This document shows positions 1 through 64,000 of a stretch of DNA of 64,000 nucleotides, piece after piece (within the stretch, counting starts at the first letter, position 1; each line of letters begins with the position of its first letter). Both the position numbers and the translations under genes were made by a program. Location: positions 1 to 64,000 of the forward strand of contig NZ_JAMXLY010000003.1 of the NCBI RefSeq assembly GCF_024054555.1. The letters are read 5' to 3'. The stretch is from Segatella cerevisiae. GTDB lineage: Bacteria > Bacteroidota > Bacteroidia > Bacteroidales > Bacteroidaceae. Below the pieces are notes generated by a model. The model had not been told where the DNA came from. It did not search any database and saw nothing but the letters and a program-made list of their open reading frames with translations.

Positions 1-299
1 CAATGCAAAGCTAAAGAGTTTTAGGACTACTTTCAGGGGAGTGGAAGATGTGAAGTTCTTCTTATACAGAGTTGCACAATTATATGCATAGGCAAATTGT
101 TAAATCCCCAAGATTAATAACTGTGCCCTCTCCTCTTACAAACTATCGTGAGACCGTTTGTAAACGGATCCACCTATTTTAATTGGGATGTAAAAGCTAA
201 CACTACAAGTACAGAGTTAGGCTGCTCCTTCCCTCTCCCTCTCATTCTATGATCGGAAAAACGGAAAGAACAGCCTGATTTTCGTAAAGCGGATATACC
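1..299. other. intergenic stretch, no gene seen
   Basis: I see no coding sequence here. The only structure is a perfect 8-bp inverted repeat (TTACAAAC at 136-143, GTTTGTAA at 156-163) with a 12-base loop. It has no T-tract and may be chance. The stretch lies downstream of the small secreted-protein gene, so it may hold that gene's terminator, but no convincing one is visible. Confidence 0.4.
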
Positions 300-746
300 T
301 TACATCAATTTATTCAGAGCCTGGCGATAATTCTGCCAATAAGTGATCTTGTCCTGAACCTTTTGCTTGTCAATAAAGCGATTGAGACGGGAATCAGAGA
401 GTTGAGTACTCAGCAGGAAGATGTAATGGTCCACCAGATTTGCCTTTTCCTGAACGGTTTTCTTCTTAGGATAGCCCCGCTTAGCAGTTTCCTGTTCCCA
501 AACTTCAGCATTCTCATTGATTTTCTGGCCCGTAGCCTGCAAATCAGCGACAAATTTATCCCGATAGGCTTTCTCCTCAGGGGTCATACCTGCTGCGGAT
601 TCCAATTCTGATGCACTGACAGTAGCGGTGGAAGAATCGGTAGTTGCCTGTTGTTGGGTATTGATGTTCTCATAAGTTGACTGTGCAAAGGCGCTCATAG
701 GGAGCACTGCCAGTCCAAGTAAAACTAACTTGATTTTATTGTTCAT
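300..746 (-). CDS. small secreted protein of unknown function
   Basis: 148 residues. An N-terminal signal peptide (basic MNNKIK, hydrophobic core, cleavage likely after SAFAQ near residue 22) predicts export. A Thr/Ser/Gln-rich low-complexity segment (about 28-50) follows, then a charged, probably helical region to the C-terminus. The start is supported by a good ribosome-binding site (AAAGGAG) just upstream. No Cys follows the signal peptide, so it is not a lipoprotein. It lies downstream of glsA-glsB on the same strand, 70 bases after glsB, and could be cotranscribed. I do not recognise the family and assign no function. Confidence 0.7.
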   Translation of the reverse strand: MNNKIKLVLLGLAVLPMSAFAQSTYENINTQQQATTDSSTATVSASELESAAGMTPEEKAYRDKFVADLQATGQKINENAEVWEQETAKRGYPKKKTVQEKANLVDHYIFLLSTQLSDSRLNRFIDKQKVQDKITYWQNYRQALNKLM

Positions 747-816
747 AACTTTCTCCTTTATTTATAATTGAATATAAACGATGCGGTTCTCCAGGCCTAA
801 AGCCTCTGACCGCTGA

Positions 817-1812
817 TTATTTTTTCTTATGCAGGAAGAACATCGAATCTCTTCCTTTCGACAAGTCCAGAGCTTCCGGATGTTCCTTGATATAACTGTT
901 GATATGCCTTACCCGCTTCTCCTGCAGAATCTCATTGACGGCGATAAGGATTCCCGTTTCTTCCACCTCTCCAAATTCATGGTTGATGGCTGTTCCGAAG
1001 ACTTTCATCGTCGGACTCAACCCCATATAAGCATTGACCAAAGGTGGAATATTGTACCCCAACTCACGCACGGTATGATTGAGATTACGATAATCGTCCT
1101 TGAAGTTATCGGCTGTCAGTACAGACTTCAACTCACTTTCCGAGGTAACGCTTTTCAAAGGTGTATAGGGAACGATCAACTTATCCTTGTCTTCAAAATG
1201 CTTTTTCAGAAAATAGAGTATCAGGTCACGCCCTTTCTTGCTGAAAGACGGATACATCGTCATCTTTCCGAAGAAATACTTCAGATCAGGAATAATGACA
1301 GTCAGTGCGCCAAGACCATCCCAGAGGTTGTCGAGGGCAAAAATGCTCTTCGTATTCTTCCGGATATTCTGATAATCCAAGGAGACAAATGAACGTCCCA
1401 GTTCTACCGTACACGGCATGTATTCATCCAGGAACTTCTGAGAGAAATGGAACATATGGCTCGTTGCCAATTTAGGCTGTCCCTTGTCATCCAACTTCCA
1501 GTTTTTCCCTGCCAGGTAACGATAGCCTCCTATTATTTCATTAGATTTCGGATTCCAGACAATCAGTTGCTTATAGCAATTATCTCCTAGATCATATTCA
1601 TCGATATCCATTGACTTCCCCGTTCCACCACCAGCAGTACGAAAAGCAATTTCCCTCAGTCTTCCGATTTCTTGCATGACATGAGGAGAGTCATTCGCCG
1701 TGATAATATAGATATCATTATGGCTTTTATTTGTCGTACGAAGTTTTTTCTCCGGCGTCAGTTCACTCTTAAGTACTTCTCTACTGATCGGTTGAATAAT
1801 CTGTTCTTCCAT
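817..1812 (-). CDS. glsB: GlsB-type N-acyltransferase (glycine lipid synthesis)
   Basis: 331 residues. It resembles the GNAT-fold N-acyltransferases (OlsB/hemolysin-like) that in Bacteroides attach a 3-hydroxy fatty acid to the amino group of glycine, the first step of glycine-lipid synthesis. Visible features are an N-terminal GNAT segment (about 40-175) with REIAFR near residue 53, the core motif ELGRSF near 137, and a basic C-terminal part. The gene follows the GlsA-like O-acyltransferase by 88 bases on the same strand, the pairing known for glycine lipids, and that pairing is the main support for the precise call. No signal peptide is seen; a peripheral inner-membrane role is expected. 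The alternative is a broader ornithine-lipid or acyl-amino-acid synthase. Confidence 0.8.
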   Translation of the reverse strand: MEEQIIQPISREVLKSELTPEKKLRTTNKSHNDIYIITANDSPHVMQEIGRLREIAFRTAGGGTGKSMDIDEYDLGDNCYKQLIVWNPKSNEIIGGYRYLAGKNWKLDDKGQPKLATSHMFHFSQKFLDEYMPCTVELGRSFVSLDYQNIRKNTKSIFALDNLWDGLGALTVIIPDLKYFFGKMTMYPSFSKKGRDLILYFLKKHFEDKDKLIVPYTPLKSVTSESELKSVLTADNFKDDYRNLNHTVRELGYNIPPLVNAYMGLSPTMKVFGTAINHEFGEVEETGILIAVNEILQEKRVRHINSYIKEHPEALDLSKGRDSMFFLHKKK

Positions 1813-1900
1813 TATTGGTTATGATTTAAAGATTTCCCGGAGCTCAAGGATTGTAAGCCTTTGTGACGGTACTATTATACTTCCACTGAAGAAATGGGCC

Positions 1901-2728
1901 TCAGAGTCGATAGACGATATCTTCCACATACTTGGCCCACTGTTTAGGAGTCTTGCTCTTATCAAACGTCTGCCACGGTATCGGCTTCCCTATTGATATT
2001 CGAAAAGTCTTACCCACATTTTTATACATCTCATCTACCAAAAACAACATGGCGAAATTAAACTTCAAATGCAGAAAACTGCATACTTCTGCTATCCGGT
2101 AGAATTTCTCCGAATTCTGCCCGCTGAAGTGAACAGGCACTACGTCACGATGGTATTCCACACTCTTTGAAATAAATGTTTTTTTCCACGGGATATCATG
2201 AACGACACCCTTGATCTTTCTAGAACAAAGTCCTGCCGGGAACATCAACATATGATAATTGCTCTGAAATCCTTTCTCCACCATAGCCGGGAAACTTCTC
2301 CCTTGAGATCCGGTCTTGTTGATACCGATACAGACGGGTCTCAAACCTGGCAGAAACAAAAGCAGGTCATTGACCAAATAGCGGAAAGCTCCGTCATAAT
2401 GGTCGCCGATAATTGAGCCCAGAGCTACACCATCAGCGCCTCCCAAAGGGTGATTGGACACGAAAGTATAGACTTTGCCGTCATTCTTGTCAGGGAGATT
2501 CTCTTCGCCTCGTATTTCCAAGGTCATCCCCAAATAACGGACACAGGCCTTCAACCAAGGTGTCCCTGTCTTGTCCCGGCTCTCCCAGAGAAACCGATTC
2601 ACTTCATCCAAATGAACAATATGCTTGAGCCACGATACGACGAACCGGGGAACATATTTAGATTTTCTCCCCATCTTCTGCTTGATGATCTTATCTAAGT
2701 CTATCGTTTTCTCAACCGCCTCACTCAT
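1901..2728 (-). CDS. glsA: GlsA-type O-acyltransferase (PlsC-like)
   Basis: 275 residues. A PlsC/LPLAT-family acyltransferase expected to add the second acyl chain to the hydroxyl of N-acyl-glycine. The catalytic block is NHPLGGAD near residue 91, in which His and Asp are five residues apart rather than the usual four (HX4D). Further downstream, MFPAGLCSRK matches the substrate-binding block of LPLATs. It lies upstream of glsB in a two-gene operon. A TAnnTTTG promoter sits 26 bases before the start. Glycine lipids are known to help Bacteroides tolerate stress and colonise the gut. The alternative is a lyso-ornithine-lipid or 1-acylglycerol-3-phosphate acyltransferase. Confidence 0.8.
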   Translation of the reverse strand: MSEAVEKTIDLDKIIKQKMGRKSKYVPRFVVSWLKHIVHLDEVNRFLWESRDKTGTPWLKACVRYLGMTLEIRGEENLPDKNDGKVYTFVSNHPLGGADGVALGSIIGDHYDGAFRYLVNDLLLFLPGLRPVCIGINKTGSQGRSFPAMVEKGFQSNYHMLMFPAGLCSRKIKGVVHDIPWKKTFISKSVEYHRDVVPVHFSGQNSEKFYRIAEVCSFLHLKFNFAMLFLVDEMYKNVGKTFRISIGKPIPWQTFDKSKTPKQWAKYVEDIVYRL

Positions 2729-2753
2729 ATTTCTTTATACACTAATACTGTGC

Positions 2754-2761
2754 AAAAGTAG
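2754..2761 (-). promoter_or_regulatory. Bacteroidetes -7 box upstream of glsA
   Basis: Read on the minus strand this is TACTTTTG, a match to TAnnTTTG. It ends 26 bases before the glsA start codon. No TTTG is seen 20 bases further upstream, so the -33 half is weak. Confidence 0.5.
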
Positions 2762-3127
2762 CACATGTTTTTTAAATACGTAACTTTTTACTTTAAAAAA
2801 GTGCTAAAATAATCATCTTTATCGGAAAGATTTCGCTTTGTTCAGGGCAAAAGGCTGGAAATAATAAAAGAGGTAACTTCCTGAAGGCTCGTTCAGAAAC
2901 CTGTTGAAGACTTCGCAATACTGTTTTTAAGTTGTAAGGCCAAATATACCTTTAACCCAATCGTGCATGAAGGTCAAGTGTGTGTCCCCCTAGGTTTCCA
3001 TAGGCAGTGAGACGCCTGATGGGCATTTCAAGTCCTGCACTTCTCTACCTATTCTATCCTTTTAGGGATGACTTGGGGAAACTCTGATACCTAGTCTTAA
3101 TCATTTATATTAAGTTTTATAAAATTT
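2762..3127. other. gene-free stretch with possible structured RNA
   Basis: No coding sequence is supported. Part of it can fold: CTAGGTTTCC (2990-2999) can pair with GGAAA (3077-3081) plus CCTAG (3090-3094), leaving an 8-base bulge, and CAAGTC (3029-3034) can pair with GACTTG (3070-3075). An AT-rich hairpin (CTTAAT 3096-3101 with ATTAAG 3109-3114, then TTTTAT) could be a weak terminator on the plus strand. A minus-strand TATATTTG (2941-2948) could be a distal glsA promoter. I could not match it to a known RNA family. Confidence 0.3.
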
Positions 3128-3170
3128 GTGGTGGAAAGTGGAGGATTGTGGGGAAAATTATGTAACTTTG
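3128..3170 (+). promoter_or_regulatory. dcw promoter with putative MraZ operator
   Basis: Three GTGG repeats start at 3128, 3138 and 3148, spaced exactly 10 bases apart. They are followed by a -7 box TAACTTTG at 3163-3170, 28 bases before mraZ. MraZ is known to autoregulate by binding short G-rich direct repeats of about this spacing upstream of mraZ (TGGGN with 5-base spacers in E. coli, AAAGTG-type repeats in mycoplasmas). AAAGTGG is present at 3135-3141. The repeats cover the place where the -33 element should be, so repression by occlusion is plausible. The operator role is inferred. Confidence 0.65.
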
Positions 3171-3198
3171 AACCCTGATATCATATAAAGAGGTAAGG

Positions 3199-3744
3199 AT
3201 GAGGTTTTTAGGTCATCTTGAAGCAAAGACCGACAAGAAAGGACGGGTCTTTCTGCCTGCCGTTTTTCGTAGAGAAATGCAGACAGCAGGAGAGGAACGT
3301 CTGGTATTGCGCAAGGATATCTTTCAGCCTTGTCTGGTGCTCTACCCTGAATCAGTGTGGAACAATCAGTTGGATGCACTTCGCAGCAAACTTAACCGCT
3401 GGAACAAAAAGCACCAACAGATTTTCCGGATGTTTGTTTCTGATGTCGAACTCATCACTCTTGACGGAAACGGAAGATTCCTCATTCCCAAACGCTATCT
3501 GAAAATGGCAAACATTCAGGAGGAGGTACGCTTTATCGGTATGGATGATACCATTGAGATCTGGTGCCATTCTAAAGAGGATTCTCCATTCATGGACACC
3601 GGGGAATTTGTCAAAGACTTGCAGGACATTATGTCCACAGACACTTCTCATGAAGAAAACATGGGAAATGGGACAAAGATAGATGAAGAAGGAGAACCGT
3701 CTGCTCTCCCACAGAATAAGGATGACCAGCCCCTTTCAAAATAG
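3199..3744 (+). CDS. mraZ: MraZ transcriptional regulator
   Basis: 181 residues. First gene of the division/cell-wall cluster; in other bacteria MraZ is a ring-forming DNA-binding regulator of this operon. Two SpoVT/AbrB-like half-domains are visible, each with its signature: DKKGRVFLP at residues 12-20 and LDGNGRFLIP at 88-97. It carries about 30 extra C-terminal residues, rich in Asp, Glu and Lys, compared with the usual length of about 150. The start ATG follows AAAGAGG, a usable ribosome-binding site. GTGG repeats upstream of the promoter suggest autoregulation. rsmH follows after 28 bases. Confidence 0.95.
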   Translation: MRFLGHLEAKTDKKGRVFLPAVFRREMQTAGEERLVLRKDIFQPCLVLYPESVWNNQLDALRSKLNRWNKKHQQIFRMFVSDVELITLDGNGRFLIPKRYLKMANIQEEVRFIGMDDTIEIWCHSKEDSPFMDTGEFVKDLQDIMSTDTSHEENMGNGTKIDEEGEPSALPQNKDDQPLSK

Positions 3745-3772
3745 AACGCTATAGTTCGTGAAAGTTTAAAAC

Positions 3773-4711
3773 ATGCAAGAATCAACTCCGTATCATATAC
3801 CTGTCCTTCTGGAAGAAAGCGTAGATGGTCTCAATATCCATAGAGACGGTATCTATGTGGATGCCACCTTCGGCGGCGGCGGCCATAGTAGAAAGATACT
3901 CTCAAAGCTTGAAGGCAAGGGACATCTCTATAGCTTTGATCAGGATGAGGATGCTGAAGCCAATATCCACGGAGACTGCACTGTCGACGGGGACAAAGAA
4001 ACCGAACATTTCACCTTCATCCACTCGAATTTTAGATACTTGAAGAACTGGATGCGCTACTATCATGTAGAGGCCATTGACGGACTTTTAGCTGATCTGG
4101 GTGTCTCCAGTCACCTTTTCGACGATCAAAGCAGAGGTTTTTCCTTCCGCTTCAACGGGCCTTTGGACATGAGAATGAATACGAAGTCGGAGACGACTGC
4201 CGCAGACATCATCAATAATTATGATGAGGAACGGTTGTCGGATGTTCTCTACCTCTATGGAGAACTGAAGAATGCGCGCCGGATCGCCTCCGTTCTGGTC
4301 AAGGCTCGTGCACAGAAACGAATTGTCACGACCCAAGACTTGCTCGACAAAGTAGAGCCGCTCTTTAAAAAAGACCGAGAAAAGAAAGACATGGCAAAAC
4401 TCTTCCAGGCTCTTCGGATAGAAGTCAACCACGAGATGGCAGCCTTGACTGAACTGTTGCTCTCTGCCGAAAAACTACTCCGGCCCGGAGGGCGGTTGGT
4501 GGTCATCACCTACCAGTCTCTCGAAGACCGGATCGTCAAAGACATTATGAAATCCGGCAATATCAAAGGTAAAATTACTTCTGATTTCTACGGACAGATC
4601 AATACGCCCTTCAAACTGATAAACAATAAAGTGATCACTCCAGACAAAGAGGAACTGGAAAGAAACCCCAGAAGCCGAAGTGCAAAACTCAGAATTGCAG
4701 AAAAGAAATGA
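3773..4711 (+). CDS. rsmH: 16S rRNA (cytosine1402-N4)-methyltransferase RsmH
   Basis: 312 residues, the normal length. Methylates N4 of C1402 in the ribosomal P site, using S-adenosylmethionine. The family signature HIPVLLEE opens the protein and the SAM-binding loop FGGGGHS lies at about 33-39. LADLGVSSHLFD (near 105) and the RPGGRL/TYQSLEDR block near the C-terminal third are also typical. Its stop overlaps the ftsL start by four bases (ATGA), indicating translational coupling. Its place after mraZ is the standard dcw order. Confidence 0.97.
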   Translation: MQESTPYHIPVLLEESVDGLNIHRDGIYVDATFGGGGHSRKILSKLEGKGHLYSFDQDEDAEANIHGDCTVDGDKETEHFTFIHSNFRYLKNWMRYYHVEAIDGLLADLGVSSHLFDDQSRGFSFRFNGPLDMRMNTKSETTAADIINNYDEERLSDVLYLYGELKNARRIASVLVKARAQKRIVTTQDLLDKVEPLFKKDREKKDMAKLFQALRIEVNHEMAALTELLLSAEKLLRPGGRLVVITYQSLEDRIVKDIMKSGNIKGKITSDFYGQINTPFKLINNKVITPDKEELERNPRSRSAKLRIAEKK

Positions 4712-5259
4712 AAGGAATTTCAAACAGCAATCAGAACAAAGATAAGGATGAAGGCCTGAAAAAGACAACACCCTTAGATGCCACAGCTCAACCGAAAACT
4801 GCGAAGAAGGAGGCTGAAGCCCAATCGGCTGCAAAGGGGCAGGAAACTGCCTCAACTGATTTGAATGATGGAAAGACATTTCAGGAAACTATCGCTCAGG
4901 AAGCAACAGAATATGAAGCCCCGCACTCCTCCAATTTCACGCTGAAGAAAATTCTCGGTGGAGATATTCTCAATGCCACATTCATCCGCAACCAAATGGG
5001 ATTGATCTTGCTGATCGTCGCTTTCACCATCATCTATATCTCTAACCGCTACGGCATTCAGAAAGACCTCATCGAAATCAACAACCTGCAGACAGAATTG
5101 CAGAACGCTAAATACCAAGCTCTGTCCAGCAGTAGCCAACTGACTGAAAGAAGCCGCGAAAGCCAGGTTCTGAATCTTTTGAAAAATAATAAGGACAGCG
5201 ATCTGCATATCGCTAACCAACCTCCTTATATCATCAACGTTCCTGATAAAGATGAATAA
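4708..5259 (+). CDS. ftsL: FtsL-like cell division protein
   Basis: 183 residues, bitopic. A long, charged, probably disordered cytoplasmic N-terminus (1-90) precedes one membrane span at about 97-113 and a periplasmic region (about 115-165) with the heptad-like pattern of a coiled coil. FtsL normally partners FtsB/DivIC and FtsQ and activates FtsW-FtsI. The call rests on this topology and the position between rsmH and ftsI, since FtsL sequences diverge strongly. The cytoplasmic tail is much longer than in E. coli FtsL (about 35 residues). It overlaps rsmH by four bases and ftsI by eight. Confidence 0.85.
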   Translation: MKGISNSNQNKDKDEGLKKTTPLDATAQPKTAKKEAEAQSAAKGQETASTDLNDGKTFQETIAQEATEYEAPHSSNFTLKKILGGDILNATFIRNQMGLILLIVAFTIIYISNRYGIQKDLIEINNLQTELQNAKYQALSSSSQLTERSRESQVLNLLKNNKDSDLHIANQPPYIINVPDKDE

Positions 5260-7414
5260 TTTCGAATCCAAGAAAGTTATGCCCCGTTACAGGGCCATTG
5301 CTATTCTATTGGCACTGACAGCCCTTGTCATCTTAGGCAAGACCATCTATATCATGACCGCAAAACATGATTACTGGATGAAGGTGGCAGACCGAGTCAA
5401 ACGCGACTCTGTCTGTGTCAGGCCAAATCGAGGGAATATCCTCAGTTGCGACGGCCAACTGCTCGCAAGCAGTCTGCCGGAATTCAAGATATATATGGAC
5501 TTCGTCGCCTTGCACCAAGCACATAATGATTCGCTTTGGAATGCAAAAGAAGATGCAATCTGCAGGGACCTCCATAAAGTGTTCCCTGAAAAAGGCGTGG
5601 GTTACTTCAAACTCCATCTCGAAGAAGGACGGGCCAAAAAAAGCAGGCACTGGCCGATCTGGGGAAAACGGATAGACTATACGACCTTTACCCATATCGC
5701 AAGTTTCCCGGTCTTCCGTCTGTCACCTGACAAGAGCGGATTCCATTGGGAAGAGTTTGACGCCAGGAAACGATCTTACGGTTCTCTTGCCAGTCGTACG
5801 ATCGGGGCAATGTTCGGAGCAAAAGACACAGCTAGATTCGGTCTGGAACTGTCCTACGACTCTATCTTGAGAGGACAAAATGGAATCGTACATCGCCGGA
5901 AGATCAGGAATAAGTTCCTGAACATTACTGACACGCCTCCTATAGATGGGGCTGACATTGTCACTACACTAGATGTCAATATGCAGGACATTGCGGAAAG
6001 AGCTGTTGTCAACGAACTGAAACAGGTCAACGGGAACGTCGGTGTAGCCATCGTCATGGAAGTCAAGACCGGAGACATCAAAGCCATCGTCAATATGGAG
6101 AAATGCTTTGACGGAAAATATAGAGAGCTCAGGAATCATGCCGTGAGCGACTTGCTCGAACCTGGGTCTGTATTCAAACCTGCCAGTATTATGGTCGCTT
6201 TGGATGACGGTGTCGTCGACACCACTTATCGCGTCAATACCGGTAACGGCGTCTGGAATATGTACGGAAGACAGATGAAGGACTTTAACTGGAGACGTGG
6301 CGGATTCGGCGTTCTGACTCTTCCCCAAACACTATGGTACAGTTCCAATGTGGGAGTCAGCCGGATTATCGATGACCATTACCGGAATGACCCTGAGAAA
6401 TATGTCAGAGGTATTTACAGGACCGGTATTGCAGACAATTTGGGAATCCCGCTTATCGGTGCTACACCGGCCCGGATACGTATGCCGCACAAGAATCACC
6501 ACGGGCAATATGACAACTGGAGTCGTACGGCACTGCCTTGGATGAGTATCGGTTACGAATCTCAAGTGCCGCCGATCTCGACCCTGACCTTTTACAATAC
6601 TATCGCCAATAATGGTGTCATGATGCGTCCGAGATTTGTACAACGTGTTGTCAAGGATGGTAAAACCATTATGGAATTTCCACCGGAAGTCATGAGACAA
6701 CATATCTGCAAGGAGAGCACACTTCGCAAGATTCAGACCATCTTAAGACAGGTCGTCAGCGTAGGCCTCGGAAAGAAAGCGGGATCCAAATCCTTCGAAG
6801 TTTCAGGCAAGACCGGTACGGCCCAGATATCCAAAGGTTCAGGAGGTTATAAAGTGGGAGGTATCAACTACCTGTTGAGTTTTGCAGGCTATTTTCCTTC
6901 CAATGATCCGAAATACAGTTGTATCGTCTGCATCCAGAAAACCGGTTTACCGGCATCAGGAGGCGGAATGAGCGGAGTCATCTTCCACGACATCGCAGAG
7001 GGTATCATGGCACAGAACCTGAAACTGGATGTGAGCGCAGCACGGGATTCCTCGTCTGTCCTCATACCGGACGTAAAGGCAGGCAATATTCTGTCTGCAG
7101 ACTATGTCCTCTCCCATCTCGGCATCGCTGTCAACTCTGACTGGAGCGGAAGTTATGCTGACGGGAATCCGGTCTGGGGGAAGACCAAGAACATCAACAA
7201 CCACAAACTTGCCCTCTACAAGACCCCACTTTACAGTAAGTCACAGATTCCGGATGTTCTCAATATGGGCGCCCGGGATGCCGTCTACCTGATCGAGAGC
7301 AGAGGTGTAAAGGTTCGCCTGCACGGCACCGGAAAAGTAGTACGGCAGAGTCTGCCTGCAGGACACAAGATTCGCAAAGGCGAGAGTTGTGACTTGACAT
7401 TGGAGAACAAATAA
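5252..7414 (+). CDS. ftsI: division transpeptidase FtsI (PBP3) with PASTA domain
   Basis: 720 residues. Class B penicillin-binding protein that cross-links septal peptidoglycan together with FtsW. A short cytoplasmic tail and one membrane anchor (about 12-33) precede the dimerisation domain and the transpeptidase domain. All three active-site motifs are present: SVFK with nucleophile S306, SSN at 364-366, and KTG at 520-522. A C-terminal PASTA domain (about 660-718, starting IPDVLNMG) is fused; E. coli FtsI lacks one, but it is common in Bacteroidetes and Gram-positives. The start overlaps ftsL by eight bases. Confidence 0.96.
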   Translation: MNNFESKKVMPRYRAIAILLALTALVILGKTIYIMTAKHDYWMKVADRVKRDSVCVRPNRGNILSCDGQLLASSLPEFKIYMDFVALHQAHNDSLWNAKEDAICRDLHKVFPEKGVGYFKLHLEEGRAKKSRHWPIWGKRIDYTTFTHIASFPVFRLSPDKSGFHWEEFDARKRSYGSLASRTIGAMFGAKDTARFGLELSYDSILRGQNGIVHRRKIRNKFLNITDTPPIDGADIVTTLDVNMQDIAERAVVNELKQVNGNVGVAIVMEVKTGDIKAIVNMEKCFDGKYRELRNHAVSDLLEPGSVFKPASIMVALDDGVVDTTYRVNTGNGVWNMYGRQMKDFNWRRGGFGVLTLPQTLWYSSNVGVSRIIDDHYRNDPEKYVRGIYRTGIADNLGIPLIGATPARIRMPHKNHHGQYDNWSRTALPWMSIGYESQVPPISTLTFYNTIANNGVMMRPRFVQRVVKDGKTIMEFPPEVMRQHICKESTLRKIQTILRQVVSVGLGKKAGSKSFEVSGKTGTAQISKGSGGYKVGGINYLLSFAGYFPSNDPKYSCIVCIQKTGLPASGGGMSGVIFHDIAEGIMAQNLKLDVSAARDSSSVLIPDVKAGNILSADYVLSHLGIAVNSDWSGSYADGNPVWGKTKNINNHKLALYKTPLYSKSQIPDVLNMGARDAVYLIESRGVKVRLHGTGKVVRQSLPAGHKIRKGESCDLTLENK

Positions 7415-7456
7415 GACTTATCACAATAATCAGGAAAATAATACAGCATCATAATT

Positions 7457-8917
7457 ATGAAATTATCAGAATTATTAAAGAACATCAAACCGATTCAAAT
7501 TATCGGTGATGCAAACATTGAAATCAAAGGTGTCCAGATAGATTCCAGGAAGGTGCAGAATGGATTCTTGTTTATCGCAGAAAGAGGCACCCAGGTAGAT
7601 GGTCATCTTTTCATCTCTAAGGCCATTGCCTCCGGAGCCACAGCAGTACTCTGCATTGATCTGCCGAAGCAACTCCCTACCGGCGTCACATTCGTACAAG
7701 TCGCAGATACAGAAGATGCAGTAGGCAAGGTGACCACCTTATTTTATGGTGACCCTTCCAGACACCTCACCCTCGTAGGGGTTACAGGTACGAATGGAAA
7801 AACGACCATTGCCACCTTATTATATCATTTGTTCCGTAAATTCGGTTACAAATGCGGACTGATGTCAACCGTCATCAATTATGTAGACGACACGCCCTAT
7901 CCGGCTGACCACACGACACCAGATCCCATAGAACTCAATCAACTCCTCGCGAAAATGGTTGAGGCTGGGTGCCAGTATGCCTTCATGGAATGCTCTTCGC
8001 ACGCTATCCATCAGAAAAGGATCGGCGGCCTGAAATTCAAAGGCGCACTCTTCACCAACCTTACCCGTGACCATCTGGACTACCATAAAACTTTCGAGAA
8101 CTACCGTAATGCCAAGAAGGCGTTCTTCGACGGACTGACCAAGGATGCTTTTGCCATCACCAATGCTGATGACAAGAACGGTATGATCATGGTTCAGAAC
8201 ACGAAGGCTACGATCAAGACCTATTCCATCAACAAGATGGCAGATTTCCGGGCTCGGATACTGGAGTTTCATTTTGAAGGAATGCTTCTCGAAATCAATG
8301 GAAAGGAAGTAGCCGTACAGTTCATAGGCAAGTTTAATGTCAGCAACCTTCTTGCCGTTTACGGTGCAGCAGTCATGCTGGGCAAGAAACCGGAAGACGT
8401 TCTCGTGGCCATGAGCACGCTCCACAGTGTCCGCGGGCGTCTCGAACCTGTCCATTCACCGGAAGGGTATACAGCCATCGTCGATTATGCTCATACGCCT
8501 GATGCCATCGAAAATGTTCTGAATGCCATCCATGAAGTGCTGAACGGAAAGGGAAGGATCATTACCGTTTGCGGCGCAGGAGGCAACCGGGATAAGGGCA
8601 AGCGTCCGCTGATGGCCCAAGAGGCTGTCAGACAGAGTGATCAGGTCATTATCACTACAGACAATCCCCGATTTGAAGAGCCGCAAGCTATCATCAATGA
8701 TATGATGGTAGGACTGAATGACCAGCAAAAGAAGAAGGTCATCACCATCGTCGACCGCAAAGAAGCAATCAAAGCGGCCTGTGCGATGGCCAAAAAGGGA
8801 GATGTTGTCCTCGTCGCAGGAAAAGGTCATGAGACCTACCAGGATGTCAAGGGTGTCAAGCATCACTTCGATGACCGGGAAGTACTGAGAAACATCTTTG
8901 GTATTCCTAATAAATAA
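7457..8917 (+). CDS. murE: UDP-MurNAc-L-Ala-D-Glu:meso-DAP ligase MurE
   Basis: 486 residues. Cytoplasmic ATP-dependent ligase that adds the third residue to the peptidoglycan stem peptide. The Mur-ligase P-loop [10 protein letters not shown] lies at about 108-117. The specificity motif DNPR is at 402-405; it selects meso-diaminopimelate over lysine, so the wall is predicted to be of the DAP type. HTPDAI and the C-terminal GKGHETYQ block are also family features. It follows ftsI after 42 bases and precedes mraY by 17. Confidence 0.97.
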
Positions 8918-8934
8918 TTCCTAACAAAGAAAAC

Positions 8935-10206
8935 ATGTTATATTATCTATTCAGATTCCTGGACCAATTTGGAATTTCCGGCTCACGCCTGTGGGGCTAC
9001 ATCTCATTCAGAGCCTTACTGGCACTGATCTTGTCATTGGTCATCTCAGCGTGGTTCGGAGAGAAATTCATCAAATTTCTGAAACGCAAGCAGATCACAG
9101 AGACTCAGCGTGACGCCAGCATTGACCCATTCGGTGTCAAGAAGGTCGGTGTCCCGTCTATGGGAGGAATCATTATCATCGTCGCTGTCCTGATACCTGT
9201 TTTGCTTTTAGGGCGTTTACGGAACACCTATCTGCTACTGATGATCATCACAACAATATGGCTGGGATTTCTGGGTGGCATGGATGATTTCATCAAGATC
9301 TTCAGGAAGAATAAGGAAGGTCTGAAAGGAAAATATAAAATCTTCGGGCAGTTCAGTATCGGACTGATTGTAGGACTGGTGCTCTGGGCCTCTCCTGATG
9401 TCAAAATCAACGAGAACCTTGCCGTCGAAAAGCAAAACGGACAGGAAGTCGTCATCAAGCACCGGATGCAGGCGCGGAAATCACTGAAGACAACCATCCC
9501 ATTTGTCAAAGGCCATAACCTCGACTATTCCAGGGTCATGAGTTTTTGCGGCAAACATAAGGTTGCAGCAGGTTGGATACTCTTTGTCGCCGTCACGATC
9601 TTTATCGTCACAGCCGTTTCCAATGGAGCCAACCTGAATGACGGCATGGACGGGATGTGTGCCGGCAACTCGGCCATCATCGGCGTGACACTCGGCATCC
9701 TCGCTTATGTCAGTTCGCACATCAACTTGGCAGCATACCTCAATATCATGTATATCCCGGGGGCGCAAGAACTGGTCGTGTTCTTCTGCGCGTTCGTCGG
9801 TGCCCTTATCGGATTCTTATGGTATAATGCCTATCCGGCACAGATATTCATGGGAGATACGGGGTCTCTGACGATCGGAGGTATCATCGGTGTCGGCGCC
9901 GTCCTCATCAAGAAGGAACTCTTACTCCCTATCCTATGTGGTATCTTCCTCGTAGAAAGTCTGAGCGTCATCGTGCAGGTCTACTATGCCAAAGCAGGTA
10001 CCCGCAAAGGTATCAAGCAAAGGATTCTGAAACGTGCCCCACTCCACGATCATTACAGGACACAACTCAATCAACTCGATGCCAACACGCACTATCTGAT
10101 TAAAAATCCGAAGACGGTGTATCACGAGTCTAAAATTACGGTCAGATTCTGGATTATCTCCATTATTCTCGCCGCATTGACAATCATCACCCTTAAAATA
10201 AGGTAA
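8935..10206 (+). CDS. mraY: phospho-MurNAc-pentapeptide transferase MraY
   Basis: 423 residues. Polytopic inner-membrane enzyme that moves phospho-MurNAc-pentapeptide from UDP to undecaprenyl phosphate, forming lipid I. Visible motifs are DDFIK (117-121), NLNDGMDGM (233-241) and the HHH-type loop APLHDHYR (368-375). It is about 60 residues longer than E. coli MraY; the extra length falls in a charged loop at about 150-190, as in other Bacteroidetes. A 131-base gap with predicted RNA structure separates it from murD. Confidence 0.97.
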   Translation: MLYYLFRFLDQFGISGSRLWGYISFRALLALILSLVISAWFGEKFIKFLKRKQITETQRDASIDPFGVKKVGVPSMGGIIIIVAVLIPVLLLGRLRNTYLLLMIITTIWLGFLGGMDDFIKIFRKNKEGLKGKYKIFGQFSIGLIVGLVLWASPDVKINENLAVEKQNGQEVVIKHRMQARKSLKTTIPFVKGHNLDYSRVMSFCGKHKVAAGWILFVAVTIFIVTAVSNGANLNDGMDGMCAGNSAIIGVTLGILAYVSSHINLAAYLNIMYIPGAQELVVFFCAFVGALIGFLWYNAYPAQIFMGDTGSLTIGGIIGVGAVLIKKELLLPILCGIFLVESLSVIVQVYYAKAGTRKGIKQRILKRAPLHDHYRTQLNQLDANTHYLIKNPKTVYHESKITVRFWIISIILAALTIITLKIR

Positions 10207-10226
10207 GGAATCTATAAGATAGTTCT

Positions 10227-10303
10227 AGACCGGAACCAATGAAGGGAGAATCCCCCGATCAGGACACTCACAAAACTTATCCTGGCATTCCAAATTCCGG
10301 TCT
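10227..10303 (+). other. predicted three-way-junction element between mraY and murD
   Basis: AGACCGGAA (10227-10235) pairs perfectly with TTCCGGTCT (10295-10303). Inside lie two smaller hairpins, GGGA/TCCC around a 3-base loop (from about 10244) and CAGGA/TCCTG (10260-10264 with about 10280-10284). The element is followed by GATTTTATT and a near-promoter AAACTTTG (10325-10332, one mismatch to TAnnTTTG) directly before murD. It could be a partial terminator, a processing site or a cis-regulatory RNA. The pairing is read by eye; the function is unknown. Confidence 0.45.
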
Positions 10304-10337
10304 GTCGATTTTATTATAAAGTATAAACTTTGCAGTT

Positions 10338-11669
10338 ATGAGTAGAATTGTTATATTAGGTGCAGGAGAAAGCGGCAGTGGCGCTGCTGTCCTGGCCAAG
10401 AAAGAAGGTTTTGACACGTTCGTCTCAGACAGTGGAAAAATCAAAGACAAATATAAGAAACTCATGAATGACCACGGCATCGTCTGGGAAGAAGGGCAGA
10501 ACTCGGAAGACAAGGTCCTCAATGCCGATGAAGTCATCAAGAGTCCGGGTATTCCGAAGGAAGCCCCAATCGTGCAGAAACTGATGAAACAAGGTACACA
10601 TATCATCAGCGAAATCGAATTTGCCGGCAGATACACCCACTCCAAGATGATTTGCATCACCGGGAGCAACGGCAAGACCACAACGACCTCTCTGATCTAC
10701 CATATCTTCAAGAAAGCGGGATATGATGCAGGGCTGGCAGGCAATATCGGAAGGAGCCTTGCCTTGCAAGTCGCTGAGGATCCGCATGAATACTATATCA
10801 TCGAACTCAGCAGTTTCCAGTTGGACAACATGTATGATTTCCATGCCAACATAGCCATCCTCCTGAATATTACGCCAGACCACCTCGACCGGTATGACTA
10901 TAAATTCGAGAACTATGCCGCAGCCAAGATGCGCATCACCCAGAATCAGACCAAGGACGATCATTTCATTTATTGGAATGATGATCCTGTCATTGCAAGG
11001 GAACTGAAGAAATATGACATCAAAGCCATCCAATGCCCATTCTCAGAGTTGAAGGAGAAAGGCTCCATCGGTTATATCGAAGACGGACAATACCATTTGG
11101 AATATCCTACTCCATTCAATATGGAACAGGAAGAACTGAGTTTGACAGGCAAGCATAACATCTACAACAGTCTGGCTGCCGGACTCGCCTCTAATATTAC
11201 AGGGATAAAGAAAGAGGTCATCCGCAAGAGCCTGAGTGATTTCCCGGGAGTCCCGCATCGCTTGGAAAAAGTGTGCAAGGTAGGCGGAGTAGAATACATC
11301 AACGACTCAAAAGCTACGAATGTGGATGCCTGTTGGTATGCACTGGAGAGCATGAAGACACCTACCATCCTCATCCTCGGCGGGAAGGACAAAGGCAATG
11401 ACTACGGCCATATCATGGAGCTGGTCAAACAGAAATGTGTAGGACTGGTCTACCTGGGGAAAGACAATACGAAACTGCACAAGAATTTCGACTCACTGGG
11501 ACTGCCTGTCCGTGACACTCATAGCATGAAAGACTGTGTGCAAGCTTGTTATGAAATGGCTAAGCCCGGAGAGACTGTTCTGCTGAGTCCCTGCTGCGCC
11601 AGTTTTGACCTTTTTACGTGTATGGAAGACCGCGGAGACCAATTCAAGGCTCTAGTCAGAAATCTGTAA
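10338..11669 (+). CDS. murD: UDP-MurNAc-L-alanine:D-glutamate ligase MurD
   Basis: 443 residues, normal length. Adds D-glutamate to UDP-MurNAc-L-Ala in the cytoplasm. An N-terminal Rossmann-like UDP-binding domain (ILGAGESG near residue 6) is followed by the ATP-binding P-loop GSNGKTTTT (from residue 109, Lys113) and the central-domain signature ITPDHLDRY near 180. NDSKATN near 320 is the start of the C-terminal domain. Confidence 0.97.
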   Translation: MSRIVILGAGESGSGAAVLAKKEGFDTFVSDSGKIKDKYKKLMNDHGIVWEEGQNSEDKVLNADEVIKSPGIPKEAPIVQKLMKQGTHIISEIEFAGRYTHSKMICITGSNGKTTTTSLIYHIFKKAGYDAGLAGNIGRSLALQVAEDPHEYYIIELSSFQLDNMYDFHANIAILLNITPDHLDRYDYKFENYAAAKMRITQNQTKDDHFIYWNDDPVIARELKKYDIKAIQCPFSELKEKGSIGYIEDGQYHLEYPTPFNMEQEELSLTGKHNIYNSLAAGLASNITGIKKEVIRKSLSDFPGVPHRLEKVCKVGGVEYINDSKATNVDACWYALESMKTPTILILGGKDKGNDYGHIMELVKQKCVGLVYLGKDNTKLHKNFDSLGLPVRDTHSMKDCVQACYEMAKPGETVLLSPCCASFDLFTCMEDRGDQFKALVRNL

Positions 11670-11720
11670 AGGTTAGCCCCTTCCCTCTGCCGGTATAGGT
11701 TAAAGGGGAAACGGGGCAAA

Positions 11721-13055
11721 GTGAAAAATATTTCAATCCACATGACAACCAACACAAAAAACATAAGAAAGGATATAAACAATATCTTCAAAGGCGATAA
11801 GGTAATCTGGATGGTATTCTTCTTCATCTGCCTCATCAGTATAACCGAAGTCTATTCGGCTTCGAGTTCCCTGAGTTATAAAGGAGGAAACTACTGGAGC
11901 CCTGTCTTGAAACATGTTGGAACACTCATCATAGGATTGTTCTTTATGGTGGTCACACTCAATATCCCGTGTAAATACTTTAAGATTTTCACGCCCTTCC
12001 TGCTCATCATTTCTTTCCTCACACTGATATGGGTGCTCTTTACCGGACAATCGACCAACGGGGCACAGCGCTGGATGAATTTCATAGGAATCGAATTCCA
12101 ACCCTCCGAAGTTGCGAAGGGGACTATGGTGCTGGCTGTCGCGCAAATTCTCAGCGCCATGCAGACAGACAAGGGGGCAGACCGAAGGGCTTTAAGGTAT
12201 ATACTGATTGTCAGTTTGTTCATCATCCTGCCCATCATGATGGAGAACCTGTCTACGGCAGTACTCCTGTCAGCCACGATTTTCTGTATGATGTTCATCG
12301 GTCGCATCCCCGGTTATCAGTTAGGAAAGTTAATCGGTGTCGTCATGCTGGTCTTCTTTATACTTTTCAGTTCTATCATGATTCTGGGGAACGACAAGAC
12401 TCCGCCAAAGAACAAGACCTTGACGGAAGCAGTATCCAAGAAGCAAGAGAAACCAGGGTTCTTCGGAAAAGTTTTCCACCGTGCTGACACTTGGAAATCG
12501 CGTATCAACGGTTTCTTCAACAGCAAGGAAGTGCCCCCTGAGAAAGTTGATCTAGACAAAGACGGGCAGAAGGCACATGCCAATATTGCCATTGCGTCCT
12601 CCAACGTTATCGGAAAAGGACCGGGAAACTCTGTGGAAAGGGACTTCCTGTCACAAGCCTTCTCCGACTTCATCTTTGCGATTATCATCGAGGAAATGGG
12701 CATAGAAGGAGCCGTATTCGTCGTACTCCTCTACCTGATACTGCTCTTCAGGACTGCGAAGATCGCTAACCGTTGCGAACACAACTTCCCCGCATTTCTG
12801 GCTATGGGACTGGCCTTGCTCCTCGTCATACAAGCCATATTCAACATGCTCGTAGCCGTAGGACTGGCACCTGTTACCGGGCAACCTCTGCCCCTCATCA
12901 GTAAAGGCGGTACATCAACGGTGATCAACTGCGTCTATGTGGGAGTCATCCTGAGTGTCAGCAGGTTTGCAAAGAAAAAGAAAGAGACTCTCGAGGAAGG
13001 GAATCTGAATCTCCAGAAAGGAATGAACACAAACCTGTCTGCATCGCATGTTTAA
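11721..13055 (+). CDS. ftsW: septal peptidoglycan polymerase FtsW
   Basis: 444 residues; an in-frame ATG at 11742 would give a product 7 residues shorter. A SEDS-family glycosyltransferase that polymerises lipid II at the septum with FtsI. About ten membrane spans are visible, with the SEDS patches GAQRWM (near 113), FQPSEVAK (near 125) and a C-terminal PLISKGGTS. A hydrophilic insertion at about 220-290, rich in Lys and Asp, replaces the usual short extracytoplasmic loop. It lies between murD and murG, the standard position. Confidence 0.93.
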   Translation: MKNISIHMTTNTKNIRKDINNIFKGDKVIWMVFFFICLISITEVYSASSSLSYKGGNYWSPVLKHVGTLIIGLFFMVVTLNIPCKYFKIFTPFLLIISFLTLIWVLFTGQSTNGAQRWMNFIGIEFQPSEVAKGTMVLAVAQILSAMQTDKGADRRALRYILIVSLFIILPIMMENLSTAVLLSATIFCMMFIGRIPGYQLGKLIGVVMLVFFILFSSIMILGNDKTPPKNKTLTEAVSKKQEKPGFFGKVFHRADTWKSRINGFFNSKEVPPEKVDLDKDGQKAHANIAIASSNVIGKGPGNSVERDFLSQAFSDFIFAIIIEEMGIEGAVFVVLLYLILLFRTAKIANRCEHNFPAFLAMGLALLLVIQAIFNMLVAVGLAPVTGQPLPLISKGGTSTVINCVYVGVILSVSRFAKKKKETLEEGNLNLQKGMNTNLSASHV

Positions 13056-13252
13056 GTAGCCAAGGTACAAGAAATCAGATTAGAAGATACAAAATATACC
13101 ATTACAGGGAATTCCGGCAATCGGTTAAGTCAAAGAAATACACTCGAAACAGGGTTGTCCGAAAAGTAAGGAAGGGGAGGACAAAAACTCTCTATCACCT
13201 GCAAGGGACTGAAATAAATGCACAAAAATTACCAAAACAATTTTTTTTTGCT

Positions 13253-13260
13253 TAATTTTG
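13253..13260 (+). promoter_or_regulatory. -7 box inside the dcw cluster, upstream of murG
   Basis: TAATTTTG fits TAnnTTTG and sits 21 bases before the murG ATG, at the end of a 226-base gap after ftsW. The -33 region (TTAC at 13229) is a poor match. It suggests an internal promoter that could drive murG-murC-ftsQ separately from the upstream cluster. Confidence 0.5.
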
Positions 13261-13281
13261 CGAAATAAACAACACGAAACA

Positions 13282-14394
13282 ATGGACAAAGAACTCAGGA
13301 TTATCATCAGCGGTGGCGGAACGGGAGGTCATATTTTCCCGGCCATTTCTATTGCTAATGCAATAAAATCCAAACGCCCCGATGCAAAGATACTCTTCGT
13401 GGGCGCTCAGGGACGGATGGAAATGCAACGTGTCCCCGCAGCCGGATATGAGATCAAGGGACTTCCGATCTGCGGGTTTGACCGCAAACATTTGTTAAAG
13501 AACATTATTGTTCTTTTCAAGATCTTCAGAAGCGAGCAAATGGCCAAGCGCATCATCAGGAAATTCAAACCTATGGTGGCTGTAGGTGTTGGTGGCTATG
13601 CCAGCGGTCCTACGTTGAACGTATGTGCTGAAAAGGGTATTCCTTGCCTAATTCAGGAGCAAAACTCCTACGCAGGAGTGACCAACAAACTCCTCGCCAA
13701 GAAAGCAACTAGAATATGTGTAGCTTATGAGGGAATGGAACGCTTCTTCCCTAAAGACAAAATTATAATGACAGGAAACCCTGTCCGGCAAAATGTCATC
13801 AATACTGACCTGACTCAGGCAGAAGCACGCAAGGAATTCAAATTGGATCCGAATAAAAAGACCATTCTGCTGGTAGGGGGAAGTTTGGGCGCAAGAACCA
13901 TCAATGAGAGTGTGAGCCAACACCTGGACATGGTGAAGAATGCCAATGCACAACTCATCTGGCAGACCGGGAAATATTATTTCAAAGATATGCAGGCTAC
14001 CGTAAAGGCATTTGGGCAACCGGACAACTTGTTCGTAAGTGATTTCATCAGCGATATGGGTGCAGCATACAAGGCTGCAGATCTGATCATCAGTCGTGCC
14101 GGAGCCAGCAGTATCAGTGAATTCTGTCTGATCGGTAAACCGGTTATCCTCGTCCCCAGTCCGAACGTTGCAGAAGACCACCAGACGAAGAATGCCATGG
14201 CACTTGTCAATAAAGACGCTGCCGTCTATGTCAAGGATGCCGAAGCACCTGAGGTATTACTGAAGGAAGCGCTCGAACTGGTCCAGAATGACGAGAAACT
14301 CCACTCCCTAAGTGAGAACATCAAAAAACTGGGACTGAAAGACTCTGCAAATGTCATTGCCGATCATGTCATTCAACTGGCATTGGGGAAATAA
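13282..14394 (+). CDS. murG: lipid II synthase MurG
   Basis: 370 residues from the ATG at 13282. A longer reading from a TTG at 13258 would begin inside the promoter box, so I prefer the ATG. Peripheral inner-membrane glycosyltransferase that transfers GlcNAc from UDP-GlcNAc to lipid I. The N-terminal diphosphate-binding loop GGGTGGHIFP (residues 11-20) and the UDP-GlcNAc-binding region (GGSLGARTIN near 195, IISRAGASSISE near 275) are clear. Confidence 0.97.
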   Translation: MDKELRIIISGGGTGGHIFPAISIANAIKSKRPDAKILFVGAQGRMEMQRVPAAGYEIKGLPICGFDRKHLLKNIIVLFKIFRSEQMAKRIIRKFKPMVAVGVGGYASGPTLNVCAEKGIPCLIQEQNSYAGVTNKLLAKKATRICVAYEGMERFFPKDKIIMTGNPVRQNVINTDLTQAEARKEFKLDPNKKTILLVGGSLGARTINESVSQHLDMVKNANAQLIWQTGKYYFKDMQATVKAFGQPDNLFVSDFISDMGAAYKAADLIISRAGASSISEFCLIGKPVILVPSPNVAEDHQTKNAMALVNKDAAVYVKDAEAPEVLLKEALELVQNDEKLHSLSENIKKLGLKDSANVIADHVIQLALGK

Positions 14395-14454
14395 CCTGTC
14401 ACTTTCAGAGAACTAAGAGAAATAACGAAGAATAAGTAAAATATTTATAAGAAC

Positions 14455-15831
14455 ATGGAGCTGAAAGATATTAAAGCTGTATATTTCATAGGTGCTGGCG
14501 GCATCGGGATGAGTGCCATTGCACGATTCTTCATTTACAGAGGTTTGGTCGTTGCCGGGTATGACCGGACACCATCCATCCTCACCCGCCAGTTGGAAAA
14601 GGAAGGTATGCTCATCCACTATGAGGTCAATACAGAAGACATTCCACATGCTTGCAGGGATCCGAAATCTACACTCGTGGTCTATACGCCGGCTATCCCT
14701 GCTACGCAGGCAGAGCTGGTCTATTTCCGGGAGAATCATTTCGAAGTACAGAAGCGTGCCCAAGTCCTTGGCATACTCACAAGGTCCCATAAGGGATTAT
14801 GTGTTGCAGGGACTCACGGGAAGACGACGACCTCAACGATGTGTGCCCATATCATGCACCAAAGTCATATCGATTGTAATGCTTTTCTCGGGGGTATTTC
14901 CAAGAATTACGGCACCAATTATATCCTTTCAGATAAGAGTGATTTCGTGGTCATCGAAGCTGATGAATTCGATCGCTCTTTCCACTGGCTTCGTCCCTGG
15001 ATGAGCGTCATCACCGCAACTGACCCAGATCATCTAGATATCTATGGCACGAAAGAAGCCTATCTGGAGAGTTTCCGCCACTATACAGAACTCATCCAAC
15101 CGGGAGGTGCACTGATCATCCATACCGGTTTGGAACTTAAGCCCCATGTGCAGACAGGCGTGACAACTTACACCTACAGCCGCGACGAAGGTGATTTCCA
15201 TGCTGAAAACATCGAAATAGAAAACGGGAATATTTCCTTTGACTTCGTTTCTCCTGTCGAGAATGTCCCCAATATCGTCTTGGGACAACCCGTGCCCATC
15301 AACATCGAGAACAGTGTCGCAGCTATGGCTATGGCACAACTCAACGGGTGTACGCCTGACGAACTCCGTTATGGTATGAAGACCTATAGCGGTGTTGAGC
15401 GGCGCTTTGATTTCAAGATCAAGAACGATCACCTCGTTTTCCTATCTGACTACGGTCATCATCCCAAAGAAATACTGCAGTGTGCAAAAAGCCTTAGGGA
15501 ACTGTTCAAGGGGCGCAAGATATCAGTGATCTTCCAGCCTCATCTGTACACACGTACCCAGGATTTCTACAAAGACTTTGCGGACTCCCTGAGTCATTTC
15601 GACGAAGTAATCCTCACCGAAATCTATCCGGCACGTGAGAAACCCATTCCGGGCGTAACCAGCCAACTCATCTATGACAACCTGAAAGCAGGCATAGAGA
15701 AAACGATGATCAAGAAGGAAGACGTACTGGATTTTGTCAAGAACCATCAGTTTGATGTACTGGTCGTTCTGGGCGCTGGAGATCTGGACAATTATTGCCC
15801 ACAGATTAAGAAAATCCTTGAAGAAAGATAA
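14455..15831 (+). CDS. murC: UDP-MurNAc:L-alanine ligase MurC
   Basis: 458 residues. Cytoplasmic ATP-dependent ligase that adds the first residue, L-alanine, to UDP-MurNAc. The N-terminal GAGGIGMSAIA nucleotide loop (about 14-24), the P-loop GTHGKTTTS (from 119, Lys123) and the C-terminal FQPHLYTRT block (near 360) define the family. The stop codon shares one base with the ftsQ start (TAATG), so the two are translationally coupled. Confidence 0.97.
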   Translation: MELKDIKAVYFIGAGGIGMSAIARFFIYRGLVVAGYDRTPSILTRQLEKEGMLIHYEVNTEDIPHACRDPKSTLVVYTPAIPATQAELVYFRENHFEVQKRAQVLGILTRSHKGLCVAGTHGKTTTSTMCAHIMHQSHIDCNAFLGGISKNYGTNYILSDKSDFVVIEADEFDRSFHWLRPWMSVITATDPDHLDIYGTKEAYLESFRHYTELIQPGGALIIHTGLELKPHVQTGVTTYTYSRDEGDFHAENIEIENGNISFDFVSPVENVPNIVLGQPVPINIENSVAAMAMAQLNGCTPDELRYGMKTYSGVERRFDFKIKNDHLVFLSDYGHHPKEILQCAKSLRELFKGRKISVIFQPHLYTRTQDFYKDFADSLSHFDEVILTEIYPAREKPIPGVTSQLIYDNLKAGIEKTMIKKEDVLDFVKNHQFDVLVVLGAGDLDNYCPQIKKILEER

Positions 15832-16646
15832 TGCGACGCATCAATTGGAAGAAAACAATTATTGTCGTACTGGATGTCATACTGGGTGTATATCTTCTGT
15901 TCGCTTTCGCAGACTTTCATCTGTCTGATGAGACCAACAGAATATGCACGAAAGTTCAAATCAACATTCAGGATGAGATGACCAACGGCTTCCTGGATGC
16001 GAAAGAGATCAAGAAACGTCTGGTAGACCATCAGTTGTATCCCTTGGGGAAACCGATGCAGATCGTCAATACCAGACAGATAGAGGACATGCTGAAGAAA
16101 AGTGCGTTCGTCAAGACCGCACAATGCTATAAGACCGTAGAAGGTGAACTGTACATCAACATCACCCAACGCATGCCCCTCATCAGAATAAAGAGTGACA
16201 ATGGAGATGATTACTATCTGGATGACAATAATGCGGTCATGCCGAACACGAAATATGTCAGCAACCTCATCATTGTGACAGGTCATATCTCCAAATGGTT
16301 TGCCGAAAGATACCTCTCCATCCTGGGCAAGACGATCATGTCAGATGATTTGTGGAAGAATCAGATCGAACAGATCAACGTGCTCCCCGGGAAAGGCATA
16401 GAACTGGTACCGCGAGTGGGTGACCATATTGTTTATATCGGCAATCTCCCTGAAAGCAACAACCCTGCCGAACGACAGGAAATGGTAGCCGCCTACGTGC
16501 AAAAGAACCTGAAGCGCTTGAAGGAGTTCTATATGTATGGGCTCTCACAGGCAGGATGGAACAAATATTCCTACATCAATCTGGAATTTGACAATCAGAT
16601 CATCTGCAAGAAGCGCAAGGACAAAGGCGAGAGTGAGAGTATATAG
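15831..16646 (+). CDS. ftsQ: cell division protein FtsQ
   Basis: 271 residues. Bitopic divisome scaffold: a short basic cytoplasmic tail (MRRINWKKT), one membrane span at about 10-29, then a periplasmic region with a POTRA-like segment (about 40-115) and a beta domain. Divergent in sequence, but the topology and the position between murC and ftsA make the call firm. The start overlaps the murC stop by one base. A 106-base gap to ftsA holds two small hairpins (CCATC/GATGG near 16649 and AAGCC/GGCTT near 16706) of unknown meaning. Confidence 0.9.
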   Translation: MRRINWKKTIIVVLDVILGVYLLFAFADFHLSDETNRICTKVQINIQDEMTNGFLDAKEIKKRLVDHQLYPLGKPMQIVNTRQIEDMLKKSAFVKTAQCYKTVEGELYINITQRMPLIRIKSDNGDDYYLDDNNAVMPNTKYVSNLIIVTGHISKWFAERYLSILGKTIMSDDLWKNQIEQINVLPGKGIELVPRVGDHIVYIGNLPESNNPAERQEMVAAYVQKNLKRLKEFYMYGLSQAGWNKYSYINLEFDNQIICKKRKDKGESESI

Positions 16647-16752
16647 GCCATCCGTTACAGATGGATAATACCAGCCAAGAAGAGAGGTAAACAGTCGAAG
16701 AAGCCTGACCATTCCGGCTTGCCATAAAAATTATAAATCAACGTAGATACAT

Positions 16753-18207
16753 ATGCCAAAAGAATTTATCGTAGCCATTGAATTGGGCTCATCAAAGATG
16801 ACCGGTATAGCGGGACAAAAGAATCTCGACGGCAGCATTACGGTGCTCTCTGTTGTCGAGGAGAAGTCCGAGTCCTGCATTCGTAAAGGTGTGGTCTATA
16901 ATATGGAGAAAACCGGTCAAGCCCTGACTAATATCATCAAGAGCCTAAGGTCTAATCTCAAACAGGAAATTACACATGTCTATGTCGGTGTAGGTGGACA
17001 ATCCATCCACAGTGAAAAGAATGTCATCATCAAAGAATTGCCTGACAACACTCAGGTGACTCAGGAGATGATCAATGAGAAAATGGACGAGAACAGGAAC
17101 ATGTCCTATACTGAACAGGATATCCTGGATGCGGTCACTCAGGAATATAAGGTCGATAACCAATATCAACTTGACCCTGTCGGCATCCAGTGCAATCGTC
17201 TGGAAGGCAATTTCCTCAATATCCTTTGGCGGAAGAAATTCTACAACAGTCTGAATACTTGTTTCGACAATGCCGGCATTGCCATAGCAGAAATGTACCT
17301 CGCCCCTCTCGCTCTGGCCGACAATGTGCTGACAGAAACCGAGAGACGTTCCGGTTGTCTGCTTGTTGATCTCGGGGCTGAGACGACAACGGTGTCGATC
17401 TATTACAAAGGCCTGCTCCGCTTTCTCACCGTCATCCCTCTTGGCAGCAACAATATCACCAAAGACCTCACCTCACTTCAGATCGAGGAATCAGTGGCTG
17501 AAAGGTTGAAATTGAAATATGCCAGCGCTTATACTGACAATAAAGATATTAAGGACGGGATATCCTACCAGATCGATAAAGACCGGAAAGTAGACTGTCG
17601 TAAATTCATTGAGATCGTGGAGGCACGGGTAGAGGAAATCATCGAAAATGTATGGTTCCAGATTCCAAATGAATACACAGACAAACTCCTAGGCGGCATC
17701 ATTCTGACCGGCGGCGGAAGCAACATGCCGAATATTGACACGGCATTCCGTCAATACACTCATATTGAGAAGATCCGCATTGCCAAATTTGTCATACCGA
17801 CCATTCACTCCAACGATCCCAAGATCAATGTCCATGACGGTACGATGAATACCATCCTCAGTCTGTTGGCAAAAGGTGACATGAATTGTGCCGGCGAGGA
17901 AATCAGAAACGACCTCTTCAAGAATGCAGCTGCCGCAGAAGGCAGACCGGGAACAGTGGCTGATCGCCGTCAGAAAATCCGGGATCCGAAAGTCACGACA
18001 GGTTCCGGCATCGTACTCACTGCAGCAGAAAAACAGGAACTGGAGGATGCACGCAAGAAAAGGGAAGCAGAAGAGGAAGAGGCCCGTATAGCAGCAGAAG
18101 AACTGGAAAGGAAAAAGGCTGAAGAGAAAAAGGAAAACAGTTGGGGACATAAATTCCTCAACAAACTAAAGAAATTCGGTCAGAACATCATTTCCGAAGA
18201 CGAATAA
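16753..18207 (+). CDS. ftsA: cell division actin-like protein FtsA
   Basis: 484 residues. Actin-fold ATPase that ties FtsZ filaments to the membrane. VAIELGSSKMTG near residue 7 is the phosphate-1 motif; LLVDLGAETTTVS near 207 and IILTGGGSNMP near 316 are the later ATPase motifs. A 60-residue Glu/Lys/Arg-rich helical linker (about 405-460) leads to a C-terminal amphipathic helix, the expected membrane-targeting end. It is longer than E. coli FtsA (420) because of this linker. ftsZ follows after 54 bases. Confidence 0.95.
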   Translation: MPKEFIVAIELGSSKMTGIAGQKNLDGSITVLSVVEEKSESCIRKGVVYNMEKTGQALTNIIKSLRSNLKQEITHVYVGVGGQSIHSEKNVIIKELPDNTQVTQEMINEKMDENRNMSYTEQDILDAVTQEYKVDNQYQLDPVGIQCNRLEGNFLNILWRKKFYNSLNTCFDNAGIAIAEMYLAPLALADNVLTETERRSGCLLVDLGAETTTVSIYYKGLLRFLTVIPLGSNNITKDLTSLQIEESVAERLKLKYASAYTDNKDIKDGISYQIDKDRKVDCRKFIEIVEARVEEIIENVWFQIPNEYTDKLLGGIILTGGGSNMPNIDTAFRQYTHIEKIRIAKFVIPTIHSNDPKINVHDGTMNTILSLLAKGDMNCAGEEIRNDLFKNAAAAEGRPGTVADRRQKIRDPKVTTGSGIVLTAAEKQELEDARKKREAEEEEARIAAEELERKKAEEKKENSWGHKFLNKLKKFGQNIISEDE

Positions 18208-18261
18208 CTTTCCGACATATCAACCAGATTCTATTGTAGACCATAATATAACTCGACGAAC

Positions 18262-19596
18262 ATGGCAGATACAGACACAAAAACAAATATACTAGATTTC
18301 GACGAACCCGAGCCACATAAGAGCATTATCAAGGTGATCGGTGTAGGTGGCGGGGGCGGAAACGCCGTCAACCACATGTATCGTGAAGGCATCCATGATG
18401 TTAACTTCGTGGTATGCAACACTGATAATCAGGCGTTGAATGATTCTCCTGTGCCCGTCCATCTTCAATTAGGCAAGGAGGGACTTGGCGCAGGCAACAA
18501 ACCTGCAAAGGCTCACCAGGCTGCCGAAGACTCCATCAAAGACATCAAGGATATGCTCAGTGATGGTACCAGAATGGCTTTCATTACTGCCGGTATGGGT
18601 GGAGGTACGGGAACAGGTGCTGCTCCTGTCATCGCGCAGGTCAGCAAAGAACTGGGAATCCTGACTGTAGGAATCGTCACGATCCCCTTCAGTTTTGAGG
18701 GCGACCGGAAGATAGATCAGGCTCTCGACGGCGTCGAAGAAATGTCCAAACATGTAGATGCTTTGTTGGTCATCAACAATGAGCGCCTGAGAGAGATCTA
18801 TCCGGAACTCACTGTCCTCGATGCTTTCGGGAAAGCCGATGACACCCTGAGTGTTGCAGCCAAAAGCATTGCAGAGATCATCACGACTCACGGTGTCATC
18901 AACCTAGACTTCAACGACGTCAAGACCGTTTTGAAAGACGGTGGTGTGGCTATCATGAGCACAGGTTACGGTGAAGGCGAAGGCCGGGTGAAGAAGGCTA
19001 TCGACGATGCCCTGAATTCACCCCTGCTTAATGACAATGATATCTTCCATTCCAAGAAGATCTTGCTGAGCATCAATTTCTGTGATGAGAAGAACAGTAA
19101 GTCAGGCCTGAAGATGGAAGAGATGAATGATGTCAATGACTTCATGCATCAGTTTAAAGCCAACTTCGAAATCAAGTGGGGACTGGCTATCGATCCGGAT
19201 TTAGGCAATAAGGTAAAGGTGACCATCCTGGCTACGGGGTTCGGTATCGAAGACGTAGACGGCATGAACAACCATCTGGACAAAAAGCACAACCAGGAAG
19301 AAGTTTCCAAAATGGCAGAGCAAAAAGAGAAGGAAGCTGAACGCCAAGACCGCAGAAACCGGTATTATGGAAAAGACGGGAAAAGCAGTATGTACAAGCG
19401 TCGGCCCCATATTTTCCATTTCAGACCGGAGGACCTCGACAATGAGGATATCATCCTCGCCGTCGAGAATACGCCTACCTACAAACGTACAACCCGTATG
19501 TTGGAGAATATCCGCAACCAGTCTTCAGATACACCTCAGGAAAGTGACAAGAAAGAAGACAAACAAGACGTGCAGGGCACCATCACTTTCGAATAG
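18262..19596 (+). CDS. ftsZ: cell division GTPase FtsZ
   Basis: 444 residues. Tubulin-like GTPase that forms the Z ring. VGGGGGNAVNHM near residue 30 and the tubulin signature GGGTGTG (113-119) are intact, with the FDR-type SFEGDRK near 150. The core ends at about 330; a charged linker of about 100 residues follows. The extreme C-terminus (VQGTITFE) does not look like the classic FtsA-binding peptide, while VENTPTYKRT near residue 405 is more conserved in appearance and may serve that role (inference). Confidence 0.97.
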   Translation: MADTDTKTNILDFDEPEPHKSIIKVIGVGGGGGNAVNHMYREGIHDVNFVVCNTDNQALNDSPVPVHLQLGKEGLGAGNKPAKAHQAAEDSIKDIKDMLSDGTRMAFITAGMGGGTGTGAAPVIAQVSKELGILTVGIVTIPFSFEGDRKIDQALDGVEEMSKHVDALLVINNERLREIYPELTVLDAFGKADDTLSVAAKSIAEIITTHGVINLDFNDVKTVLKDGGVAIMSTGYGEGEGRVKKAIDDALNSPLLNDNDIFHSKKILLSINFCDEKNSKSGLKMEEMNDVNDFMHQFKANFEIKWGLAIDPDLGNKVKVTILATGFGIEDVDGMNNHLDKKHNQEEVSKMAEQKEKEAERQDRRNRYYGKDGKSSMYKRRPHIFHFRPEDLDNEDIILAVENTPTYKRTTRMLENIRNQSSDTPQESDKKEDKQDVQGTITFE

Positions 19597-19626
19597 TTCA
19601 TAGCAAATATTAAAATTCTTAGCATC

Positions 19627-20076
19627 ATGACATTATTTGATCAAATCAGCTTAGATATCCAAAAGGCAATGAAAGCCAAGGATAAAGTTCGTTTGGAGAC
19701 ATTGCGTAACATCAAGAAGGAATTTCTGGAAGCCAAGACTGCTCCGGGTTCTGATGGTACACTCTCTGATGAGAAAGGCCTTAAAATCATCCAGAAGCTG
19801 GTCAAGCAAGGCAAGGATGACGCCCAACTCTTCAAGACCAACAATCGACAGGCCCTTGCTGATGAGTCAATGGCTCAAGTAGAGGTCATGGAGGAATATC
19901 TGCCAAAGCAAATGTCTGAAGCAGACATCGAAGCTAAAGTAAAGGAAATCATTGCTTCCCTCGGGGCATCTTCCATGAAAGATATGGGAAAGGTCATGAA
20001 AGAAGCCAATAAGGAAATGGCAGGACGTGCAGAAGGAAGAGTGATCTCCGGTATTGTCAGGAAACTCCTGGCATAA
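19627..20076 (+). CDS. GatB/YqeY-domain protein
   Basis: 149 residues, all of it a YqeY domain: a helical protein related to the tail domain of GatB, the tRNA-dependent amidotransferase subunit. Signatures are KDKVRLETLRNIK near residue 17 and MGKVMKEA near 120. The precise function is not established; links to tRNA handling have been proposed. It is 30 bases after ftsZ and ends the operon before a strong terminator. Confidence 0.9.
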   Translation: MTLFDQISLDIQKAMKAKDKVRLETLRNIKKEFLEAKTAPGSDGTLSDEKGLKIIQKLVKQGKDDAQLFKTNNRQALADESMAQVEVMEEYLPKQMSEADIEAKVKEIIASLGASSMKDMGKVMKEANKEMAGRAEGRVISGIVRKLLA

Positions 20077-20112
20077 CGTCACACGCCCAGTGTATATTTA
20101 TCAAACTGACTG

Positions 20113-20163
20113 AAAAAACAGTCTGCGGAAGAAATCATATCAACCTCCACAGACTGTTTTTTT
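20113..20163. terminator. intrinsic terminator closing the dcw cluster
   Basis: AAAAAACAGTCTG (20113-20125) pairs perfectly with CAGACTGTTTTTT (20150-20162). A T-run on the plus strand and an A-run on the other side make it potentially bidirectional. Confidence 0.85.
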
Positions 20164-20828
20164 ATGCCTATTGCCGAACTCACCGGAAAGTGTCTCTAGG
20201 AGCAAATGCCCGAATAGGATCGTCTTCATTACAAGTCGAAAAATTAAAGGAATAACTTGCCAACCAGCCACATTCATCAGTTTAACGAATTCACTTCAGA
20301 ATTTACCAGTTGATAACCGCAAATTTTCAGTATAAAGCTATGCCGAATTTTATTCGGGAGAAAGGATTTCTTCAATCAAAGGGGAAGGATCAAATACATT
20401 CATAAAAATTCACAATGCGAACGACATTGTAAGTATCAGGAAATGAGAGACTTATCAGATCTAAAAAAGGAGCGTCGTAGTTTCGAGAAACATCAACCGC
20501 TCTCTCGAGAAACATAAGCGGCACTTTCGAGAAACATAGCGCCAACATTCTCGAGACTAAGAAATGTCCATTTTTACAGAACCCGAAAGAGACCATCCAC
20601 CCGTCTGCAACAGTTTACCCGTTGATAATTTAGGGAAAGCAGAAGACCGGAGTTAAAGTTTTCCACTAATGTCTCATCTATTTGTACAGAGATAATAGAG
20701 CCTGATCCCTCATAAGAAACGATTGAGCCTTTGTCCATGACACCACCTTGCCGAAGATATCCATGTCAGGTGTTAGAGATGTAAAGCGACGGCAATAGTC
20801 GGAGGTGAATACACCCCAACCATGCCAT
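20164..20828. other. 665-base gene-free region with tandem repeats
   Basis: No gene is supported; the open frames are short and lack family resemblance. The middle holds the 22-base tandem repeat annotated separately. The rest shows nothing I can interpret. Confidence 0.5.
20481..20556. repeat. 22-base tandem repeat with CGAGAAACAT core
   Basis: The core CGAGAAACAT begins at 20484, 20506 and 20528, an exact 22-base period, with a fourth partial copy (CGAGAC) at 20552. The bases between cores vary. Each core is preceded by TTT or TCT, so some copies contain the palindrome CTCGAG. The same core appears once at 52258, directly before another tandem repeat of 23-base period. It is not a CRISPR: the units are contiguous and lack 30-base spacers. 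Confidence 0.7.
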
Positions 20829-21554
20829 TCAGGAATACAGTTGCTTTAAGATCTCAAAGGATTTAAGTTCAGGGAAATCCGGAACATGAAGACGGTAATA
20901 ATGCAGGATCATTTCTGTCGCCTGATTCCTTTCATCATGAGAGAAGGTCAGGTTCCCCATAGAAGAATAATCAGTCTGGAGAATTCTACTGAGTACCTGC
21001 GCCTCTTGAGGACGGAGATAATCCGGATAGAGAGGGGGGAAAGTGACGAATTGCCCTTCACGGAGATCAAAAAAAGAATGGTCTACTTGGCTCTCGATAT
21101 TGGGATAAAAACCGATAAAGCGCGTCAGATGCAGCATGAACACCAAATGGAAATTGGCAAAGGAATCGGGTTTATCATCCAGCCATTCCATACTCTTCTC
21201 TATGAAATCAAATAAGGCGACATTCCGCTGCTCGTTTCTGATCGCATAATACAAGAAATCAGAAATGAATAGCGCCAGAGAGAGTTTATCAGGATCAAAA
21301 GGGATACTGGTATAAGGCCGGGACATACGGATATTACGGATATGCTGCAAACGGCTGTTCGGTCTGTAGTCATATTCCAGATCCAGCAGAGTCAGCGGCT
21401 GAAAAAAAGGTTTCTTGATTTGCCCTCTACCCGACTTTGAAAGACGGCTGATATAGGATTGCCGGCCCTGTTCTTCGGTGAAGAAATCGCTGACCAACTG
21501 ATGATCTCCGTACTTCAAAGAATGAAGGAGGATTGCCTTTGTCTTCATATTCAT
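20829..21554 (-). CDS. recO: DNA repair protein RecO
   Basis: 241 residues. RecO acts with RecR to load RecA onto SSB-coated gaps. The N-terminal OB fold begins with TKAILLHSLKYGD (residues 4-16) and is followed by a helical domain. No zinc-finger Cys cluster is present, as in many Bacteroidetes. Transcribed towards the dcw cluster. Its -7 box TATTTTTG ends only 7 bases before the first ATG, so the second Met (residue 3, 21548) may be the true start and the leader very short. Confidence 0.92.
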   Translation of the reverse strand: MNMKTKAILLHSLKYGDHQLVSDFFTEEQGRQSYISRLSKSGRGQIKKPFFQPLTLLDLEYDYRPNSRLQHIRNIRMSRPYTSIPFDPDKLSLALFISDFLYYAIRNEQRNVALFDFIEKSMEWLDDKPDSFANFHLVFMLHLTRFIGFYPNIESQVDHSFFDLREGQFVTFPPLYPDYLRPQEAQVLSRILQTDYSSMGNLTFSHDERNQATEMILHYYRLHVPDFPELKSFEILKQLYS

Positions 21555-21560
21555 TTATTG

Positions 21561-21568
21561 CAAAAATA
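21561..21568 (-). promoter_or_regulatory. -7 box of recO
   Basis: Minus-strand TATTTTTG matches TAnnTTTG. Its closeness to the start codon implies a very short or absent 5' leader. Confidence 0.45.
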
Positions 21569-21607
21569 CTAAAAAACAAGTGTCAAAAGAAAAAAATACG
21601 ACTAAAA

Positions 21608-21639
21608 TTTGCAGACATCAAGAAAAAGCGGTAACTTTG
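21608..21639 (+). promoter_or_regulatory. promoter of tRNA-Glu and rpsT
   Basis: TTTG at 21608-21611, a 20-base spacer, then TAACTTTG at 21632-21639. This is a full match to the Bacteroidetes housekeeping promoter, ending 18 bases before the tRNA. Confidence 0.85.
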
Positions 21640-21657
21640 CACACGCAAAACAGCAAT

Positions 21658-21729
21658 GGTCCCGTCGTCTATAGGTTAGGACGAGAGATTTTCATTCTCT
21701 AAAGAGCAGTTCGATTCTGCTCGGGACTA
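21658..21729 (+). tRNA. tRNA-Glu (anticodon TTC)
   Basis: A 72-base cloverleaf can be drawn by hand. Acceptor GGTCCCG pairs with CGGGACT (one G-T pair at the end). The D arm contains GTC...GAC around TATAGGTTAG. The anticodon stem AGAGA/TCTCT holds a 7-base loop with anticodon TTC at 21691-21693, and the T arm is AGCAG-TTCGATT-CTGCT. CCA is not encoded. It is followed by rpsT after 22 bases and shares its promoter. Confidence 0.95.
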
Positions 21730-21751
21730 CAAAAATAAAGCACAGAAAAAG

Positions 21752-22006
21752 ATGGCAAATCACAAATCTAACATCAAAAGAATCCGCCAAAGCAAGGTCA
21801 GGACTCTTCACAACAAGTACTACGCAAAAACAATGCGTAATGCAGTTCGCAAATTGCGTGCTGAAACAAACAAGGATGAAGCTCTGAAATTGTATCCTAC
21901 AGTACAGAAGCTTTTGGACAAGTTGGTGAACAAGAATATTATTCACAAGAATAAAGCTGCCAACTTGAAGTCGAGTATCAGTATCCACATTGCCAAATTA
22001 GGATAA
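21752..22006 (+). CDS. rpsT: 30S ribosomal protein S20
   Basis: 84 residues, highly basic and helical, binding 16S rRNA early in 30S assembly. [13 protein letters not shown] at the N-terminus is the family signature, and KAANLKSS near the end is typical. Cotranscribed behind tRNA-Glu, with its own terminator downstream. Confidence 0.97.
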
Positions 22007-22031
22007 TTATCCTGTTTGGTATAGTCATATC

Positions 22032-22066
22032 AAGCTGCTATTCCGGATGAATCGCAGCTTTTTTTT
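22032..22066 (+). terminator. rpsT terminator
   Basis: AAGCTGC (22032-22038) pairs with GCAGCTT (22054-22060), followed by a run of T. Confidence 0.85.
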
Positions 22067-22202
22067 GTGATAATCCGTCACATTGTCTTTTAGTCAGATA
22101 CCCGAAAACCGCTTTCTCAGACCTTTTTCCAGAGATAAGCAGGCAACCGCCGGAAAGGGCATGTCTTTTAACTTTTCACCCTCACTTTAATGCGGTAAGT
22201 CT

Positions 22203-22234
22203 TTTGTGTATATCACATAATTTTAGTATCTTTG
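22203..22234 (+). promoter_or_regulatory. gyrB promoter
   Basis: TTTG at 22203-22206, 20 bases, then TATCTTTG at 22227-22234: a full match to the Bacteroidetes consensus, 25 bases before the gyrB start. Confidence 0.85.
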
Positions 22235-22259
22235 CAAATACATATTACTATACTAACAA

Positions 22260-24230
22260 ATGGCAGAAAATCAAGATCCTGAGGAGAATTACTCAGGAAA
22301 AAATATTCAGGTTCTAGAAGGGCTCGAAGCTGTTCGCAAGCGTCCTGCTATGTACATTGGTGATATTTCCGTAAAAGGTCTTCACCATCTGATCAACGAG
22401 ACCGTTGATAACTCTATCGATGAGGCTATGGCCGGTTTCTGTACAGAAATAGAAGTCACCCTCAATGCTGATGGTTCTGTTACCGTACAAGACAACGGTC
22501 GAGGCATCCCGGTAGATGAGCAGCCCAAGCTGCATAAATCAGCATTGGAAGTTGTAATGACCGTCCTGCATGCAGGTGGCAAATTCAACAAATCTTCCTA
22601 CAAGGTTTCCGGAGGTCTCCATGGCGTGGGTGTAAGTTGTGTCAATGCCTTGTCTTCGCACATGAAGTCACAGGTATTCCGCGACGGGAACATCTACCAG
22701 CAAGAATATGAAAAGGGCAAAGCCCTTTATCCTGTCAAAGTAGTAGGTAAGACGGACCTGCGCGGCACACGCCAGCAGTTCTGGCCTGACGCCTCCATAT
22801 TCACCACGGTTGTCTTTCAGTGGGACATGGTTGCCAGTCGTATGCGCGAACTGGCCTATCTGAATGCGGGATTGAAAATCACGCTGACAGACCTGCGCAA
22901 GAACGAAGACGGCAAGACGCGGCAGGAAGTCTTTCATGCCAAGGACGGTCTGAAAGAATTTGTGCGTTACATCGACCGCCATCGCACGCATCTTTTCGAT
23001 GACGTCGTCTATCTGAAGACTGAGAAGGAAGGTGTCCCTGTAGAAGTGGCCATCATGTACAACACGGACTACAGTGAGAACATCCATTCCTACGTCAACA
23101 ACATCAATACCGTTGAAGGTGGAACCCATCTGCAGGGCTTCAGGACGGCATTGACACGGACACTGAAGAACTATGCAGACCATGACCCCACGATTTCCAA
23201 GCAGATCGAAAAAGCCAAGATCGAAATTCAAGGCGAAGACTTCCGCGAAGGTCTGACTGCTGTCATCTCTGTCAAAGTGGCCGAACCACAGTTTGAAGGT
23301 CAGACAAAGACCAAACTGGGCAACAGTGAAGTGGCAGGAGCCGTTCAACAGGCTGTAGGCGAAGCATTGACCAATTATCTGGAAGAGCATCCTGATGAAG
23401 CCCACAAGATCTGCGAAAAAGTCATTCTCGCTGCCACGGCACGTATCGCCGCACGCAAGGCTCGTGAAACCGTACAACGTAAGAACGTGATGAGCGGAGG
23501 CGGACTGCCCGGTAAACTCGCAGACTGCTCCAATAAAGATCCTAAAGACTGTGAGATCTTCCTCGTCGAGGGTGATTCCGCAGGTGGTTCCGCAAAGCAA
23601 GGTCGGGACAGATACACCCAGGCGATCCTGCCTTTGAGGGGTAAGATCCTGAATGTAGAGAAAGTGCCTTGGCACCGTGTCTTCGAAGCTGAGTCTGTCA
23701 TGAACATCATCCAGAGTATCGGCGTCCGCTTCGGCGTCAACGGAGAAGACGACAGGGAAGCCAATATCGACAAACTCCGGTATGACAAGATCATCATCAT
23801 GACCGATGCCGATGTCGATGGTTCTCATATCGACACACTGATCATGACCCTTTTCTTCAGATTCATGCCGAAGGTCATCGAAGAAGGACATCTCTATATC
23901 GCCACACCGCCACTCTATAAATGTACTTACAAGAATAAAGTGAGCGAATATTGCTATACTGACCAGCAACGCCAGGTCTTCCTGGATAAGTACGGTCATG
24001 GCGAGGAGGGTCCGGGCATTCATACCCAACGGTACAAAGGATTGGGTGAGATGAATCCTGAACAACTCTGGGAGACCACTATGGACCCGGGGAGACGATT
24101 GCTCAAACAGGTCACCATCAATGATGCGGCGGATGCCGATGAGACGTTCTCCATGCTGATGGGCGATGACGTTACCCCTCGCCGTGAATTTATCGAAGAA
24201 AATGCAAAATATGCCAATATTGATGCATAA
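22260..24230 (+). CDS. gyrB: DNA gyrase subunit B
   Basis: 656 residues. ATPase subunit of the type II topoisomerase that introduces negative supercoils. The GHKL ATPase domain opens with VLEGLEAVRKRPAMYIGD (near 19-36). The TOPRIM domain has EGDSAGGSAKQGRDR (from E437) and DADVDGSHI (516-524), with metal-binding Glu437, Asp516 and Asp518. It lacks the long insert of enterobacterial GyrB (804 residues). RYKGLGEMNP near 585, followed by LWETTMDP, fits GyrB rather than ParE. Confidence 0.96.
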   Translation: MAENQDPEENYSGKNIQVLEGLEAVRKRPAMYIGDISVKGLHHLINETVDNSIDEAMAGFCTEIEVTLNADGSVTVQDNGRGIPVDEQPKLHKSALEVVMTVLHAGGKFNKSSYKVSGGLHGVGVSCVNALSSHMKSQVFRDGNIYQQEYEKGKALYPVKVVGKTDLRGTRQQFWPDASIFTTVVFQWDMVASRMRELAYLNAGLKITLTDLRKNEDGKTRQEVFHAKDGLKEFVRYIDRHRTHLFDDVVYLKTEKEGVPVEVAIMYNTDYSENIHSYVNNINTVEGGTHLQGFRTALTRTLKNYADHDPTISKQIEKAKIEIQGEDFREGLTAVISVKVAEPQFEGQTKTKLGNSEVAGAVQQAVGEALTNYLEEHPDEAHKICEKVILAATARIAARKARETVQRKNVMSGGGLPGKLADCSNKDPKDCEIFLVEGDSAGGSAKQGRDRYTQAILPLRGKILNVEKVPWHRVFEAESVMNIIQSIGVRFGVNGEDDREANIDKLRYDKIIIMTDADVDGSHIDTLIMTLFFRFMPKVIEEGHLYIATPPLYKCTYKNKVSEYCYTDQQRQVFLDKYGHGEEGPGIHTQRYKGLGEMNPEQLWETTMDPGRRLLKQVTINDAADADETFSMLMGDDVTPRREFIEENAKYANIDA

Positions 24231-24241
24231 CAAACTCAAAT

Positions 24242-24279
24242 AAAACAAGGGCGGATCAATAGGATTCGCCTTTGTTTTT
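24242..24279 (+). terminator. gyrB terminator
   Basis: AAAACAAGGGCG (24242-24253) pairs with CGCCTTTGTTTT (from 24267) with one G-T pair, ending in a T-run. Confidence 0.8.
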
Positions 24280-24332
24280 ATGTTAATATCTGTCAGAGGA
24301 CCTGAAGGCCATATCAGAAAACTCATCATAGA

Positions 24333-26708
24333 ATGAAAACACACCAACTGCTGCTGACTCTATTTTCAACTCTCATGACTCTCCCAGTGCATGCGCGCCG
24401 GGTCTCTACCTTTCCGATGTGTCTCTGGTACAGTGAACCTGCGAGGGCGTTCGAGGAGGCTCTCCCTATAGGGAATGGAAAACTCGGGGCTCTGATTTAT
24501 GGCAATGCGAACAGGGATACGGTCTACCTCAACGATTTGTCCTTATGGACCGGTGCCCCCGTCGATTCAGCAGAAGGCGGGGATGCCTACAAGTGGATCC
24601 CGGTGATCAGAAAAGCGCTCTTCAGGGAAGATTACAAGGCGGCTGACTCCTTACAACTCCATGTGCAAGGACACAACTCATCTTATTACCAACCTTTAGG
24701 CCTCCTCCAGATCGAAGACAGAGACAAATCTCCACTCTCCGGTTATAAACGGACCTTGAGTCTGGACAGTGCCATTGCCACAGTCCGCTATACGCGCCAA
24801 GGCATCCATTATACCCGGGAATATTTTGCTTCCCATCCTGACAAGACCATCGCCATCAGGCTGACAGCCTCAAAAGACGGATCCATCAACTGCAACTTGT
24901 CTCTCACTTCACTGATCCCGCACAATGCGAGAGCTTCGGAGAAACAGATTACCATGACCGGACATGTGATAGGCGATGTCTCGAAAAGCATCCATTTCTG
25001 CACTCTTCTGTCGGTCAGGAATCATGGGGGAACAGTTGTAGCCTCCGACTCCACCTTACGTCTTCAAAGTGTCGATACCGCCGAAATCTATATCGTCAAT
25101 GAGACCAGCTACAATGGGTTCGACAAAGATCCCGTCAAAGAAGGGGCACCCTATCTGGAAACGTCTGAAGACGAAGCTTGGCACCTCGTCAATTTTACCT
25201 ATCAAGAACTCCGCCAAAGGCATCTGCAGGACTATATGCCTCTGTTTCGAAGAGTCCGCTTCCAACTCGGGAAACCTGAGTTTGATCAGACACGAAGCAC
25301 CCGGCAACAACTCATGGATTACAGTGATCGTCAAGAGCAGAATCCATACCTGGTTTCACTCTATTTCCAGTTTGGCAGGTATCTCCTGATCAGTAGTTCC
25401 AGAACGCCCGGACTACCGCCTAATCTCCAAGGTCTGTGGGCCCCTGAAAAGTACTCTCCATGGAGAGGCAACTATACGATCAACATCAATCTTGAAGAAA
25501 ATTACTGGCCGGCAGAGGTCACGAATCTGCCCGAACTCATTATGCCTCTGACAGGACTGCTCCAGGCCATGTCAGTGACTGGCAGTTATACGGCAAAACA
25601 TTACTATGGCATCGACGAAGGCTGGTGTGCCGGACACAACGTGGATGCATGGGCCATGACCAACCCTGTAGGAGAGAAGAGAGAAAGTCCGAAATGGAGC
25701 AATTGGAATATGGGGGGAGCCTGGTTGGTGGAAACACTCTGGGATCATTATGACTACACCAGAGACTCGAATTTCCTCCGCCATACAGCTTATCCACTCA
25801 TGAAAGGGGCTGCAGAGTTCATGCACAAGTGGCTGATCCCTAATCCTAAAAAACCGGAAGAGTTGATTACAGCTCCGAGTACCTCTCCTGAAGCCGAATA
25901 CATTACGGATAAAGGTTATCAAGGGTGCACACTCTATGGGGGCACGACAGACATGGTCATCATCCGCGAACTTTTCGAGAATACGATACGGGCAGCAAGA
26001 ATACTTCACACGGATGAAACTTTTGCAGCCGAACTCGAATCAGACCTCAAGCGATTGGCTCCTTTTAAAATAGGGAAACGCGGCAACCTGCAAGAATGGT
26101 ATGAGGACTGGGCTGACCAGGACTGGCATCACCGCCATCAGTCTCATCTCCTCTCACTATACCCTTTTTTCCAGATCACGCTAAGCAAAACGCCCCAACT
26201 GGCAGCTGCCGCCGCAAAGACTCTCGAAATCAAAGGCGACCAGACGACAGGCTGGAGTGCAGGTTGGCGCATCAGTTTGTGGGCACGTCTCCACAGACCT
26301 GACAAAGCTTACCTGATGCTCCGCAAATTGCTCACCTATGTTCCGCCATCCAACTACAACGATCCTAAGCATCGGCCTGCAGGCGGGACTTATCCTAATC
26401 TCTTCGATGCTCACCCACCCTTCCAGATCGACGGCAACTTCTCAGGGACAACAGGTATATGTGAAATGCTGATGAACTGCGATGGTGAGACGATGGAACT
26501 ACTTCCGGCTTTGCCTGAGACATGGACATCAGGAGAGATTAGCGGTCTGAAGGCTCGTGGAAATTATACGGTAGACTTGAAATGGAACCATCACCGACTC
26601 GTCAAGGCTGCTATTACGGCAAATACGCCCGGGACACTTACTGTCAGATACGGCAACAAACACCAAACTTTGAATTTCAAAGCAGCACAAACCATAAATG
26701 TGAAATGA
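24333..26708 (+). CDS. GH95 alpha-L-fucosidase, secreted
   Basis: 791 residues with a signal peptide (about 1-21, cleavage near VHA-RR). Glycoside hydrolase family 95 removes terminal alpha-1,2-linked fucose (some members remove L-galactose) by inversion. The N-terminal domain (about 30-280) has the diagnostic EALPIGNGKLGALIYG and NDLSLWTG. In the (alpha/alpha)6 barrel the presumed catalytic residues are N384 and N386 (in ININLEENYWP), E520 (in STSPEAEY) and D700 (in FQIDGNFSG), matching the Asn/Asn/Glu/Asp set of the bifidobacterial enzyme. The stop overlaps the next start by four bases. Two AraC regulators follow, suggesting a small fucoside-use locus. Confidence 0.93.
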   Translation: MKTHQLLLTLFSTLMTLPVHARRVSTFPMCLWYSEPARAFEEALPIGNGKLGALIYGNANRDTVYLNDLSLWTGAPVDSAEGGDAYKWIPVIRKALFREDYKAADSLQLHVQGHNSSYYQPLGLLQIEDRDKSPLSGYKRTLSLDSAIATVRYTRQGIHYTREYFASHPDKTIAIRLTASKDGSINCNLSLTSLIPHNARASEKQITMTGHVIGDVSKSIHFCTLLSVRNHGGTVVASDSTLRLQSVDTAEIYIVNETSYNGFDKDPVKEGAPYLETSEDEAWHLVNFTYQELRQRHLQDYMPLFRRVRFQLGKPEFDQTRSTRQQLMDYSDRQEQNPYLVSLYFQFGRYLLISSSRTPGLPPNLQGLWAPEKYSPWRGNYTININLEENYWPAEVTNLPELIMPLTGLLQAMSVTGSYTAKHYYGIDEGWCAGHNVDAWAMTNPVGEKRESPKWSNWNMGGAWLVETLWDHYDYTRDSNFLRHTAYPLMKGAAEFMHKWLIPNPKKPEELITAPSTSPEAEYITDKGYQGCTLYGGTTDMVIIRELFENTIRAARILHTDETFAAELESDLKRLAPFKIGKRGNLQEWYEDWADQDWHHRHQSHLLSLYPFFQITLSKTPQLAAAAAKTLEIKGDQTTGWSAGWRISLWARLHRPDKAYLMLRKLLTYVPPSNYNDPKHRPAGGTYPNLFDAHPPFQIDGNFSGTTGICEMLMNCDGETMELLPALPETWTSGEISGLKARGNYTVDLKWNHHRLVKAAITANTPGTLTVRYGNKHQTLNFKAAQTINVK

Positions 26709-27640
26709 AACTGATCCGAATATTAGAAATAATTCTCGTCTTCTTCTGTCTTTTCCTCAGTGGAGGACACCTCTCCGCACAGGAATTCGGTACGCATTGG
26801 ATCTCTTATCCCAATGCAGACAACAGTTCTGAAATCTGGTTTCGTAAAACTTATATCACGTACCAAAAACCGAGTCAGGCAAAGATTACTATCGCGGCGA
26901 CCGGACATTACCAGATCTTCGTCAATGAGCGCAATATCAGTCGGGAAGTTCTCCTTCCCGGTCCCTCTGACAATGCCGGCACGATACAGGAGATGACCTT
27001 TGATATCAGCAACATCCTCCGCGAGGATTCCAATACAATCGCGATATGGTATGCGCCTGATCCACAATTACACACGGACAAACAGATCTCGCTGTCGTAT
27101 TACGGTACTTCCAAATACGGACAACCGTTCTACTACCAGACGGGCGAAGACTGGTCCTGCAAGAAAGCCTGCGGATATGTCACTGCCAATCAGGAATATC
27201 TGGACAATCGCTCCTATGACCCGTCTTGGAAAGCTTGCACGACTGAAGTCACAAACTGGACATCAGCCGTTCGCTCAACCGACGTCCGCCAATATCCTCT
27301 GCGCGATAATTCCTATTACCATCAGGGATACAAGGTCACCAAAATCCTTCACCCCGAAATGGTCTTCTGCGATACGAACAGCATCACCTACCGCTTTCCA
27401 AGACAATTCACCGGATGGGTCAGATTGACTATCCGCAACGCTCATTCAGGAGAAACCATACACCTCAACAACTATACTTATATCTGTAATGGGCGTATTG
27501 ACGAACAGGCTTGCCGCCGATTTACAACTGACTCACAACATGACTTGGTCGTAGAAGGAGACCAGTATTTCCAAACTGACCAGATCCAAAATATCGAAGG
27601 TTTGGTCATCCAACCGGACCAAAACTGGGCCTTCGAATAA
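26705..27640 (+). CDS. stand-alone rhamnosidase-like non-catalytic protein
   Basis: 311 residues from the ATG at 26705, which overlaps the GH95 stop (ATGA) and opens a clear signal peptide (about 1-23, ending LSAQ). An in-frame start further upstream lies inside the fucosidase gene and would lose the signal peptide. The mature part resembles the two N-terminal beta domains of GH78 alpha-L-rhamnosidases: a galactose-binding-like domain (WFRKTYI near 45, HYQIFVN near 68, FDISNILRE near 100) and a concanavalin-like domain (GWVRLTI near 240). It ends where the catalytic (alpha/alpha)6 barrel should begin. It may be a glycan-binding partner of the fucosidase or a truncated relic; no later barrel fragment is seen, since an AraC gene follows. 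Confidence 0.65.
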   Translation: MKLIRILEIILVFFCLFLSGGHLSAQEFGTHWISYPNADNSSEIWFRKTYITYQKPSQAKITIAATGHYQIFVNERNISREVLLPGPSDNAGTIQEMTFDISNILREDSNTIAIWYAPDPQLHTDKQISLSYYGTSKYGQPFYYQTGEDWSCKKACGYVTANQEYLDNRSYDPSWKACTTEVTNWTSAVRSTDVRQYPLRDNSYYHQGYKVTKILHPEMVFCDTNSITYRFPRQFTGWVRLTIRNAHSGETIHLNNYTYICNGRIDEQACRRFTTDSQHDLVVEGDQYFQTDQIQNIEGLVIQPDQNWAFE

Positions 27641-27726
27641 GGGCAGAATACTGCCAACCCTAAAGACACAGAACTAACATTCTCCTATTTTTCTTGTTTT
27701 TTTTATGGAATTTGGAGAATAATGAC

Positions 27727-27734
27727 TATCTTTG
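27727..27734 (+). promoter_or_regulatory. -7 box of the first AraC gene
   Basis: TATCTTTG matches TAnnTTTG and lies 17 bases before the ATG at 27752. It overlaps a possible earlier ATG (27722), which argues against that start. Confidence 0.6.
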
Positions 27735-27751
27735 TTCCAAAATACGTAAAC

Positions 27752-28633
27752 ATGATCAATACAGACATGAAGGAAGTTACTATTTCCGAAGCAAAGACAA
27801 TCTACAAAACAGATGATTATATCGAGGATGACTTGATTCTCTTCGATAGTGTATCCGACATTCCTATCCCGAGTGAGCCCAGAAGGATGAATTGCCTCCT
27901 GATCGCTCTTTGCACCAATGGCAAGGCTCAGTATACCGTGGATACAACGGAAAGGAACGTAACATCTGGTGACATCATCATTATCAGTGAAGGACAGGTC
28001 ACCAACAACTTTATGCTGAGCCGGGACTGCAACGGCATAGCGATCATGCTGAGTTATAACTTCTTCCACGAGATCATTGCAGGTAGCCATGAGCAATCTG
28101 CATTGTTCCTTTTTTCGAAAAGCCACCCCGTATTCTCTCTCAATACAGAAGAAGAGGCAAACTTGTTCAATTATGTCAAACTCATTAAGAAAAAGGTCGA
28201 GGAAAAGGAACACCATTTCCGGAAAGAGACGGTCAAACTGCTTATCGCAGCGATGATCAGTGATGTCAGCAACATCATCTATAAGATACAGAACGACAAT
28301 AATACCAAGCAAACACGTGCAGAAAGCATCTTCAATAATTTTATCCAATTAGTAGAACAGAACTATAAGAAAGTACGACGGGTAAGTTGGTACGGACACC
28401 AACTCTGTATCACGCCGAAGTATCTCTCCGAGACCGTCAAGGCTGTCAGTCACCGCACACCTAATGAATGGATAGACAACTATGTATCATTGGAAATCCG
28501 GGTACAACTGAAGAACTCCACCAAGAGTATCAAGGAAATCGCTGAAGAACTCCATTTCCCCAATCAGAGTTTTATGGGAAAATATTTCAAGGAACAAGTC
28601 GGCATGTCGCCTTCCGAATACCGGAAAAAATAG
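27752..28633 (+). CDS. AraC-family regulator (copy 1 of tandem pair)
   Basis: 293 residues from the ATG at 27752; an ATG 30 bases upstream overlaps the promoter box. The N-terminal half is a cupin-like sensor (about 15-160) and the C-terminal 100 residues hold two helix-turn-helix motifs, with ISDVSNIIYKIQ in the linker and IAEELHFPNQSFMGKYF as the second helix-turn-helix. Closely similar along its whole length to the next gene, so a tandem duplication. Its place after the GH95 gene suggests control of that locus, but no effector can be read from sequence. Confidence 0.88.
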   Translation: MINTDMKEVTISEAKTIYKTDDYIEDDLILFDSVSDIPIPSEPRRMNCLLIALCTNGKAQYTVDTTERNVTSGDIIIISEGQVTNNFMLSRDCNGIAIMLSYNFFHEIIAGSHEQSALFLFSKSHPVFSLNTEEEANLFNYVKLIKKKVEEKEHHFRKETVKLLIAAMISDVSNIIYKIQNDNNTKQTRAESIFNNFIQLVEQNYKKVRRVSWYGHQLCITPKYLSETVKAVSHRTPNEWIDNYVSLEIRVQLKNSTKSIKEIAEELHFPNQSFMGKYFKEQVGMSPSEYRKK

Positions 28634-28797
28634 ACTCACAGGCGGACTGTATCCCAAGATGTTCTGATTTTCCTTGCGTCATATCCATCATGCGGACACG
28701 CCTCAGAAAAATTGCTTAATGGCGATCATTTATGTCCCGATAATAGTTTTAACTGTTCTGTTTTTCCTCTACTTTAACATAGATAAGAAAAAAACAC

Positions 28798-28805
28798 TAC
28801 CTTTG
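28798..28805 (+). promoter_or_regulatory. -7 box of the second AraC gene
   Basis: TACCTTTG matches TAnnTTTG, 18 bases before the start codon. The -33 half is not clear. Confidence 0.6.
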
Positions 28806-28823
28806 TAAAACAACCCATGAAGC

Positions 28824-29717
28824 ATGAACATTCAAGAGATCACGGAAATCAACATCCCCTTAGCGAAAAGCCTCAGTCAGAGCAAAGCCTGCCTGGATGA
28901 CGACCTGATCCTATTTGACAGGATTTCAGATATACCGCTACCGGATAAACCATGCCGGCTACAATGCCTGCTGATTGCCCTTTGCACAAAAGGCTCCTTG
29001 AAATATTCCCTGAACACTAGAGAACTTCAGGCTTTCACCGGTGACATCATCATCATCGGCAGAGGACAGGTCATCAATCACATCCAACAGAGCCGGGACT
29101 GTATCGGCATCGCTTTCATGATCAGTTATCCTTTTTTCCATCAGATATTCACCGGAATACACAACTTGTCTACCCTCTTCCTCTTCTCCCGACAGCATCC
29201 GGTATTGAAACTTGAGCCCAGTGAAGAAGAAGATATCATGAACTATTTTTATCTCATCAGAGCTAAGATCAGGGAGAAAGTACACCGGTTCCGCAAAGAT
29301 ACGATCAGACTCCTTCTGAACACGATGAGTTGCGATGTCTGCAACATCATTTATCAAATCCAAAGTGGCGATGACAGACAATCTTCCAGAGCTGAAGCGA
29401 TTTTCACTGAGTTTATGAAACTCGTCAAGGAGAACTACAAGACGGCACACCGAGTGAAGTGGTATAGCGACCACCTCTGTATGACCTCAAAGTACTTGTC
29501 GGAAACGGTAAAGACGGTAAGCCACCATACGCCTAACGAATGGCTCAACTCCTATATCGCTGCAGAAATAAAAATACAACTAAAGGATTCGTCCAAAAGC
29601 ATCAAGCAGATTGCCATGGACCTCCACTTTCCTAATCAGGGACTTATGGGAAAATACTTCAAGGGACAAACCGGAATGTCTCCTACCAGTTATCGTCTCA
29701 GTCAAAAGTTGGAATAA
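28824..29717 (+). CDS. AraC-family regulator (copy 2 of tandem pair)
   Basis: 297 residues, same layout as its neighbour: cupin-like sensor, then a double helix-turn-helix. Shared stretches include DDLILFD, CLLIALCT, GDIIII, the LSETVK motif and HFPNQ..MGKYFK. Differences cluster in the N-terminal sensor, as expected if the two copies respond to different signals. It has its own promoter, so the two are separately expressed. No target genes lie between them. Confidence 0.88.
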   Translation: MNIQEITEINIPLAKSLSQSKACLDDDLILFDRISDIPLPDKPCRLQCLLIALCTKGSLKYSLNTRELQAFTGDIIIIGRGQVINHIQQSRDCIGIAFMISYPFFHQIFTGIHNLSTLFLFSRQHPVLKLEPSEEEDIMNYFYLIRAKIREKVHRFRKDTIRLLLNTMSCDVCNIIYQIQSGDDRQSSRAEAIFTEFMKLVKENYKTAHRVKWYSDHLCMTSKYLSETVKTVSHHTPNEWLNSYIAAEIKIQLKDSSKSIKQIAMDLHFPNQGLMGKYFKGQTGMSPTSYRLSQKLE

Positions 29718-29819
29718 CGCTTGCTGATTTTCAATCCTAGAAAATTCTAAAAACCGAAAACCGCTAGTGCCGTCTTAACTTTCCGAATACGCTCTGCCAT
29801 TCCGACAATAGTCCAACTT

Positions 29820-30446
29820 TTAAGGTTTGGCTATAGGAGGTATCAATTTCCTCAATGCCAGTTGTACTGCCATCACACAAAGTTGGTCATACCAGTCACG
29901 TCCGAAGCGGCTGATAAGCGGATCCTTCAAAAACTGATAAAGCGGAAGGTTCTGCTTCTTCCCTTTTTCCAAAGCACCTTTGCAGACATCCCACCACTTA
30001 TAAGTCAGACCGAAAGTTCCATTATGGAAATCCTTTTCCCTCAGGGGGTAAAGAGCACAGGAGATAGGTTTTTTAAAACTTGTTTTTCCCGTCCGGTAAG
30101 CCTTTTCCAATGCACAAAGGCAGATGCCCTCTTGATCATAAAAAGTAAAGACACAGTCCTTACAACCCACGATACTTAAATCCAAGTCATGGTCTGCATC
30201 GACGTACCAGATTCCCTGTTGCTTGATGACCTCCGTCGCAGCTGGGGACAAGTCATCAGCCACGGCAACCATACAATTCTCTATATGTTCGACTTCCGCA
30301 GGACTGACAGGAGGGCCTGCCTGACCTTCAACACAGCACTGTCCTTTGCAGACAGACAGGTCACAGCAAAATCGCACGATAAAGATATCAGGATCGACAA
30401 GGACATTGCCGACCTGGAAAATTGGGAGTTTTTTACGATAATTCAT
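29820..30446 (-). CDS. DUF3109 cysteine-rich protein
   Basis: 208 residues, cytoplasmic. A Cys-rich protein of the DUF3109 family with the clusters FCCDLSVCKGQCC (about 27-39), CKDC (near 98) and CLCAL (near 113), plus SCALYPLR (near 129). The pattern suggests bound zinc or iron-sulphur, as in the related YkgJ group; the role is unknown. Last gene of the gpmI-ung-DUF3109 run, 36 bases after ung. Confidence 0.85.
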   Translation of the reverse strand: MNYRKKLPIFQVGNVLVDPDIFIVRFCCDLSVCKGQCCVEGQAGPPVSPAEVEHIENCMVAVADDLSPAATEVIKQQGIWYVDADHDLDLSIVGCKDCVFTFYDQEGICLCALEKAYRTGKTSFKKPISCALYPLREKDFHNGTFGLTYKWWDVCKGALEKGKKQNLPLYQFLKDPLISRFGRDWYDQLCVMAVQLALRKLIPPIAKP

Positions 30447-30482
30447 CGTCTTCTAAGTCCTGAATGTCAATCAGGTATCAAT

Positions 30483-31148
30483 CTACCAACGGACAGGACT
30501 GATACCATGCTGTTCCAAATAGGTATTACAACGCGAGAACTGATGATTGCCGAACCATCCGCCCCTATTTGCCGAGAGAGGTGAAGGGTGGACAGATTCC
30601 AGAATCAGATGCTTGTTACGGTCTATAAAGGCAGCTTTGGAACGCGCATAGCCCCCCCATAACATAAAGACCAAGTTTTCCCGTTCAGCATTCAAAGCCT
30701 TGATGGCAGCATCTGTAAAGCGATCCCAACCAAGTTTCTGGTGACTGTTAGCCATATGAGCCCGCACCGTCAGCGTAGCGTTCAGCAACAGAACCCCTTG
30801 CTTGGCCCATCGTGTCAGGTCTCCATTATCAGGCATCGGTGTTCCAAGATCCATCTGAATCTCTTTGAAGATATTGATCAGAGACGGCGGCATCATGATC
30901 CCTTGGGGAACCGAAAAACTCAGTCCCATCGCCTGCCCCGGCTCGTGATAAGGATCCTGCCCGATAATGACGACTTTGACATCATCGAAAGGACAGAGAT
31001 TGAAGGCATTGAAAATAAGATTTCCCGGTGGATAACAGGTATGGTGCATGTACTCCTGACGCACATAATTCGTCAGATCGATGAAATACTGCTGATCAAA
31101 CTCTGACCCCAGTCGCTTTTTCCAACTCGCTTCAATCTTGACATCCAT
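30483..31148 (-). CDS. ung: uracil-DNA glycosylase
   Basis: 221 residues, normal length. Family 1 UDG that removes uracil from DNA to start base-excision repair. The water-activating loop GQDPYH has Asp65; the uracil-binding AMGLSFSVP follows; and the C-terminal HPSPLSANRGG is the DNA-intercalation loop with its catalytic His. It lies 52 bases after gpmI on the same strand. Confidence 0.96.
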   Translation of the reverse strand: MDVKIEASWKKRLGSEFDQQYFIDLTNYVRQEYMHHTCYPPGNLIFNAFNLCPFDDVKVVIIGQDPYHEPGQAMGLSFSVPQGIMMPPSLINIFKEIQMDLGTPMPDNGDLTRWAKQGVLLLNATLTVRAHMANSHQKLGWDRFTDAAIKALNAERENLVFMLWGGYARSKAAFIDRNKHLILESVHPSPLSANRGGWFGNHQFSRCNTYLEQHGISPVRW

Positions 31149-31200
31149 AATTATACGACTTAAATGATCACACTTCTATGACGCAGACCTGATCCGTCTC

Positions 31201-32721
31201 TCAACGATCAGTGATCAGGTTTTCACCCGTCATATCTGCCGGTTGTTCCAAGCCCATGATATGCAGGATACTTGGAGCAACATCTGCCAGACGTCCGTCT
31301 TTGACGGTAGCGGAATTATTATCCGTCACATAGATGAACGGCACAGGATTCAGAGAATGGGCAGTATTCGGAGTCCCGTCAGGGTTGATGGCATTGTCAG
31401 CATTGCCATGATCGGCAATGATCAGTGCCTCATAACCGTTGGCTTTCGCCGTCTCTATGACATCATGCACACAATGGTCAACGGCGACCACAGCTTTGGC
31501 TATGGCATGATAGATGCCTGTATGCCCGACCATATCGCCATTAGCGAAATTGACCACGACGAAATCATACTGTTGGGTCCGGATTGCACCGACCAACTTA
31601 TCCTTCACTTCAAAGGCACTCATCTCGGGTTTCAAATCGTATGTGGCGACCTTCGGTGAATGGACCAGAATACGGTCTTCACCCGGGAACGGCGCTTCAC
31701 GGCCACCATTGAAGAAGAACGTCACATGAGCATATTTCTCTGTCTCGGCAGTATGCAACTGGCGGAGACCTTTCTTGCTCAGGTATTCTGCAAGCGTATC
31801 CTGAACATTGTCTTTCGGGAAAAGGACATGTACGCCCTTGAAACCGGCGTCATAAGGTGTCATACAATAGTATTGGAGATCCTTCAGAGTGTGCATTCCC
31901 TCCTCCGGCATATCTGCCTGTGTCAGGACCTGTGTCAACTCACGTGCACGGTCATTGCGGAAATTGAGGAAGATAACAACATCCCCATCACCAATGGTGC
32001 CGTCTGCCGCTGAGTTGTGAATGGGTTTGATAAACTCATCTGTCACACCTTCATCGTAACTCTGCTGCATGGCCTGAACCATATCCGAAGCTTGTTTTCC
32101 TTTGCCTTCGACGAGCAGGTCATAAGCCTCCTTGACACGATTCCACCGCTTGTCACGATCCATAGCGTAAAAACGGCCTATGATATCGGCTATATGAGCA
32201 CCGTTGGCATCACAGACTTTCTGTACATCTGCAATAAAACCTTTACCGCTCTTCGGATCTGTATCACGGCCATCCATAAAGCAATGGACGAAAACATTCT
32301 TCAACTGATACGCCTTTCCGATCTCGATGAACTTCTTCAGATGTGCCAAAGATGCGTGTACGCCACCAGTAGAAGTCAGTCCCATGATATGTAACTTCTT
32401 CCCTGTTTTCCGGGCATAACTGAAGGCATTCACAACGCCCTCATTCTTCAATATCTCTCCGCTTTCGCAAGCCTTATTGATCTTGACAAGATCCTGATAG
32501 ACGATACGGCCGGCTCCGATGTTCAAATGCCCCACTTCAGAATTTCCCATCTGACCTTCAGGCAGGCCAACATCTTCGCCACAGGCCATCAACTGAGAAT
32601 GAGCTGATACAGCATTCAGATAATCTAAATAAGGAGTCGGAGTGTTGAATATCACATCACCTTTTCCATGCTTGCCGAGTCCCCATCCATCGAGGATCAT
32701 CAATAAAGCTTTCTTTGCCAT
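31201..32721 (-). CDS. gpmI: cofactor-independent phosphoglycerate mutase
   Basis: 506 residues. Interconverts 3- and 2-phosphoglycerate in glycolysis by a Mn-dependent phosphoserine mechanism. Metal ligand Asp11 is in ILDGWGLG; the phosphorylated Ser61 is in [14 protein letters not shown]; the metal-binding ADHGNAD lies near residue 440. Member of the alkaline phosphatase superfamily, unlike dPGM. First gene of a three-gene minus-strand run, with a -7 box upstream. Confidence 0.97.
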
Positions 32722-32756
32722 AATGTTTTCTTGATTATAATTAGTAATTTTGCCTG

Positions 32757-32764
32757 CAAAGGTA
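32757..32764 (-). promoter_or_regulatory. -7 box of gpmI
   Basis: Minus-strand TACCTTTG, 35 bases before the gpmI start. No matching -33 element at 20 bases. Confidence 0.55.
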
Positions 32765-32824
32765 CGGCTTTTCTGTGGATATACATAGCAATCTTCTCCT
32801 TTTTAGAAACATGAAACTCAATCG

Positions 32825-33065
32825 TCAGAAATGATGATGGATCAGATTCCGTTGATAAGAGGTCGAGAGCATTTCCTTGGGCGCATTGATGCCTATGGCA
32901 TGTGCTCTACTTCTGCCAGCCACATGGTCAATGCGCCGTTTCCACAGCCCAAATCAATGACTGTATCCCCCGCACGGATATCCAAAAGTTTCAATACGTC
33001 CTCACCATAGTGGTAAACAAAAGGAAAACATCGGAGTATTCTTGTGCATCCCAAGTTATGTTCAT
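32825..33065 (-). pseudogene. frameshifted class I methyltransferase remnant
   Basis: Reading the minus strand from ATG at 33065 gives MNITWDAQEYSDVF. A one-base frame change then gives FVYHYGEDVLKLLDIRAGD and the SAM-binding motif VIDLGCGNGALTMWLA. A second frame change is needed to continue as HAIGINAPKEMLSTSYQR before a stop at 32825. Together these match the first 80 or so residues of a class I SAM-dependent methyltransferase with two frameshifts and a missing C-terminal part. It lies between gpmI and the PPC-domain gene. Seen directly in the three frames; the family name follows from motif I. Confidence 0.75.
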
Positions 33066-33074
33066 AACTTTTCC

Positions 33075-33581
33075 TTATTTAGAAAAATCATAACAATTCA
33101 ATCCTAAAGTTGGATTGTAGGTACGCTCTATATCCTCCCCAAAATCTTCCACGACAAACTCTCCAGCACCGTTTAACACAGCGGATAGCAGGTGTCCGGC
33201 ACGGGATGAATAATCTGCCCTTCCTACAGTGATATGTATATGCAGGTAAGGTTTTCCATTCATGGTAGAAATATTTCCGGTCAGATTAGATATTTCCATC
33301 TGTTCCCGGAAAGTCTTGTCTATGTACTTTTTGGTTTCCGGATTAAAGAAACGAAGAGTCACCTCGTTGATGGCGCCCAATCCCGTTATATTCCCGGATT
33401 TTATTTTCCTCTCTTCACAAAACAGATTTAGGGCTTTTACTATTTCCTCACCGGTGCTGACACTGATGATATATTTATTGCCTATCTGTTTATAGGTATA
33501 CATTTTACTTGTTTCTTGTGCATTGGTTTCCAATGCCATTAAGTTAAACAATAAGATTATAACGCATAATAACCGATTCAT
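33075..33581 (-). CDS. secreted PPC (DUF296) domain protein
   Basis: 168 residues with a clear signal peptide (1-22, ending NAQ). The rest is one PPC domain: GNITGLGAINEVTLRFF (about 63-79) and NGKPYLHIHITVGRAD (about 108-123), with His114 and His116, likely metal ligands together with His128. PPC proteins in plants are fused to AT-hooks and some bacterial ones are cytoplasmic; this copy is predicted to be exported, so a DNA-binding role is unlikely. It lies 28 bases after the aldo/keto reductase gene on the same strand. Confidence 0.8.
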   Translation of the reverse strand: MNRLLCVIILLFNLMALETNAQETSKMYTYKQIGNKYIISVSTGEEIVKALNLFCEERKIKSGNITGLGAINEVTLRFFNPETKKYIDKTFREQMEISNLTGNISTMNGKPYLHIHITVGRADYSSRAGHLLSAVLNGAGEFVVEDFGEDIERTYNPTLGLNCYDFSK

Positions 33582-33609
33582 GATATACTTCTTTTAAATT
33601 ACTAATCCG

Positions 33610-34644
33610 TTAAAAAAACAATTGAGCTTTCAGTTCTGGTCGCTGATCCTGATGCCAATAAGGATAAGGTTTAGGTTGCCTACTTGCTTCTTCCAGACGT
33701 TTAATCTGTTCTTCAGACAAGTTCCAACCAACAGCTCCCAAGTTCTGTTTCAGGTGCTCTTCCGTGCGTGCACCTATAACCAGACTGCATACGGTGGGAC
33801 GTTGCAGCAGCCAGTTGAGCGCCACTTGTGCAACTGTCTTTCCGGTTTCGGCAGCAATCTCATCCAATACGTCCACGATGTTGTATAACAGTTCATAGGA
33901 TACGACATCATCACGTACAGGTACACCTCCGTTAGCTACACGTCCATCTGCCGGTATAGGAGTATTCCGGCGATATTTTCCTCCCAAACGACCTGCCGCA
34001 AGAGGACTCCAAATGAATGTTCCCACATGTTGGTCTACACCCAACGGCATCAGTTCCCATTCGAAATCCCGGTTCAGGAGCGAGTAATACACTTGATGTG
34101 CCACGTATTTATGCCAGCCATACTTTTCAGAAACTGCCAATGACTTCATCAAATGCCAGCCGGAAAAGTTGGAACAGCCTATGTAACCGACTTTACCGCT
34201 ACTCACCAGGTCATCCAAGGCGCGTAGTGTCTCCTCAACTGGTGTATTGGCATCGAAACCGTGTATATAATAAAGGTCGATATGGTCCGTACCAAGTCGT
34301 TTCAGACTGGCTTCGCAAGCCCGGATAATATGATACCTCGAAGCTCCGGAGGCATTCCTGTCATTGTCACTCATAGGAAAAGTTCCTTTTGTAGCCAACA
34401 GCAGCCGATTGCGTTTTCCGGCGATGGCCTTTCCCAGTATTTCTTCTGCCAACCCACGAGAGTACATATCTGCCGTATCGAACATATTCAGACCGGCATC
34501 CAGACACATATCCACCATACGTGTAGCCTCAGACACATCTGTGTGTCCCCATCCTTCAAATCCATGTGTACCACCGAAAGTGGCAGTTCCCAAAGTCAAT
34601 GCCGGAACAAAAAGTCCGGTTCCATTCAAATTCCTATATTCCAT
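33610..34644 (-). CDS. aldo/keto reductase
   Basis: 344 residues. NADPH-dependent oxidoreductase of the AKR superfamily with a TIM-barrel fold. The catalytic tetrad is visible as Asp56 and Tyr61 (DTADMYSRG), Lys86 (LLATKG) and His128 (YYIHGF). The C-terminal cofactor motif VIGARTEEHLKQN is typical. Substrate unknown; often annotated as a YajO/YghZ-like or sugar-ketone reductase. No promoter consensus is seen, and AroE lies upstream on the same strand beyond a permease remnant. Confidence 0.9.
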   Translation of the reverse strand: MEYRNLNGTGLFVPALTLGTATFGGTHGFEGWGHTDVSEATRMVDMCLDAGLNMFDTADMYSRGLAEEILGKAIAGKRNRLLLATKGTFPMSDNDRNASGASRYHIIRACEASLKRLGTDHIDLYYIHGFDANTPVEETLRALDDLVSSGKVGYIGCSNFSGWHLMKSLAVSEKYGWHKYVAHQVYYSLLNRDFEWELMPLGVDQHVGTFIWSPLAAGRLGGKYRRNTPIPADGRVANGGVPVRDDVVSYELLYNIVDVLDEIAAETGKTVAQVALNWLLQRPTVCSLVIGARTEEHLKQNLGAVGWNLSEEQIKRLEEASRQPKPYPYWHQDQRPELKAQLFF

Positions 34645-34669
34645 TGTGTATAAAATTAAAGATAATTAT

Positions 34670-34813
34670 TTAAACTAATAATAGCAATACCGGCAAGCAG
34701 CTGACCGCAGTTGTGAAATAACGGAATCCGATTTTAGACATACCGATAAGCAGGACAGACAAAAACAATATTCCCCAGTCGGAAGGCGACTGTATTCACA
34801 TTGAAAAGTCCAT
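34670..34813 (-). pseudogene. possible TauE/SafE permease remnant
   Basis: On the minus strand an ATG at 34813 starts MDFSM, then an in-frame TGA. After it, the same frame reads IQSPSDWGILFLSVLLIGM and continues SKIGF, then a hydrophobic run to a stop at 34670. The pattern WGILFLSVLLIGMSKIG resembles the N-terminal span of TauE/SafE (TSUP) exporters, in which LxGxSKxG is conserved. If right, only the first span survives. The stretch is short, so the family call is tentative. Confidence 0.35.
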
Positions 34814-34821
34814 TATCTTAA

Positions 34822-35706
34822 TCATAAATCAAGTACCTTTTTGAGTTCGTTACGCATGACTTCGGCCTCCACATCCACACCTGTCCAGTATTTCACGGCT
34901 ATTACAGCCTGATTGACAAGCATATTCATGCCCGGAAGTACATGGTGACATCCACGCGCTATTGCATCCTTGACGAAATGGGTGTATGCAGGGTTAGGGA
35001 TGCAGTCAGCCACGACCATGTGAGGCTGAAAAGTGTCGGAATCCATGTTCAGACGCTGATCCACATTTGGATAAAGCCCTACGGGAGTGGCATTGATCAC
35101 AATGTCCGTGTCGGGCGGAATCTGGTAAGAATGATTCCATAAGACAAAGTCCGCCTTGGCGGGCGTCTTGTCGTTTAACAAATCGGCCAGTTCCTGCCCT
35201 GTATCATGAACATTCAAAATAGTAATGGATGCAGCTCCAGCCAAAGCCATTTCTACACTGATGGCACGTGCAGCACCACCAGCTCCGAACAGTACCACCT
35301 TCTTGCCCGGAATGGAGGTCACTTCCGAAATGGCTTTCACAAAACCTTTCCCATCCGTATTTTCACCTCTGGTTCTTTTGTCTTTTCCAATGATGACCGT
35401 GTTGACAGCCCCGATAATTTTAGCAGAGTCTCCCAATTCGTCCAGATATTGTATAACCTTGATCTTGTTGGGTATGGAACAGTTGAATCCTCTCCAGCCC
35501 ATGGCCTTAGCTCCGTTTACGGCAGCTTCCAGATTTTCCGGTCCCACCTCACAGTTGATATATCTGTAGTGCATACCGTGATGCTTGAAAGCGGCTTCCA
35601 TGATAGCCACAGTAGGGTTTTCGGACGCGGGTTTTGCAAATGAACCGACCAATCCCGGCAAAAAATCGGGAGCCGGAGTGTAATTTTTCAAATCATTGAT
35701 ACTCAT
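34822..35706 (-). CDS. aroE: shikimate dehydrogenase family protein AroE
   Basis: 294 residues. NADP-dependent reduction of 3-dehydroshikimate, or a related quinate/shikimate dehydrogenase. The catalytic pair is Lys81 (in NCSIPNKIK) and Asp118 (in NTDGKGF); GAGGAARA near 147 is the nucleotide loop; INATPVGLYP near 207 is a family signature. It is about 20 residues longer than E. coli AroE, with an extended N-terminus (LVGSFAKP for the usual VxGxPixHS), which may point to a catabolic YdiB-like or divergent member. It sits in an accessory island rather than with other aro genes. Confidence 0.85.
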   Translation of the reverse strand: MSINDLKNYTPAPDFLPGLVGSFAKPASENPTVAIMEAAFKHHGMHYRYINCEVGPENLEAAVNGAKAMGWRGFNCSIPNKIKVIQYLDELGDSAKIIGAVNTVIIGKDKRTRGENTDGKGFVKAISEVTSIPGKKVVLFGAGGAARAISVEMALAGAASITILNVHDTGQELADLLNDKTPAKADFVLWNHSYQIPPDTDIVINATPVGLYPNVDQRLNMDSDTFQPHMVVADCIPNPAYTHFVKDAIARGCHHVLPGMNMLVNQAVIAVKYWTGVDVEAEVMRNELKKVLDL

Positions 35707-35735
35707 AATCGGATAATTATATTGTTTACTAGATT

Positions 35736-36248
35736 CTACAATTTCAGGAAGACGGGATAGCTGTTTATAGCAGAACCTCGGAAATCGTAAACTGCTATTT
35801 TCAGAAATCTGTCATCAGTGACATTCATCAAATCCGGTACGATATCACACTTACCATAATAGGTATATGCCTGCTTTACAAAATCCGGATGACAATCCTC
35901 TATATATACCTTGTTTTTGCCGCATAAAACAGGATACGCTCCCTCTATTCCCCTAACTTCACGTATAACCTCACGGGCTTTTTCTATGAGAACATCCACT
36001 ATTGGCAGTTCTTGAGAATTGAAAAGGACATAAGTTCTATTTTCTGCTATAAATATGACTTTATCTTTGATGAGGGTGAAAAGTTTCAGTAAGTTGTAAT
36101 ATTGTCGGTCGCTTGCAGCAGCAAACATTATATCTTCACTACTTAAATCTTCAAACGCAGTAAAAAACTCCGGATTCAGTATTCCCTTTAAATCCAAGAG
36201 CGTACCGTTCATATCGGATGCTATCAGTGTTATGGGTTTATTATTCAT
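35736..36248 (-). pseudogene. truncated HAD phosphatase with altered active site
   Basis: 170 residues from ATG at 36248; the open frame runs further upstream but overlaps the divergent AraC gene. The N-terminus resembles Cof-type HAD sugar phosphatases, yet motif I reads DMNGTLLD: the second catalytic Asp is Asn14. The protein ends after NSYPVFLKL, about 100 residues short of the usual 260-270, so the Lys and Asp of motifs III and IV are missing. Loss of a catalytic residue plus C-terminal truncation points to a pseudogene. A non-catalytic role cannot be excluded. Confidence 0.7.
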
Positions 36249-36311
36249 ACCTCCAAATATCAATCTTTTGACACTGTAAAGGTAGGGCATATTTTTAACA
36301 TATAATTCTAT

Positions 36312-36340
36312 TATATTTGCTAAATACTTTCTTATATTTG
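36312..36340 (+). promoter_or_regulatory. two -7 boxes upstream of AraC gene
   Basis: TATATTTG occurs twice, at 36312-36319 and 36333-36340, 21 bases apart, the second ending 22 bases before the start codon. Either or both could be used. Confidence 0.5.
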
Positions 36341-36362
36341 CAGAAATGAAAAAAGAAGAAAT

Positions 36363-37232
36363 ATGGGCATACTGGAACGTAAAATTATCCATGAACGGAC
36401 AACATTGTGTAGTCACATTCCTTATCCTCAATTCGTATTGCCCCGCCATAAGCACATCGAATACGAGATTATGCTGTTTACACGAGGAAGTGGAAAAGAG
36501 TTTGTCGGGGAAGGGGTTCTTGACTATCAGCAAGGTGACATTGCATTAATCGGCAGTAATGTACCACATTTGCATCTTTGCAATGCTAAACTGAATCCTA
36601 CGATGGACTTTGAATTAAGTGCCGGAGAAGCTTTGCAGTTCCATCCAATAATATTTCCTTCTAATTTGGGGGATATTCCAGATTATCAGTATATTTATCA
36701 GTTGCTTCAAAAGAGCCAATATGGGATACGTTTTTATGATAAAGAGTTATTCGAGGAATTAAGGCAACGATTCCAAGAAATTGATCATTATGAATATACC
36801 CTTCGGATAATCGCTCTCTTTCAAATTTTGGAGCGGTTGTCTGCATGTAAACATACAAAATTTTTGTCCAGTACGGCATACAGCAGTACGAATTCTACCG
36901 TAGAAGCTAATGAACCTGTCAGTAAAGTATATACCTATTTATACAACCATTATAAGGAGAAAATCACATTGCGAGAAATCGCCGATTACGTCAAGCAAAA
37001 TCCATCAGCATTATGTCGATATTTTCACCAGCGGACAGATAAAAGTATTTTCCAATGTCTTGCGGAAATTAGGGTGGATCACGCTTGTAAGTTACTATCA
37101 TGTTCCAATTTGAACGTTTCTCAAATAGCCTACGAATCAGGGTATAGTAATGTCCCATATTTTATCAAACAATTTGAGAGCATCACTCAACGCACCCCGA
37201 AAGAATATCGTACTCAAATAGAAAAATTATAA
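36363..37232 (+). CDS. AraC-family regulator with cupin sensor
   Basis: 289 residues. The N-terminal cupin (about 20-90, HKHIEYEIMLFTRGSG) binds an unknown ligand; the C-terminal AraC domain starts near 190 (VYTYLYNHYKEKITLREIA) and ends with the helix-turn-helix VSQIAYESGYSNVPYFIKQF. The gene is visibly richer in A+T than the dcw genes (not measured), which fits acquisition with the island. It is divergent from the HAD remnant, with a 114-base shared upstream region. Likely targets are the neighbouring aroE, aldo/keto reductase or hydrolase genes (inference). Confidence 0.88.
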   Translation: MGILERKIIHERTTLCSHIPYPQFVLPRHKHIEYEIMLFTRGSGKEFVGEGVLDYQQGDIALIGSNVPHLHLCNAKLNPTMDFELSAGEALQFHPIIFPSNLGDIPDYQYIYQLLQKSQYGIRFYDKELFEELRQRFQEIDHYEYTLRIIALFQILERLSACKHTKFLSSTAYSSTNSTVEANEPVSKVYTYLYNHYKEKITLREIADYVKQNPSALCRYFHQRTDKSIFQCLAEIRVDHACKLLSCSNLNVSQIAYESGYSNVPYFIKQFESITQRTPKEYRTQIEKL

Positions 37233-37297
37233 AAATACTTGAGAATAAAAAAGGAAGAAACGAGTATGATCTATCGGTCTTATGTCGGAGAGATGCA

Positions 37298-37340
37298 AAA
37301 GGGTTATGCCAAAACCGGAGTTTGACATAACCCTTTATTC
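37298..37340. terminator. bidirectional terminator
   Basis: AAAGGGTTATG (37298-37308) pairs with CATAACCCTTT (37326-37336), with CAAA/TTTG extending the stem. It lies between the converging AraC gene and the isochorismatase gene. Confidence 0.8.
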
Positions 37341-37363
37341 ACAAGCCCTTAAAAACGGGCCTC

Positions 37364-37912
37364 TTAGAACTTTTTCAAGAATTCTTCAGTTTTTATGACC
37401 GGACAGAACCCGGCATTGATTGCCGACATAAATGCGGTCTGTACATCCTCAGCCTTGGCTACTTTACCATCATATTCCAGATCTCTCGTAGCACAGGCAT
37501 CACTGATGAGTTCTACCTCAAAACCATTGTCCACAGCGGCACGTGTCGTCGTGTCAATACAGATATGCGTCATCATCCCCAGAATGGTCAGATGTGTTAT
37601 ACCCTCTTCTTTCAGATAAGGCAGCAAACCTGTCTCCCGAAAACTGTTGGGATAATGCTTGATGAAGACCTTGTCTCCCTCCTTCGGTTGTATCTCGGAA
37701 CGAATCTCGATACCCTTTGTGCCGGGAATAAAGAAAGTCGCATCTTTCTCCTGAGCGATATGCCGCATGTAAAGCACAGGAAGACCTTTTGCCCTGAATG
37801 CATCTGCTATTTTAATGGCATTGGCACATGCGGCCTCAGGATGCACCAATTCCATATTTCCACCCTTGAAATAGTCGTTTTGAATGTCTACGATTAATAA
37901 TGCTCTTTTCAT
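37364..37912 (-). CDS. isochorismatase-family cysteine hydrolase
   Basis: 182 residues. Cysteine hydrolase fold with the catalytic triad Asp9 (LIVDIQND), Lys85 (FIKHYPNSF) and Cys118 (MTHICIDTT). Members hydrolyse isochorismate, nicotinamide, N-carbamoyl compounds or other amides; nothing here fixes the substrate. Cytoplasmic. It closes the accessory island and converges with the AraC gene. Confidence 0.88.
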   Translation of the reverse strand: MKRALLIVDIQNDYFKGGNMELVHPEAACANAIKIADAFRAKGLPVLYMRHIAQEKDATFFIPGTKGIEIRSEIQPKEGDKVFIKHYPNSFRETGLLPYLKEEGITHLTILGMMTHICIDTTTRAAVDNGFEVELISDACATRDLEYDGKVAKAEDVQTAFMSAINAGFCPVIKTEEFLKKF

Positions 37913-38518
37913 TTCATATAAAAATTTAATAATCCCATAAGTTTAATAGTCATTTCACTCACATGGACAATCCACTCACATGGACAATCGTCCAATATCT
38001 TTAGAATCGGAAATTCCTCTCACTATACTGCATGACAGAAGAGACAAAGCAGTGACGTCTCTGCCAACGCTATCGGCATCCCCGAAAAGAGCTGGCAACC
38101 CATCCCTGCAGACTCTACCGACTGCCGCACGCTCCGAACTGACGGAATAGGCAAGTCCATTTAGGACAAGGTGTCGGAAAAGCCACAACAACAGTGACTG
38201 TTTCTATAAAAATATTTTTAGAATTCCCAAGAACAATCTTTTACTTATCTTCTCTCTTCGTGCTGTTCCACGCCGAACAAGCCACCTTCTATCTCTCGCC
38301 AACAAGATACGTTTCGATCAAAGTCCGTCGCTATTACGAGAAAGTCAACTGCACCATACACAAATCCTTTTCTGAAGAAAAATGGCAGTAAAAACCAGTT
38401 TTACCACCATTTAATTGACACCGACTCCTCAACTGTTGACAAGGCTGTATCACTATTCACAGAATAACCGCCAAGCGGTTGACGAGATACATCCTGCAAC
38501 ACGAATATCGGTTTTGAT
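37913..38518. other. 606-base gene-free region with direct repeat
   Basis: Apart from the 17-base direct repeat annotated separately, I see no gene. Open frames in both strands are under 75 codons and resemble no family. One minus-strand frame (37976-38191) recalls short hypothetical ORFs that recur in Prevotella, so the stretch may be a dispersed non-coding repeat; this is from memory and unchecked. Confidence 0.35.
37956..37989. repeat. 17-base perfect direct repeat
   Basis: CACTCACATGGACAATC occurs twice head-to-tail (37956-37972 and 37973-37989). The second copy runs into GTCC, giving the near-palindrome GGACAATCGTCC. Confidence 0.75.
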
Positions 38519-39043
38519 TTACAAGACAGATTGCTCCAATGGCCCTGCCTGCTGATATTTCCTCTCACCGAGTTCTTTATCCAGCATATAAAGTCCAAAG
38601 CCATTCTCCTTGATCATATCAAGTTTGTCAATAATGTCCCTGGCTTCATCCTCTTCTTCTACCTGTTCGTCAATGAACCACTGAAGCATGCTCTCTGTAG
38701 CATAATCATTGTTCTTCTTGGTCAAAGTGACGAGGGTATTGATTTTCTCAGTGACCTCACGCTCATGTCCCAAAGTATTCACGAACACTTCACGAACGGA
38801 TTTCCACTCTTTTGGAACAGCCTCAACAGCCTCCAGAAGAACCCTGCCATTACGGCGTACGATATAATTGAACAGAATCTTAGCATGATCCTGCTCTTCC
38901 TTAAACTGGACTTCAAACCAGCGAGCCATACCTGTCTGACGGATAGAATGGCAATAGGCTGCCATAGACAGATAAAGATAAGCTGACCACATTTCCACGT
39001 TGATCTGCTCATTCAGAGCTTTTTCAATTTCTTTTTTCAACAT
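38519..39043 (-). CDS. ftnA: non-haem ferritin
   Basis: 174 residues. Forms 24-subunit iron-storage shells and oxidises Fe(II). Ferroxidase ligands align with E. coli FtnA: Glu17 (NVEMWSAYLYL), Glu50 and His53 (EEQDHAKIL), with EEDEARD further on. Start supported by a strong ribosome-binding site (AGGAGG). The -7 box TATCTTTG (39129-39136, minus) lies upstream. Two outer-membrane receptor genes precede it on the same strand, but a terminator separates them. Confidence 0.95.
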   Translation of the reverse strand: MLKKEIEKALNEQINVEMWSAYLYLSMAAYCHSIRQTGMARWFEVQFKEEQDHAKILFNYIVRRNGRVLLEAVEAVPKEWKSVREVFVNTLGHEREVTEKINTLVTLTKKNNDYATESMLQWFIDEQVEEEDEARDIIDKLDMIKENGFGLYMLDKELGERKYQQAGPLEQSVL

Positions 39044-39128
39044 AAATTCCTCCTGCTTTTAATAATTTCAGAAAACCTCAAATTTTAATTCCTTAGACGA
39101 TCGACCTTCTCCCAGGCTGATCGCAATC

Positions 39129-39136
39129 CAAAGATA
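39129..39136 (-). promoter_or_regulatory. -7 box of ferritin gene
   Basis: Minus-strand TATCTTTG, 85 bases before the ferritin start. The -33 position reads TTTC, one base from TTTG. Confidence 0.5.
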
Positions 39137-39228
39137 GATATAATAATCAAGAATGAGAAATGCAGCAATTGGAAACATCGGGCTATTAAGTATTTTTAAC
39201 CCTTTCAGAAATTCTATGTTCTTAAGCA

Positions 39229-39280
39229 CAAAAAAAATCACCTTTCTCTATCCTGAGATAGGAAAAGGTGATTTATTTTG
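39229..39280 (-). terminator. terminator after the beta-barrel receptor gene
   Basis: AAATCACCTTT and AAAAGGTGATTT flank an inner CTATC-CTGA-GATAG hairpin. On the minus strand the stem is followed by a run of eight T. It separates the receptor from ferritin and the sequence is nearly symmetric, so it may act both ways. Confidence 0.85.
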
Positions 39281-39373
39281 CTGATAACGACTAAGTTTTC
39301 TAATGAAATTCAGCCATCTGAACAATCGATGTTATATAAGGAATGTCTACAGAGAAGAGACTCAAATGCAGCG

Positions 39374-41878
39374 TTAATCTCCTGCATTTTCAGGTGCCTC
39401 ATCGTCAGATCCTGAATTGGAATTCTCTTCATCTCCAGGTTGGGGTAACGGTTTCTTATGTTTAGCCATCGAATTCCCGAAATTCCAAGTAAGCGTAAAA
39501 TTGATTTTTCTGCCTCTCCGCTGATTGAATTGATAGCGGCTGAATGTATCAGAACTCGTATAAGATTCGAATTTACGGCTATTGAGTAGATCACGGCAAC
39601 TCACAGACAAGACAAGTGCCTTGTTCAAGAAACTCTTTCTCAAGCCGAAGTCCATCGAGAAATTCGGTTTACGATAACCTTGAGCAATGCTCTGACGACT
39701 GCGATAGCGCGCAGATGTCTGGATAGAGATGTCATAAGGTAAGATCACACTTGCCATCATCCTGGCATTCCACGTAAAATTGTTCTCACCTGCCCCATAG
39801 ATCGTCTGTCCATCCATATCATAGTTGAAACCATTCAACTTATAATAATATGCATTTACATTCGTCGTCAGGTCCAGGATCCGGAACAGTTTGTCTTGAA
39901 GGGTAGCCTCTATACCAGTACTCTGACTCTTGGCCACATTGAGGTTGGTCTGGTACATCAGACCGTCAGTGCTACTCTGGTAGTTAATACGCTGGATCAC
40001 ATCAGAGGTAGGACGGTAATAAGCACTGACCAGAAGAGAATGTTCTATCCATGTATGAAGGTAATTGAAAGACAGGGAATGAGAATATTCCGGGGTCAGC
40101 AGTGGATTACCAAATGAGATGATGGAGGCATCACTGGTGTTCTTAAAAGAATTGAGTTGTCCCCCTCTTGGCCGTTTCAATCTTCTGGTATAATTGAGTT
40201 GGAGTTGGTCGTTTTTAGCGATCTGGTAACTCAGGAAAACACTCGGGAAGAGTTGGAAATTGTTTTTCTTGAACTCCGGATCACGTTTAGAAGAATCATG
40301 TTCCTGATCCCAATCATAACTGTTCGTCTTCACATTCCAGTATTCACCTCTCAATCCGCCCATAATTCCGATTTTACCCAACTGGTATTGGACAGTGAGG
40401 TAAAGCGCATGAATATTCATGTCATAGATAAAACGGTTGTAGTAAGTTTTATCCTCTGCCTGATTTCTGCCATCCCAGTAAGTACTATCCATGTATGACT
40501 CTTGGGGCGTATTCTCTTGAGAGAAATTTCCCTGATACCCTGCCTGAAGCTTCAAGTCCTTGGTCAACTGATTCTCGTAATCCAGTTTGACCTCTTGAGA
40601 GTGGTTGCGGATATGCTGCGGCCGATACTGATAATCATAGATGGTAGGTTTGTCATCTTCCATATAGGCGGTAGAGTCCTGATAATAATTATCATTGTCC
40701 GATTTCCATGTATTGAAATCTACCGTAAGATCCAGGAAATGCTTATCCGTGAAATTATGCCTATAATTGAACTCCCCATAGAGCATATTCATCTTCCCAA
40801 TGCTATGCGTATAGCGCGTCATCAGATAGGAATCTGTCGCAGCGCCCGTCATGCCATAATGATAAGGTGTGGTGCTCCAGTCCTTCATTTGACCATGCAT
40901 CATCATCCCGCTCAAAGAGAGATCGTCGTGAGATGTAGCGTGCCAGGTGATGCCAGCTCTGGAGAACAAATGGTTCCCCATTTTATCATCACTGGTATTA
41001 TAGTTCTGGTATTCTCCCGTTTTCAGGAAATTCTGATCGCTTTTCTCACGGCCCTTATTGTCCATGTGTCGGTAACCGACATTGAAGTAGGCATCTATAC
41101 TCTTGTTGTTATAATTGAAATTAAAACTGGTATTTGCACCCCCACGCGTATCACCACCGCTCTGTACAGAACCGTAATAACCGGCTTTGCGGTCTTTCTT
41201 CAAGACAATGTTAATGATACCTGCAGAACCTTCTGCAGAGAATTTAGCAGAAGGATTGTCTATGACCTCAATATGATCAATGCTCTCTGCAGGGAGTTGC
41301 TGAAGGATCTGGGCCCTGTTGTCAGAAGTCAGTCCACTCGCCTTGCCGTTGATCCATACCTCTACACTCTCGTCTCCTCGAAGAGAAATATTGCCATCGT
41401 TGTCCACCTCTACTGAAGGGACATTCTCCAAGACGTCAGTAGCCGCCTGACCGGAATTAGAAATCATCTGACCTACATCAAAAGATTTACGGTCAACTTC
41501 CAATTTCATCGGTGATTTCTGGCCAGTAACTGTAACTTCTTTAAGCATTTTCGAATCCTCTATCAGATAGAGCGGTTGAAAATGGAAAGACTTGTTCTTA
41601 TCAGTAACAGTAAAGTCTCGCTTCAGATCACGGTAACCCACATAGGTTACATACAGAGTGTAACTACCTTTTGGCAAGCCACTGACAGTGAAATTCCCGT
41701 TCACGTCAGTCACTCCTCCCTTTACAAGATCGGTGCTGTCCCGATGGGAAACCCGAACAGTAACAAACCCCACAGGCTCATTACTTTTCTTATCCAAAAC
41801 TTTGCCTTTAACTAATCCCTGAGCTGATGCTGTCATTGCACAACAGATCAGCATAAAAAAAATAATAAATCGAGTCAT
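39374..41878 (-). CDS. outer membrane beta-barrel receptor-like protein
   Basis: 834 residues from ATG at 41878, which opens the signal peptide (MTRFIIFF to SAQG). A second in-frame ATG 24 bases upstream sits inside a hairpin and would spoil the signal. After the signal comes a carboxypeptidase-regulatory-like beta-sandwich (about 20-100), a TonB plug (ATDVLENVPSVEV near 145, SLRGDESVEVWING near 165) and a large barrel of the PF14905 'outer membrane protein beta-barrel' type. The C-terminal tail is hydrophilic (Pro/Asp/Glu/Ser) and lacks the usual terminal Phe, as is common in this subgroup. Cargo unknown; TonB-dependent uptake is inferred. Confidence 0.85.
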   Translation of the reverse strand: MTRFIIFFMLICCAMTASAQGLVKGKVLDKKSNEPVGFVTVRVSHRDSTDLVKGGVTDVNGNFTVSGLPKGSYTLYVTYVGYRDLKRDFTVTDKNKSFHFQPLYLIEDSKMLKEVTVTGQKSPMKLEVDRKSFDVGQMISNSGQAATDVLENVPSVEVDNDGNISLRGDESVEVWINGKASGLTSDNRAQILQQLPAESIDHIEVIDNPSAKFSAEGSAGIINIVLKKDRKAGYYGSVQSGGDTRGGANTSFNFNYNNKSIDAYFNVGYRHMDNKGREKSDQNFLKTGEYQNYNTSDDKMGNHLFSRAGITWHATSHDDLSLSGMMMHGQMKDWSTTPYHYGMTGAATDSYLMTRYTHSIGKMNMLYGEFNYRHNFTDKHFLDLTVDFNTWKSDNDNYYQDSTAYMEDDKPTIYDYQYRPQHIRNHSQEVKLDYENQLTKDLKLQAGYQGNFSQENTPQESYMDSTYWDGRNQAEDKTYYNRFIYDMNIHALYLTVQYQLGKIGIMGGLRGEYWNVKTNSYDWDQEHDSSKRDPEFKKNNFQLFPSVFLSYQIAKNDQLQLNYTRRLKRPRGGQLNSFKNTSDASIISFGNPLLTPEYSHSLSFNYLHTWIEHSLLVSAYYRPTSDVIQRINYQSSTDGLMYQTNLNVAKSQSTGIEATLQDKLFRILDLTTNVNAYYYKLNGFNYDMDGQTIYGAGENNFTWNARMMASVILPYDISIQTSARYRSRQSIAQGYRKPNFSMDFGLRKSFLNKALVLSVSCRDLLNSRKFESYTSSDTFSRYQFNQRRGRKINFTLTWNFGNSMAKHKKPLPQPGDEENSNSGSDDEAPENAGD

Positions 41879-41886
41879 ACTACCCC

Positions 41887-41906
41887 TTAGATGAAAATCC
41901 ATCTAA
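41887..41906 (-). promoter_or_regulatory. leader hairpin next to a ribosome-binding site
   Basis: TTAGATG and CATCTAA form a 7-bp stem with a 6-base loop, directly before GGGG and the ATG of the 834-residue receptor gene. It could affect translation initiation. Confidence 0.4.
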
Positions 41907-41954
41907 AAAGTTTAATTACTTAACAAAAAAATAAGATTTGTTTCGATTAAAAGG

Positions 41955-41993
41955 CAAAAAAGGTTACGTCAAAGCTATTTTTGGCGTAACCTT
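41955..41993 (-). terminator. terminator after the siderophore-type receptor
   Basis: AAGGTTACGTCAAA pairs with TTTGGCGTAACCTT (14 bp, one G-T pair). On the minus strand it ends in a T-run. Confidence 0.85.
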
Positions 41994-42020
41994 CTTTAGA
42001 AAATATGACTCTCCTATATT

Positions 42021-44444
42021 TTAGAAAGCATAGGAGAAAGTAACTCCGAAGTTACGAGGATCCGTAGGAGTCAGGAAAGCCTGAGGATAGTAGGCATTAT
42101 AGCCCTTTGAATTGGTCAGGTTATTGAGAACGACCCGTACTGTATAATGGGTCCAAGTATAGGCGAGTTGCATATTTACTGTCGTATATGCAGACAGATT
42201 AAACGGCTTCACACCCGGAGTAACCTTTTGGATTTCACTCCCGCCAGCTACGACATTGACAGCCGTAGATTTCGAGTAGTCGTCCACCGGTCTCTTCCCT
42301 ACATAATAGGCACCACCACCAATGGAGAGGCCTTTCAGGAAACCTCTATTGAACATATAGTTGATCCAGCCATTGGCCAGGTTCTTTGCCGTACCCATAG
42401 GTTCTGAACCGTCGACATAAGATTTCACACCCTCGTATTTAGCATGAAGATGAGTATATCCCAGCAAAACTTCCAAGTTGCTCAGGACATGACCGACCAC
42501 CTCTGTTTCGATACCGTTTCGTTTCAAACTTCCACTTTGATCGTAATAGACATTACCGGTTGTCTGATCAGTAACCTGATAAGAATAATCATTGTTATTC
42601 ATTATAAAATAGGTGAAGTTGAAGCGGAGACGATGATTGAAGAAATCAGACTTCACACCCATCTCATATTGGTGAGTGACCGTATTGCCAAGTTTATTTC
42701 CATTCTTGTCAATGTATTCAGCAGTAGCGATATCAGATACCGTCGTATAAGAACCGAAGAAATGGATATTCTCCAGAGGAGAAAGGAACACCCCGAATAT
42801 CGGGTCTACACCATGTCCGGCAGTATAGGTATTTGTCTTCCGGTCAACACTTTCAGTGTGACTGTAACGCAAACCGAGCAAACCTTTTACGTACCTGTTG
42901 ACGGTGATCATATCCTGTCCATAAGCTCCATACGTACTGTAATAGCGGTTATAATACCGTCCCTTGTTTTCAGTATAAGTCAGATTCTGATTACTGAGCG
43001 TATTGGTAAAGGGTTTGTAGACATCGATGGTATCAATGTTATTAGAATTAAAGGCCTGGGAGAACCATTCATTGTGCCGGTAGTCAACACCAGTTTGGAA
43101 AGTATGGTGTATTCCCCAAGTATCCAAGTCATGCCCGACCAATGCAATGCTGACCACTGAACTCTTGTCATTTTCCGTGACATGGTTCATATACCGATAA
43201 CGGACATTTCCTACGCCAGTTGCTTTGAAAGCATCTGCATCAAGGCCTGCGACAGCAGAATTGAAATCCTGTTTGAATCTAGAACCGTAATAACTGAGTT
43301 TCAAATCCAGTTTGTCTGTAAGTGATCTGATGAGGCGCAATCCCCAGAACTGCGCATCCGTCGTATTATGATCAGAAGTGAAACCGAGGAATTTATTATT
43401 AGGAATATCCCAAAGTCCGTTGACACTGTCAGCAGCCAAGTTGACCGTTCCACGATCAGGAGTTCTGGAATCATGCTGGAAATGGAATTCACCGATGATT
43501 CTCGTCTTGTCATCAGGTTTCCATGCGAAAGACGGGTTGATGGCGAAGCGTTGATTGGTCGTATGCTCACGATAGCCGTCCCCGGCTTCCACAGCCCCGG
43601 CAAGACGAACAGAAAAGCGTTTATTCAACAGTCTTTCCACATCATACGTCGCACGTACATTATTCCAACTCCCATAGCGGAGACTGACATTCCCTGCATT
43701 CATGAAGTTAGGTGTCTTGGTGACTGCATTGACGATTCCGCCCACAGCACCCAGAGAATTACTCAAACCTTGGGAGATCGCATAAGAACCCTTCAAGACC
43801 TGGATGTTGTCAATGGTTGCCATATCCGGCATGATGCCATGTCCACGGAAATCATTATCCAGTTGAATACCGTTCATCAATGTCGTAATACCCCGAATAC
43901 CCCTGATCGTATAAGAATTACCGATACCGCCGAAATTAGAAAACAAGATCACTCCTGTTACGTTCCGCAAGGCATCGCTGATATCCTGGTTATCCTGCTC
44001 CTGGATCAATCTGCTGGAGATCGTAGAAACACTCTGGATCTGCTCATTCGCACCCAAAGGCATTCCTGTGATTGCATCCAATTTATCCGGTTGCTTACGG
44101 GTATGTCCGAAAACTTCCACTGTACTCAACACCGTATCATAAGGCTGAAGGGTGAAAGAACCAGCATGCTCCCCAGTATGCAAAGTCACCTTTTTAGTTT
44201 TATACCCCACATTGGAAATGACCACCGTATATGTTCCCGGAGAAGGGAGAGTGATGGAAAATTTCCCGTTTACATCTGTCTGTGTGGTGATATTCTGCCC
44301 TACTACCCTTACGGATGCGCCTGATAGCGGTTGTCCGCCAAGAGCCATGATCTCTCCCTGTGCGGAAGACTCATTCTGGGCTTGTACCATGACTGTCTGA
44401 AACAACAGCGTGAGTACAAACAATAACAATTTAAATCTTTTCAT
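42021..44444 (-). CDS. TonB-dependent receptor, siderophore type
   Basis: 807 residues with a signal peptide (1-22, ending VQAQ). A CarboxypepD_reg-like domain (about 28-110) precedes the plug (DALRNVTGVILFSNFGG near 157; YTIRGIRG near 178) and a 22-strand barrel ending FGVTFSYAF, the expected C-terminal aromatic. Closest in appearance to ferric-siderophore receptors, so iron or xenosiderophore uptake is likely, consistent with ferritin nearby. The substrate is inferred. Promoter upstream at 44500-44530. Confidence 0.88.
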   Translation of the reverse strand: MKRFKLLLFVLTLLFQTVMVQAQNESSAQGEIMALGGQPLSGASVRVVGQNITTQTDVNGKFSITLPSPGTYTVVISNVGYKTKKVTLHTGEHAGSFTLQPYDTVLSTVEVFGHTRKQPDKLDAITGMPLGANEQIQSVSTISSRLIQEQDNQDISDALRNVTGVILFSNFGGIGNSYTIRGIRGITTLMNGIQLDNDFRGHGIMPDMATIDNIQVLKGSYAISQGLSNSLGAVGGIVNAVTKTPNFMNAGNVSLRYGSWNNVRATYDVERLLNKRFSVRLAGAVEAGDGYREHTTNQRFAINPSFAWKPDDKTRIIGEFHFQHDSRTPDRGTVNLAADSVNGLWDIPNNKFLGFTSDHNTTDAQFWGLRLIRSLTDKLDLKLSYYGSRFKQDFNSAVAGLDADAFKATGVGNVRYRYMNHVTENDKSSVVSIALVGHDLDTWGIHHTFQTGVDYRHNEWFSQAFNSNNIDTIDVYKPFTNTLSNQNLTYTENKGRYYNRYYSTYGAYGQDMITVNRYVKGLLGLRYSHTESVDRKTNTYTAGHGVDPIFGVFLSPLENIHFFGSYTTVSDIATAEYIDKNGNKLGNTVTHQYEMGVKSDFFNHRLRFNFTYFIMNNNDYSYQVTDQTTGNVYYDQSGSLKRNGIETEVVGHVLSNLEVLLGYTHLHAKYEGVKSYVDGSEPMGTAKNLANGWINYMFNRGFLKGLSIGGGAYYVGKRPVDDYSKSTAVNVVAGGSEIQKVTPGVKPFNLSAYTTVNMQLAYTWTHYTVRVVLNNLTNSKGYNAYYPQAFLTPTDPRNFGVTFSYAF

Positions 44445-44499
44445 TTTACATTAAATTAGATCAATCTTTTTAATACAACTTACCCTAAAAAACTGGCGA

Positions 44500-44530
44500 C
44501 AAAATTACACTTCTTTTAACTCTCCCACAA
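44500..44530 (-). promoter_or_regulatory. promoter of the siderophore-type receptor
   Basis: Read on the minus strand: TTG, 20 bases, TAATTTTG (44507-44500). It lies 55 bases before the start codon. Confidence 0.7.
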
Positions 44531-44670
44531 TCCTTTAAAATTATGATTTTTTAAGACCGAATTGTAAGTTGATACCTACTTATGAGTATGGTACATCGTG
44601 ATGCTACCAGCCCATCCGTCTCAAATACCATTAGCCAATACGGTGATTTTCCCACTTTACACCCGATATA

Positions 44671-44702
44671 TTTGGATAATTGCCAAATAATTGATAGATT
44701 TG
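44671..44702 (+). promoter_or_regulatory. ldhA promoter
   Basis: TTTG (44671-44674), 20 bases, TAGATTTG (44695-44702), then 43 bases to the ldhA start: a full consensus match. Confidence 0.85.
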
Positions 44703-44745
44703 CAAAAGATTATATTCAGGACATATTAAAATTATTTTATCAATT

Positions 44746-45744
44746 ATGGCAACAACAATAGCTTTTTTCGATGCAAAATCGTATGATATAAAATCCTTCG
44801 ATGGTCTTAATAAGGATTATGGTTTCAATATAGAATATTTTAAGGAGCACCTCTCCCTCAAGACACTGCCTTTGGCAAAGGGAGCCGATGTCGTCTGCAT
44901 TTTCGTCAATGCAGAGTGTGACAAAAAGGTGATAGACGGTTTGGTAGCTAATGGTGTCAAACTGATAGCGCTGCGCTGTGCAGGTTTCAATAATGTCGAT
45001 CTAAAGGCAGCCAAAGGCAAGATCAAGGTGGTCCGCGTACCAGCCTACTCCCCTCACGCTGTAGCAGAATATGCCGTCACCCTGATGTTGAGTTTGAATC
45101 GAAAAGTTTATCGTGCCGTCAACCGGACACGCGACGGGAATTTCAAACTCTCCGGACTTTTAGGATTTGACATGTATGGCAAGACTGTAGGTGTAATAGG
45201 TATGGGACGAGTAGCCAAGGTCCTCATCGAAATTCTGAGAGGATTCGGAATGAATGTTCTAGCCTACGATCTCTATCCCGACAAGAAATTCGCCGAGGAG
45301 CATCAGGTGAAGATCGTAGGATTGGATGAACTCTACCGCAACAGTGACATCATCTCCCTCCATTGCCCGCTGACCCCTGATACGAAATTCATGATCAATA
45401 AAGATAGCATTGCCAAGATGAAACCGGGCATCATGATCATCAATACGGGGCGTGGAAAACTCATCCATACCGAAGATCTCATCGAAGGTCTGCGGACCAA
45501 GAAAGTAGGTTCAGCAGGACTGGATGTCTACGAAGAGGAACAAAATTATTTTTATGAAGACCTTAGTGAGAAGATGATTGACGACGATGTTCTGGCACGT
45601 CTGCTGATGATGCCTAACGTCATCCTGACATCTCATCAGGCATTCTTCACTAAGGAAGCTTTACACAATATAGGTAAGACAACATTGGACAGTGTCAAAG
45701 CCTTTTCAGAAGGACAACCATTGGTGAATGAGATAAAGGCTTAA
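44746..45744 (+). CDS. ldhA: D-lactate dehydrogenase (2-hydroxyacid dehydrogenase)
   Basis: 332 residues. NAD-dependent reduction of pyruvate to D-lactate during fermentation. Substrate-binding Arg77 lies in LIALRCAGFNNVD; the NAD loop is GVIGMGRVAK (149-158); and the catalytic set is Arg236 (NTGRGKL), Glu265 and His297 (LTSHQAF). Length and motifs match fermentative LdhA rather than glyoxylate or phosphoglycerate dehydrogenases. Monocistronic under its own promoter. Confidence 0.92.
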   Translation: MATTIAFFDAKSYDIKSFDGLNKDYGFNIEYFKEHLSLKTLPLAKGADVVCIFVNAECDKKVIDGLVANGVKLIALRCAGFNNVDLKAAKGKIKVVRVPAYSPHAVAEYAVTLMLSLNRKVYRAVNRTRDGNFKLSGLLGFDMYGKTVGVIGMGRVAKVLIEILRGFGMNVLAYDLYPDKKFAEEHQVKIVGLDELYRNSDIISLHCPLTPDTKFMINKDSIAKMKPGIMIINTGRGKLIHTEDLIEGLRTKKVGSAGLDVYEEEQNYFYEDLSEKMIDDDVLARLLMMPNVILTSHQAFFTKEALHNIGKTTLDSVKAFSEGQPLVNEIKA

Positions 45745-45796
45745 TGCCTTTGCAGGTAGACAGTCTGGAAAACAAATAAGGGAACAGACTTGGTGA

Positions 45797-46771
45797 TCAG
45801 AAGGATTCAACTTCCAGCAATCCCTGGACACCACCTGTACTCCCGACAATCATCGTGTCTTTATCCTTAAAGCACAGGCCTTCAGGTTCAGAAGGCACGA
45901 TCTTGCCGTCGGCGCCATAGGTGACAGGTGTCAATTTGTTTACAATCGTATAAGTGTGGTCAGCATTCAACTGTATCTTCAGGAGATGAGGCTCTTTGAA
46001 ACCGGTGCACAGATAAATATAACCGTTCCGATAGCAACATCCTTGATACACCCCGGTCTCTTCACCGGTATAGGTATCCAGAACCTTTAATGTACCATTG
46101 TATTCATGATCTGATTTTCCTTTGAGGAATGTTCCCCAGGCAGTCGTGTCATTTTGGTTTTTAGAATGGTCCGAGAAATCTGCAACGCCGACACCCAACA
46201 GACATCTGAAGATCTTTCTCGGTGCGTTCTGACCAGTCAACAAATAGATTATCCGAGGATTACCTCCCCATGTACAGATCAGACCACTGCCGCCTATTTC
46301 CTTTTTGTCTGTAGCCAATAGAATGGATACGACGTCTCTGTCATGAATGTCCAGTTGTGTGCCCGCAGCAACCTTAGCCGCAAAATGAGTGACCAGATCC
46401 AGTCTGGGTTTTACCGTAGTCCTCCAAGTCCCGTTTCCGACTGCCAGCACATCAGTTGTAGCATTGTAATCGACAGTTGCAGCATGACCCAAATTGTGTT
46501 TCATTGGACGTAACGGTTGATAATCCAAATTCCATCGTAATATTTCAGCAAAAGAAGAATGGTCATCTTCCGAAGCCTTAAAATGCAGAATTGTCTTTCC
46601 TACGATTGTCAATCCCTGATTGGCACAATCACGTGTTTTACGGACAAAGGGAATATTGCCTAAAGCTACCTCCCGATTTGAAGAAACATCAGGTCTGTTC
46701 TGAGCCTTCGACTGTAAACCCATTCCCATAATCATCATAAGGGAAAGTGTTATTCTAAGAATTTGCTTCAT
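45797..46771 (-). CDS. secreted beta-propeller-like protein, unknown
   Basis: 324 residues with a signal peptide (about 1-23, ending SKAQ). The mature part has repeating short beta-like segments with Trp and Gly (ILRWNLD, VGNGTWR, IYLLTG, YLCTGF) and ends SEPEGLCFKDKDTMIVGST, a pattern often seen in bladed beta-propellers. No lipobox. I do not recognise the family with confidence. It follows the porin-like gene by 115 bases on the same strand and may share its promoter. Confidence 0.6.
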   Translation of the reverse strand: MKQILRITLSLMMIMGMGLQSKAQNRPDVSSNREVALGNIPFVRKTRDCANQGLTIVGKTILHFKASEDDHSSFAEILRWNLDYQPLRPMKHNLGHAATVDYNATTDVLAVGNGTWRTTVKPRLDLVTHFAAKVAAGTQLDIHDRDVVSILLATDKKEIGGSGLICTWGGNPRIIYLLTGQNAPRKIFRCLLGVGVADFSDHSKNQNDTTAWGTFLKGKSDHEYNGTLKVLDTYTGEETGVYQGCCYRNGYIYLCTGFKEPHLLKIQLNADHTYTIVNKLTPVTYGADGKIVPSEPEGLCFKDKDTMIVGSTGGVQGLLEVESF

Positions 46772-46886
46772 GTTAAATGTCTATCATACCGTCCATTCAT
46801 GGTTTTAAATAAATACGGACAAGAGACAGGAAATAGTATACTATCCGGTCATACGTTAACACATTATAACCTCTATTCTGTTGTAT

Positions 46887-47990
46887 CTACAAATCCACTC
46901 TGGCACGCAACAAAGCTACGGAATGATAATGGCTGGTGATATGGAAGAACTGTAAGTCAGGTTGGATCGTAAGGTGCGGAATGACAGGCAGACTGTAAGT
47001 CAGTTCCATGCAATTTTCATTTTCACAACCATTATAGAGCGAACGGTTAAAAGATAAACCCATCGCATCATCTTGTCTGATCAGATGCTCACACACAAGT
47101 CCGGCTGCCATATATAAATAGGTGTCATTCTTGCGTTTCGGCGCATATCCCCCTTCAAGGAGCAGTCCTAAGGGGCAGCGCCCGGAGATCAAAGGTTGTT
47201 CTATCAGTCCGAAACAGGACCAGTTGAAGCATTTTTTACGATAACTCTCCCCCGTATTTTCGTCCATTCTGGTTCTTGGGGTCGAATTACACTCGGCTCC
47301 AAAATGATATTCTCCTGTAACACTCCCGGGATGTTCAGTGGCGGAATAACCGACTTCAAAGGCATCCGCCCATCCATCTTTTGAAGGGCGGAAACGGAAC
47401 GCCTCATCCCAATGGTGGGAAGCCCGGCCATTATAAAGAGAATTTTTAATGGTGAGATGATTCCCCGGTGTCCATACCAAATGGAGACACAACGCAGCTT
47501 CCGGATAATTGGCAAGGCTGCAGTTATCAGCCAACGTTGGAAAAATCCCATAAGAACTGTTGATGAACAAACTCGTAAGGGGTGTGGTGAAATAATCGAC
47601 ATTCATATTCCTCACACCTACGAAGGCTGTAAGATGGTCTGAAATCTTTTGAGTGATTCCAACTACGGCAGGAGAAAGGGGAATCTGCTCGTCGGTTTGG
47701 ATATTGGAAAAGGACTGAGGGTCATCGAGAACCGTCCAGCATTTACCTTTACCCAGACGTGTATTTTGGTTGGCAAGAACCCCAGCCTCTCCCACTGCTC
47801 CTTTCCAAAGAGGAACCTGAGCATCCATATTCAGGTAGTTCTCCCAATTGACCTTCCCTTCAGCCATATTCCAAGAGCCTTCAGTGGTAAACGTGACTGC
47901 AATTCCTATTTCATGGTTTTCATCCGCATACGATGTAGTTACTAGGGGTACAATGAAAAAAAAGAGGCTCAATCTATAAAAACTGTTCAT
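46887..47990 (-). CDS. carbohydrate-porin-like outer membrane protein
   Basis: 367 residues from ATG at 47990, which starts a signal peptide (MNSFYRLSLF to TSYA). A longer in-frame start would hide it. The mature sequence has alternating beta-strand patterns and the OprB-type features FVGVRNMNVDYFTTPLTSLF, YPEAALCLHL and NSLYNGRASH, so a carbohydrate-selective porin fold is likely. It is divergent from the GH3 gene, hinting at glucoside or glucose entry. The substrate is inferred. Confidence 0.7.
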   Translation of the reverse strand: MNSFYRLSLFFFIVPLVTTSYADENHEIGIAVTFTTEGSWNMAEGKVNWENYLNMDAQVPLWKGAVGEAGVLANQNTRLGKGKCWTVLDDPQSFSNIQTDEQIPLSPAVVGITQKISDHLTAFVGVRNMNVDYFTTPLTSLFINSSYGIFPTLADNCSLANYPEAALCLHLVWTPGNHLTIKNSLYNGRASHHWDEAFRFRPSKDGWADAFEVGYSATEHPGSVTGEYHFGAECNSTPRTRMDENTGESYRKKCFNWSCFGLIEQPLISGRCPLGLLLEGGYAPKRKNDTYLYMAAGLVCEHLIRQDDAMGLSFNRSLYNGCENENCMELTYSLPVIPHLTIQPDLQFFHITSHYHSVALLRARVDL

Positions 47991-48094
47991 TCTGTCTTCC
48001 TCATAATGTTCTAATTGGTTCTCTGCCTGACATCTCTCATTCATTCTCATGAACATCTAACAGGCATTATCAGGTCTAACTCATTTCTAAAATG

Positions 48095-48125
48095 CAAAAG
48101 TATCTTAATTTGTTAAAATAGGCAA
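48095..48125 (-). promoter_or_regulatory. promoter of the porin-like gene
   Basis: Minus strand: TTG (48125-48123), 20 bases, TACTTTTG (48102-48095). It leaves a leader of about 100 bases. Confidence 0.6.
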
Positions 48126-48557
48126 TACTTACAACTCGGTATTTTTTAATTCTATTTATAATAAAATAATCAGCATCAATACCTATAATTGATGATTTTC
48201 CTCTTCTTTCAATCATGAGATAACCATTTCATGAAATCAAGAGCATGCTTAACCTACACTTAAGAGAAAAAACAACGAGACACGAAAAACGTATGTTCTA
48301 ACAAAAGAATTACACAAACATATCAATTTTATATTCAACAAATAGTTTTCTGTCCTACCTCTTTCCGATCTTTCATCAACAAAAAACGAAAGAAGAAAGG
48401 AATTAATCCGTTGAATGCAATGGAAACACAATTTTATATAATATTATAAAAATTTCATATTGCTTATTGGTACTCAAGTTCTATTCAATAAAGTGCAATT
48501 TCTCTCCCGACAATGCAGATTTTGCTATTTCATAGAGGGTAATTTAAAATTATTATT

Positions 48558-48565
48558 TACCTTTG
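48558..48565 (+). promoter_or_regulatory. -7 box of the GH3 gene
   Basis: TACCTTTG matches TAnnTTTG, 31 bases before the start. No clear -33 element. Confidence 0.55.
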
Positions 48566-48596
48566 TAGTTATTGATCCAAAATAACTGTATTACAG

Positions 48597-50945
48597 ATGA
48601 AAAACAAAACAATTCCACTCGCTCTTTTGGCGATTTTTTTATCAACAACGACTATGGCACAAAAAATCCCCCAATTAAATGCGAAAAACATTGATCAGGT
48701 GATCAGTGCGATGACCTTAACAGAAAAAGCCCAACTCCTCGTCGGGGGCGGAAACAGTGGCTTTGTAGGGAGCGGTGCAATGCTCGGGCACCAAGAAAAA
48801 CTTGTAGCCGGGGCAGCAGGCATCACAGTTGCGATACCTCGTCTAGGCATCCCGGCGACAGTCCTCACAGACGGTCCTGCAGGCGTGCATATTAATCCTA
48901 CCAGGGAAGGCACTTCACAAACTTTTTATGCTACGGGGTTCCCTGTAGGGACTTGCCTTGCTTCTACATGGAACACCAATCTTGTAGAAAAGGTTGGAAA
49001 AGCTATTGGAAACGAGGTCCTCGAATACGGATGTGACGTGATCCTGGGCCCGGGAATGTGCCTGCAGCGCAATCCGCTGGGGGGACGAAATTTCGAATAC
49101 TATTCTGAAGATCCCATTGTCACTGGAATTATCGGCACAGCTATGGTAAACGGCATCCAGAGTCAAGGTGTCGGCACCAGTCCCAAGCATTTTGCTGTCA
49201 ACTCACAGGAGGGAGATCGGACACGTGTAGATGAGCAGGTCAGCCAGCGGGCTTTACGAGAACTCTATCTGAGAGGATTCGAAATCATGACCCGCAACAG
49301 CCATCCATGGACTGTCATGTCTGCCTACAACAAAGTCAACGGCACTTACTGCCAAGGCAACAAAGACCTGTTGACGAATGTCCTGAGAAAAGACTGGGGA
49401 TTCAATGGTATTGTGATGACTGACTGGATCGGAGAACGCGAAGATCTGCCGGTATCACAAGAAGTGGCAGCCGGCAATGACCTGCTGATGCCCGGCTATC
49501 CTGTACAGGTAGAAGACATTGAGAAAGCTGTAAAAGAGGGCAAACTGTCTATGGCGGATGTGGACAGGAATGTCAGGAACATGCTGGAATACATCGTCAA
49601 GACCCCTCGCTTCAGAAATTACAAGTTTACCAACAAACCTGACATGAAGGCACACGCTACTGTCACCCGACAGGCCGCGACTGAAGGGATGGTGCTCCTG
49701 AAAAATGACGAACAGACTTTGCCGATCAGGAATCTGAAAACAGTAGCCCTTTTCGGTGTCAACTCCTATGACTTCTTCAGTGGGGGCTTGGGCTCCGGCT
49801 GTGTCAATGTCCCTTATGTCGTGAACATGGTACAAGGACTGAAGAACGCCAATATCTCTACGACCCCTCAACTGACAGAAATCTATACCGACTACATCAA
49901 ATATGCCAAGGCTAAACTCCAAGCCGATAAAAATCCGGAGATGTGGTTTCTGGATCAAGGGCAGCCCAAACTGGATGAGATTTCCGTCACCAAGCGTTGC
50001 ATTGAGCATGAACAGCCGCAGGCAGACGCTGCAATCATCACCATCGGCAGACAGGCAGGCGAAGGTATGGACAGGTCCATTGACGGAGATTTCAATTTAA
50101 GTCAACAGGAACAGGACCTGATCTCCAACGTCAGTGACATCTTCCATGCCGCCGGAAAGAAAGTCATCGTGATCATCAATTCCGGTTCCTCGATAGAAAC
50201 TGCCAGTTGGCGTGACCGTGTCGATGCTATTCTGGTCGCTTGGCAGCCGGGAGAAGAGGGCGGAAACAGTGTTGCCGATGTCCTGACAGGAAAGGCAAAC
50301 CCATCCGGAAAACTGACCCAGACCTGGCCGATTTCTGTAAATGACGTTCCATCAACGAAGAACTTCCCACAACAGCCGGATTACTATAACCTGACGGAAA
50401 AACTCGCTTATAAGGTTGTCCCCGGAATTAATTTCACTAAACACAATGAGGACATCTATATCGGTTACCGCTATTTCGATACCTTCCGTAAGAAAGTTGC
50501 TTACCCCTTTGGCTACGGACTGAGTTATACGACTTTTGCTTATGGCAAACCTACCGTCAAGGCTCATGGTGATCAGATCGAAATAAGAGTGACCGTCAAG
50601 AACACCGGAAAGACGGCTGGAAAAGAGGTTGCAGAATGCTATGTGACAGCTCCCAAAGGTGCCTACGAAAAACCGGCTAAGGAGTTGAAGGCTTTCGCCA
50701 AAACCCAGTTACTCTCTCCCGGACAAAGCGAGACGCTGAAGATGACCGTTGCCAAGAGAGACCTTGCCAGTTTCGATGAAGCCGGCAGCCAATGGAAGGC
50801 CGATGCCGGGACATACATCTTCGGAGTAGGTTCCAATGTAGAGGACATCAAGGGCACCGCTTCTCTCCAGGTGAGTGAATATACGGAAAAGGTCACCAAC
50901 TCACTCGCCCCGAAAGCCCCATTACAACTGCTCCGGCAAAAATAA
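48597..50945 (+). CDS. GH3 beta-glucosidase, secreted
   Basis: 782 residues with a signal peptide (1-21, ending TTMAQ). Retaining glycoside hydrolase family 3: an N-terminal barrel with the nucleophile Asp276 (IVMTDWIGE), an alpha/beta sandwich and a C-terminal fibronectin III-like domain (about 660-760). Motifs KHFAVNSQE (near 195) and GRNFEYYSEDP (near 162) are characteristic. Expected to act in the periplasm on beta-glucosides; beta-xylosidase or similar activity cannot be excluded. Strong terminator downstream. Confidence 0.93.
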   Translation: MKNKTIPLALLAIFLSTTTMAQKIPQLNAKNIDQVISAMTLTEKAQLLVGGGNSGFVGSGAMLGHQEKLVAGAAGITVAIPRLGIPATVLTDGPAGVHINPTREGTSQTFYATGFPVGTCLASTWNTNLVEKVGKAIGNEVLEYGCDVILGPGMCLQRNPLGGRNFEYYSEDPIVTGIIGTAMVNGIQSQGVGTSPKHFAVNSQEGDRTRVDEQVSQRALRELYLRGFEIMTRNSHPWTVMSAYNKVNGTYCQGNKDLLTNVLRKDWGFNGIVMTDWIGEREDLPVSQEVAAGNDLLMPGYPVQVEDIEKAVKEGKLSMADVDRNVRNMLEYIVKTPRFRNYKFTNKPDMKAHATVTRQAATEGMVLLKNDEQTLPIRNLKTVALFGVNSYDFFSGGLGSGCVNVPYVVNMVQGLKNANISTTPQLTEIYTDYIKYAKAKLQADKNPEMWFLDQGQPKLDEISVTKRCIEHEQPQADAAIITIGRQAGEGMDRSIDGDFNLSQQEQDLISNVSDIFHAAGKKVIVIINSGSSIETASWRDRVDAILVAWQPGEEGGNSVADVLTGKANPSGKLTQTWPISVNDVPSTKNFPQQPDYYNLTEKLAYKVVPGINFTKHNEDIYIGYRYFDTFRKKVAYPFGYGLSYTTFAYGKPTVKAHGDQIEIRVTVKNTGKTAGKEVAECYVTAPKGAYEKPAKELKAFAKTQLLSPGQSETLKMTVAKRDLASFDEAGSQWKADAGTYIFGVGSNVEDIKGTASLQVSEYTEKVTNSLAPKAPLQLLRQK

Positions 50946-51006
50946 TAGAGGTACTTTCAATACTGACCGGATATAAAGTCCGGTTGTCATCTTTTGGAAA
51001 ATAGAA

Positions 51007-51052
51007 GAAAGAAGTTTGAAACATCCCGTTTTCAAACTTCTTTCTCTTTTTT
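51007..51052 (+). terminator. GH3 gene terminator
   Basis: GAAAGAAGTTTGAAA (51007-51021) pairs perfectly with TTTCAAACTTCTTTC (51030-51044), followed by TCTTTTTT. Confidence 0.9.
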
Positions 51053-51147
51053 ATATCATCAGATCAATAGCCACCTAATCGATGCCTAACTTAGAAGCTA
51101 TTAAATACCATGTCATACAAGAAATCGTGTTTTTAAGAAAAATAATG

Positions 51148-51155
51148 TACCTTTG
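51148..51155 (+). promoter_or_regulatory. -7 box upstream of the AraC gene
   Basis: TACCTTTG, 193 bases before the start. If used, it gives a long leader. A minus-strand TATCTTTG (51268-51275) also lies in that leader. Confidence 0.4.
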
Positions 51156-51348
51156 CAATATTTTGATTACTGACACAAGCAATCTTTTTAAAGGGAAACC
51201 ATTTAAAGGTTATCCCTCATAAAAGAGGAAAGAGTTCTCTGCGTCCGAAAACTATCATCTCTATTCTGCAAAGATACAGGGAAGCAACAGACACAGGACC
51301 CGTTAGATCCAGACACATTCATTTCATTTGGAGCAAATACGCAAGTTT

Positions 51349-52212
51349 ATGGAAAAGCATCTTTATAACCTACAGGAATTTTCCCTGAAATATCAGCTAA
51401 AGACAGTTTGGGGGGCAGAGGTAGCCTGTCTGAACTTTTTCGCCCGGTCTTTCACACAGAAAAAGTCGACGTCCTTTTGCTTGAACTTCTATAGCATCTC
51501 CCTTATCAAAAAGGGAAACATTACGATCAAGATCAACAATACCCCACTCACCTTAAAAGTCGGCCAACTCCTCTATCTCTCGCCTTTCCAATTCCTGACG
51601 ATACTCGAAACCTCACCGGACATCGAAGTAGAAAGCATACTCGCCACTCCCGAATATTACGAGCGAGCCTTGAGTTCAGCCCATGATTTCACCTTGGGAC
51701 TCATAGACATCTTCAGCGTCTATACCCTCGATAAAAGTCAGCAAGACGAATGTCACCTTGCCTATAATGAACTCCGCCATTTCATCAACAGAGAACATAT
51801 TTACCAAGGGGAAATCATACAGAATATTATCCACATCATTCAATTTCTTCTTTCCGAACTGACTTTGCAAGGGACTCCACAGCCCCATGATGCGAGTCAT
51901 AAAGAAGAAATTTACCGCATATTCGTCTATCTTGCCTCCAAATATTTCCGCAAAGAACGTCAATTGAAATTCTATGCAGACCACTTGAATATTACCCCCA
52001 CCTATCTGAGTCGTACCGTTCGGGAGATTTCAGGCCATACCGTTTATGAATACCTGATGAGTTTGACCTATAATGAAGCCTGCTCTCTATTGAAGACCAC
52101 CAGCAAGACTATCGGAGAAATCGCAGACATCCTGTCCTTTCACGACCAGGCAGCCTTTTCCAATTTCTTCAAGCAACGCGCCGGAATGTGCCCGAACTCA
52201 TTCAGAAAATAA
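51349..52212 (+). CDS. AraC-family regulator
   Basis: 287 residues from ATG at 51349; a TTG at 51328 would add 7 residues and is less likely. N-terminal cupin-like sensor (LTLKVGQLLYLSPF near 70) and C-terminal double helix-turn-helix (FYADHLNITPTYLSRTVREI; IGEIADILSFHDQAAFSNFF). It is not closely similar to the tandem pair at 27.8-29.7 kb. Its neighbours, a GH3 gene upstream and an MFS exporter downstream on the other strand, are possible targets. Confidence 0.88.
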   Translation: MEKHLYNLQEFSLKYQLKTVWGAEVACLNFFARSFTQKKSTSFCLNFYSISLIKKGNITIKINNTPLTLKVGQLLYLSPFQFLTILETSPDIEVESILATPEYYERALSSAHDFTLGLIDIFSVYTLDKSQQDECHLAYNELRHFINREHIYQGEIIQNIIHIIQFLLSELTLQGTPQPHDASHKEEIYRIFVYLASKYFRKERQLKFYADHLNITPTYLSRTVREISGHTVYEYLMSLTYNEACSLLKTTSKTIGEIADILSFHDQAAFSNFFKQRAGMCPNSFRK

Positions 52213-52472
52213 GACTACAGTCTCGGTGTGCCTTAGCCTTGCCGGCAATCCCCCTCTCGAGAAACATCCAAACCATTATGCAGCATATTGGTATACCATT
52301 ATGGTGCATTTTGGTACACCATTATGCTGCATTTTGGTTACACCTGATTTCGGAAGTGACTTGTCCTGATTATGGCAGGCGCTTTCTACCACTATCATAA
52401 GAACCCTGCAAGGACACATCCTATAAGAGTCATACCGGATAAACGGCTGACTGACTAATTATGAGACTTTAC
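52213..52472. other. intergenic region with tandem repeat
   Basis: Between converging AraC and MFS genes. It contains the 23-base tandem repeat described separately; no terminator hairpin with a T-run was found. Confidence 0.5.
52258..52342. repeat. 23-base tandem repeat preceded by CGAGAAACAT
   Basis: ACCATTATG begins at 52272, 52295 and 52318, an exact 23-base period; each unit continues with a variant of GCATTTTGGT. Each unit is itself an imperfect inverted repeat (ACCATTATG against CATTTTGGT). The block starts with CGAGAAACAT at 52258-52267, the same core as the 22-base repeat at 20.5 kb. Confidence 0.7.
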
Positions 52473-53666
52473 TCAACGGTTTGCTGAATGAGACAACAGA
52501 TGATGAGCTATAGATATCAGAAGGGATATAACAGCCATACCTGTGCCCGCGATGCATACACCGGTCCAACCAGCCCATTTCCATCCCAAGCCAGCCAGAA
52601 ATGTACCCAAACTTCCACCAATAAAATAAGTTGTCATAAAGACCGTATTCACCCGGTTACTGGCTTCAGGTATTTCTTGGATACATCCGCTCTGATTGCT
52701 CAGTTGAAGGCATTGGAGTCCTACATCTATCATGATAATAGAAACGATCAACCCGATATAGGTATCACCGAAGAAAAAGGCAATAGCCCAAGCCACGATC
52801 TGAAGAATAGCACCGACAAAAGAGAAATGCCCTATTCCATAACGGGGAATATACTTCCCTATTCCTGAAGCCGCCACTGCTCCGCCAATGCCGCAAGCCC
52901 CCAGCATGCCAACCTTTTCACTCCCCGCATAGAAAGGTGCCTGGGCTAAATGGAAGGAGAGGCATGACCAGATGGACAGCATAGACCCGAAGCTGAAAGC
53001 AGCCCGGACTGAGTTCATCCTGACGCGGGGATGATTTCTCACGATCTTCAAGATGGAATGCATCAGTGAAAGATAATTTCCACGGAAATTAGGTTGTATA
53101 TCCGGCATCAACCGGACAGAAATCACACAACTGATGACCATGATAACCGAAGCGATGAAAAACATGGACCGCCATCCCAGCCAGTCCCCTATATAACCGC
53201 TTATCACTCTCGCAGCCAAGATGCCGGTCAATAGTCCGGACAACACATAACCTATATTTCTGGCTTTATTTTCAGGACTCGAGAATTGACCGGCTATAGG
53301 GATAAACAACTGTGGTATCACTGAGCAAACCCCGAGGAAGTAGGAGGCGACCCATACCAGAACGATATAGGGTGCAAAACCGATGACTGCAGACAATACG
53401 GCTGCAGACAACATACAAACTAAGATGATCTTGCGGCGGGAATACAGGTCTCCCATAGGAATAACCAAAAACAATCCGGTAGCATAACCGACTTGGGTAA
53501 TGACGGAAATCAGATTCGCCTCCACTTCTGTAACAGACAAATCTTTACGGATCAATTCCAACAGAGGCTGATTATAATACAAGTTGGCTACTGACAAACC
53601 TGCCAGTACAGCCATCATTAGGATAAGAGACCGGGAGATCCCCTTATTTTCTTCTAGTTTTAACAT
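52473..53666 (-). CDS. MFS transporter, probable exporter
   Basis: 397 residues, about 12 membrane spans, major facilitator superfamily. The N-terminal YYNQPLL motif (near 26-32) and MGDLYSRRK (near 76) are found in the YnfM/sugar-efflux-like group of proton-driven exporters. The substrate cannot be told. Promoter with both halves upstream. It converges with the AraC gene, which could regulate it. Confidence 0.88.
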   Translation of the reverse strand: MLKLEENKGISRSLILMMAVLAGLSVANLYYNQPLLELIRKDLSVTEVEANLISVITQVGYATGLFLVIPMGDLYSRRKIILVCMLSAAVLSAVIGFAPYIVLVWVASYFLGVCSVIPQLFIPIAGQFSSPENKARNIGYVLSGLLTGILAARVISGYIGDWLGWRSMFFIASVIMVISCVISVRLMPDIQPNFRGNYLSLMHSILKIVRNHPRVRMNSVRAAFSFGSMLSIWSCLSFHLAQAPFYAGSEKVGMLGACGIGGAVAASGIGKYIPRYGIGHFSFVGAILQIVAWAIAFFFGDTYIGLIVSIIMIDVGLQCLQLSNQSGCIQEIPEASNRVNTVFMTTYFIGGSLGTFLAGLGWKWAGWTGVCIAGTGMAVISLLISIAHHLLSHSANR

Positions 53667-53695
53667 AAAAACAATCTTATTCTCTTTTCATTGCA

Positions 53696-53727
53696 CAAAG
53701 ATACAACATTTAAAGAGAATGCGCAAA
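53696..53727 (-). promoter_or_regulatory. MFS gene promoter
   Basis: On the minus strand: TTTG (53727-53724), 20 bases, TATCTTTG (53703-53696), 29 bases before the start. Full consensus match. Confidence 0.85.
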
Positions 53728-53915
53728 TGATAACCCTGAAATAGCGAGAAGTGTCACTTTGCTCTATTATATGACCATTTAAAGAATATACGTAATACCA
53801 TGCCCTTGCATATCCTTTATTTCAAGTCATACAACATTGCATTATGTCACAATACAGTTTCGTATTTTACAAAATTAACTCAGCTTTACGCAACAACATT
53901 CTCAGAAAGTAGGGT

Positions 53916-53923
53916 TATCTTTG
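53916..53923 (+). promoter_or_regulatory. -7 box of the asparagine/fumarate operon
   Basis: TATCTTTG, 25 bases before the Dcu transporter start. No TTTG at -33, so an activator may be needed (inference). Confidence 0.55.
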
Positions 53924-53948
53924 CCCGCGAAATAAAAAAATAGTATGT

Positions 53949-55295
53949 ATGATGACTACCTTGATATTATTTGAATTCCTTATCGTACTGCTCTTCATAT
54001 TTATTGGAGCAAGGACAGGCAGTATAGGTCTCGGAATTTATGGTATGGTCGGAACATTTATCCTCGTTTTTGTATTCGGCCTCAAACCCGGAACACCTCC
54101 TATAGATGTCATGCTGATTATCGTCAGTGTCATCTGTGCAGCTGCGTCACTGCAAGCTACCGGAGGTATTGAATACTTGGTAGGATTAGCGGCAAAATTT
54201 CTCAGGAACCATCCCAGTCATATCACCTTTTACGGTCCCCTTTGCACTTGGCTCATGTGTCTGGTCTGTGGCACTGCCCACACCTCCTATTCTCTTCTGC
54301 CGATTATATCAGAGATCGCCACGAATGAGAAGATACGTCCGGAGCGTCCTCTCAGTGTCGCTACCATAGCTGCTTCATTGGGGATCACAGGAAGCCCGGT
54401 ATCCGCTGCAACAGCAGCCCTACTGAGTTCAGAACTATTGGGAAGCAGGGGTATCCAACTCAAGGATATCATGCTGATCTGCCTTCCTGCATCTTTCATC
54501 GCCATTCTCATTGCAGCCTTCGTGGAAAATTTTGTAGGAAAAGACCTGGAAGATGATCCCGAATACCAACGGCGCATAAAAGAAGGTCTCATCAACCCCG
54601 AGGAAGACAAGAAAAAGATGGAGAAGATAAAGTTCAACCCCAATCCACGTGCAAAGTGGGCTACACTAGTATTTTTTGTAGGTGTCTTTTTGGTAGTATT
54701 ATTTGGATTAGTCCCCTCTCTGAGACCGCATTTTATGATCAACGGAGTTTCAACTCCTGTGGAGATGTCTCAAACCATCGAAATGGTCATGATGTCCATC
54801 TCTGCACTCATCCTCATTGTCAGTAAGGCTAAACCACAAAAGGCCGTTCAAGGAAACATATTCGCCGCAGGTATGAACGCAATGGTTTCCATTTTTGGTG
54901 TAGCATGGATGGGAGACACCTTTTTCAATGGCAATATCGGATTCTTCAAAACTCATATCGCAAGTATAGCAACACAATACCCCTTCCTATTTGCCATAGC
55001 CCTGTTTATCATGTCTATCATGCTTTTCTCTCAAGCAGCGACAGTCCGCACACTCTATCCACTTGGACTGGCACTGGGAATCAGTCCTTTGGCATTAGTA
55101 GCCATGTTCCCGGCCGTCAACGGCTATTTCTTCTTCCCTAATTATCCGACTGAGGTCGCAGCCATCAATTTTGACCGTACGGGTACGACACATATCGGGA
55201 AATGGGTCATCAACCATTCTTTCCAGTTGCCCGGATTCATCACAACGGTTGTGGCCATCGGAATAGGGTTGCTGGTCATACACCTCTTCTATTAG
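53949..55295 (+). CDS. dcuB: anaerobic C4-dicarboxylate transporter (Dcu family)
   Basis: 448 residues, polytopic. DcuA/DcuB-type carriers exchange aspartate, fumarate and succinate under anaerobic conditions. Family features include GGIEYLVGLAAKFLRNHP near 73 and VCGTAHTSYSLLPII near 99. The hydrophilic loop near 200-235 is also normal. First gene of a plus-strand run with asparaginase, a porin and aspartate ammonia-lyase, so aspartate uptake with succinate export is the likely job. DcuA and DcuB cannot be separated by eye. Confidence 0.92.
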   Translation: MMTTLILFEFLIVLLFIFIGARTGSIGLGIYGMVGTFILVFVFGLKPGTPPIDVMLIIVSVICAAASLQATGGIEYLVGLAAKFLRNHPSHITFYGPLCTWLMCLVCGTAHTSYSLLPIISEIATNEKIRPERPLSVATIAASLGITGSPVSAATAALLSSELLGSRGIQLKDIMLICLPASFIAILIAAFVENFVGKDLEDDPEYQRRIKEGLINPEEDKKKMEKIKFNPNPRAKWATLVFFVGVFLVVLFGLVPSLRPHFMINGVSTPVEMSQTIEMVMMSISALILIVSKAKPQKAVQGNIFAAGMNAMVSIFGVAWMGDTFFNGNIGFFKTHIASIATQYPFLFAIALFIMSIMLFSQAATVRTLYPLGLALGISPLALVAMFPAVNGYFFFPNYPTEVAAINFDRTGTTHIGKWVINHSFQLPGFITTVVAIGIGLLVIHLFY

Positions 55296-55373
55296 AGATG
55301 AGATCGGGAGAACCACAACTGGAAAAATAATAATAGTCACAGAAATTCAACATTCAAATATAAAAAAATCATT

Positions 55374-56423
55374 ATGAAAGAAATACGCAGTATCATTTTA
55401 CTTTGCATCCTATTAGTGAGTGCAACACTTTATGCCAAACCAAAGATCCGCATCATTGCTACCGGGGGTACGATAGCTGGTGTATCGACCTCTTCTGCCT
55501 CCTCAGCATATACTGCCGGACAAGTGGGCATCCAGACTCTCATCGATGCCGTACCACAGATCAAAGACCTGGCAGACGTCAGCGGTGAACAACTGGTCAA
55601 CATCGGGTCACAAGACATGAACGATCAGGTGTGGCTCAAACTCGCCAACCGCATCAACCAACTCTTGAATCAGGAAGGTTATGACGGTGTCCTTGTCACA
55701 CACGGTACAGATACCATGGAAGAGACCGCATATTTCCTTGCCCTGACCGTACATTCAGACAAGCCTGTCATCCTGGCTGGCTCCATGAGACCTTCCACAG
55801 CTATCAGTGCCGACGGTCCTGCCAACATTTACAATGCTGTCGCAGCGATCTGCACTCCCGAGTCTCATAATCGTGGTGTCATGGTCTGCATGAACAACCA
55901 ACTCTTCGACGCCAAATCAGTTCTCAAGACCCACACGACTGACTGCGCGACATTCAAAGGCGGCATTGCCGGAGAAGAAGGCTATGTCTATAACGGCAAA
56001 GCCTATTATCTCTACAAACCTGAATTCAAACAAGGCACTGCTTCCGAATTCAGTGTAGAGGGAATGAAAGAACTTCCTAAAGTAGGTATCGTCTACGGTT
56101 ATGCCAACTGTTCCCCTCTGCCAATACAGGCATTCGTCAATGCCAAATTTGACGGTATCATCGTGGCAGGTGTCGGTGACGGCAATTTCTACAAGGATGT
56201 TTTCGATGTTGCTGTAAAAGCCCAGGGCAATGGCATTCAGATCGTCCGCTCAAGCCGCGTGCCGACAGGTCCTACTAATCTGAATGGTGAAGTGGATGAT
56301 GCAAAATACCATTTTGTAGCTTCGCTCAACCTGAACCCTCAAAAAGCCAGAGTCCTTCTGATGCTGGCCCTCACCAAAACTCATGACTGGCAGCAAATAC
56401 AAAAATATTTCCAGGAATACTAA
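55374..56423 (+). CDS. ansB: type II L-asparaginase, periplasmic
   Basis: 349 residues with a signal peptide (about 1-21). Hydrolyses asparagine to aspartate and ammonia in the periplasm. The nucleophile Thr33 lies in IIATGGTIAG; the second active-site segment VLVTHGTDTMEET has Thr112 and Asp113; LAGSMRPSTAISADGP carries the Lys/Asp region. The signal peptide identifies the type II enzyme. Its product can enter through the Dcu transporter encoded upstream. Confidence 0.95.
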   Translation: MKEIRSIILLCILLVSATLYAKPKIRIIATGGTIAGVSTSSASSAYTAGQVGIQTLIDAVPQIKDLADVSGEQLVNIGSQDMNDQVWLKLANRINQLLNQEGYDGVLVTHGTDTMEETAYFLALTVHSDKPVILAGSMRPSTAISADGPANIYNAVAAICTPESHNRGVMVCMNNQLFDAKSVLKTHTTDCATFKGGIAGEEGYVYNGKAYYLYKPEFKQGTASEFSVEGMKELPKVGIVYGYANCSPLPIQAFVNAKFDGIIVAGVGDGNFYKDVFDVAVKAQGNGIQIVRSSRVPTGPTNLNGEVDDAKYHFVASLNLNPQKARVLLMLALTKTHDWQQIQKYFQEY

Positions 56424-56435
56424 ATCTTATATACA

Positions 56436-57644
56436 ATGAAGAAACAAATTCTTTTATTCTGTCTGGGACTTACACTCAGCTCCACTACCCTTTATGCACA
56501 AGGCGACAATACCGGGTATGGCGGCAACGAGAACGGCGACTATGAATCATTAGCTCATCGGGTCCTCAATTTGGAAAAAAAGAATGACATGTTCAATGTC
56601 TACTTCAACTACTCCTACAGTTTTCAGGAAGAGCGCGATGCCGACAAGCAATGGGGTTCCCATTTTGCCGACAAACAACTCCGACTGGAGATTAAGGGTA
56701 ACCTGACCGACCATCTGTACTACCGTTTCCGCCACCGGCTGAACAAATCGACTGATGCACAAAGTCAGGATAATTTCGCAAAGGCTACAGATATCATGAT
56801 GGCCGGCTATCGCTTCAATCCTAAAATAAGTGTAGAAGCAGGAAAGATGTGTCAGATATGGGGTGGATTCGAATTTGATGAGAATCCGATGTACATCTAT
56901 CAGTACTCTGACATGGTAGACAATATGGACAACTTCATGGCCGGTGTTGTCGTCAACTACAACCCGCTGCCTTCTCAAACCTTTTCTGCTGAAATCAGCA
57001 ATGCCTATAATGGCAAGTTTGCTGACGAATATGGCACAGAGGCAAAGAGTGTAGGCAGATCGTTGGATGATGTCTCTCCTCTGACCAAAGCCAAGAATCC
57101 ACTGACTTACATCGTCAATTGGAACGGAAATTTCTTCGGAGACAAACTCCAGACGAAATGGTCATGGGGTATCCAAACGCAAGCGCAACATAAATACAGC
57201 CGTATGCTCGTTCTCGGTCAGAAGTTGAATCTCCCGACCGTACAATGGTATGTGGACTATATGGGAGCCTTCGACGGACTCGACCGTTTGAAAATAGCCT
57301 CAACTGATTTGGCAAGTTCTCTGAAACCTGGCACTTACTTCAGTGATGTCCACTATAATTCCTTCATATCAAAGGTCAATTGGCAATTCACTCCTCGATG
57401 GAACTTTATGGCTGAAGGTACTTACGAAACCGCAAGTGTACAGCATATCGAGAAATTGAAGAACTACAAAAAGAGTATCGGTTACATCGGTTCCATCGAG
57501 TACTATCCCCTCAAGAAGCAGGACCTCAGGGTTTTCCTGGCCTATGTCGGGCACAACAATGATTTCAGTCATAAATGTGACTTGCATAGTTACAGTACGA
57601 GTCGCATAGAACTGGGATTCATGTACAGAATCAAAGCCTTCTAA
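56436..57644 (+). CDS. outer membrane porin (OprO/OprP-like)
   Basis: 402 residues with a signal peptide (1-21, ending TLYAQ). A short coiled-coil-like segment (SLAHRVLNLEKKN) precedes a beta-barrel pattern ending IELGFMYRIKAF, with the C-terminal Phe typical of outer-membrane proteins. It resembles the phosphate-selective porin O/P group. Only 12 bases after ansB and 84 before aspA, so it probably admits asparagine, aspartate or dicarboxylates (inference from context). Confidence 0.8.
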   Translation: MKKQILLFCLGLTLSSTTLYAQGDNTGYGGNENGDYESLAHRVLNLEKKNDMFNVYFNYSYSFQEERDADKQWGSHFADKQLRLEIKGNLTDHLYYRFRHRLNKSTDAQSQDNFAKATDIMMAGYRFNPKISVEAGKMCQIWGGFEFDENPMYIYQYSDMVDNMDNFMAGVVVNYNPLPSQTFSAEISNAYNGKFADEYGTEAKSVGRSLDDVSPLTKAKNPLTYIVNWNGNFFGDKLQTKWSWGIQTQAQHKYSRMLVLGQKLNLPTVQWYVDYMGAFDGLDRLKIASTDLASSLKPGTYFSDVHYNSFISKVNWQFTPRWNFMAEGTYETASVQHIEKLKNYKKSIGYIGSIEYYPLKKQDLRVFLAYVGHNNDFSHKCDLHSYSTSRIELGFMYRIKAF

Positions 57645-57728
57645 AGACTTCATTATTAAATATAAATACAAGTGAAGATCTGCCACAAACTGACGATTCA
57701 CACTTCCAATCATTAAATATTATCAATT

Positions 57729-59147
57729 ATGTCAGAAGAAAAGAAATTCAGAATCGAATCTGATTTGCTGGGTGAACTGAAGATCCCCGCAGATGCTTAT
57801 TATGGCGTCCAAACACAACGTGCTCTCAACAACTACCATATCTCCCGTAAGAAAATGCGCGATTACCCAGACTATGTCATCGCTATCGCCTATGTCAAAC
57901 TGGCTGCCGTCAAGACCAATATCAGTCTGGGAGTTGTCAAAGGTAAGGTTGGGGCTGCCATTGAGGCTGCCTGCCGTGAGATCATCGATGGGAAACTCCA
58001 TGACCAGTTCCCCATTGATATGATGCAGGGCGGTGCAGGTACCTCGGTCAACATGAATGCGAACGAGGTGATCGCCAACCGCGCACTGGAAATCCTCGGA
58101 CACCAAAAAGGAGAATACCAGTATTGTGACCCGCACGATCAGGTCAATTGCGGACAGTCTACAAACGACGTCTATCCGACAACGATCCGCTATGCCCTGA
58201 TCAGGATGAACAAAAACCTGATCGGGAGTTTGACGAAACTGATCGGTGCCTTCAAGGCAAAAGGCAAGGAGTTCTCCGATGTACTGAAGATGGGGCGTAC
58301 CCAGTTGCAGGATGCCGTTCCGATGACTGTCGGTCAGGAGTTCAACGCTTACGGTGACAACCTGGAAGAGGAAGTCCTCAACCTGGACCGCAACGTCAAA
58401 CTCTTACATGAGATCAACATGGGTGGAACAGCTATCGGCACCGGATTGAATGCAGTTCCTGGATTCGCCAAACTCTGTGCCGAAAACCTGACAGCTCTGA
58501 CCGGTGAAACTTTCATTTCTTCACCGGACTTGGTGGAGGCAACACCGGATACGGGGGCTTACGTCAGTATGTCTGGTTCTCTGAAACGACTGGCTATCAA
58601 ACTCTCCAAAATCTGCAATGACCTGCGCCTGATGGCTTCAGGTCCTCGTTGCGGACTCAATGAGATCAATCTTCCGCCAATGGCACCGGGGTCAAGTATC
58701 ATGCCCGGTAAAGTCAATCCCGTGATTCCAGAGGTAACTAATCAGACCTGTTTCAAGGTGATCGGCAACGATACTACTGTAAATTTCGCAGCAGAAGCAG
58801 GACAGCTGGAGTTAAACGTCATGGAACCGGTCATTGCAGAAAGTCTCTTCGAGAGTCTGTGGTGGTTGCACAATGCAATAGATACCTTGATCGAGAAATG
58901 TATCAACGGGATTACCGTCAATAAGGATCATTGCTACAACATGGTCAAGAATTCTATCGGAATCGTCACTGCCCTTAACCCTTACATCGGTTATGACAAC
59001 AGTACGGCTGTAGCTAAAGAGGCTTTACAGACCAACCGTTCCGTCTATGACATCGTATTGGAGAAAGGATTGATGAAACAGGAAGAACTGGATGCTGCCC
59101 TCGATCCGAAAAACATGCTGAAATCTCACCGTTTCAATAAGAATTGA
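57729..59147 (+). CDS. aspA: aspartate ammonia-lyase
   Basis: 472 residues. Cytoplasmic; converts aspartate to fumarate and ammonia. The fumarase/aspartase signature GSSIMPGKVNP (321-331) carries the catalytic Ser; GTSVNMNANEV near 101 and QLQDAVPMTVGQEF near 192 are family motifs, and the C-terminal length matches AspA rather than fumarase C. Last gene of the operon: asparagine is turned to fumarate, which can serve as electron acceptor. Confidence 0.95.
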   Translation: MSEEKKFRIESDLLGELKIPADAYYGVQTQRALNNYHISRKKMRDYPDYVIAIAYVKLAAVKTNISLGVVKGKVGAAIEAACREIIDGKLHDQFPIDMMQGGAGTSVNMNANEVIANRALEILGHQKGEYQYCDPHDQVNCGQSTNDVYPTTIRYALIRMNKNLIGSLTKLIGAFKAKGKEFSDVLKMGRTQLQDAVPMTVGQEFNAYGDNLEEEVLNLDRNVKLLHEINMGGTAIGTGLNAVPGFAKLCAENLTALTGETFISSPDLVEATPDTGAYVSMSGSLKRLAIKLSKICNDLRLMASGPRCGLNEINLPPMAPGSSIMPGKVNPVIPEVTNQTCFKVIGNDTTVNFAAEAGQLELNVMEPVIAESLFESLWWLHNAIDTLIEKCINGITVNKDHCYNMVKNSIGIVTALNPYIGYDNSTAVAKEALQTNRSVYDIVLEKGLMKQEELDAALDPKNMLKSHRFNKN

Positions 59148-59181
59148 TTTAGACCTAATTAGGCTTTTTAATACAATCCAA

Positions 59182-59222
59182 AAAGGATAGTATTCGTGAT
59201 GAATGCTATCCTTTGTTATTTT
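59182..59222. terminator. bidirectional terminator between aspA and GH2 gene
   Basis: AAAGGATAG (59182-59190) pairs with CTATCCTTT (59206-59214), extended by TATTC/GAAT, with A-rich and T-rich flanks. It can serve both converging operons. Confidence 0.85.
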
Positions 59223-59260
59223 CATCAGGTAAGAGACGCCTCTCTTAGCTGATCTTGTAG

Positions 59261-61657
59261 TCAATCGTTACGAATTGCAATCTGTTTTGACATACCCTTG
59301 TTATCCGAAACAGTCAACTGAATGATTCCCTTTTCCTTTCCACCCCGAACGATCACGACCAACTGGCCATGAAAGAGTTTCATCCGAGGTTGTTTGAAGG
59401 ATTCCAAAGAAGTCGGATCACCATTGCAGACAGCCTCAAAAGTTCCGGGACCGGTCACATTGAAGGACAGTTCTCTATCGTCCTCAGGACATGCCGTGCC
59501 GGATTTGTCGACCATGGAAACTGTAATGAAGGACAGATCCTCCTCATTGGCAGTAAGAGTGTCTCTGTCGGGGGTCAGGATGAGATGATCTGGCGTTTCT
59601 GCCGTACGGATAGTCTCCTGACCTGCAACTTTCCCGTCTTTATCATACACGACGACCTTCAACTCACCAGGTTCATAAACCACCTGATTCCATCTCAAAC
59701 GATAACGGTCATAAAGCGATTTGGGATTCTTCTTGATCCTCCCCTGACTCTTCCCATTGACAAAAAGTTCAGCCTCATCATAATCCGTATAGCAGTATAC
59801 CGGTGTGATCTTTCCTTCGCGTCCCGGCCATGTCCAGTGAGGCAGCAGGTGGATGGTATGCTCATGCGTATTCCAGACACTACGGTAAAGGTAATAGACA
59901 TCTTTAGGCAGACCGGCGAGATCGCATATTCCAAAATAACTGCTGCGGGAAGGCCAATAAGTATCATACGGTGTAGGTTCTCCGAGATAGTCAAACCCCG
60001 ACCACACAAATTGCCCGATCGTGTAGGGTTTGTCATCCTGCACTTCAAAGTCAACATCAGGCAGATTACTCCAAGAACAGTACTCCGTATCATAACTGGA
60101 GCATTGGCCGTCAGGATAAGTCAGGTGATCAGAGAAGACAACAGGAAACTTATATACACCACGGCTACTCACGGTAGAAGCGGTCTCGGAACCTAAAAGA
60201 AATCCCTGTGGCAACTGACTGATATTCTTATCATACTTAAAAACTCGATAATTGAAGCTTGGAACATCAAGAGACTGTGCGAAACCTGATCTCAGGGCAT
60301 CTTCAGCCCTGTCCAGTCCCTGAGTAACCGGTCGTGTCGGATCAAGACGATGGCAGATCCCCTCCAGCCGTTTTGTGATCTCCACTCCCAAAGCACTTCC
60401 CTGCTCCGGAATTTCATTCCCTATACTATACATGACGAGCGAAGGGTGGTTACGATGATTCAACACTAAATTCGTAATATCCTTGTCTGCCCAATCCTTG
60501 AAGAAACGGGAGTAGCCGTTTTTACATTTCGGGTAGATCCACATGTCAAAACTCTCGGCCATCACCATCATCCCCAAAGAGTCATACACTTCCATCTGCA
60601 TTGTAGAAGGCATATTATGAGACGTGCGGATGGCATCACAACCCATATCTTTCAGGATCTTCACTTGCCTGATCAAAGCCGCCTTATTCACTGCCGCCCC
60701 CAAAGGACCGAGATCATGATGCAGGCAAACGCCCTTGAACTTACGGCTCTGCCCATTCAACACAAATCCTCGCTCTTTCGAGAAAGAGATGGTTCGGATG
60801 CCCACCTTATCGACTCGTCGGTCAATCAACTGTCCCTTATGGTAGAGGCACTCCTCCAATTGGTATAAGTCTGGTGTTTCAGGAGACCATAACTTCGGGT
60901 TCCTAACTTGCAGCAAAGCTTCAGCCTTTCCTGAAGCCGATAGAGGTTGACTCATGGCAGCAACCTTTTCTCCCAAAAGATCCGAGAGCGTCAGGCGCAA
61001 TTCATACTGTTCACCTTTTCCTACTCCGGTAACTTCAGCAGAGACAGCAACCTCAGCATTGGCGGAATCGGCTTTCAAAGTTCGGATGAATGTTTTCCAC
61101 CGATCCAGGTAAGTATCACCTGTCATCATGAGGGTAACCGGTCTGTAAAGACCACCTCCGGGATACCAGCGACTGCTCTCAGGCAGGTTTTGCAAATGGA
61201 CCTCGAGTTGATTAGGCCGTCCGTCATGGAAGATATACGGTGTCACGTCTACCCTGAAAGCATTATAGCCATAGGCCCAATATCCGGCCTGATGTCCATT
61301 GACCTTTACCACAGGCTCGCTCATAGCGCCATCGAAATGCAGCACGGCATGGCGGTATGTGGCAGGGACCGAGAAAGTCCGCTTGTAATACCCTTCGCCA
61401 ATCCAAGGCAAAGCCCCGGAACGACCGGACTTCTCAGACTTCTCAGTTTCACCATTTTGGGTAATGGCTACGAGTTGCAGATCCCATTTCTTGTCAAAAG
61501 GACCGGCTATAGCCCAATCATGCGGGACACTCACCTTCTCCCAATTCTTGCCATCTCGGCTGAACAGCCAGCCGTCGGTGAGAAATTCTTCTTTCCTCAC
61601 TTGGGCTGCAGCCGCCAAAGAACAAAGCAGTAAAATAGACAGTAATCTAATCTTCAT
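59261..61657 (-). CDS. GH2 beta-galactosidase, secreted
   Basis: 798 residues with a signal peptide (1-18, ending AAAAQ). Retaining GH2 enzyme: sugar-binding jelly-roll (about 25-170), immunoglobulin-like domain, then a TIM barrel with the acid/base Glu415 (SIGNEIPEQG) and nucleophile Glu491 (GSETAST), and a C-terminal Ig-like part (LYDRYRLRW near 650). It lies after the GH53 gene in a galactan locus, the order of the B. thetaiotaomicron pectic-galactan locus, so it probably splits galacto-oligosaccharides made by GH53. The specificity is inferred. Confidence 0.92.
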   Translation of the reverse strand: MKIRLLSILLLCSLAAAAQVRKEEFLTDGWLFSRDGKNWEKVSVPHDWAIAGPFDKKWDLQLVAITQNGETEKSEKSGRSGALPWIGEGYYKRTFSVPATYRHAVLHFDGAMSEPVVKVNGHQAGYWAYGYNAFRVDVTPYIFHDGRPNQLEVHLQNLPESSRWYPGGGLYRPVTLMMTGDTYLDRWKTFIRTLKADSANAEVAVSAEVTGVGKGEQYELRLTLSDLLGEKVAAMSQPLSASGKAEALLQVRNPKLWSPETPDLYQLEECLYHKGQLIDRRVDKVGIRTISFSKERGFVLNGQSRKFKGVCLHHDLGPLGAAVNKAALIRQVKILKDMGCDAIRTSHNMPSTMQMEVYDSLGMMVMAESFDMWIYPKCKNGYSRFFKDWADKDITNLVLNHRNHPSLVMYSIGNEIPEQGSALGVEITKRLEGICHRLDPTRPVTQGLDRAEDALRSGFAQSLDVPSFNYRVFKYDKNISQLPQGFLLGSETASTVSSRGVYKFPVVFSDHLTYPDGQCSSYDTEYCSWSNLPDVDFEVQDDKPYTIGQFVWSGFDYLGEPTPYDTYWPSRSSYFGICDLAGLPKDVYYLYRSVWNTHEHTIHLLPHWTWPGREGKITPVYCYTDYDEAELFVNGKSQGRIKKNPKSLYDRYRLRWNQVVYEPGELKVVVYDKDGKVAGQETIRTAETPDHLILTPDRDTLTANEEDLSFITVSMVDKSGTACPEDDRELSFNVTGPGTFEAVCNGDPTSLESFKQPRMKLFHGQLVVIVRGGKEKGIIQLTVSDNKGMSKQIAIRND

Positions 61658-61729
61658 GATCTCTAAAATACATTGATCTTAATTCTTACACGAGGTGACA
61701 ACTGAATGCTGTACAGTTTCAGACCTCAT

Positions 61730-62770
61730 TCATTTCGTGCCGAAGACATCCAGAGCAGACGTTGGTCTCCCGCTATTGTCAAAGGTGCCTTTGGTATACC
61801 CGTTCCATCCGTTGTAACATTCAGGTTCCCAATAGAAGACACCCAGACAACAGTCGAGTGCGCGGGCACCGGTGACCAGTTGTGTCATAAAGTCCTTGGC
61901 ATAAGTTGCATCCCATGACGTCCCCGTCTCACAGACCATGATTTTACTGCCATAGCGCTTGTTCAGGGTGGTCATGTTAGCAAGGCAATCCGTGACAGCC
62001 TGTTGCCAGTTCGTGTCGTCCGGGTAGAGAGACATCCCGATAACATCCCACTTTGCACCGTCATTCTTCAGTCCGTCAAACAGCCAAGTATAATAACTCA
62101 GGATGTTGCCCCCGTCAATATGTACGATCACCTTTGCGTCAGGATACACGCTCTTGACGGCATCATATCCGGCAGTGACAAGTTGGGAGAAATTCTTGGT
62201 ATTCCCGTCAGAAACTTGTCCAACAGGCCATAGCATACCCGTGCGCGTCTCATTGCCGACCTGAACCCATTCCACAGAATCAATACCATGATCTTTCAAA
62301 GTCTGGAGAACGTCTTTCGTGTGATCAGCCACTGCCTGTTTCAACTCGTCAAGGTCATAATCTTTCCAAGCCGCAGGGGTAGTCTGGCTTCCTGGATCTG
62401 CCCATGTATCAGAATAATGGAAATCGATCATCAACCGGAGACCAAGGTTTTTGGCACGAATGGCTTTCACCAGGACATCCTGCTTGTTGCACCATCCGTC
62501 TGTAGGGTTGACCCAAACCCTCAGACGAATCGCGTTGACACCCATATCGCGAAGCAAACTCATACATTCTGTCTCACGACCGTTCTTATCATAAAATTTA
62601 TCTCCTGAAGCCTCCATCTGTGTCAGCCAACTCACATCCGCACCTTTGGCAAAGCCACTCATATCATAGGTTTTGGCTGTTTGCGGTACGGTGTCGTCAT
62701 CACTGCTACAAGAAAACAATGCGGAGGTGGCAAGGCACAACAACAATAATTTGAAAAATATATGTTTCAT
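61730..62770 (-). CDS. GH53 endo-beta-1,4-galactanase, surface lipoprotein
   Basis: 346 residues. A lipoprotein signal (lipobox ending Cys21, followed by SSDDD, which favours surface export in Bacteroidetes) precedes a GH53 barrel. The acid/base Glu174 is in VGNETRTGMLWP and the nucleophile Glu281 in MVCETGTSWD. It cleaves the beta-1,4-galactan side chains of pectin (type I arabinogalactan). It lies 15 bases after the SusE-like gene and 72 before the GH2 gene. Confidence 0.95.
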   Translation of the reverse strand: MKHIFFKLLLLCLATSALFSCSSDDDTVPQTAKTYDMSGFAKGADVSWLTQMEASGDKFYDKNGRETECMSLLRDMGVNAIRLRVWVNPTDGWCNKQDVLVKAIRAKNLGLRLMIDFHYSDTWADPGSQTTPAAWKDYDLDELKQAVADHTKDVLQTLKDHGIDSVEWVQVGNETRTGMLWPVGQVSDGNTKNFSQLVTAGYDAVKSVYPDAKVIVHIDGGNILSYYTWLFDGLKNDGAKWDVIGMSLYPDDTNWQQAVTDCLANMTTLNKRYGSKIMVCETGTSWDATYAKDFMTQLVTGARALDCCLGVFYWEPECYNGWNGYTKGTFDNSGRPTSALDVFGTK

Positions 62771-62785
62771 CTGATTACCCTTTCA

Positions 62786-64000
62786 TTATTCTTTATAACT
62801 CCATTTCATCGTCTTCAGATTCACTGTCACAGTCAAGGTCGTACCCGCGGTGAAATCATCTTCGAACCAAAGATTCCAGGCATCACTTGCAGAAGAAAGA
62901 CTGTAGAGATCTGAAGACGTCGAACCGTACCAAATACCGTTTTCCGTATCTACAACTTTAAAATTCTCCCATTGTTGGGGTTTGTAGGTTCCGGTGTATA
63001 TGCCCTCGGAGGATTTCTTAAGTGTAGCCATAACCGTAGTCCCATCAGGGGTATACATCACCAACTGGGACGGCATCTTTACAGTTTCACCTCCACCGGT
63101 ATGATCACCTTCGGAAATGGTATAATGGAATTGTGCGTCAGAGCCGATAGCCAAGGTGACCGTATAAGTCCCGGCTGTTGCCACCGTCGTATCAGGAAGT
63201 TGTAAGGTCTCCCCAGTAGAAGCATCCGTTCCGGTAGTTTTGTTATACAACTGGGCATCTGCTGTCGCCTGAAGAGCTTCTTGAGCCTTTGTCGTCTTGA
63301 TTACCAAACTCCAGGAATCATTGTTACTGTCGTAAGTCATACCCTCACCATTCAATTTGATGCTGGTCAGGTTAGCGGCAGACCAACTGCCCTCTTTCGT
63401 ATCCACAGTAACCAGCCAATCGCCACTTCCTCCTGAGAACCAGCAGTTCCAGGCATCAGAAGCGTTGGAGAGTTCAAAGGCATGTCCGTCCATAGCATAA
63501 TTGCCCCAAAGTGTACCGTCGTTCTCAAGGAACCAACAGTCTTGCCATGCAGATGCAGCCATATAACCTGTATAGACACCATTCTCGGTAGGAGAATACA
63601 AATAAGCTACGGTGTCCTTTTTCTCCTTGTCAAGTACAGACATGCGGTTCAGATGAATCGTATAAGGAGTAACCTGTACCTGGCAGACATTACTGTATGC
63701 CGAAGTCATATTGTCCCCCTCGGTACTTCTTACACGGAAGTACAGAGGAGAGGCTTTGCTTTCGGTGAGTCCAAGGCTTTTGGCAAGTGTATTCAGGTCT
63801 GAGCCTAAATAGGCTTTGGAAGGTGTCATAATCCTATTTTCACTGAATTTGGCGAAATCTTCAGTTGCGGAAACCTGAAGATAAGTCTGTAGCACACCGT
63901 CAGGTGCAGTCTTGGAAGAATCAGAAGACAACAGTTCCGGAGTATTCCACACCAACGAGAGCACAACGGAAGAATGACTTGAAGGAGAGAGGACGACGTT
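62786..64000 (-). CDS. SusE-like surface glycan-binding protein (partial)
   Basis: 404 residues visible; the 5' end runs off the right edge. The first visible part (VVLSLVWNTPEL, then LNTLAKSLGL and ASPLYFRVRS) is a SusE N-terminal domain. Two repeated glycan-binding-like modules follow, each with the pattern YxGTW-like strand, WYG or LWG, then ASDAWN.WF (near visible residues 180 and 375). Such lipoproteins bind glycans for a SusC/SusD transporter. Position before GH53 and GH2 matches known galactan loci, so SusD and SusC should lie just beyond the edge. Confidence 0.85.
   Translation of the reverse strand, partial: NVVLSPSSHSSVVLSLVWNTPELLSSDSSKTAPDGVLQTYLQVSATEDFAKFSENRIMTPSKAYLGSDLNTLAKSLGLTESKASPLYFRVRSTEGDNMTSAYSNVCQVQVTPYTIHLNRMSVLDKEKKDTVAYLYSPTENGVYTGYMAASAWQDCWFLENDGTLWGNYAMDGHAFELSNASDAWNCWFSGGSGDWLVTVDTKEGSWSAANLTSIKLNGEGMTYDSNNDSWSLVIKTTKAQEALQATADAQLYNKTTGTDASTGETLQLPDTTVATAGTYTVTLAIGSDAQFHYTISEGDHTGGGETVKMPSQLVMYTPDGTTVMATLKKSSEGIYTGTYKPQQWENFKVVDTENGIWYGSTSSDLYSLSSASDAWNLWFEDDFTAGTTLTVTVNLKTMKWSYKE

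Follow-up and report, generated by a model that had tools for sequence, protein, structure and literature searches.

Three GTGG boxes that follow one another at a 10-bp step in the mraZ promoter of Segatella cerevisiae are, judging from sequence comparison, very probably an operator read by MraZ. The original prediction had proposed such an operator, and this reading is supported by conservation of the array before mraZ in relatives, by its match to the site of E. coli, and by its absence from most genomes that lack mraZ. Of these, the co-loss seen when genomes with and without mraZ are compared is the strongest new evidence. The kind of operator is already known, from E. coli, Mollicutes and Burkholderia. 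The window, i.e. the whole stretch of DNA analysed, comprises 64,000 nucleotides (contig NZ_JAMXLY010000003.1, positions 1 to 64,000).

The array and its genomic context

The array lies in the promoter region directly 5' of mraZ and the dcw cluster, and the features of this region are as follows:

3121..3127, plus strand: A/T-only lead-in AAAATTT (window letters; logo of 48 rows)
3128..3131, plus strand: candidate MraZ box 1, GTGG, in the unit TTTGTGGTGG at 3125-3134 (window letters; genome-wide pattern counts)
3138..3141, plus strand: candidate MraZ box 2, GTGG, in the unit AAAGTGGAGG at 3135-3144 (same basis as box 1; match to the Mollicutes box)
3148..3151, plus strand: candidate MraZ box 3, GTGG, in the unit ATTGTGGGGA at 3145-3154 (window letters; genome-wide pattern counts)
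3163..3170, plus strand: presumed Bacteroidales-type -7 promoter element TAACTTTG (window letters; spacing from box 3 to TA in the genus)
3199..3744, plus strand: mraZ, 181 aa (PF02381 twice; NCBIfam NF001483, 255.8 bits against a cut-off of 239)
3773..4711, plus strand: rsmH (mraW), the next gene of the dcw cluster (TIGR00006, 313.3 bits against a cut-off of 154.3)

Read on the plus strand, the order is AAAATTT GTGG TGGAAA GTGG AGGATT GTGG GGAAAATTATG TAACTTTG, and then the ATG at 3199. The boxes begin at 3128, 3138 and 3148, one helical turn (10 bp) apart as had been described, and they repeat directly in tandem, with the GTG(G) core and the 10-bp step of MraZ boxes. An extra GTGG at 3131-3134 is out of phase with the array. 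The array had been placed immediately before TAACTTTG, which holds with 11 bases separating the end of box 3 from the TA; from the array end at 3151 to the ATG of mraZ there are 47 bp. The motif TAnnTTTG is what we take to be the -7 element of the Bacteroidales type.

The protein encoded by mraZ has two MraZ domains, each with the DxxxR loop that goes with membership of the family (DKKGR at residue 12 and DGNGR at residue 89). Among 125 complete MraZ proteins scanned, that of the window included, the first loop is found in 124 and the second in all 125. An AlphaFold2 monomer model (mean pLDDT 86.4) retrieves five MraZ entries at Z of about 18 in a structure search, and the first non-MraZ entry follows at 4.4; by this model the protein has the MraZ fold. 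The matches include two M. genitalium structures, which according to their PDB titles are cryo-EM structures of MraZ with its own promoter (9r4j; Z 18.3, rmsd 2.0, 138 aligned) and with a 4-box promoter (9sz7; Z 17.9, rmsd 1.9, 137 aligned). Identity to M. genitalium MraZ is 22%. The C-terminal 35 residues (3637-3744) are polar and modelled with low confidence, and the length of this tail varies among relatives.

Divergent from mraZ, across a gap of 470 bp, lie glsB and glsA on the minus strand (817-1812 and 1901-2728), which match NCBIfam NF053696 and NF053697 above cut-off and form a pair for glycine-lipid synthesis. Their -7 element could be TACTTTTG, at 2753-2760 of the minus strand. Between 2700 and 3300, a sigma-70 scan found two promoter-like sites against 1.3 expected, and two terminator-like sites against 0.4 expected. 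A structured RNA in the same interval was considered and rejected, the three weak Rfam matches all falling under their gathering scores. The fold of 2975-3105 is no better than that of shuffled sequences (z -0.03), and no second copy of 2940-3110 was found in the genome.

Across the 3,288,379 bases of the genome, the exact pattern GTGG-N6-GTGG-N6-GTGG is present once, at the window site, and the same pattern read backward, used as a control, does not occur. When the pattern is tightened to GTGGNGNNNN-GTGGNGNNNN-GTGGNG, which adds the conserved G at the sixth base, and no more than two mismatches are allowed, the window site is again the sole match in the genome, and the backward control gives one. 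The looser triple, also with up to two mismatches, has three sites inside the window against 3.4 expected; being at chance level there, it leaves the exact form alone as telling. Exact triples occur somewhere in the genome in 144 of 296 phylum-sample genomes and 47 of 60 genus genomes, but the backward control also matches many and triples are found away from mraZ, so these genome-wide counts were set aside as evidence. GTGG arrays of 10-bp step are numerous in six genomes (G051, G049, G024, G284, G228 and G172), mostly away from mraZ where their places are listed.

Distribution of the array before mraZ

Genomes in which MraZ was found number 54 of 60 in the genus, 63 of 91 in the family, 65 of 80 in the order and 280 of 296 in the phylum sample. 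Of four close relatives named by a contig scan, three carry the label Prevotella, among them the closest, and one Phocaeicola. Regions of up to 200 bp 5' of the mraZ start codon were scored in 295 relatives (52 genus, 61 family, 62 order and 120 phylum). The 54 genus genomes with MraZ include the window's own; one of the other 53 (L152) was dropped as no start was found. The 63 family genomes likewise include its own, and three others of the window's genus; L178, with 31 bp upstream, was dropped. The order sample of 65 includes its own and G289, which is counted under the family, and L327 was dropped (38 bp). For the phylum the best 125 of the 280 by profile score were taken, chosen by MraZ score and not by operator, less three near-copies (G159, G222 and G254) and two loci where no start was found (L224 and L261).

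The exact triple at period 10 precedes mraZ in 114 of the 295 regions: 36/52 in the genus, 16/61 in the family, 22/62 in the order and 40/120 in the phylum sample (drawn from the best 125 of 280). No exact triple turned up in the 295 regions when other periods (6-9 and 11-16), five dinucleotide shuffles or the reverse strand were scored. When mismatches are allowed, 182 of the 295 regions match in at least 11 of 12 bases and 243 in at least 10 of 12, the latter comprising 48/52 genus, 54/61 family, 47/62 order and 94/120 phylum regions. Controls at the 10-of-12 level gave 0-2 in shuffles and, on the reverse strand, 0 in the genus, 3 in the family, 2 in the order and 0 in the phylum sample; other periods also score at this level, reaching at most 13/120 (period 15, phylum sample). 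Two exact tandem GTGG boxes 10 bp apart are present in 239 of the 295 regions (49/52 genus, 57/61 family, 44/62 order and 89/120 phylum). In this two-box count period 20 scores as well, necessarily so with three boxes, and in the genus periods 7 and 13 reach 10/52 and 11/52 owing to GTGGTGG-like units.

Loss of the repeats before mraZ in relatives had been named as grounds for giving up the proposal; in the genus, family, order and phylum samples they are retained, if unevenly at the level of the phylum. At 10 of 12, for example, the array is found in 27/27 regions of group f23, 4/13 of f16 and 0/4 of f13. Group f23 lies outside the window's class, and its array is nearly invariant, with the consensus ATTGTGGgGTGAaGTGGGAGAtaGTGGGgac and an exact triple in 25/27; at six of its loci (L079-L082, L086 and L088) GGTACATT precedes the array.

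A logo of 48 rows (genus sample, the window's own and named rows) shows GTGG, flanking A/T tracts and TAnCTTTG prominently; A reaches 0.96 at -6, and A or T prevails between -7 and -1. The base two after GTGG is G in 96-98% of these rows. This base differs by lineage, being G in the window's family and A in the six regions of group f5, and such lineage dependence may mark a changed specificity of MraZ.

Loss of the boxes with mraZ

Genomes counted here as lacking MraZ are those without a Pfam match, and the assemblies are partly drafts. There were 65 such genomes; 60 were searched for rsmH, five incomplete ones being left out (G021, G369, G381, G453 and G502), and 54 had it. With G487 (a fragment) left out and L368 dropped (2 bp upstream), 52 regions remained, in which the 230 bp before the rsmH match were scored. 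In none of the 52 did a profile search at E 0.05 find an MraZ remnant on the same strand up to 1,500 bases upstream.

Before rsmH in these mraZ-less genomes, the triple is exact in 0/52, matches at least 11 of 12 bases in 1/52 and at least 10 of 12 in 3/52, as against 114, 182 and 243 of 295 where mraZ is present. Two tandem boxes are found in 1/52 without mraZ versus 239/295 with it. The boxes thus go with the presence of MraZ, as expected of its operator, with a single exception, G424. Here mraZ is gone and an array matching 11 of 12 bases (two GTGG and a GTGT) starts 139 bp before the rsmH match, with the -7 element at 116 bp (L367). A close sister genome, G405 (L127), still has mraZ, and a very recent deletion of mraZ in G424 is possible and would be the simplest reading.

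A phylogenetic tree of rsmH with 89 rows from the window's family requires 14 changes of mraZ state on the best tree, of which at least three are forced by well-supported branches. Boxes are present in 58 of its 60 rows with mraZ, the two without exact tandem boxes being L012 and L029, and in 1 of 29 rows without mraZ. A sign test on the supported branches has just three pairs, with significance out of reach, so independence of the mraZ losses is suggested rather than proven. In group f24, MraZ gives no match in any of the nine sampled genomes (G086, G118, G145, G160, G164, G172, G195, G203 and G291), all of which have rsmH, and two tandem boxes before rsmH are found in none of them.

Six mraZ-less genomes of the genus (G011, G038, G042, G045, G052 and G358) keep TGTAnCTTTG before rsmH with decayed boxes. 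When the array is anchored on this motif they score 5 to 10 of 12, compared with 11 or 12 in 44 of 52 regions with mraZ and 8 to 10 in the other eight. Three of the six (G038, G042 and G045) carry exact triples elsewhere than before rsmH. Since the boxes are lost with mraZ while TAnnTTTG stays, the array looks like a site that is read by MraZ, and not like a part of the core promoter or a G-quadruplex.

Promoter geometry

Box 3 and the TA of the -7 element are 15 bases apart in the window, as they are in 41 of 48 genus arrays; in five the distance is 16. It had been claimed that the promoter has no -33 element and that the array covers this region, and the genus bears this out: TTTG 18-22 bases before the TA is found in 0/52 promoters, and even TTG in this range in 0/52. 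Promoters without mraZ have no TTTG at a spacer of 18-22 either (0/20), and TTG in 3/20, each at spacer 22. With TTTG missing with and without mraZ alike, the lack of a -33 element is nothing for which MraZ has to compensate. Among the wider mraZ-bearing promoters TTG is present in the -33 region in 8/38 of the family, 1/11 of the order and 4/12 of the phylum, and TAnnTTTG itself follows the array in just 12 of 94 phylum arrays.

Comparison with known MraZ sites

In E. coli K-12, too, an exact triple GTGG-N6-GTGG-N6-GTGG, GTGGGAAATTGTGGGGCAAAGTGG, precedes mraZ where the dcw cluster starts; its end is 20 bp before mraZ, as compared with 47 bp in the window. An E. coli MraZ operator was reportedly described by Eraso and colleagues in 2014. 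The two sites differ in placement, the E. coli array being reported downstream of the -10 box in PMC7761207 and that of the window lying upstream of the -7 element.

In Mollicutes the MraZ box is a directly repeated AAAGTG[T/G] (Fisunov et al. 2016, cited in PMC8475190), and box 2 of the window, read as AAAGTGG, fits this letter for letter. In M. genitalium the MraZ box is found solely before mraZ, according to PMC8475190, a single genomic site as in the window. Mollicutes are another phylum with another promoter type, and the site in the window is one predicted from sequence comparison. For Burkholderia cenocepacia, PMC7761207 describes that MraZ shifts a 250-bp fragment holding four 7-nt repeats with 3-nt spacers, found by way of their GTG motif, which it also gives as conserved across B. 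subtilis, E. coli and mycoplasmas. Seven plus three nucleotides give the same 10-bp step as in the window, but there are four repeats instead of three, and they cover the start site, downstream of the -10 box (as stated in that paper), whereas the window array is upstream of the -7 element. The window array ends at 3151 and its -7 element is at 3163-3170; we treat the downstream placement as a property of the E. coli and Burkholderia promoters, not as a defining one of MraZ operators.

Among the matches listed from the open-licence literature we found no description of an MraZ operator in Bacteroidales, which is weak evidence of absence. Nor, within the same scope, did we find such an operator described as occurring throughout Bacteroidota, as being lost along with mraZ or as placed upstream of the -7 element, or any binding or expression measurements from this species or other Bacteroidales.

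Mode of action and alternative explanations

In the mechanism that we propose, the MraZ ring would contact one face of the DNA and read a GTGG in each of three consecutive helical turns; the 4-box promoter complex named in the title of 9sz7 fits such an arrangement. Box 2 would lie at the place of a -33 element and box 3 in the spacer, and bound MraZ would keep RNA polymerase off the promoter, thereby reducing transcription of mraZ itself and of the downstream dcw genes. Repression is probably the main outcome, and is favoured, not proven, by the absence of the -33 element also where mraZ is lacking. The boxes being upstream of the -7 element, unlike in E. coli and Burkholderia, the outcome known there cannot simply be transferred. 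An alternative, which we judge unlikely, is that MraZ bound to the array activates the promoter: its ring would stand in for the missing -33 element, at whose place it lies, and recruit RNA polymerase. It would fit the position of the array over the -33 region and the lack of TTTG or TTG there in the genus, the TTG at spacer 22 in three promoters without mraZ could be a partly regained -33 element, and an activating role of MraZ in a mycoplasma other than M. genitalium is cited in PMC7761207. On the other hand, mraZ-less genomes of the genus keep the -7 element, and promoters without mraZ have no TTTG at spacer 18-22 (0/20), such that the promoter seems to survive without MraZ or a full new -33 element. 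Published data lean the same way: in an M. genitalium mraZ mutant, mraW, MG_223 and ftsZ are up (log2 3.02, 2.08 and 2.34; PMC8475190), and the effect of E. coli MraZ is told as repression in PMC7761207. We also regard as speculative, and as improbable, the idea that MraZ in Bacteroidales and in E. coli act on opposite sides of their promoters, the Bacteroidales array taking the place of the -33 element and a -33-less promoter being either opened by MraZ (activation) or switched between off and on by its occupancy; if true, the same regulator and operator would follow different logic across phyla, through an operator moved relative to its promoter.

Explanations that do without MraZ fare much worse, and G-quadruplex, core-promoter element and chance were all rejected on co-loss with mraZ, absence of the strict quadruplex motif and conservation of the 10-bp period. 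A G-quadruplex formed by the G-rich repeats and regulating the promoter has been proposed for S. aureus mraZ, with similar motifs in other bacteria (PMC11796246), and a loose motif of four GG runs does exist in the window and in 29/44 genus arrays. This loose motif is found in only 8/64 phylum, 5/36 family and 6/38 order arrays, the strict motif (four runs of at least three G with short loops) in 0/182 arrays and not in the window, and what is kept is GTGG at a 10-bp step, in company with mraZ; we hold this explanation to be very improbable. Use of the repeats by the polymerase itself, as an unusual -33 box or an upstream element, could account for the tight distance of 15-16 bases to TAnnTTTG in 46/48 genus arrays. 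It is, however, scarcely credible given that the boxes decay in mraZ-less genomes of the genus that keep TAnnTTTG, that the array also precedes mraZ in E. coli and in the many phylum regions without TAnnTTTG, and that the exact triple occurs once in the genome. As to chance, a lone copy in 3.3 Mb is not impossible and the two-mismatch form is at chance numbers in the window, but with a strict 10-bp period and an exact triple in more than a third of the regions and in none of the shuffles, its probability is negligible.

Implications

As an operator of MraZ, the array would mark a predicted point of control over cell division and wall synthesis in the phylum Bacteroidota. The lineages that lost mraZ amount to a natural experiment that separates operator from promoter. 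The moved placement of an otherwise identical operator raises the question of how one regulator may serve quite different promoters.
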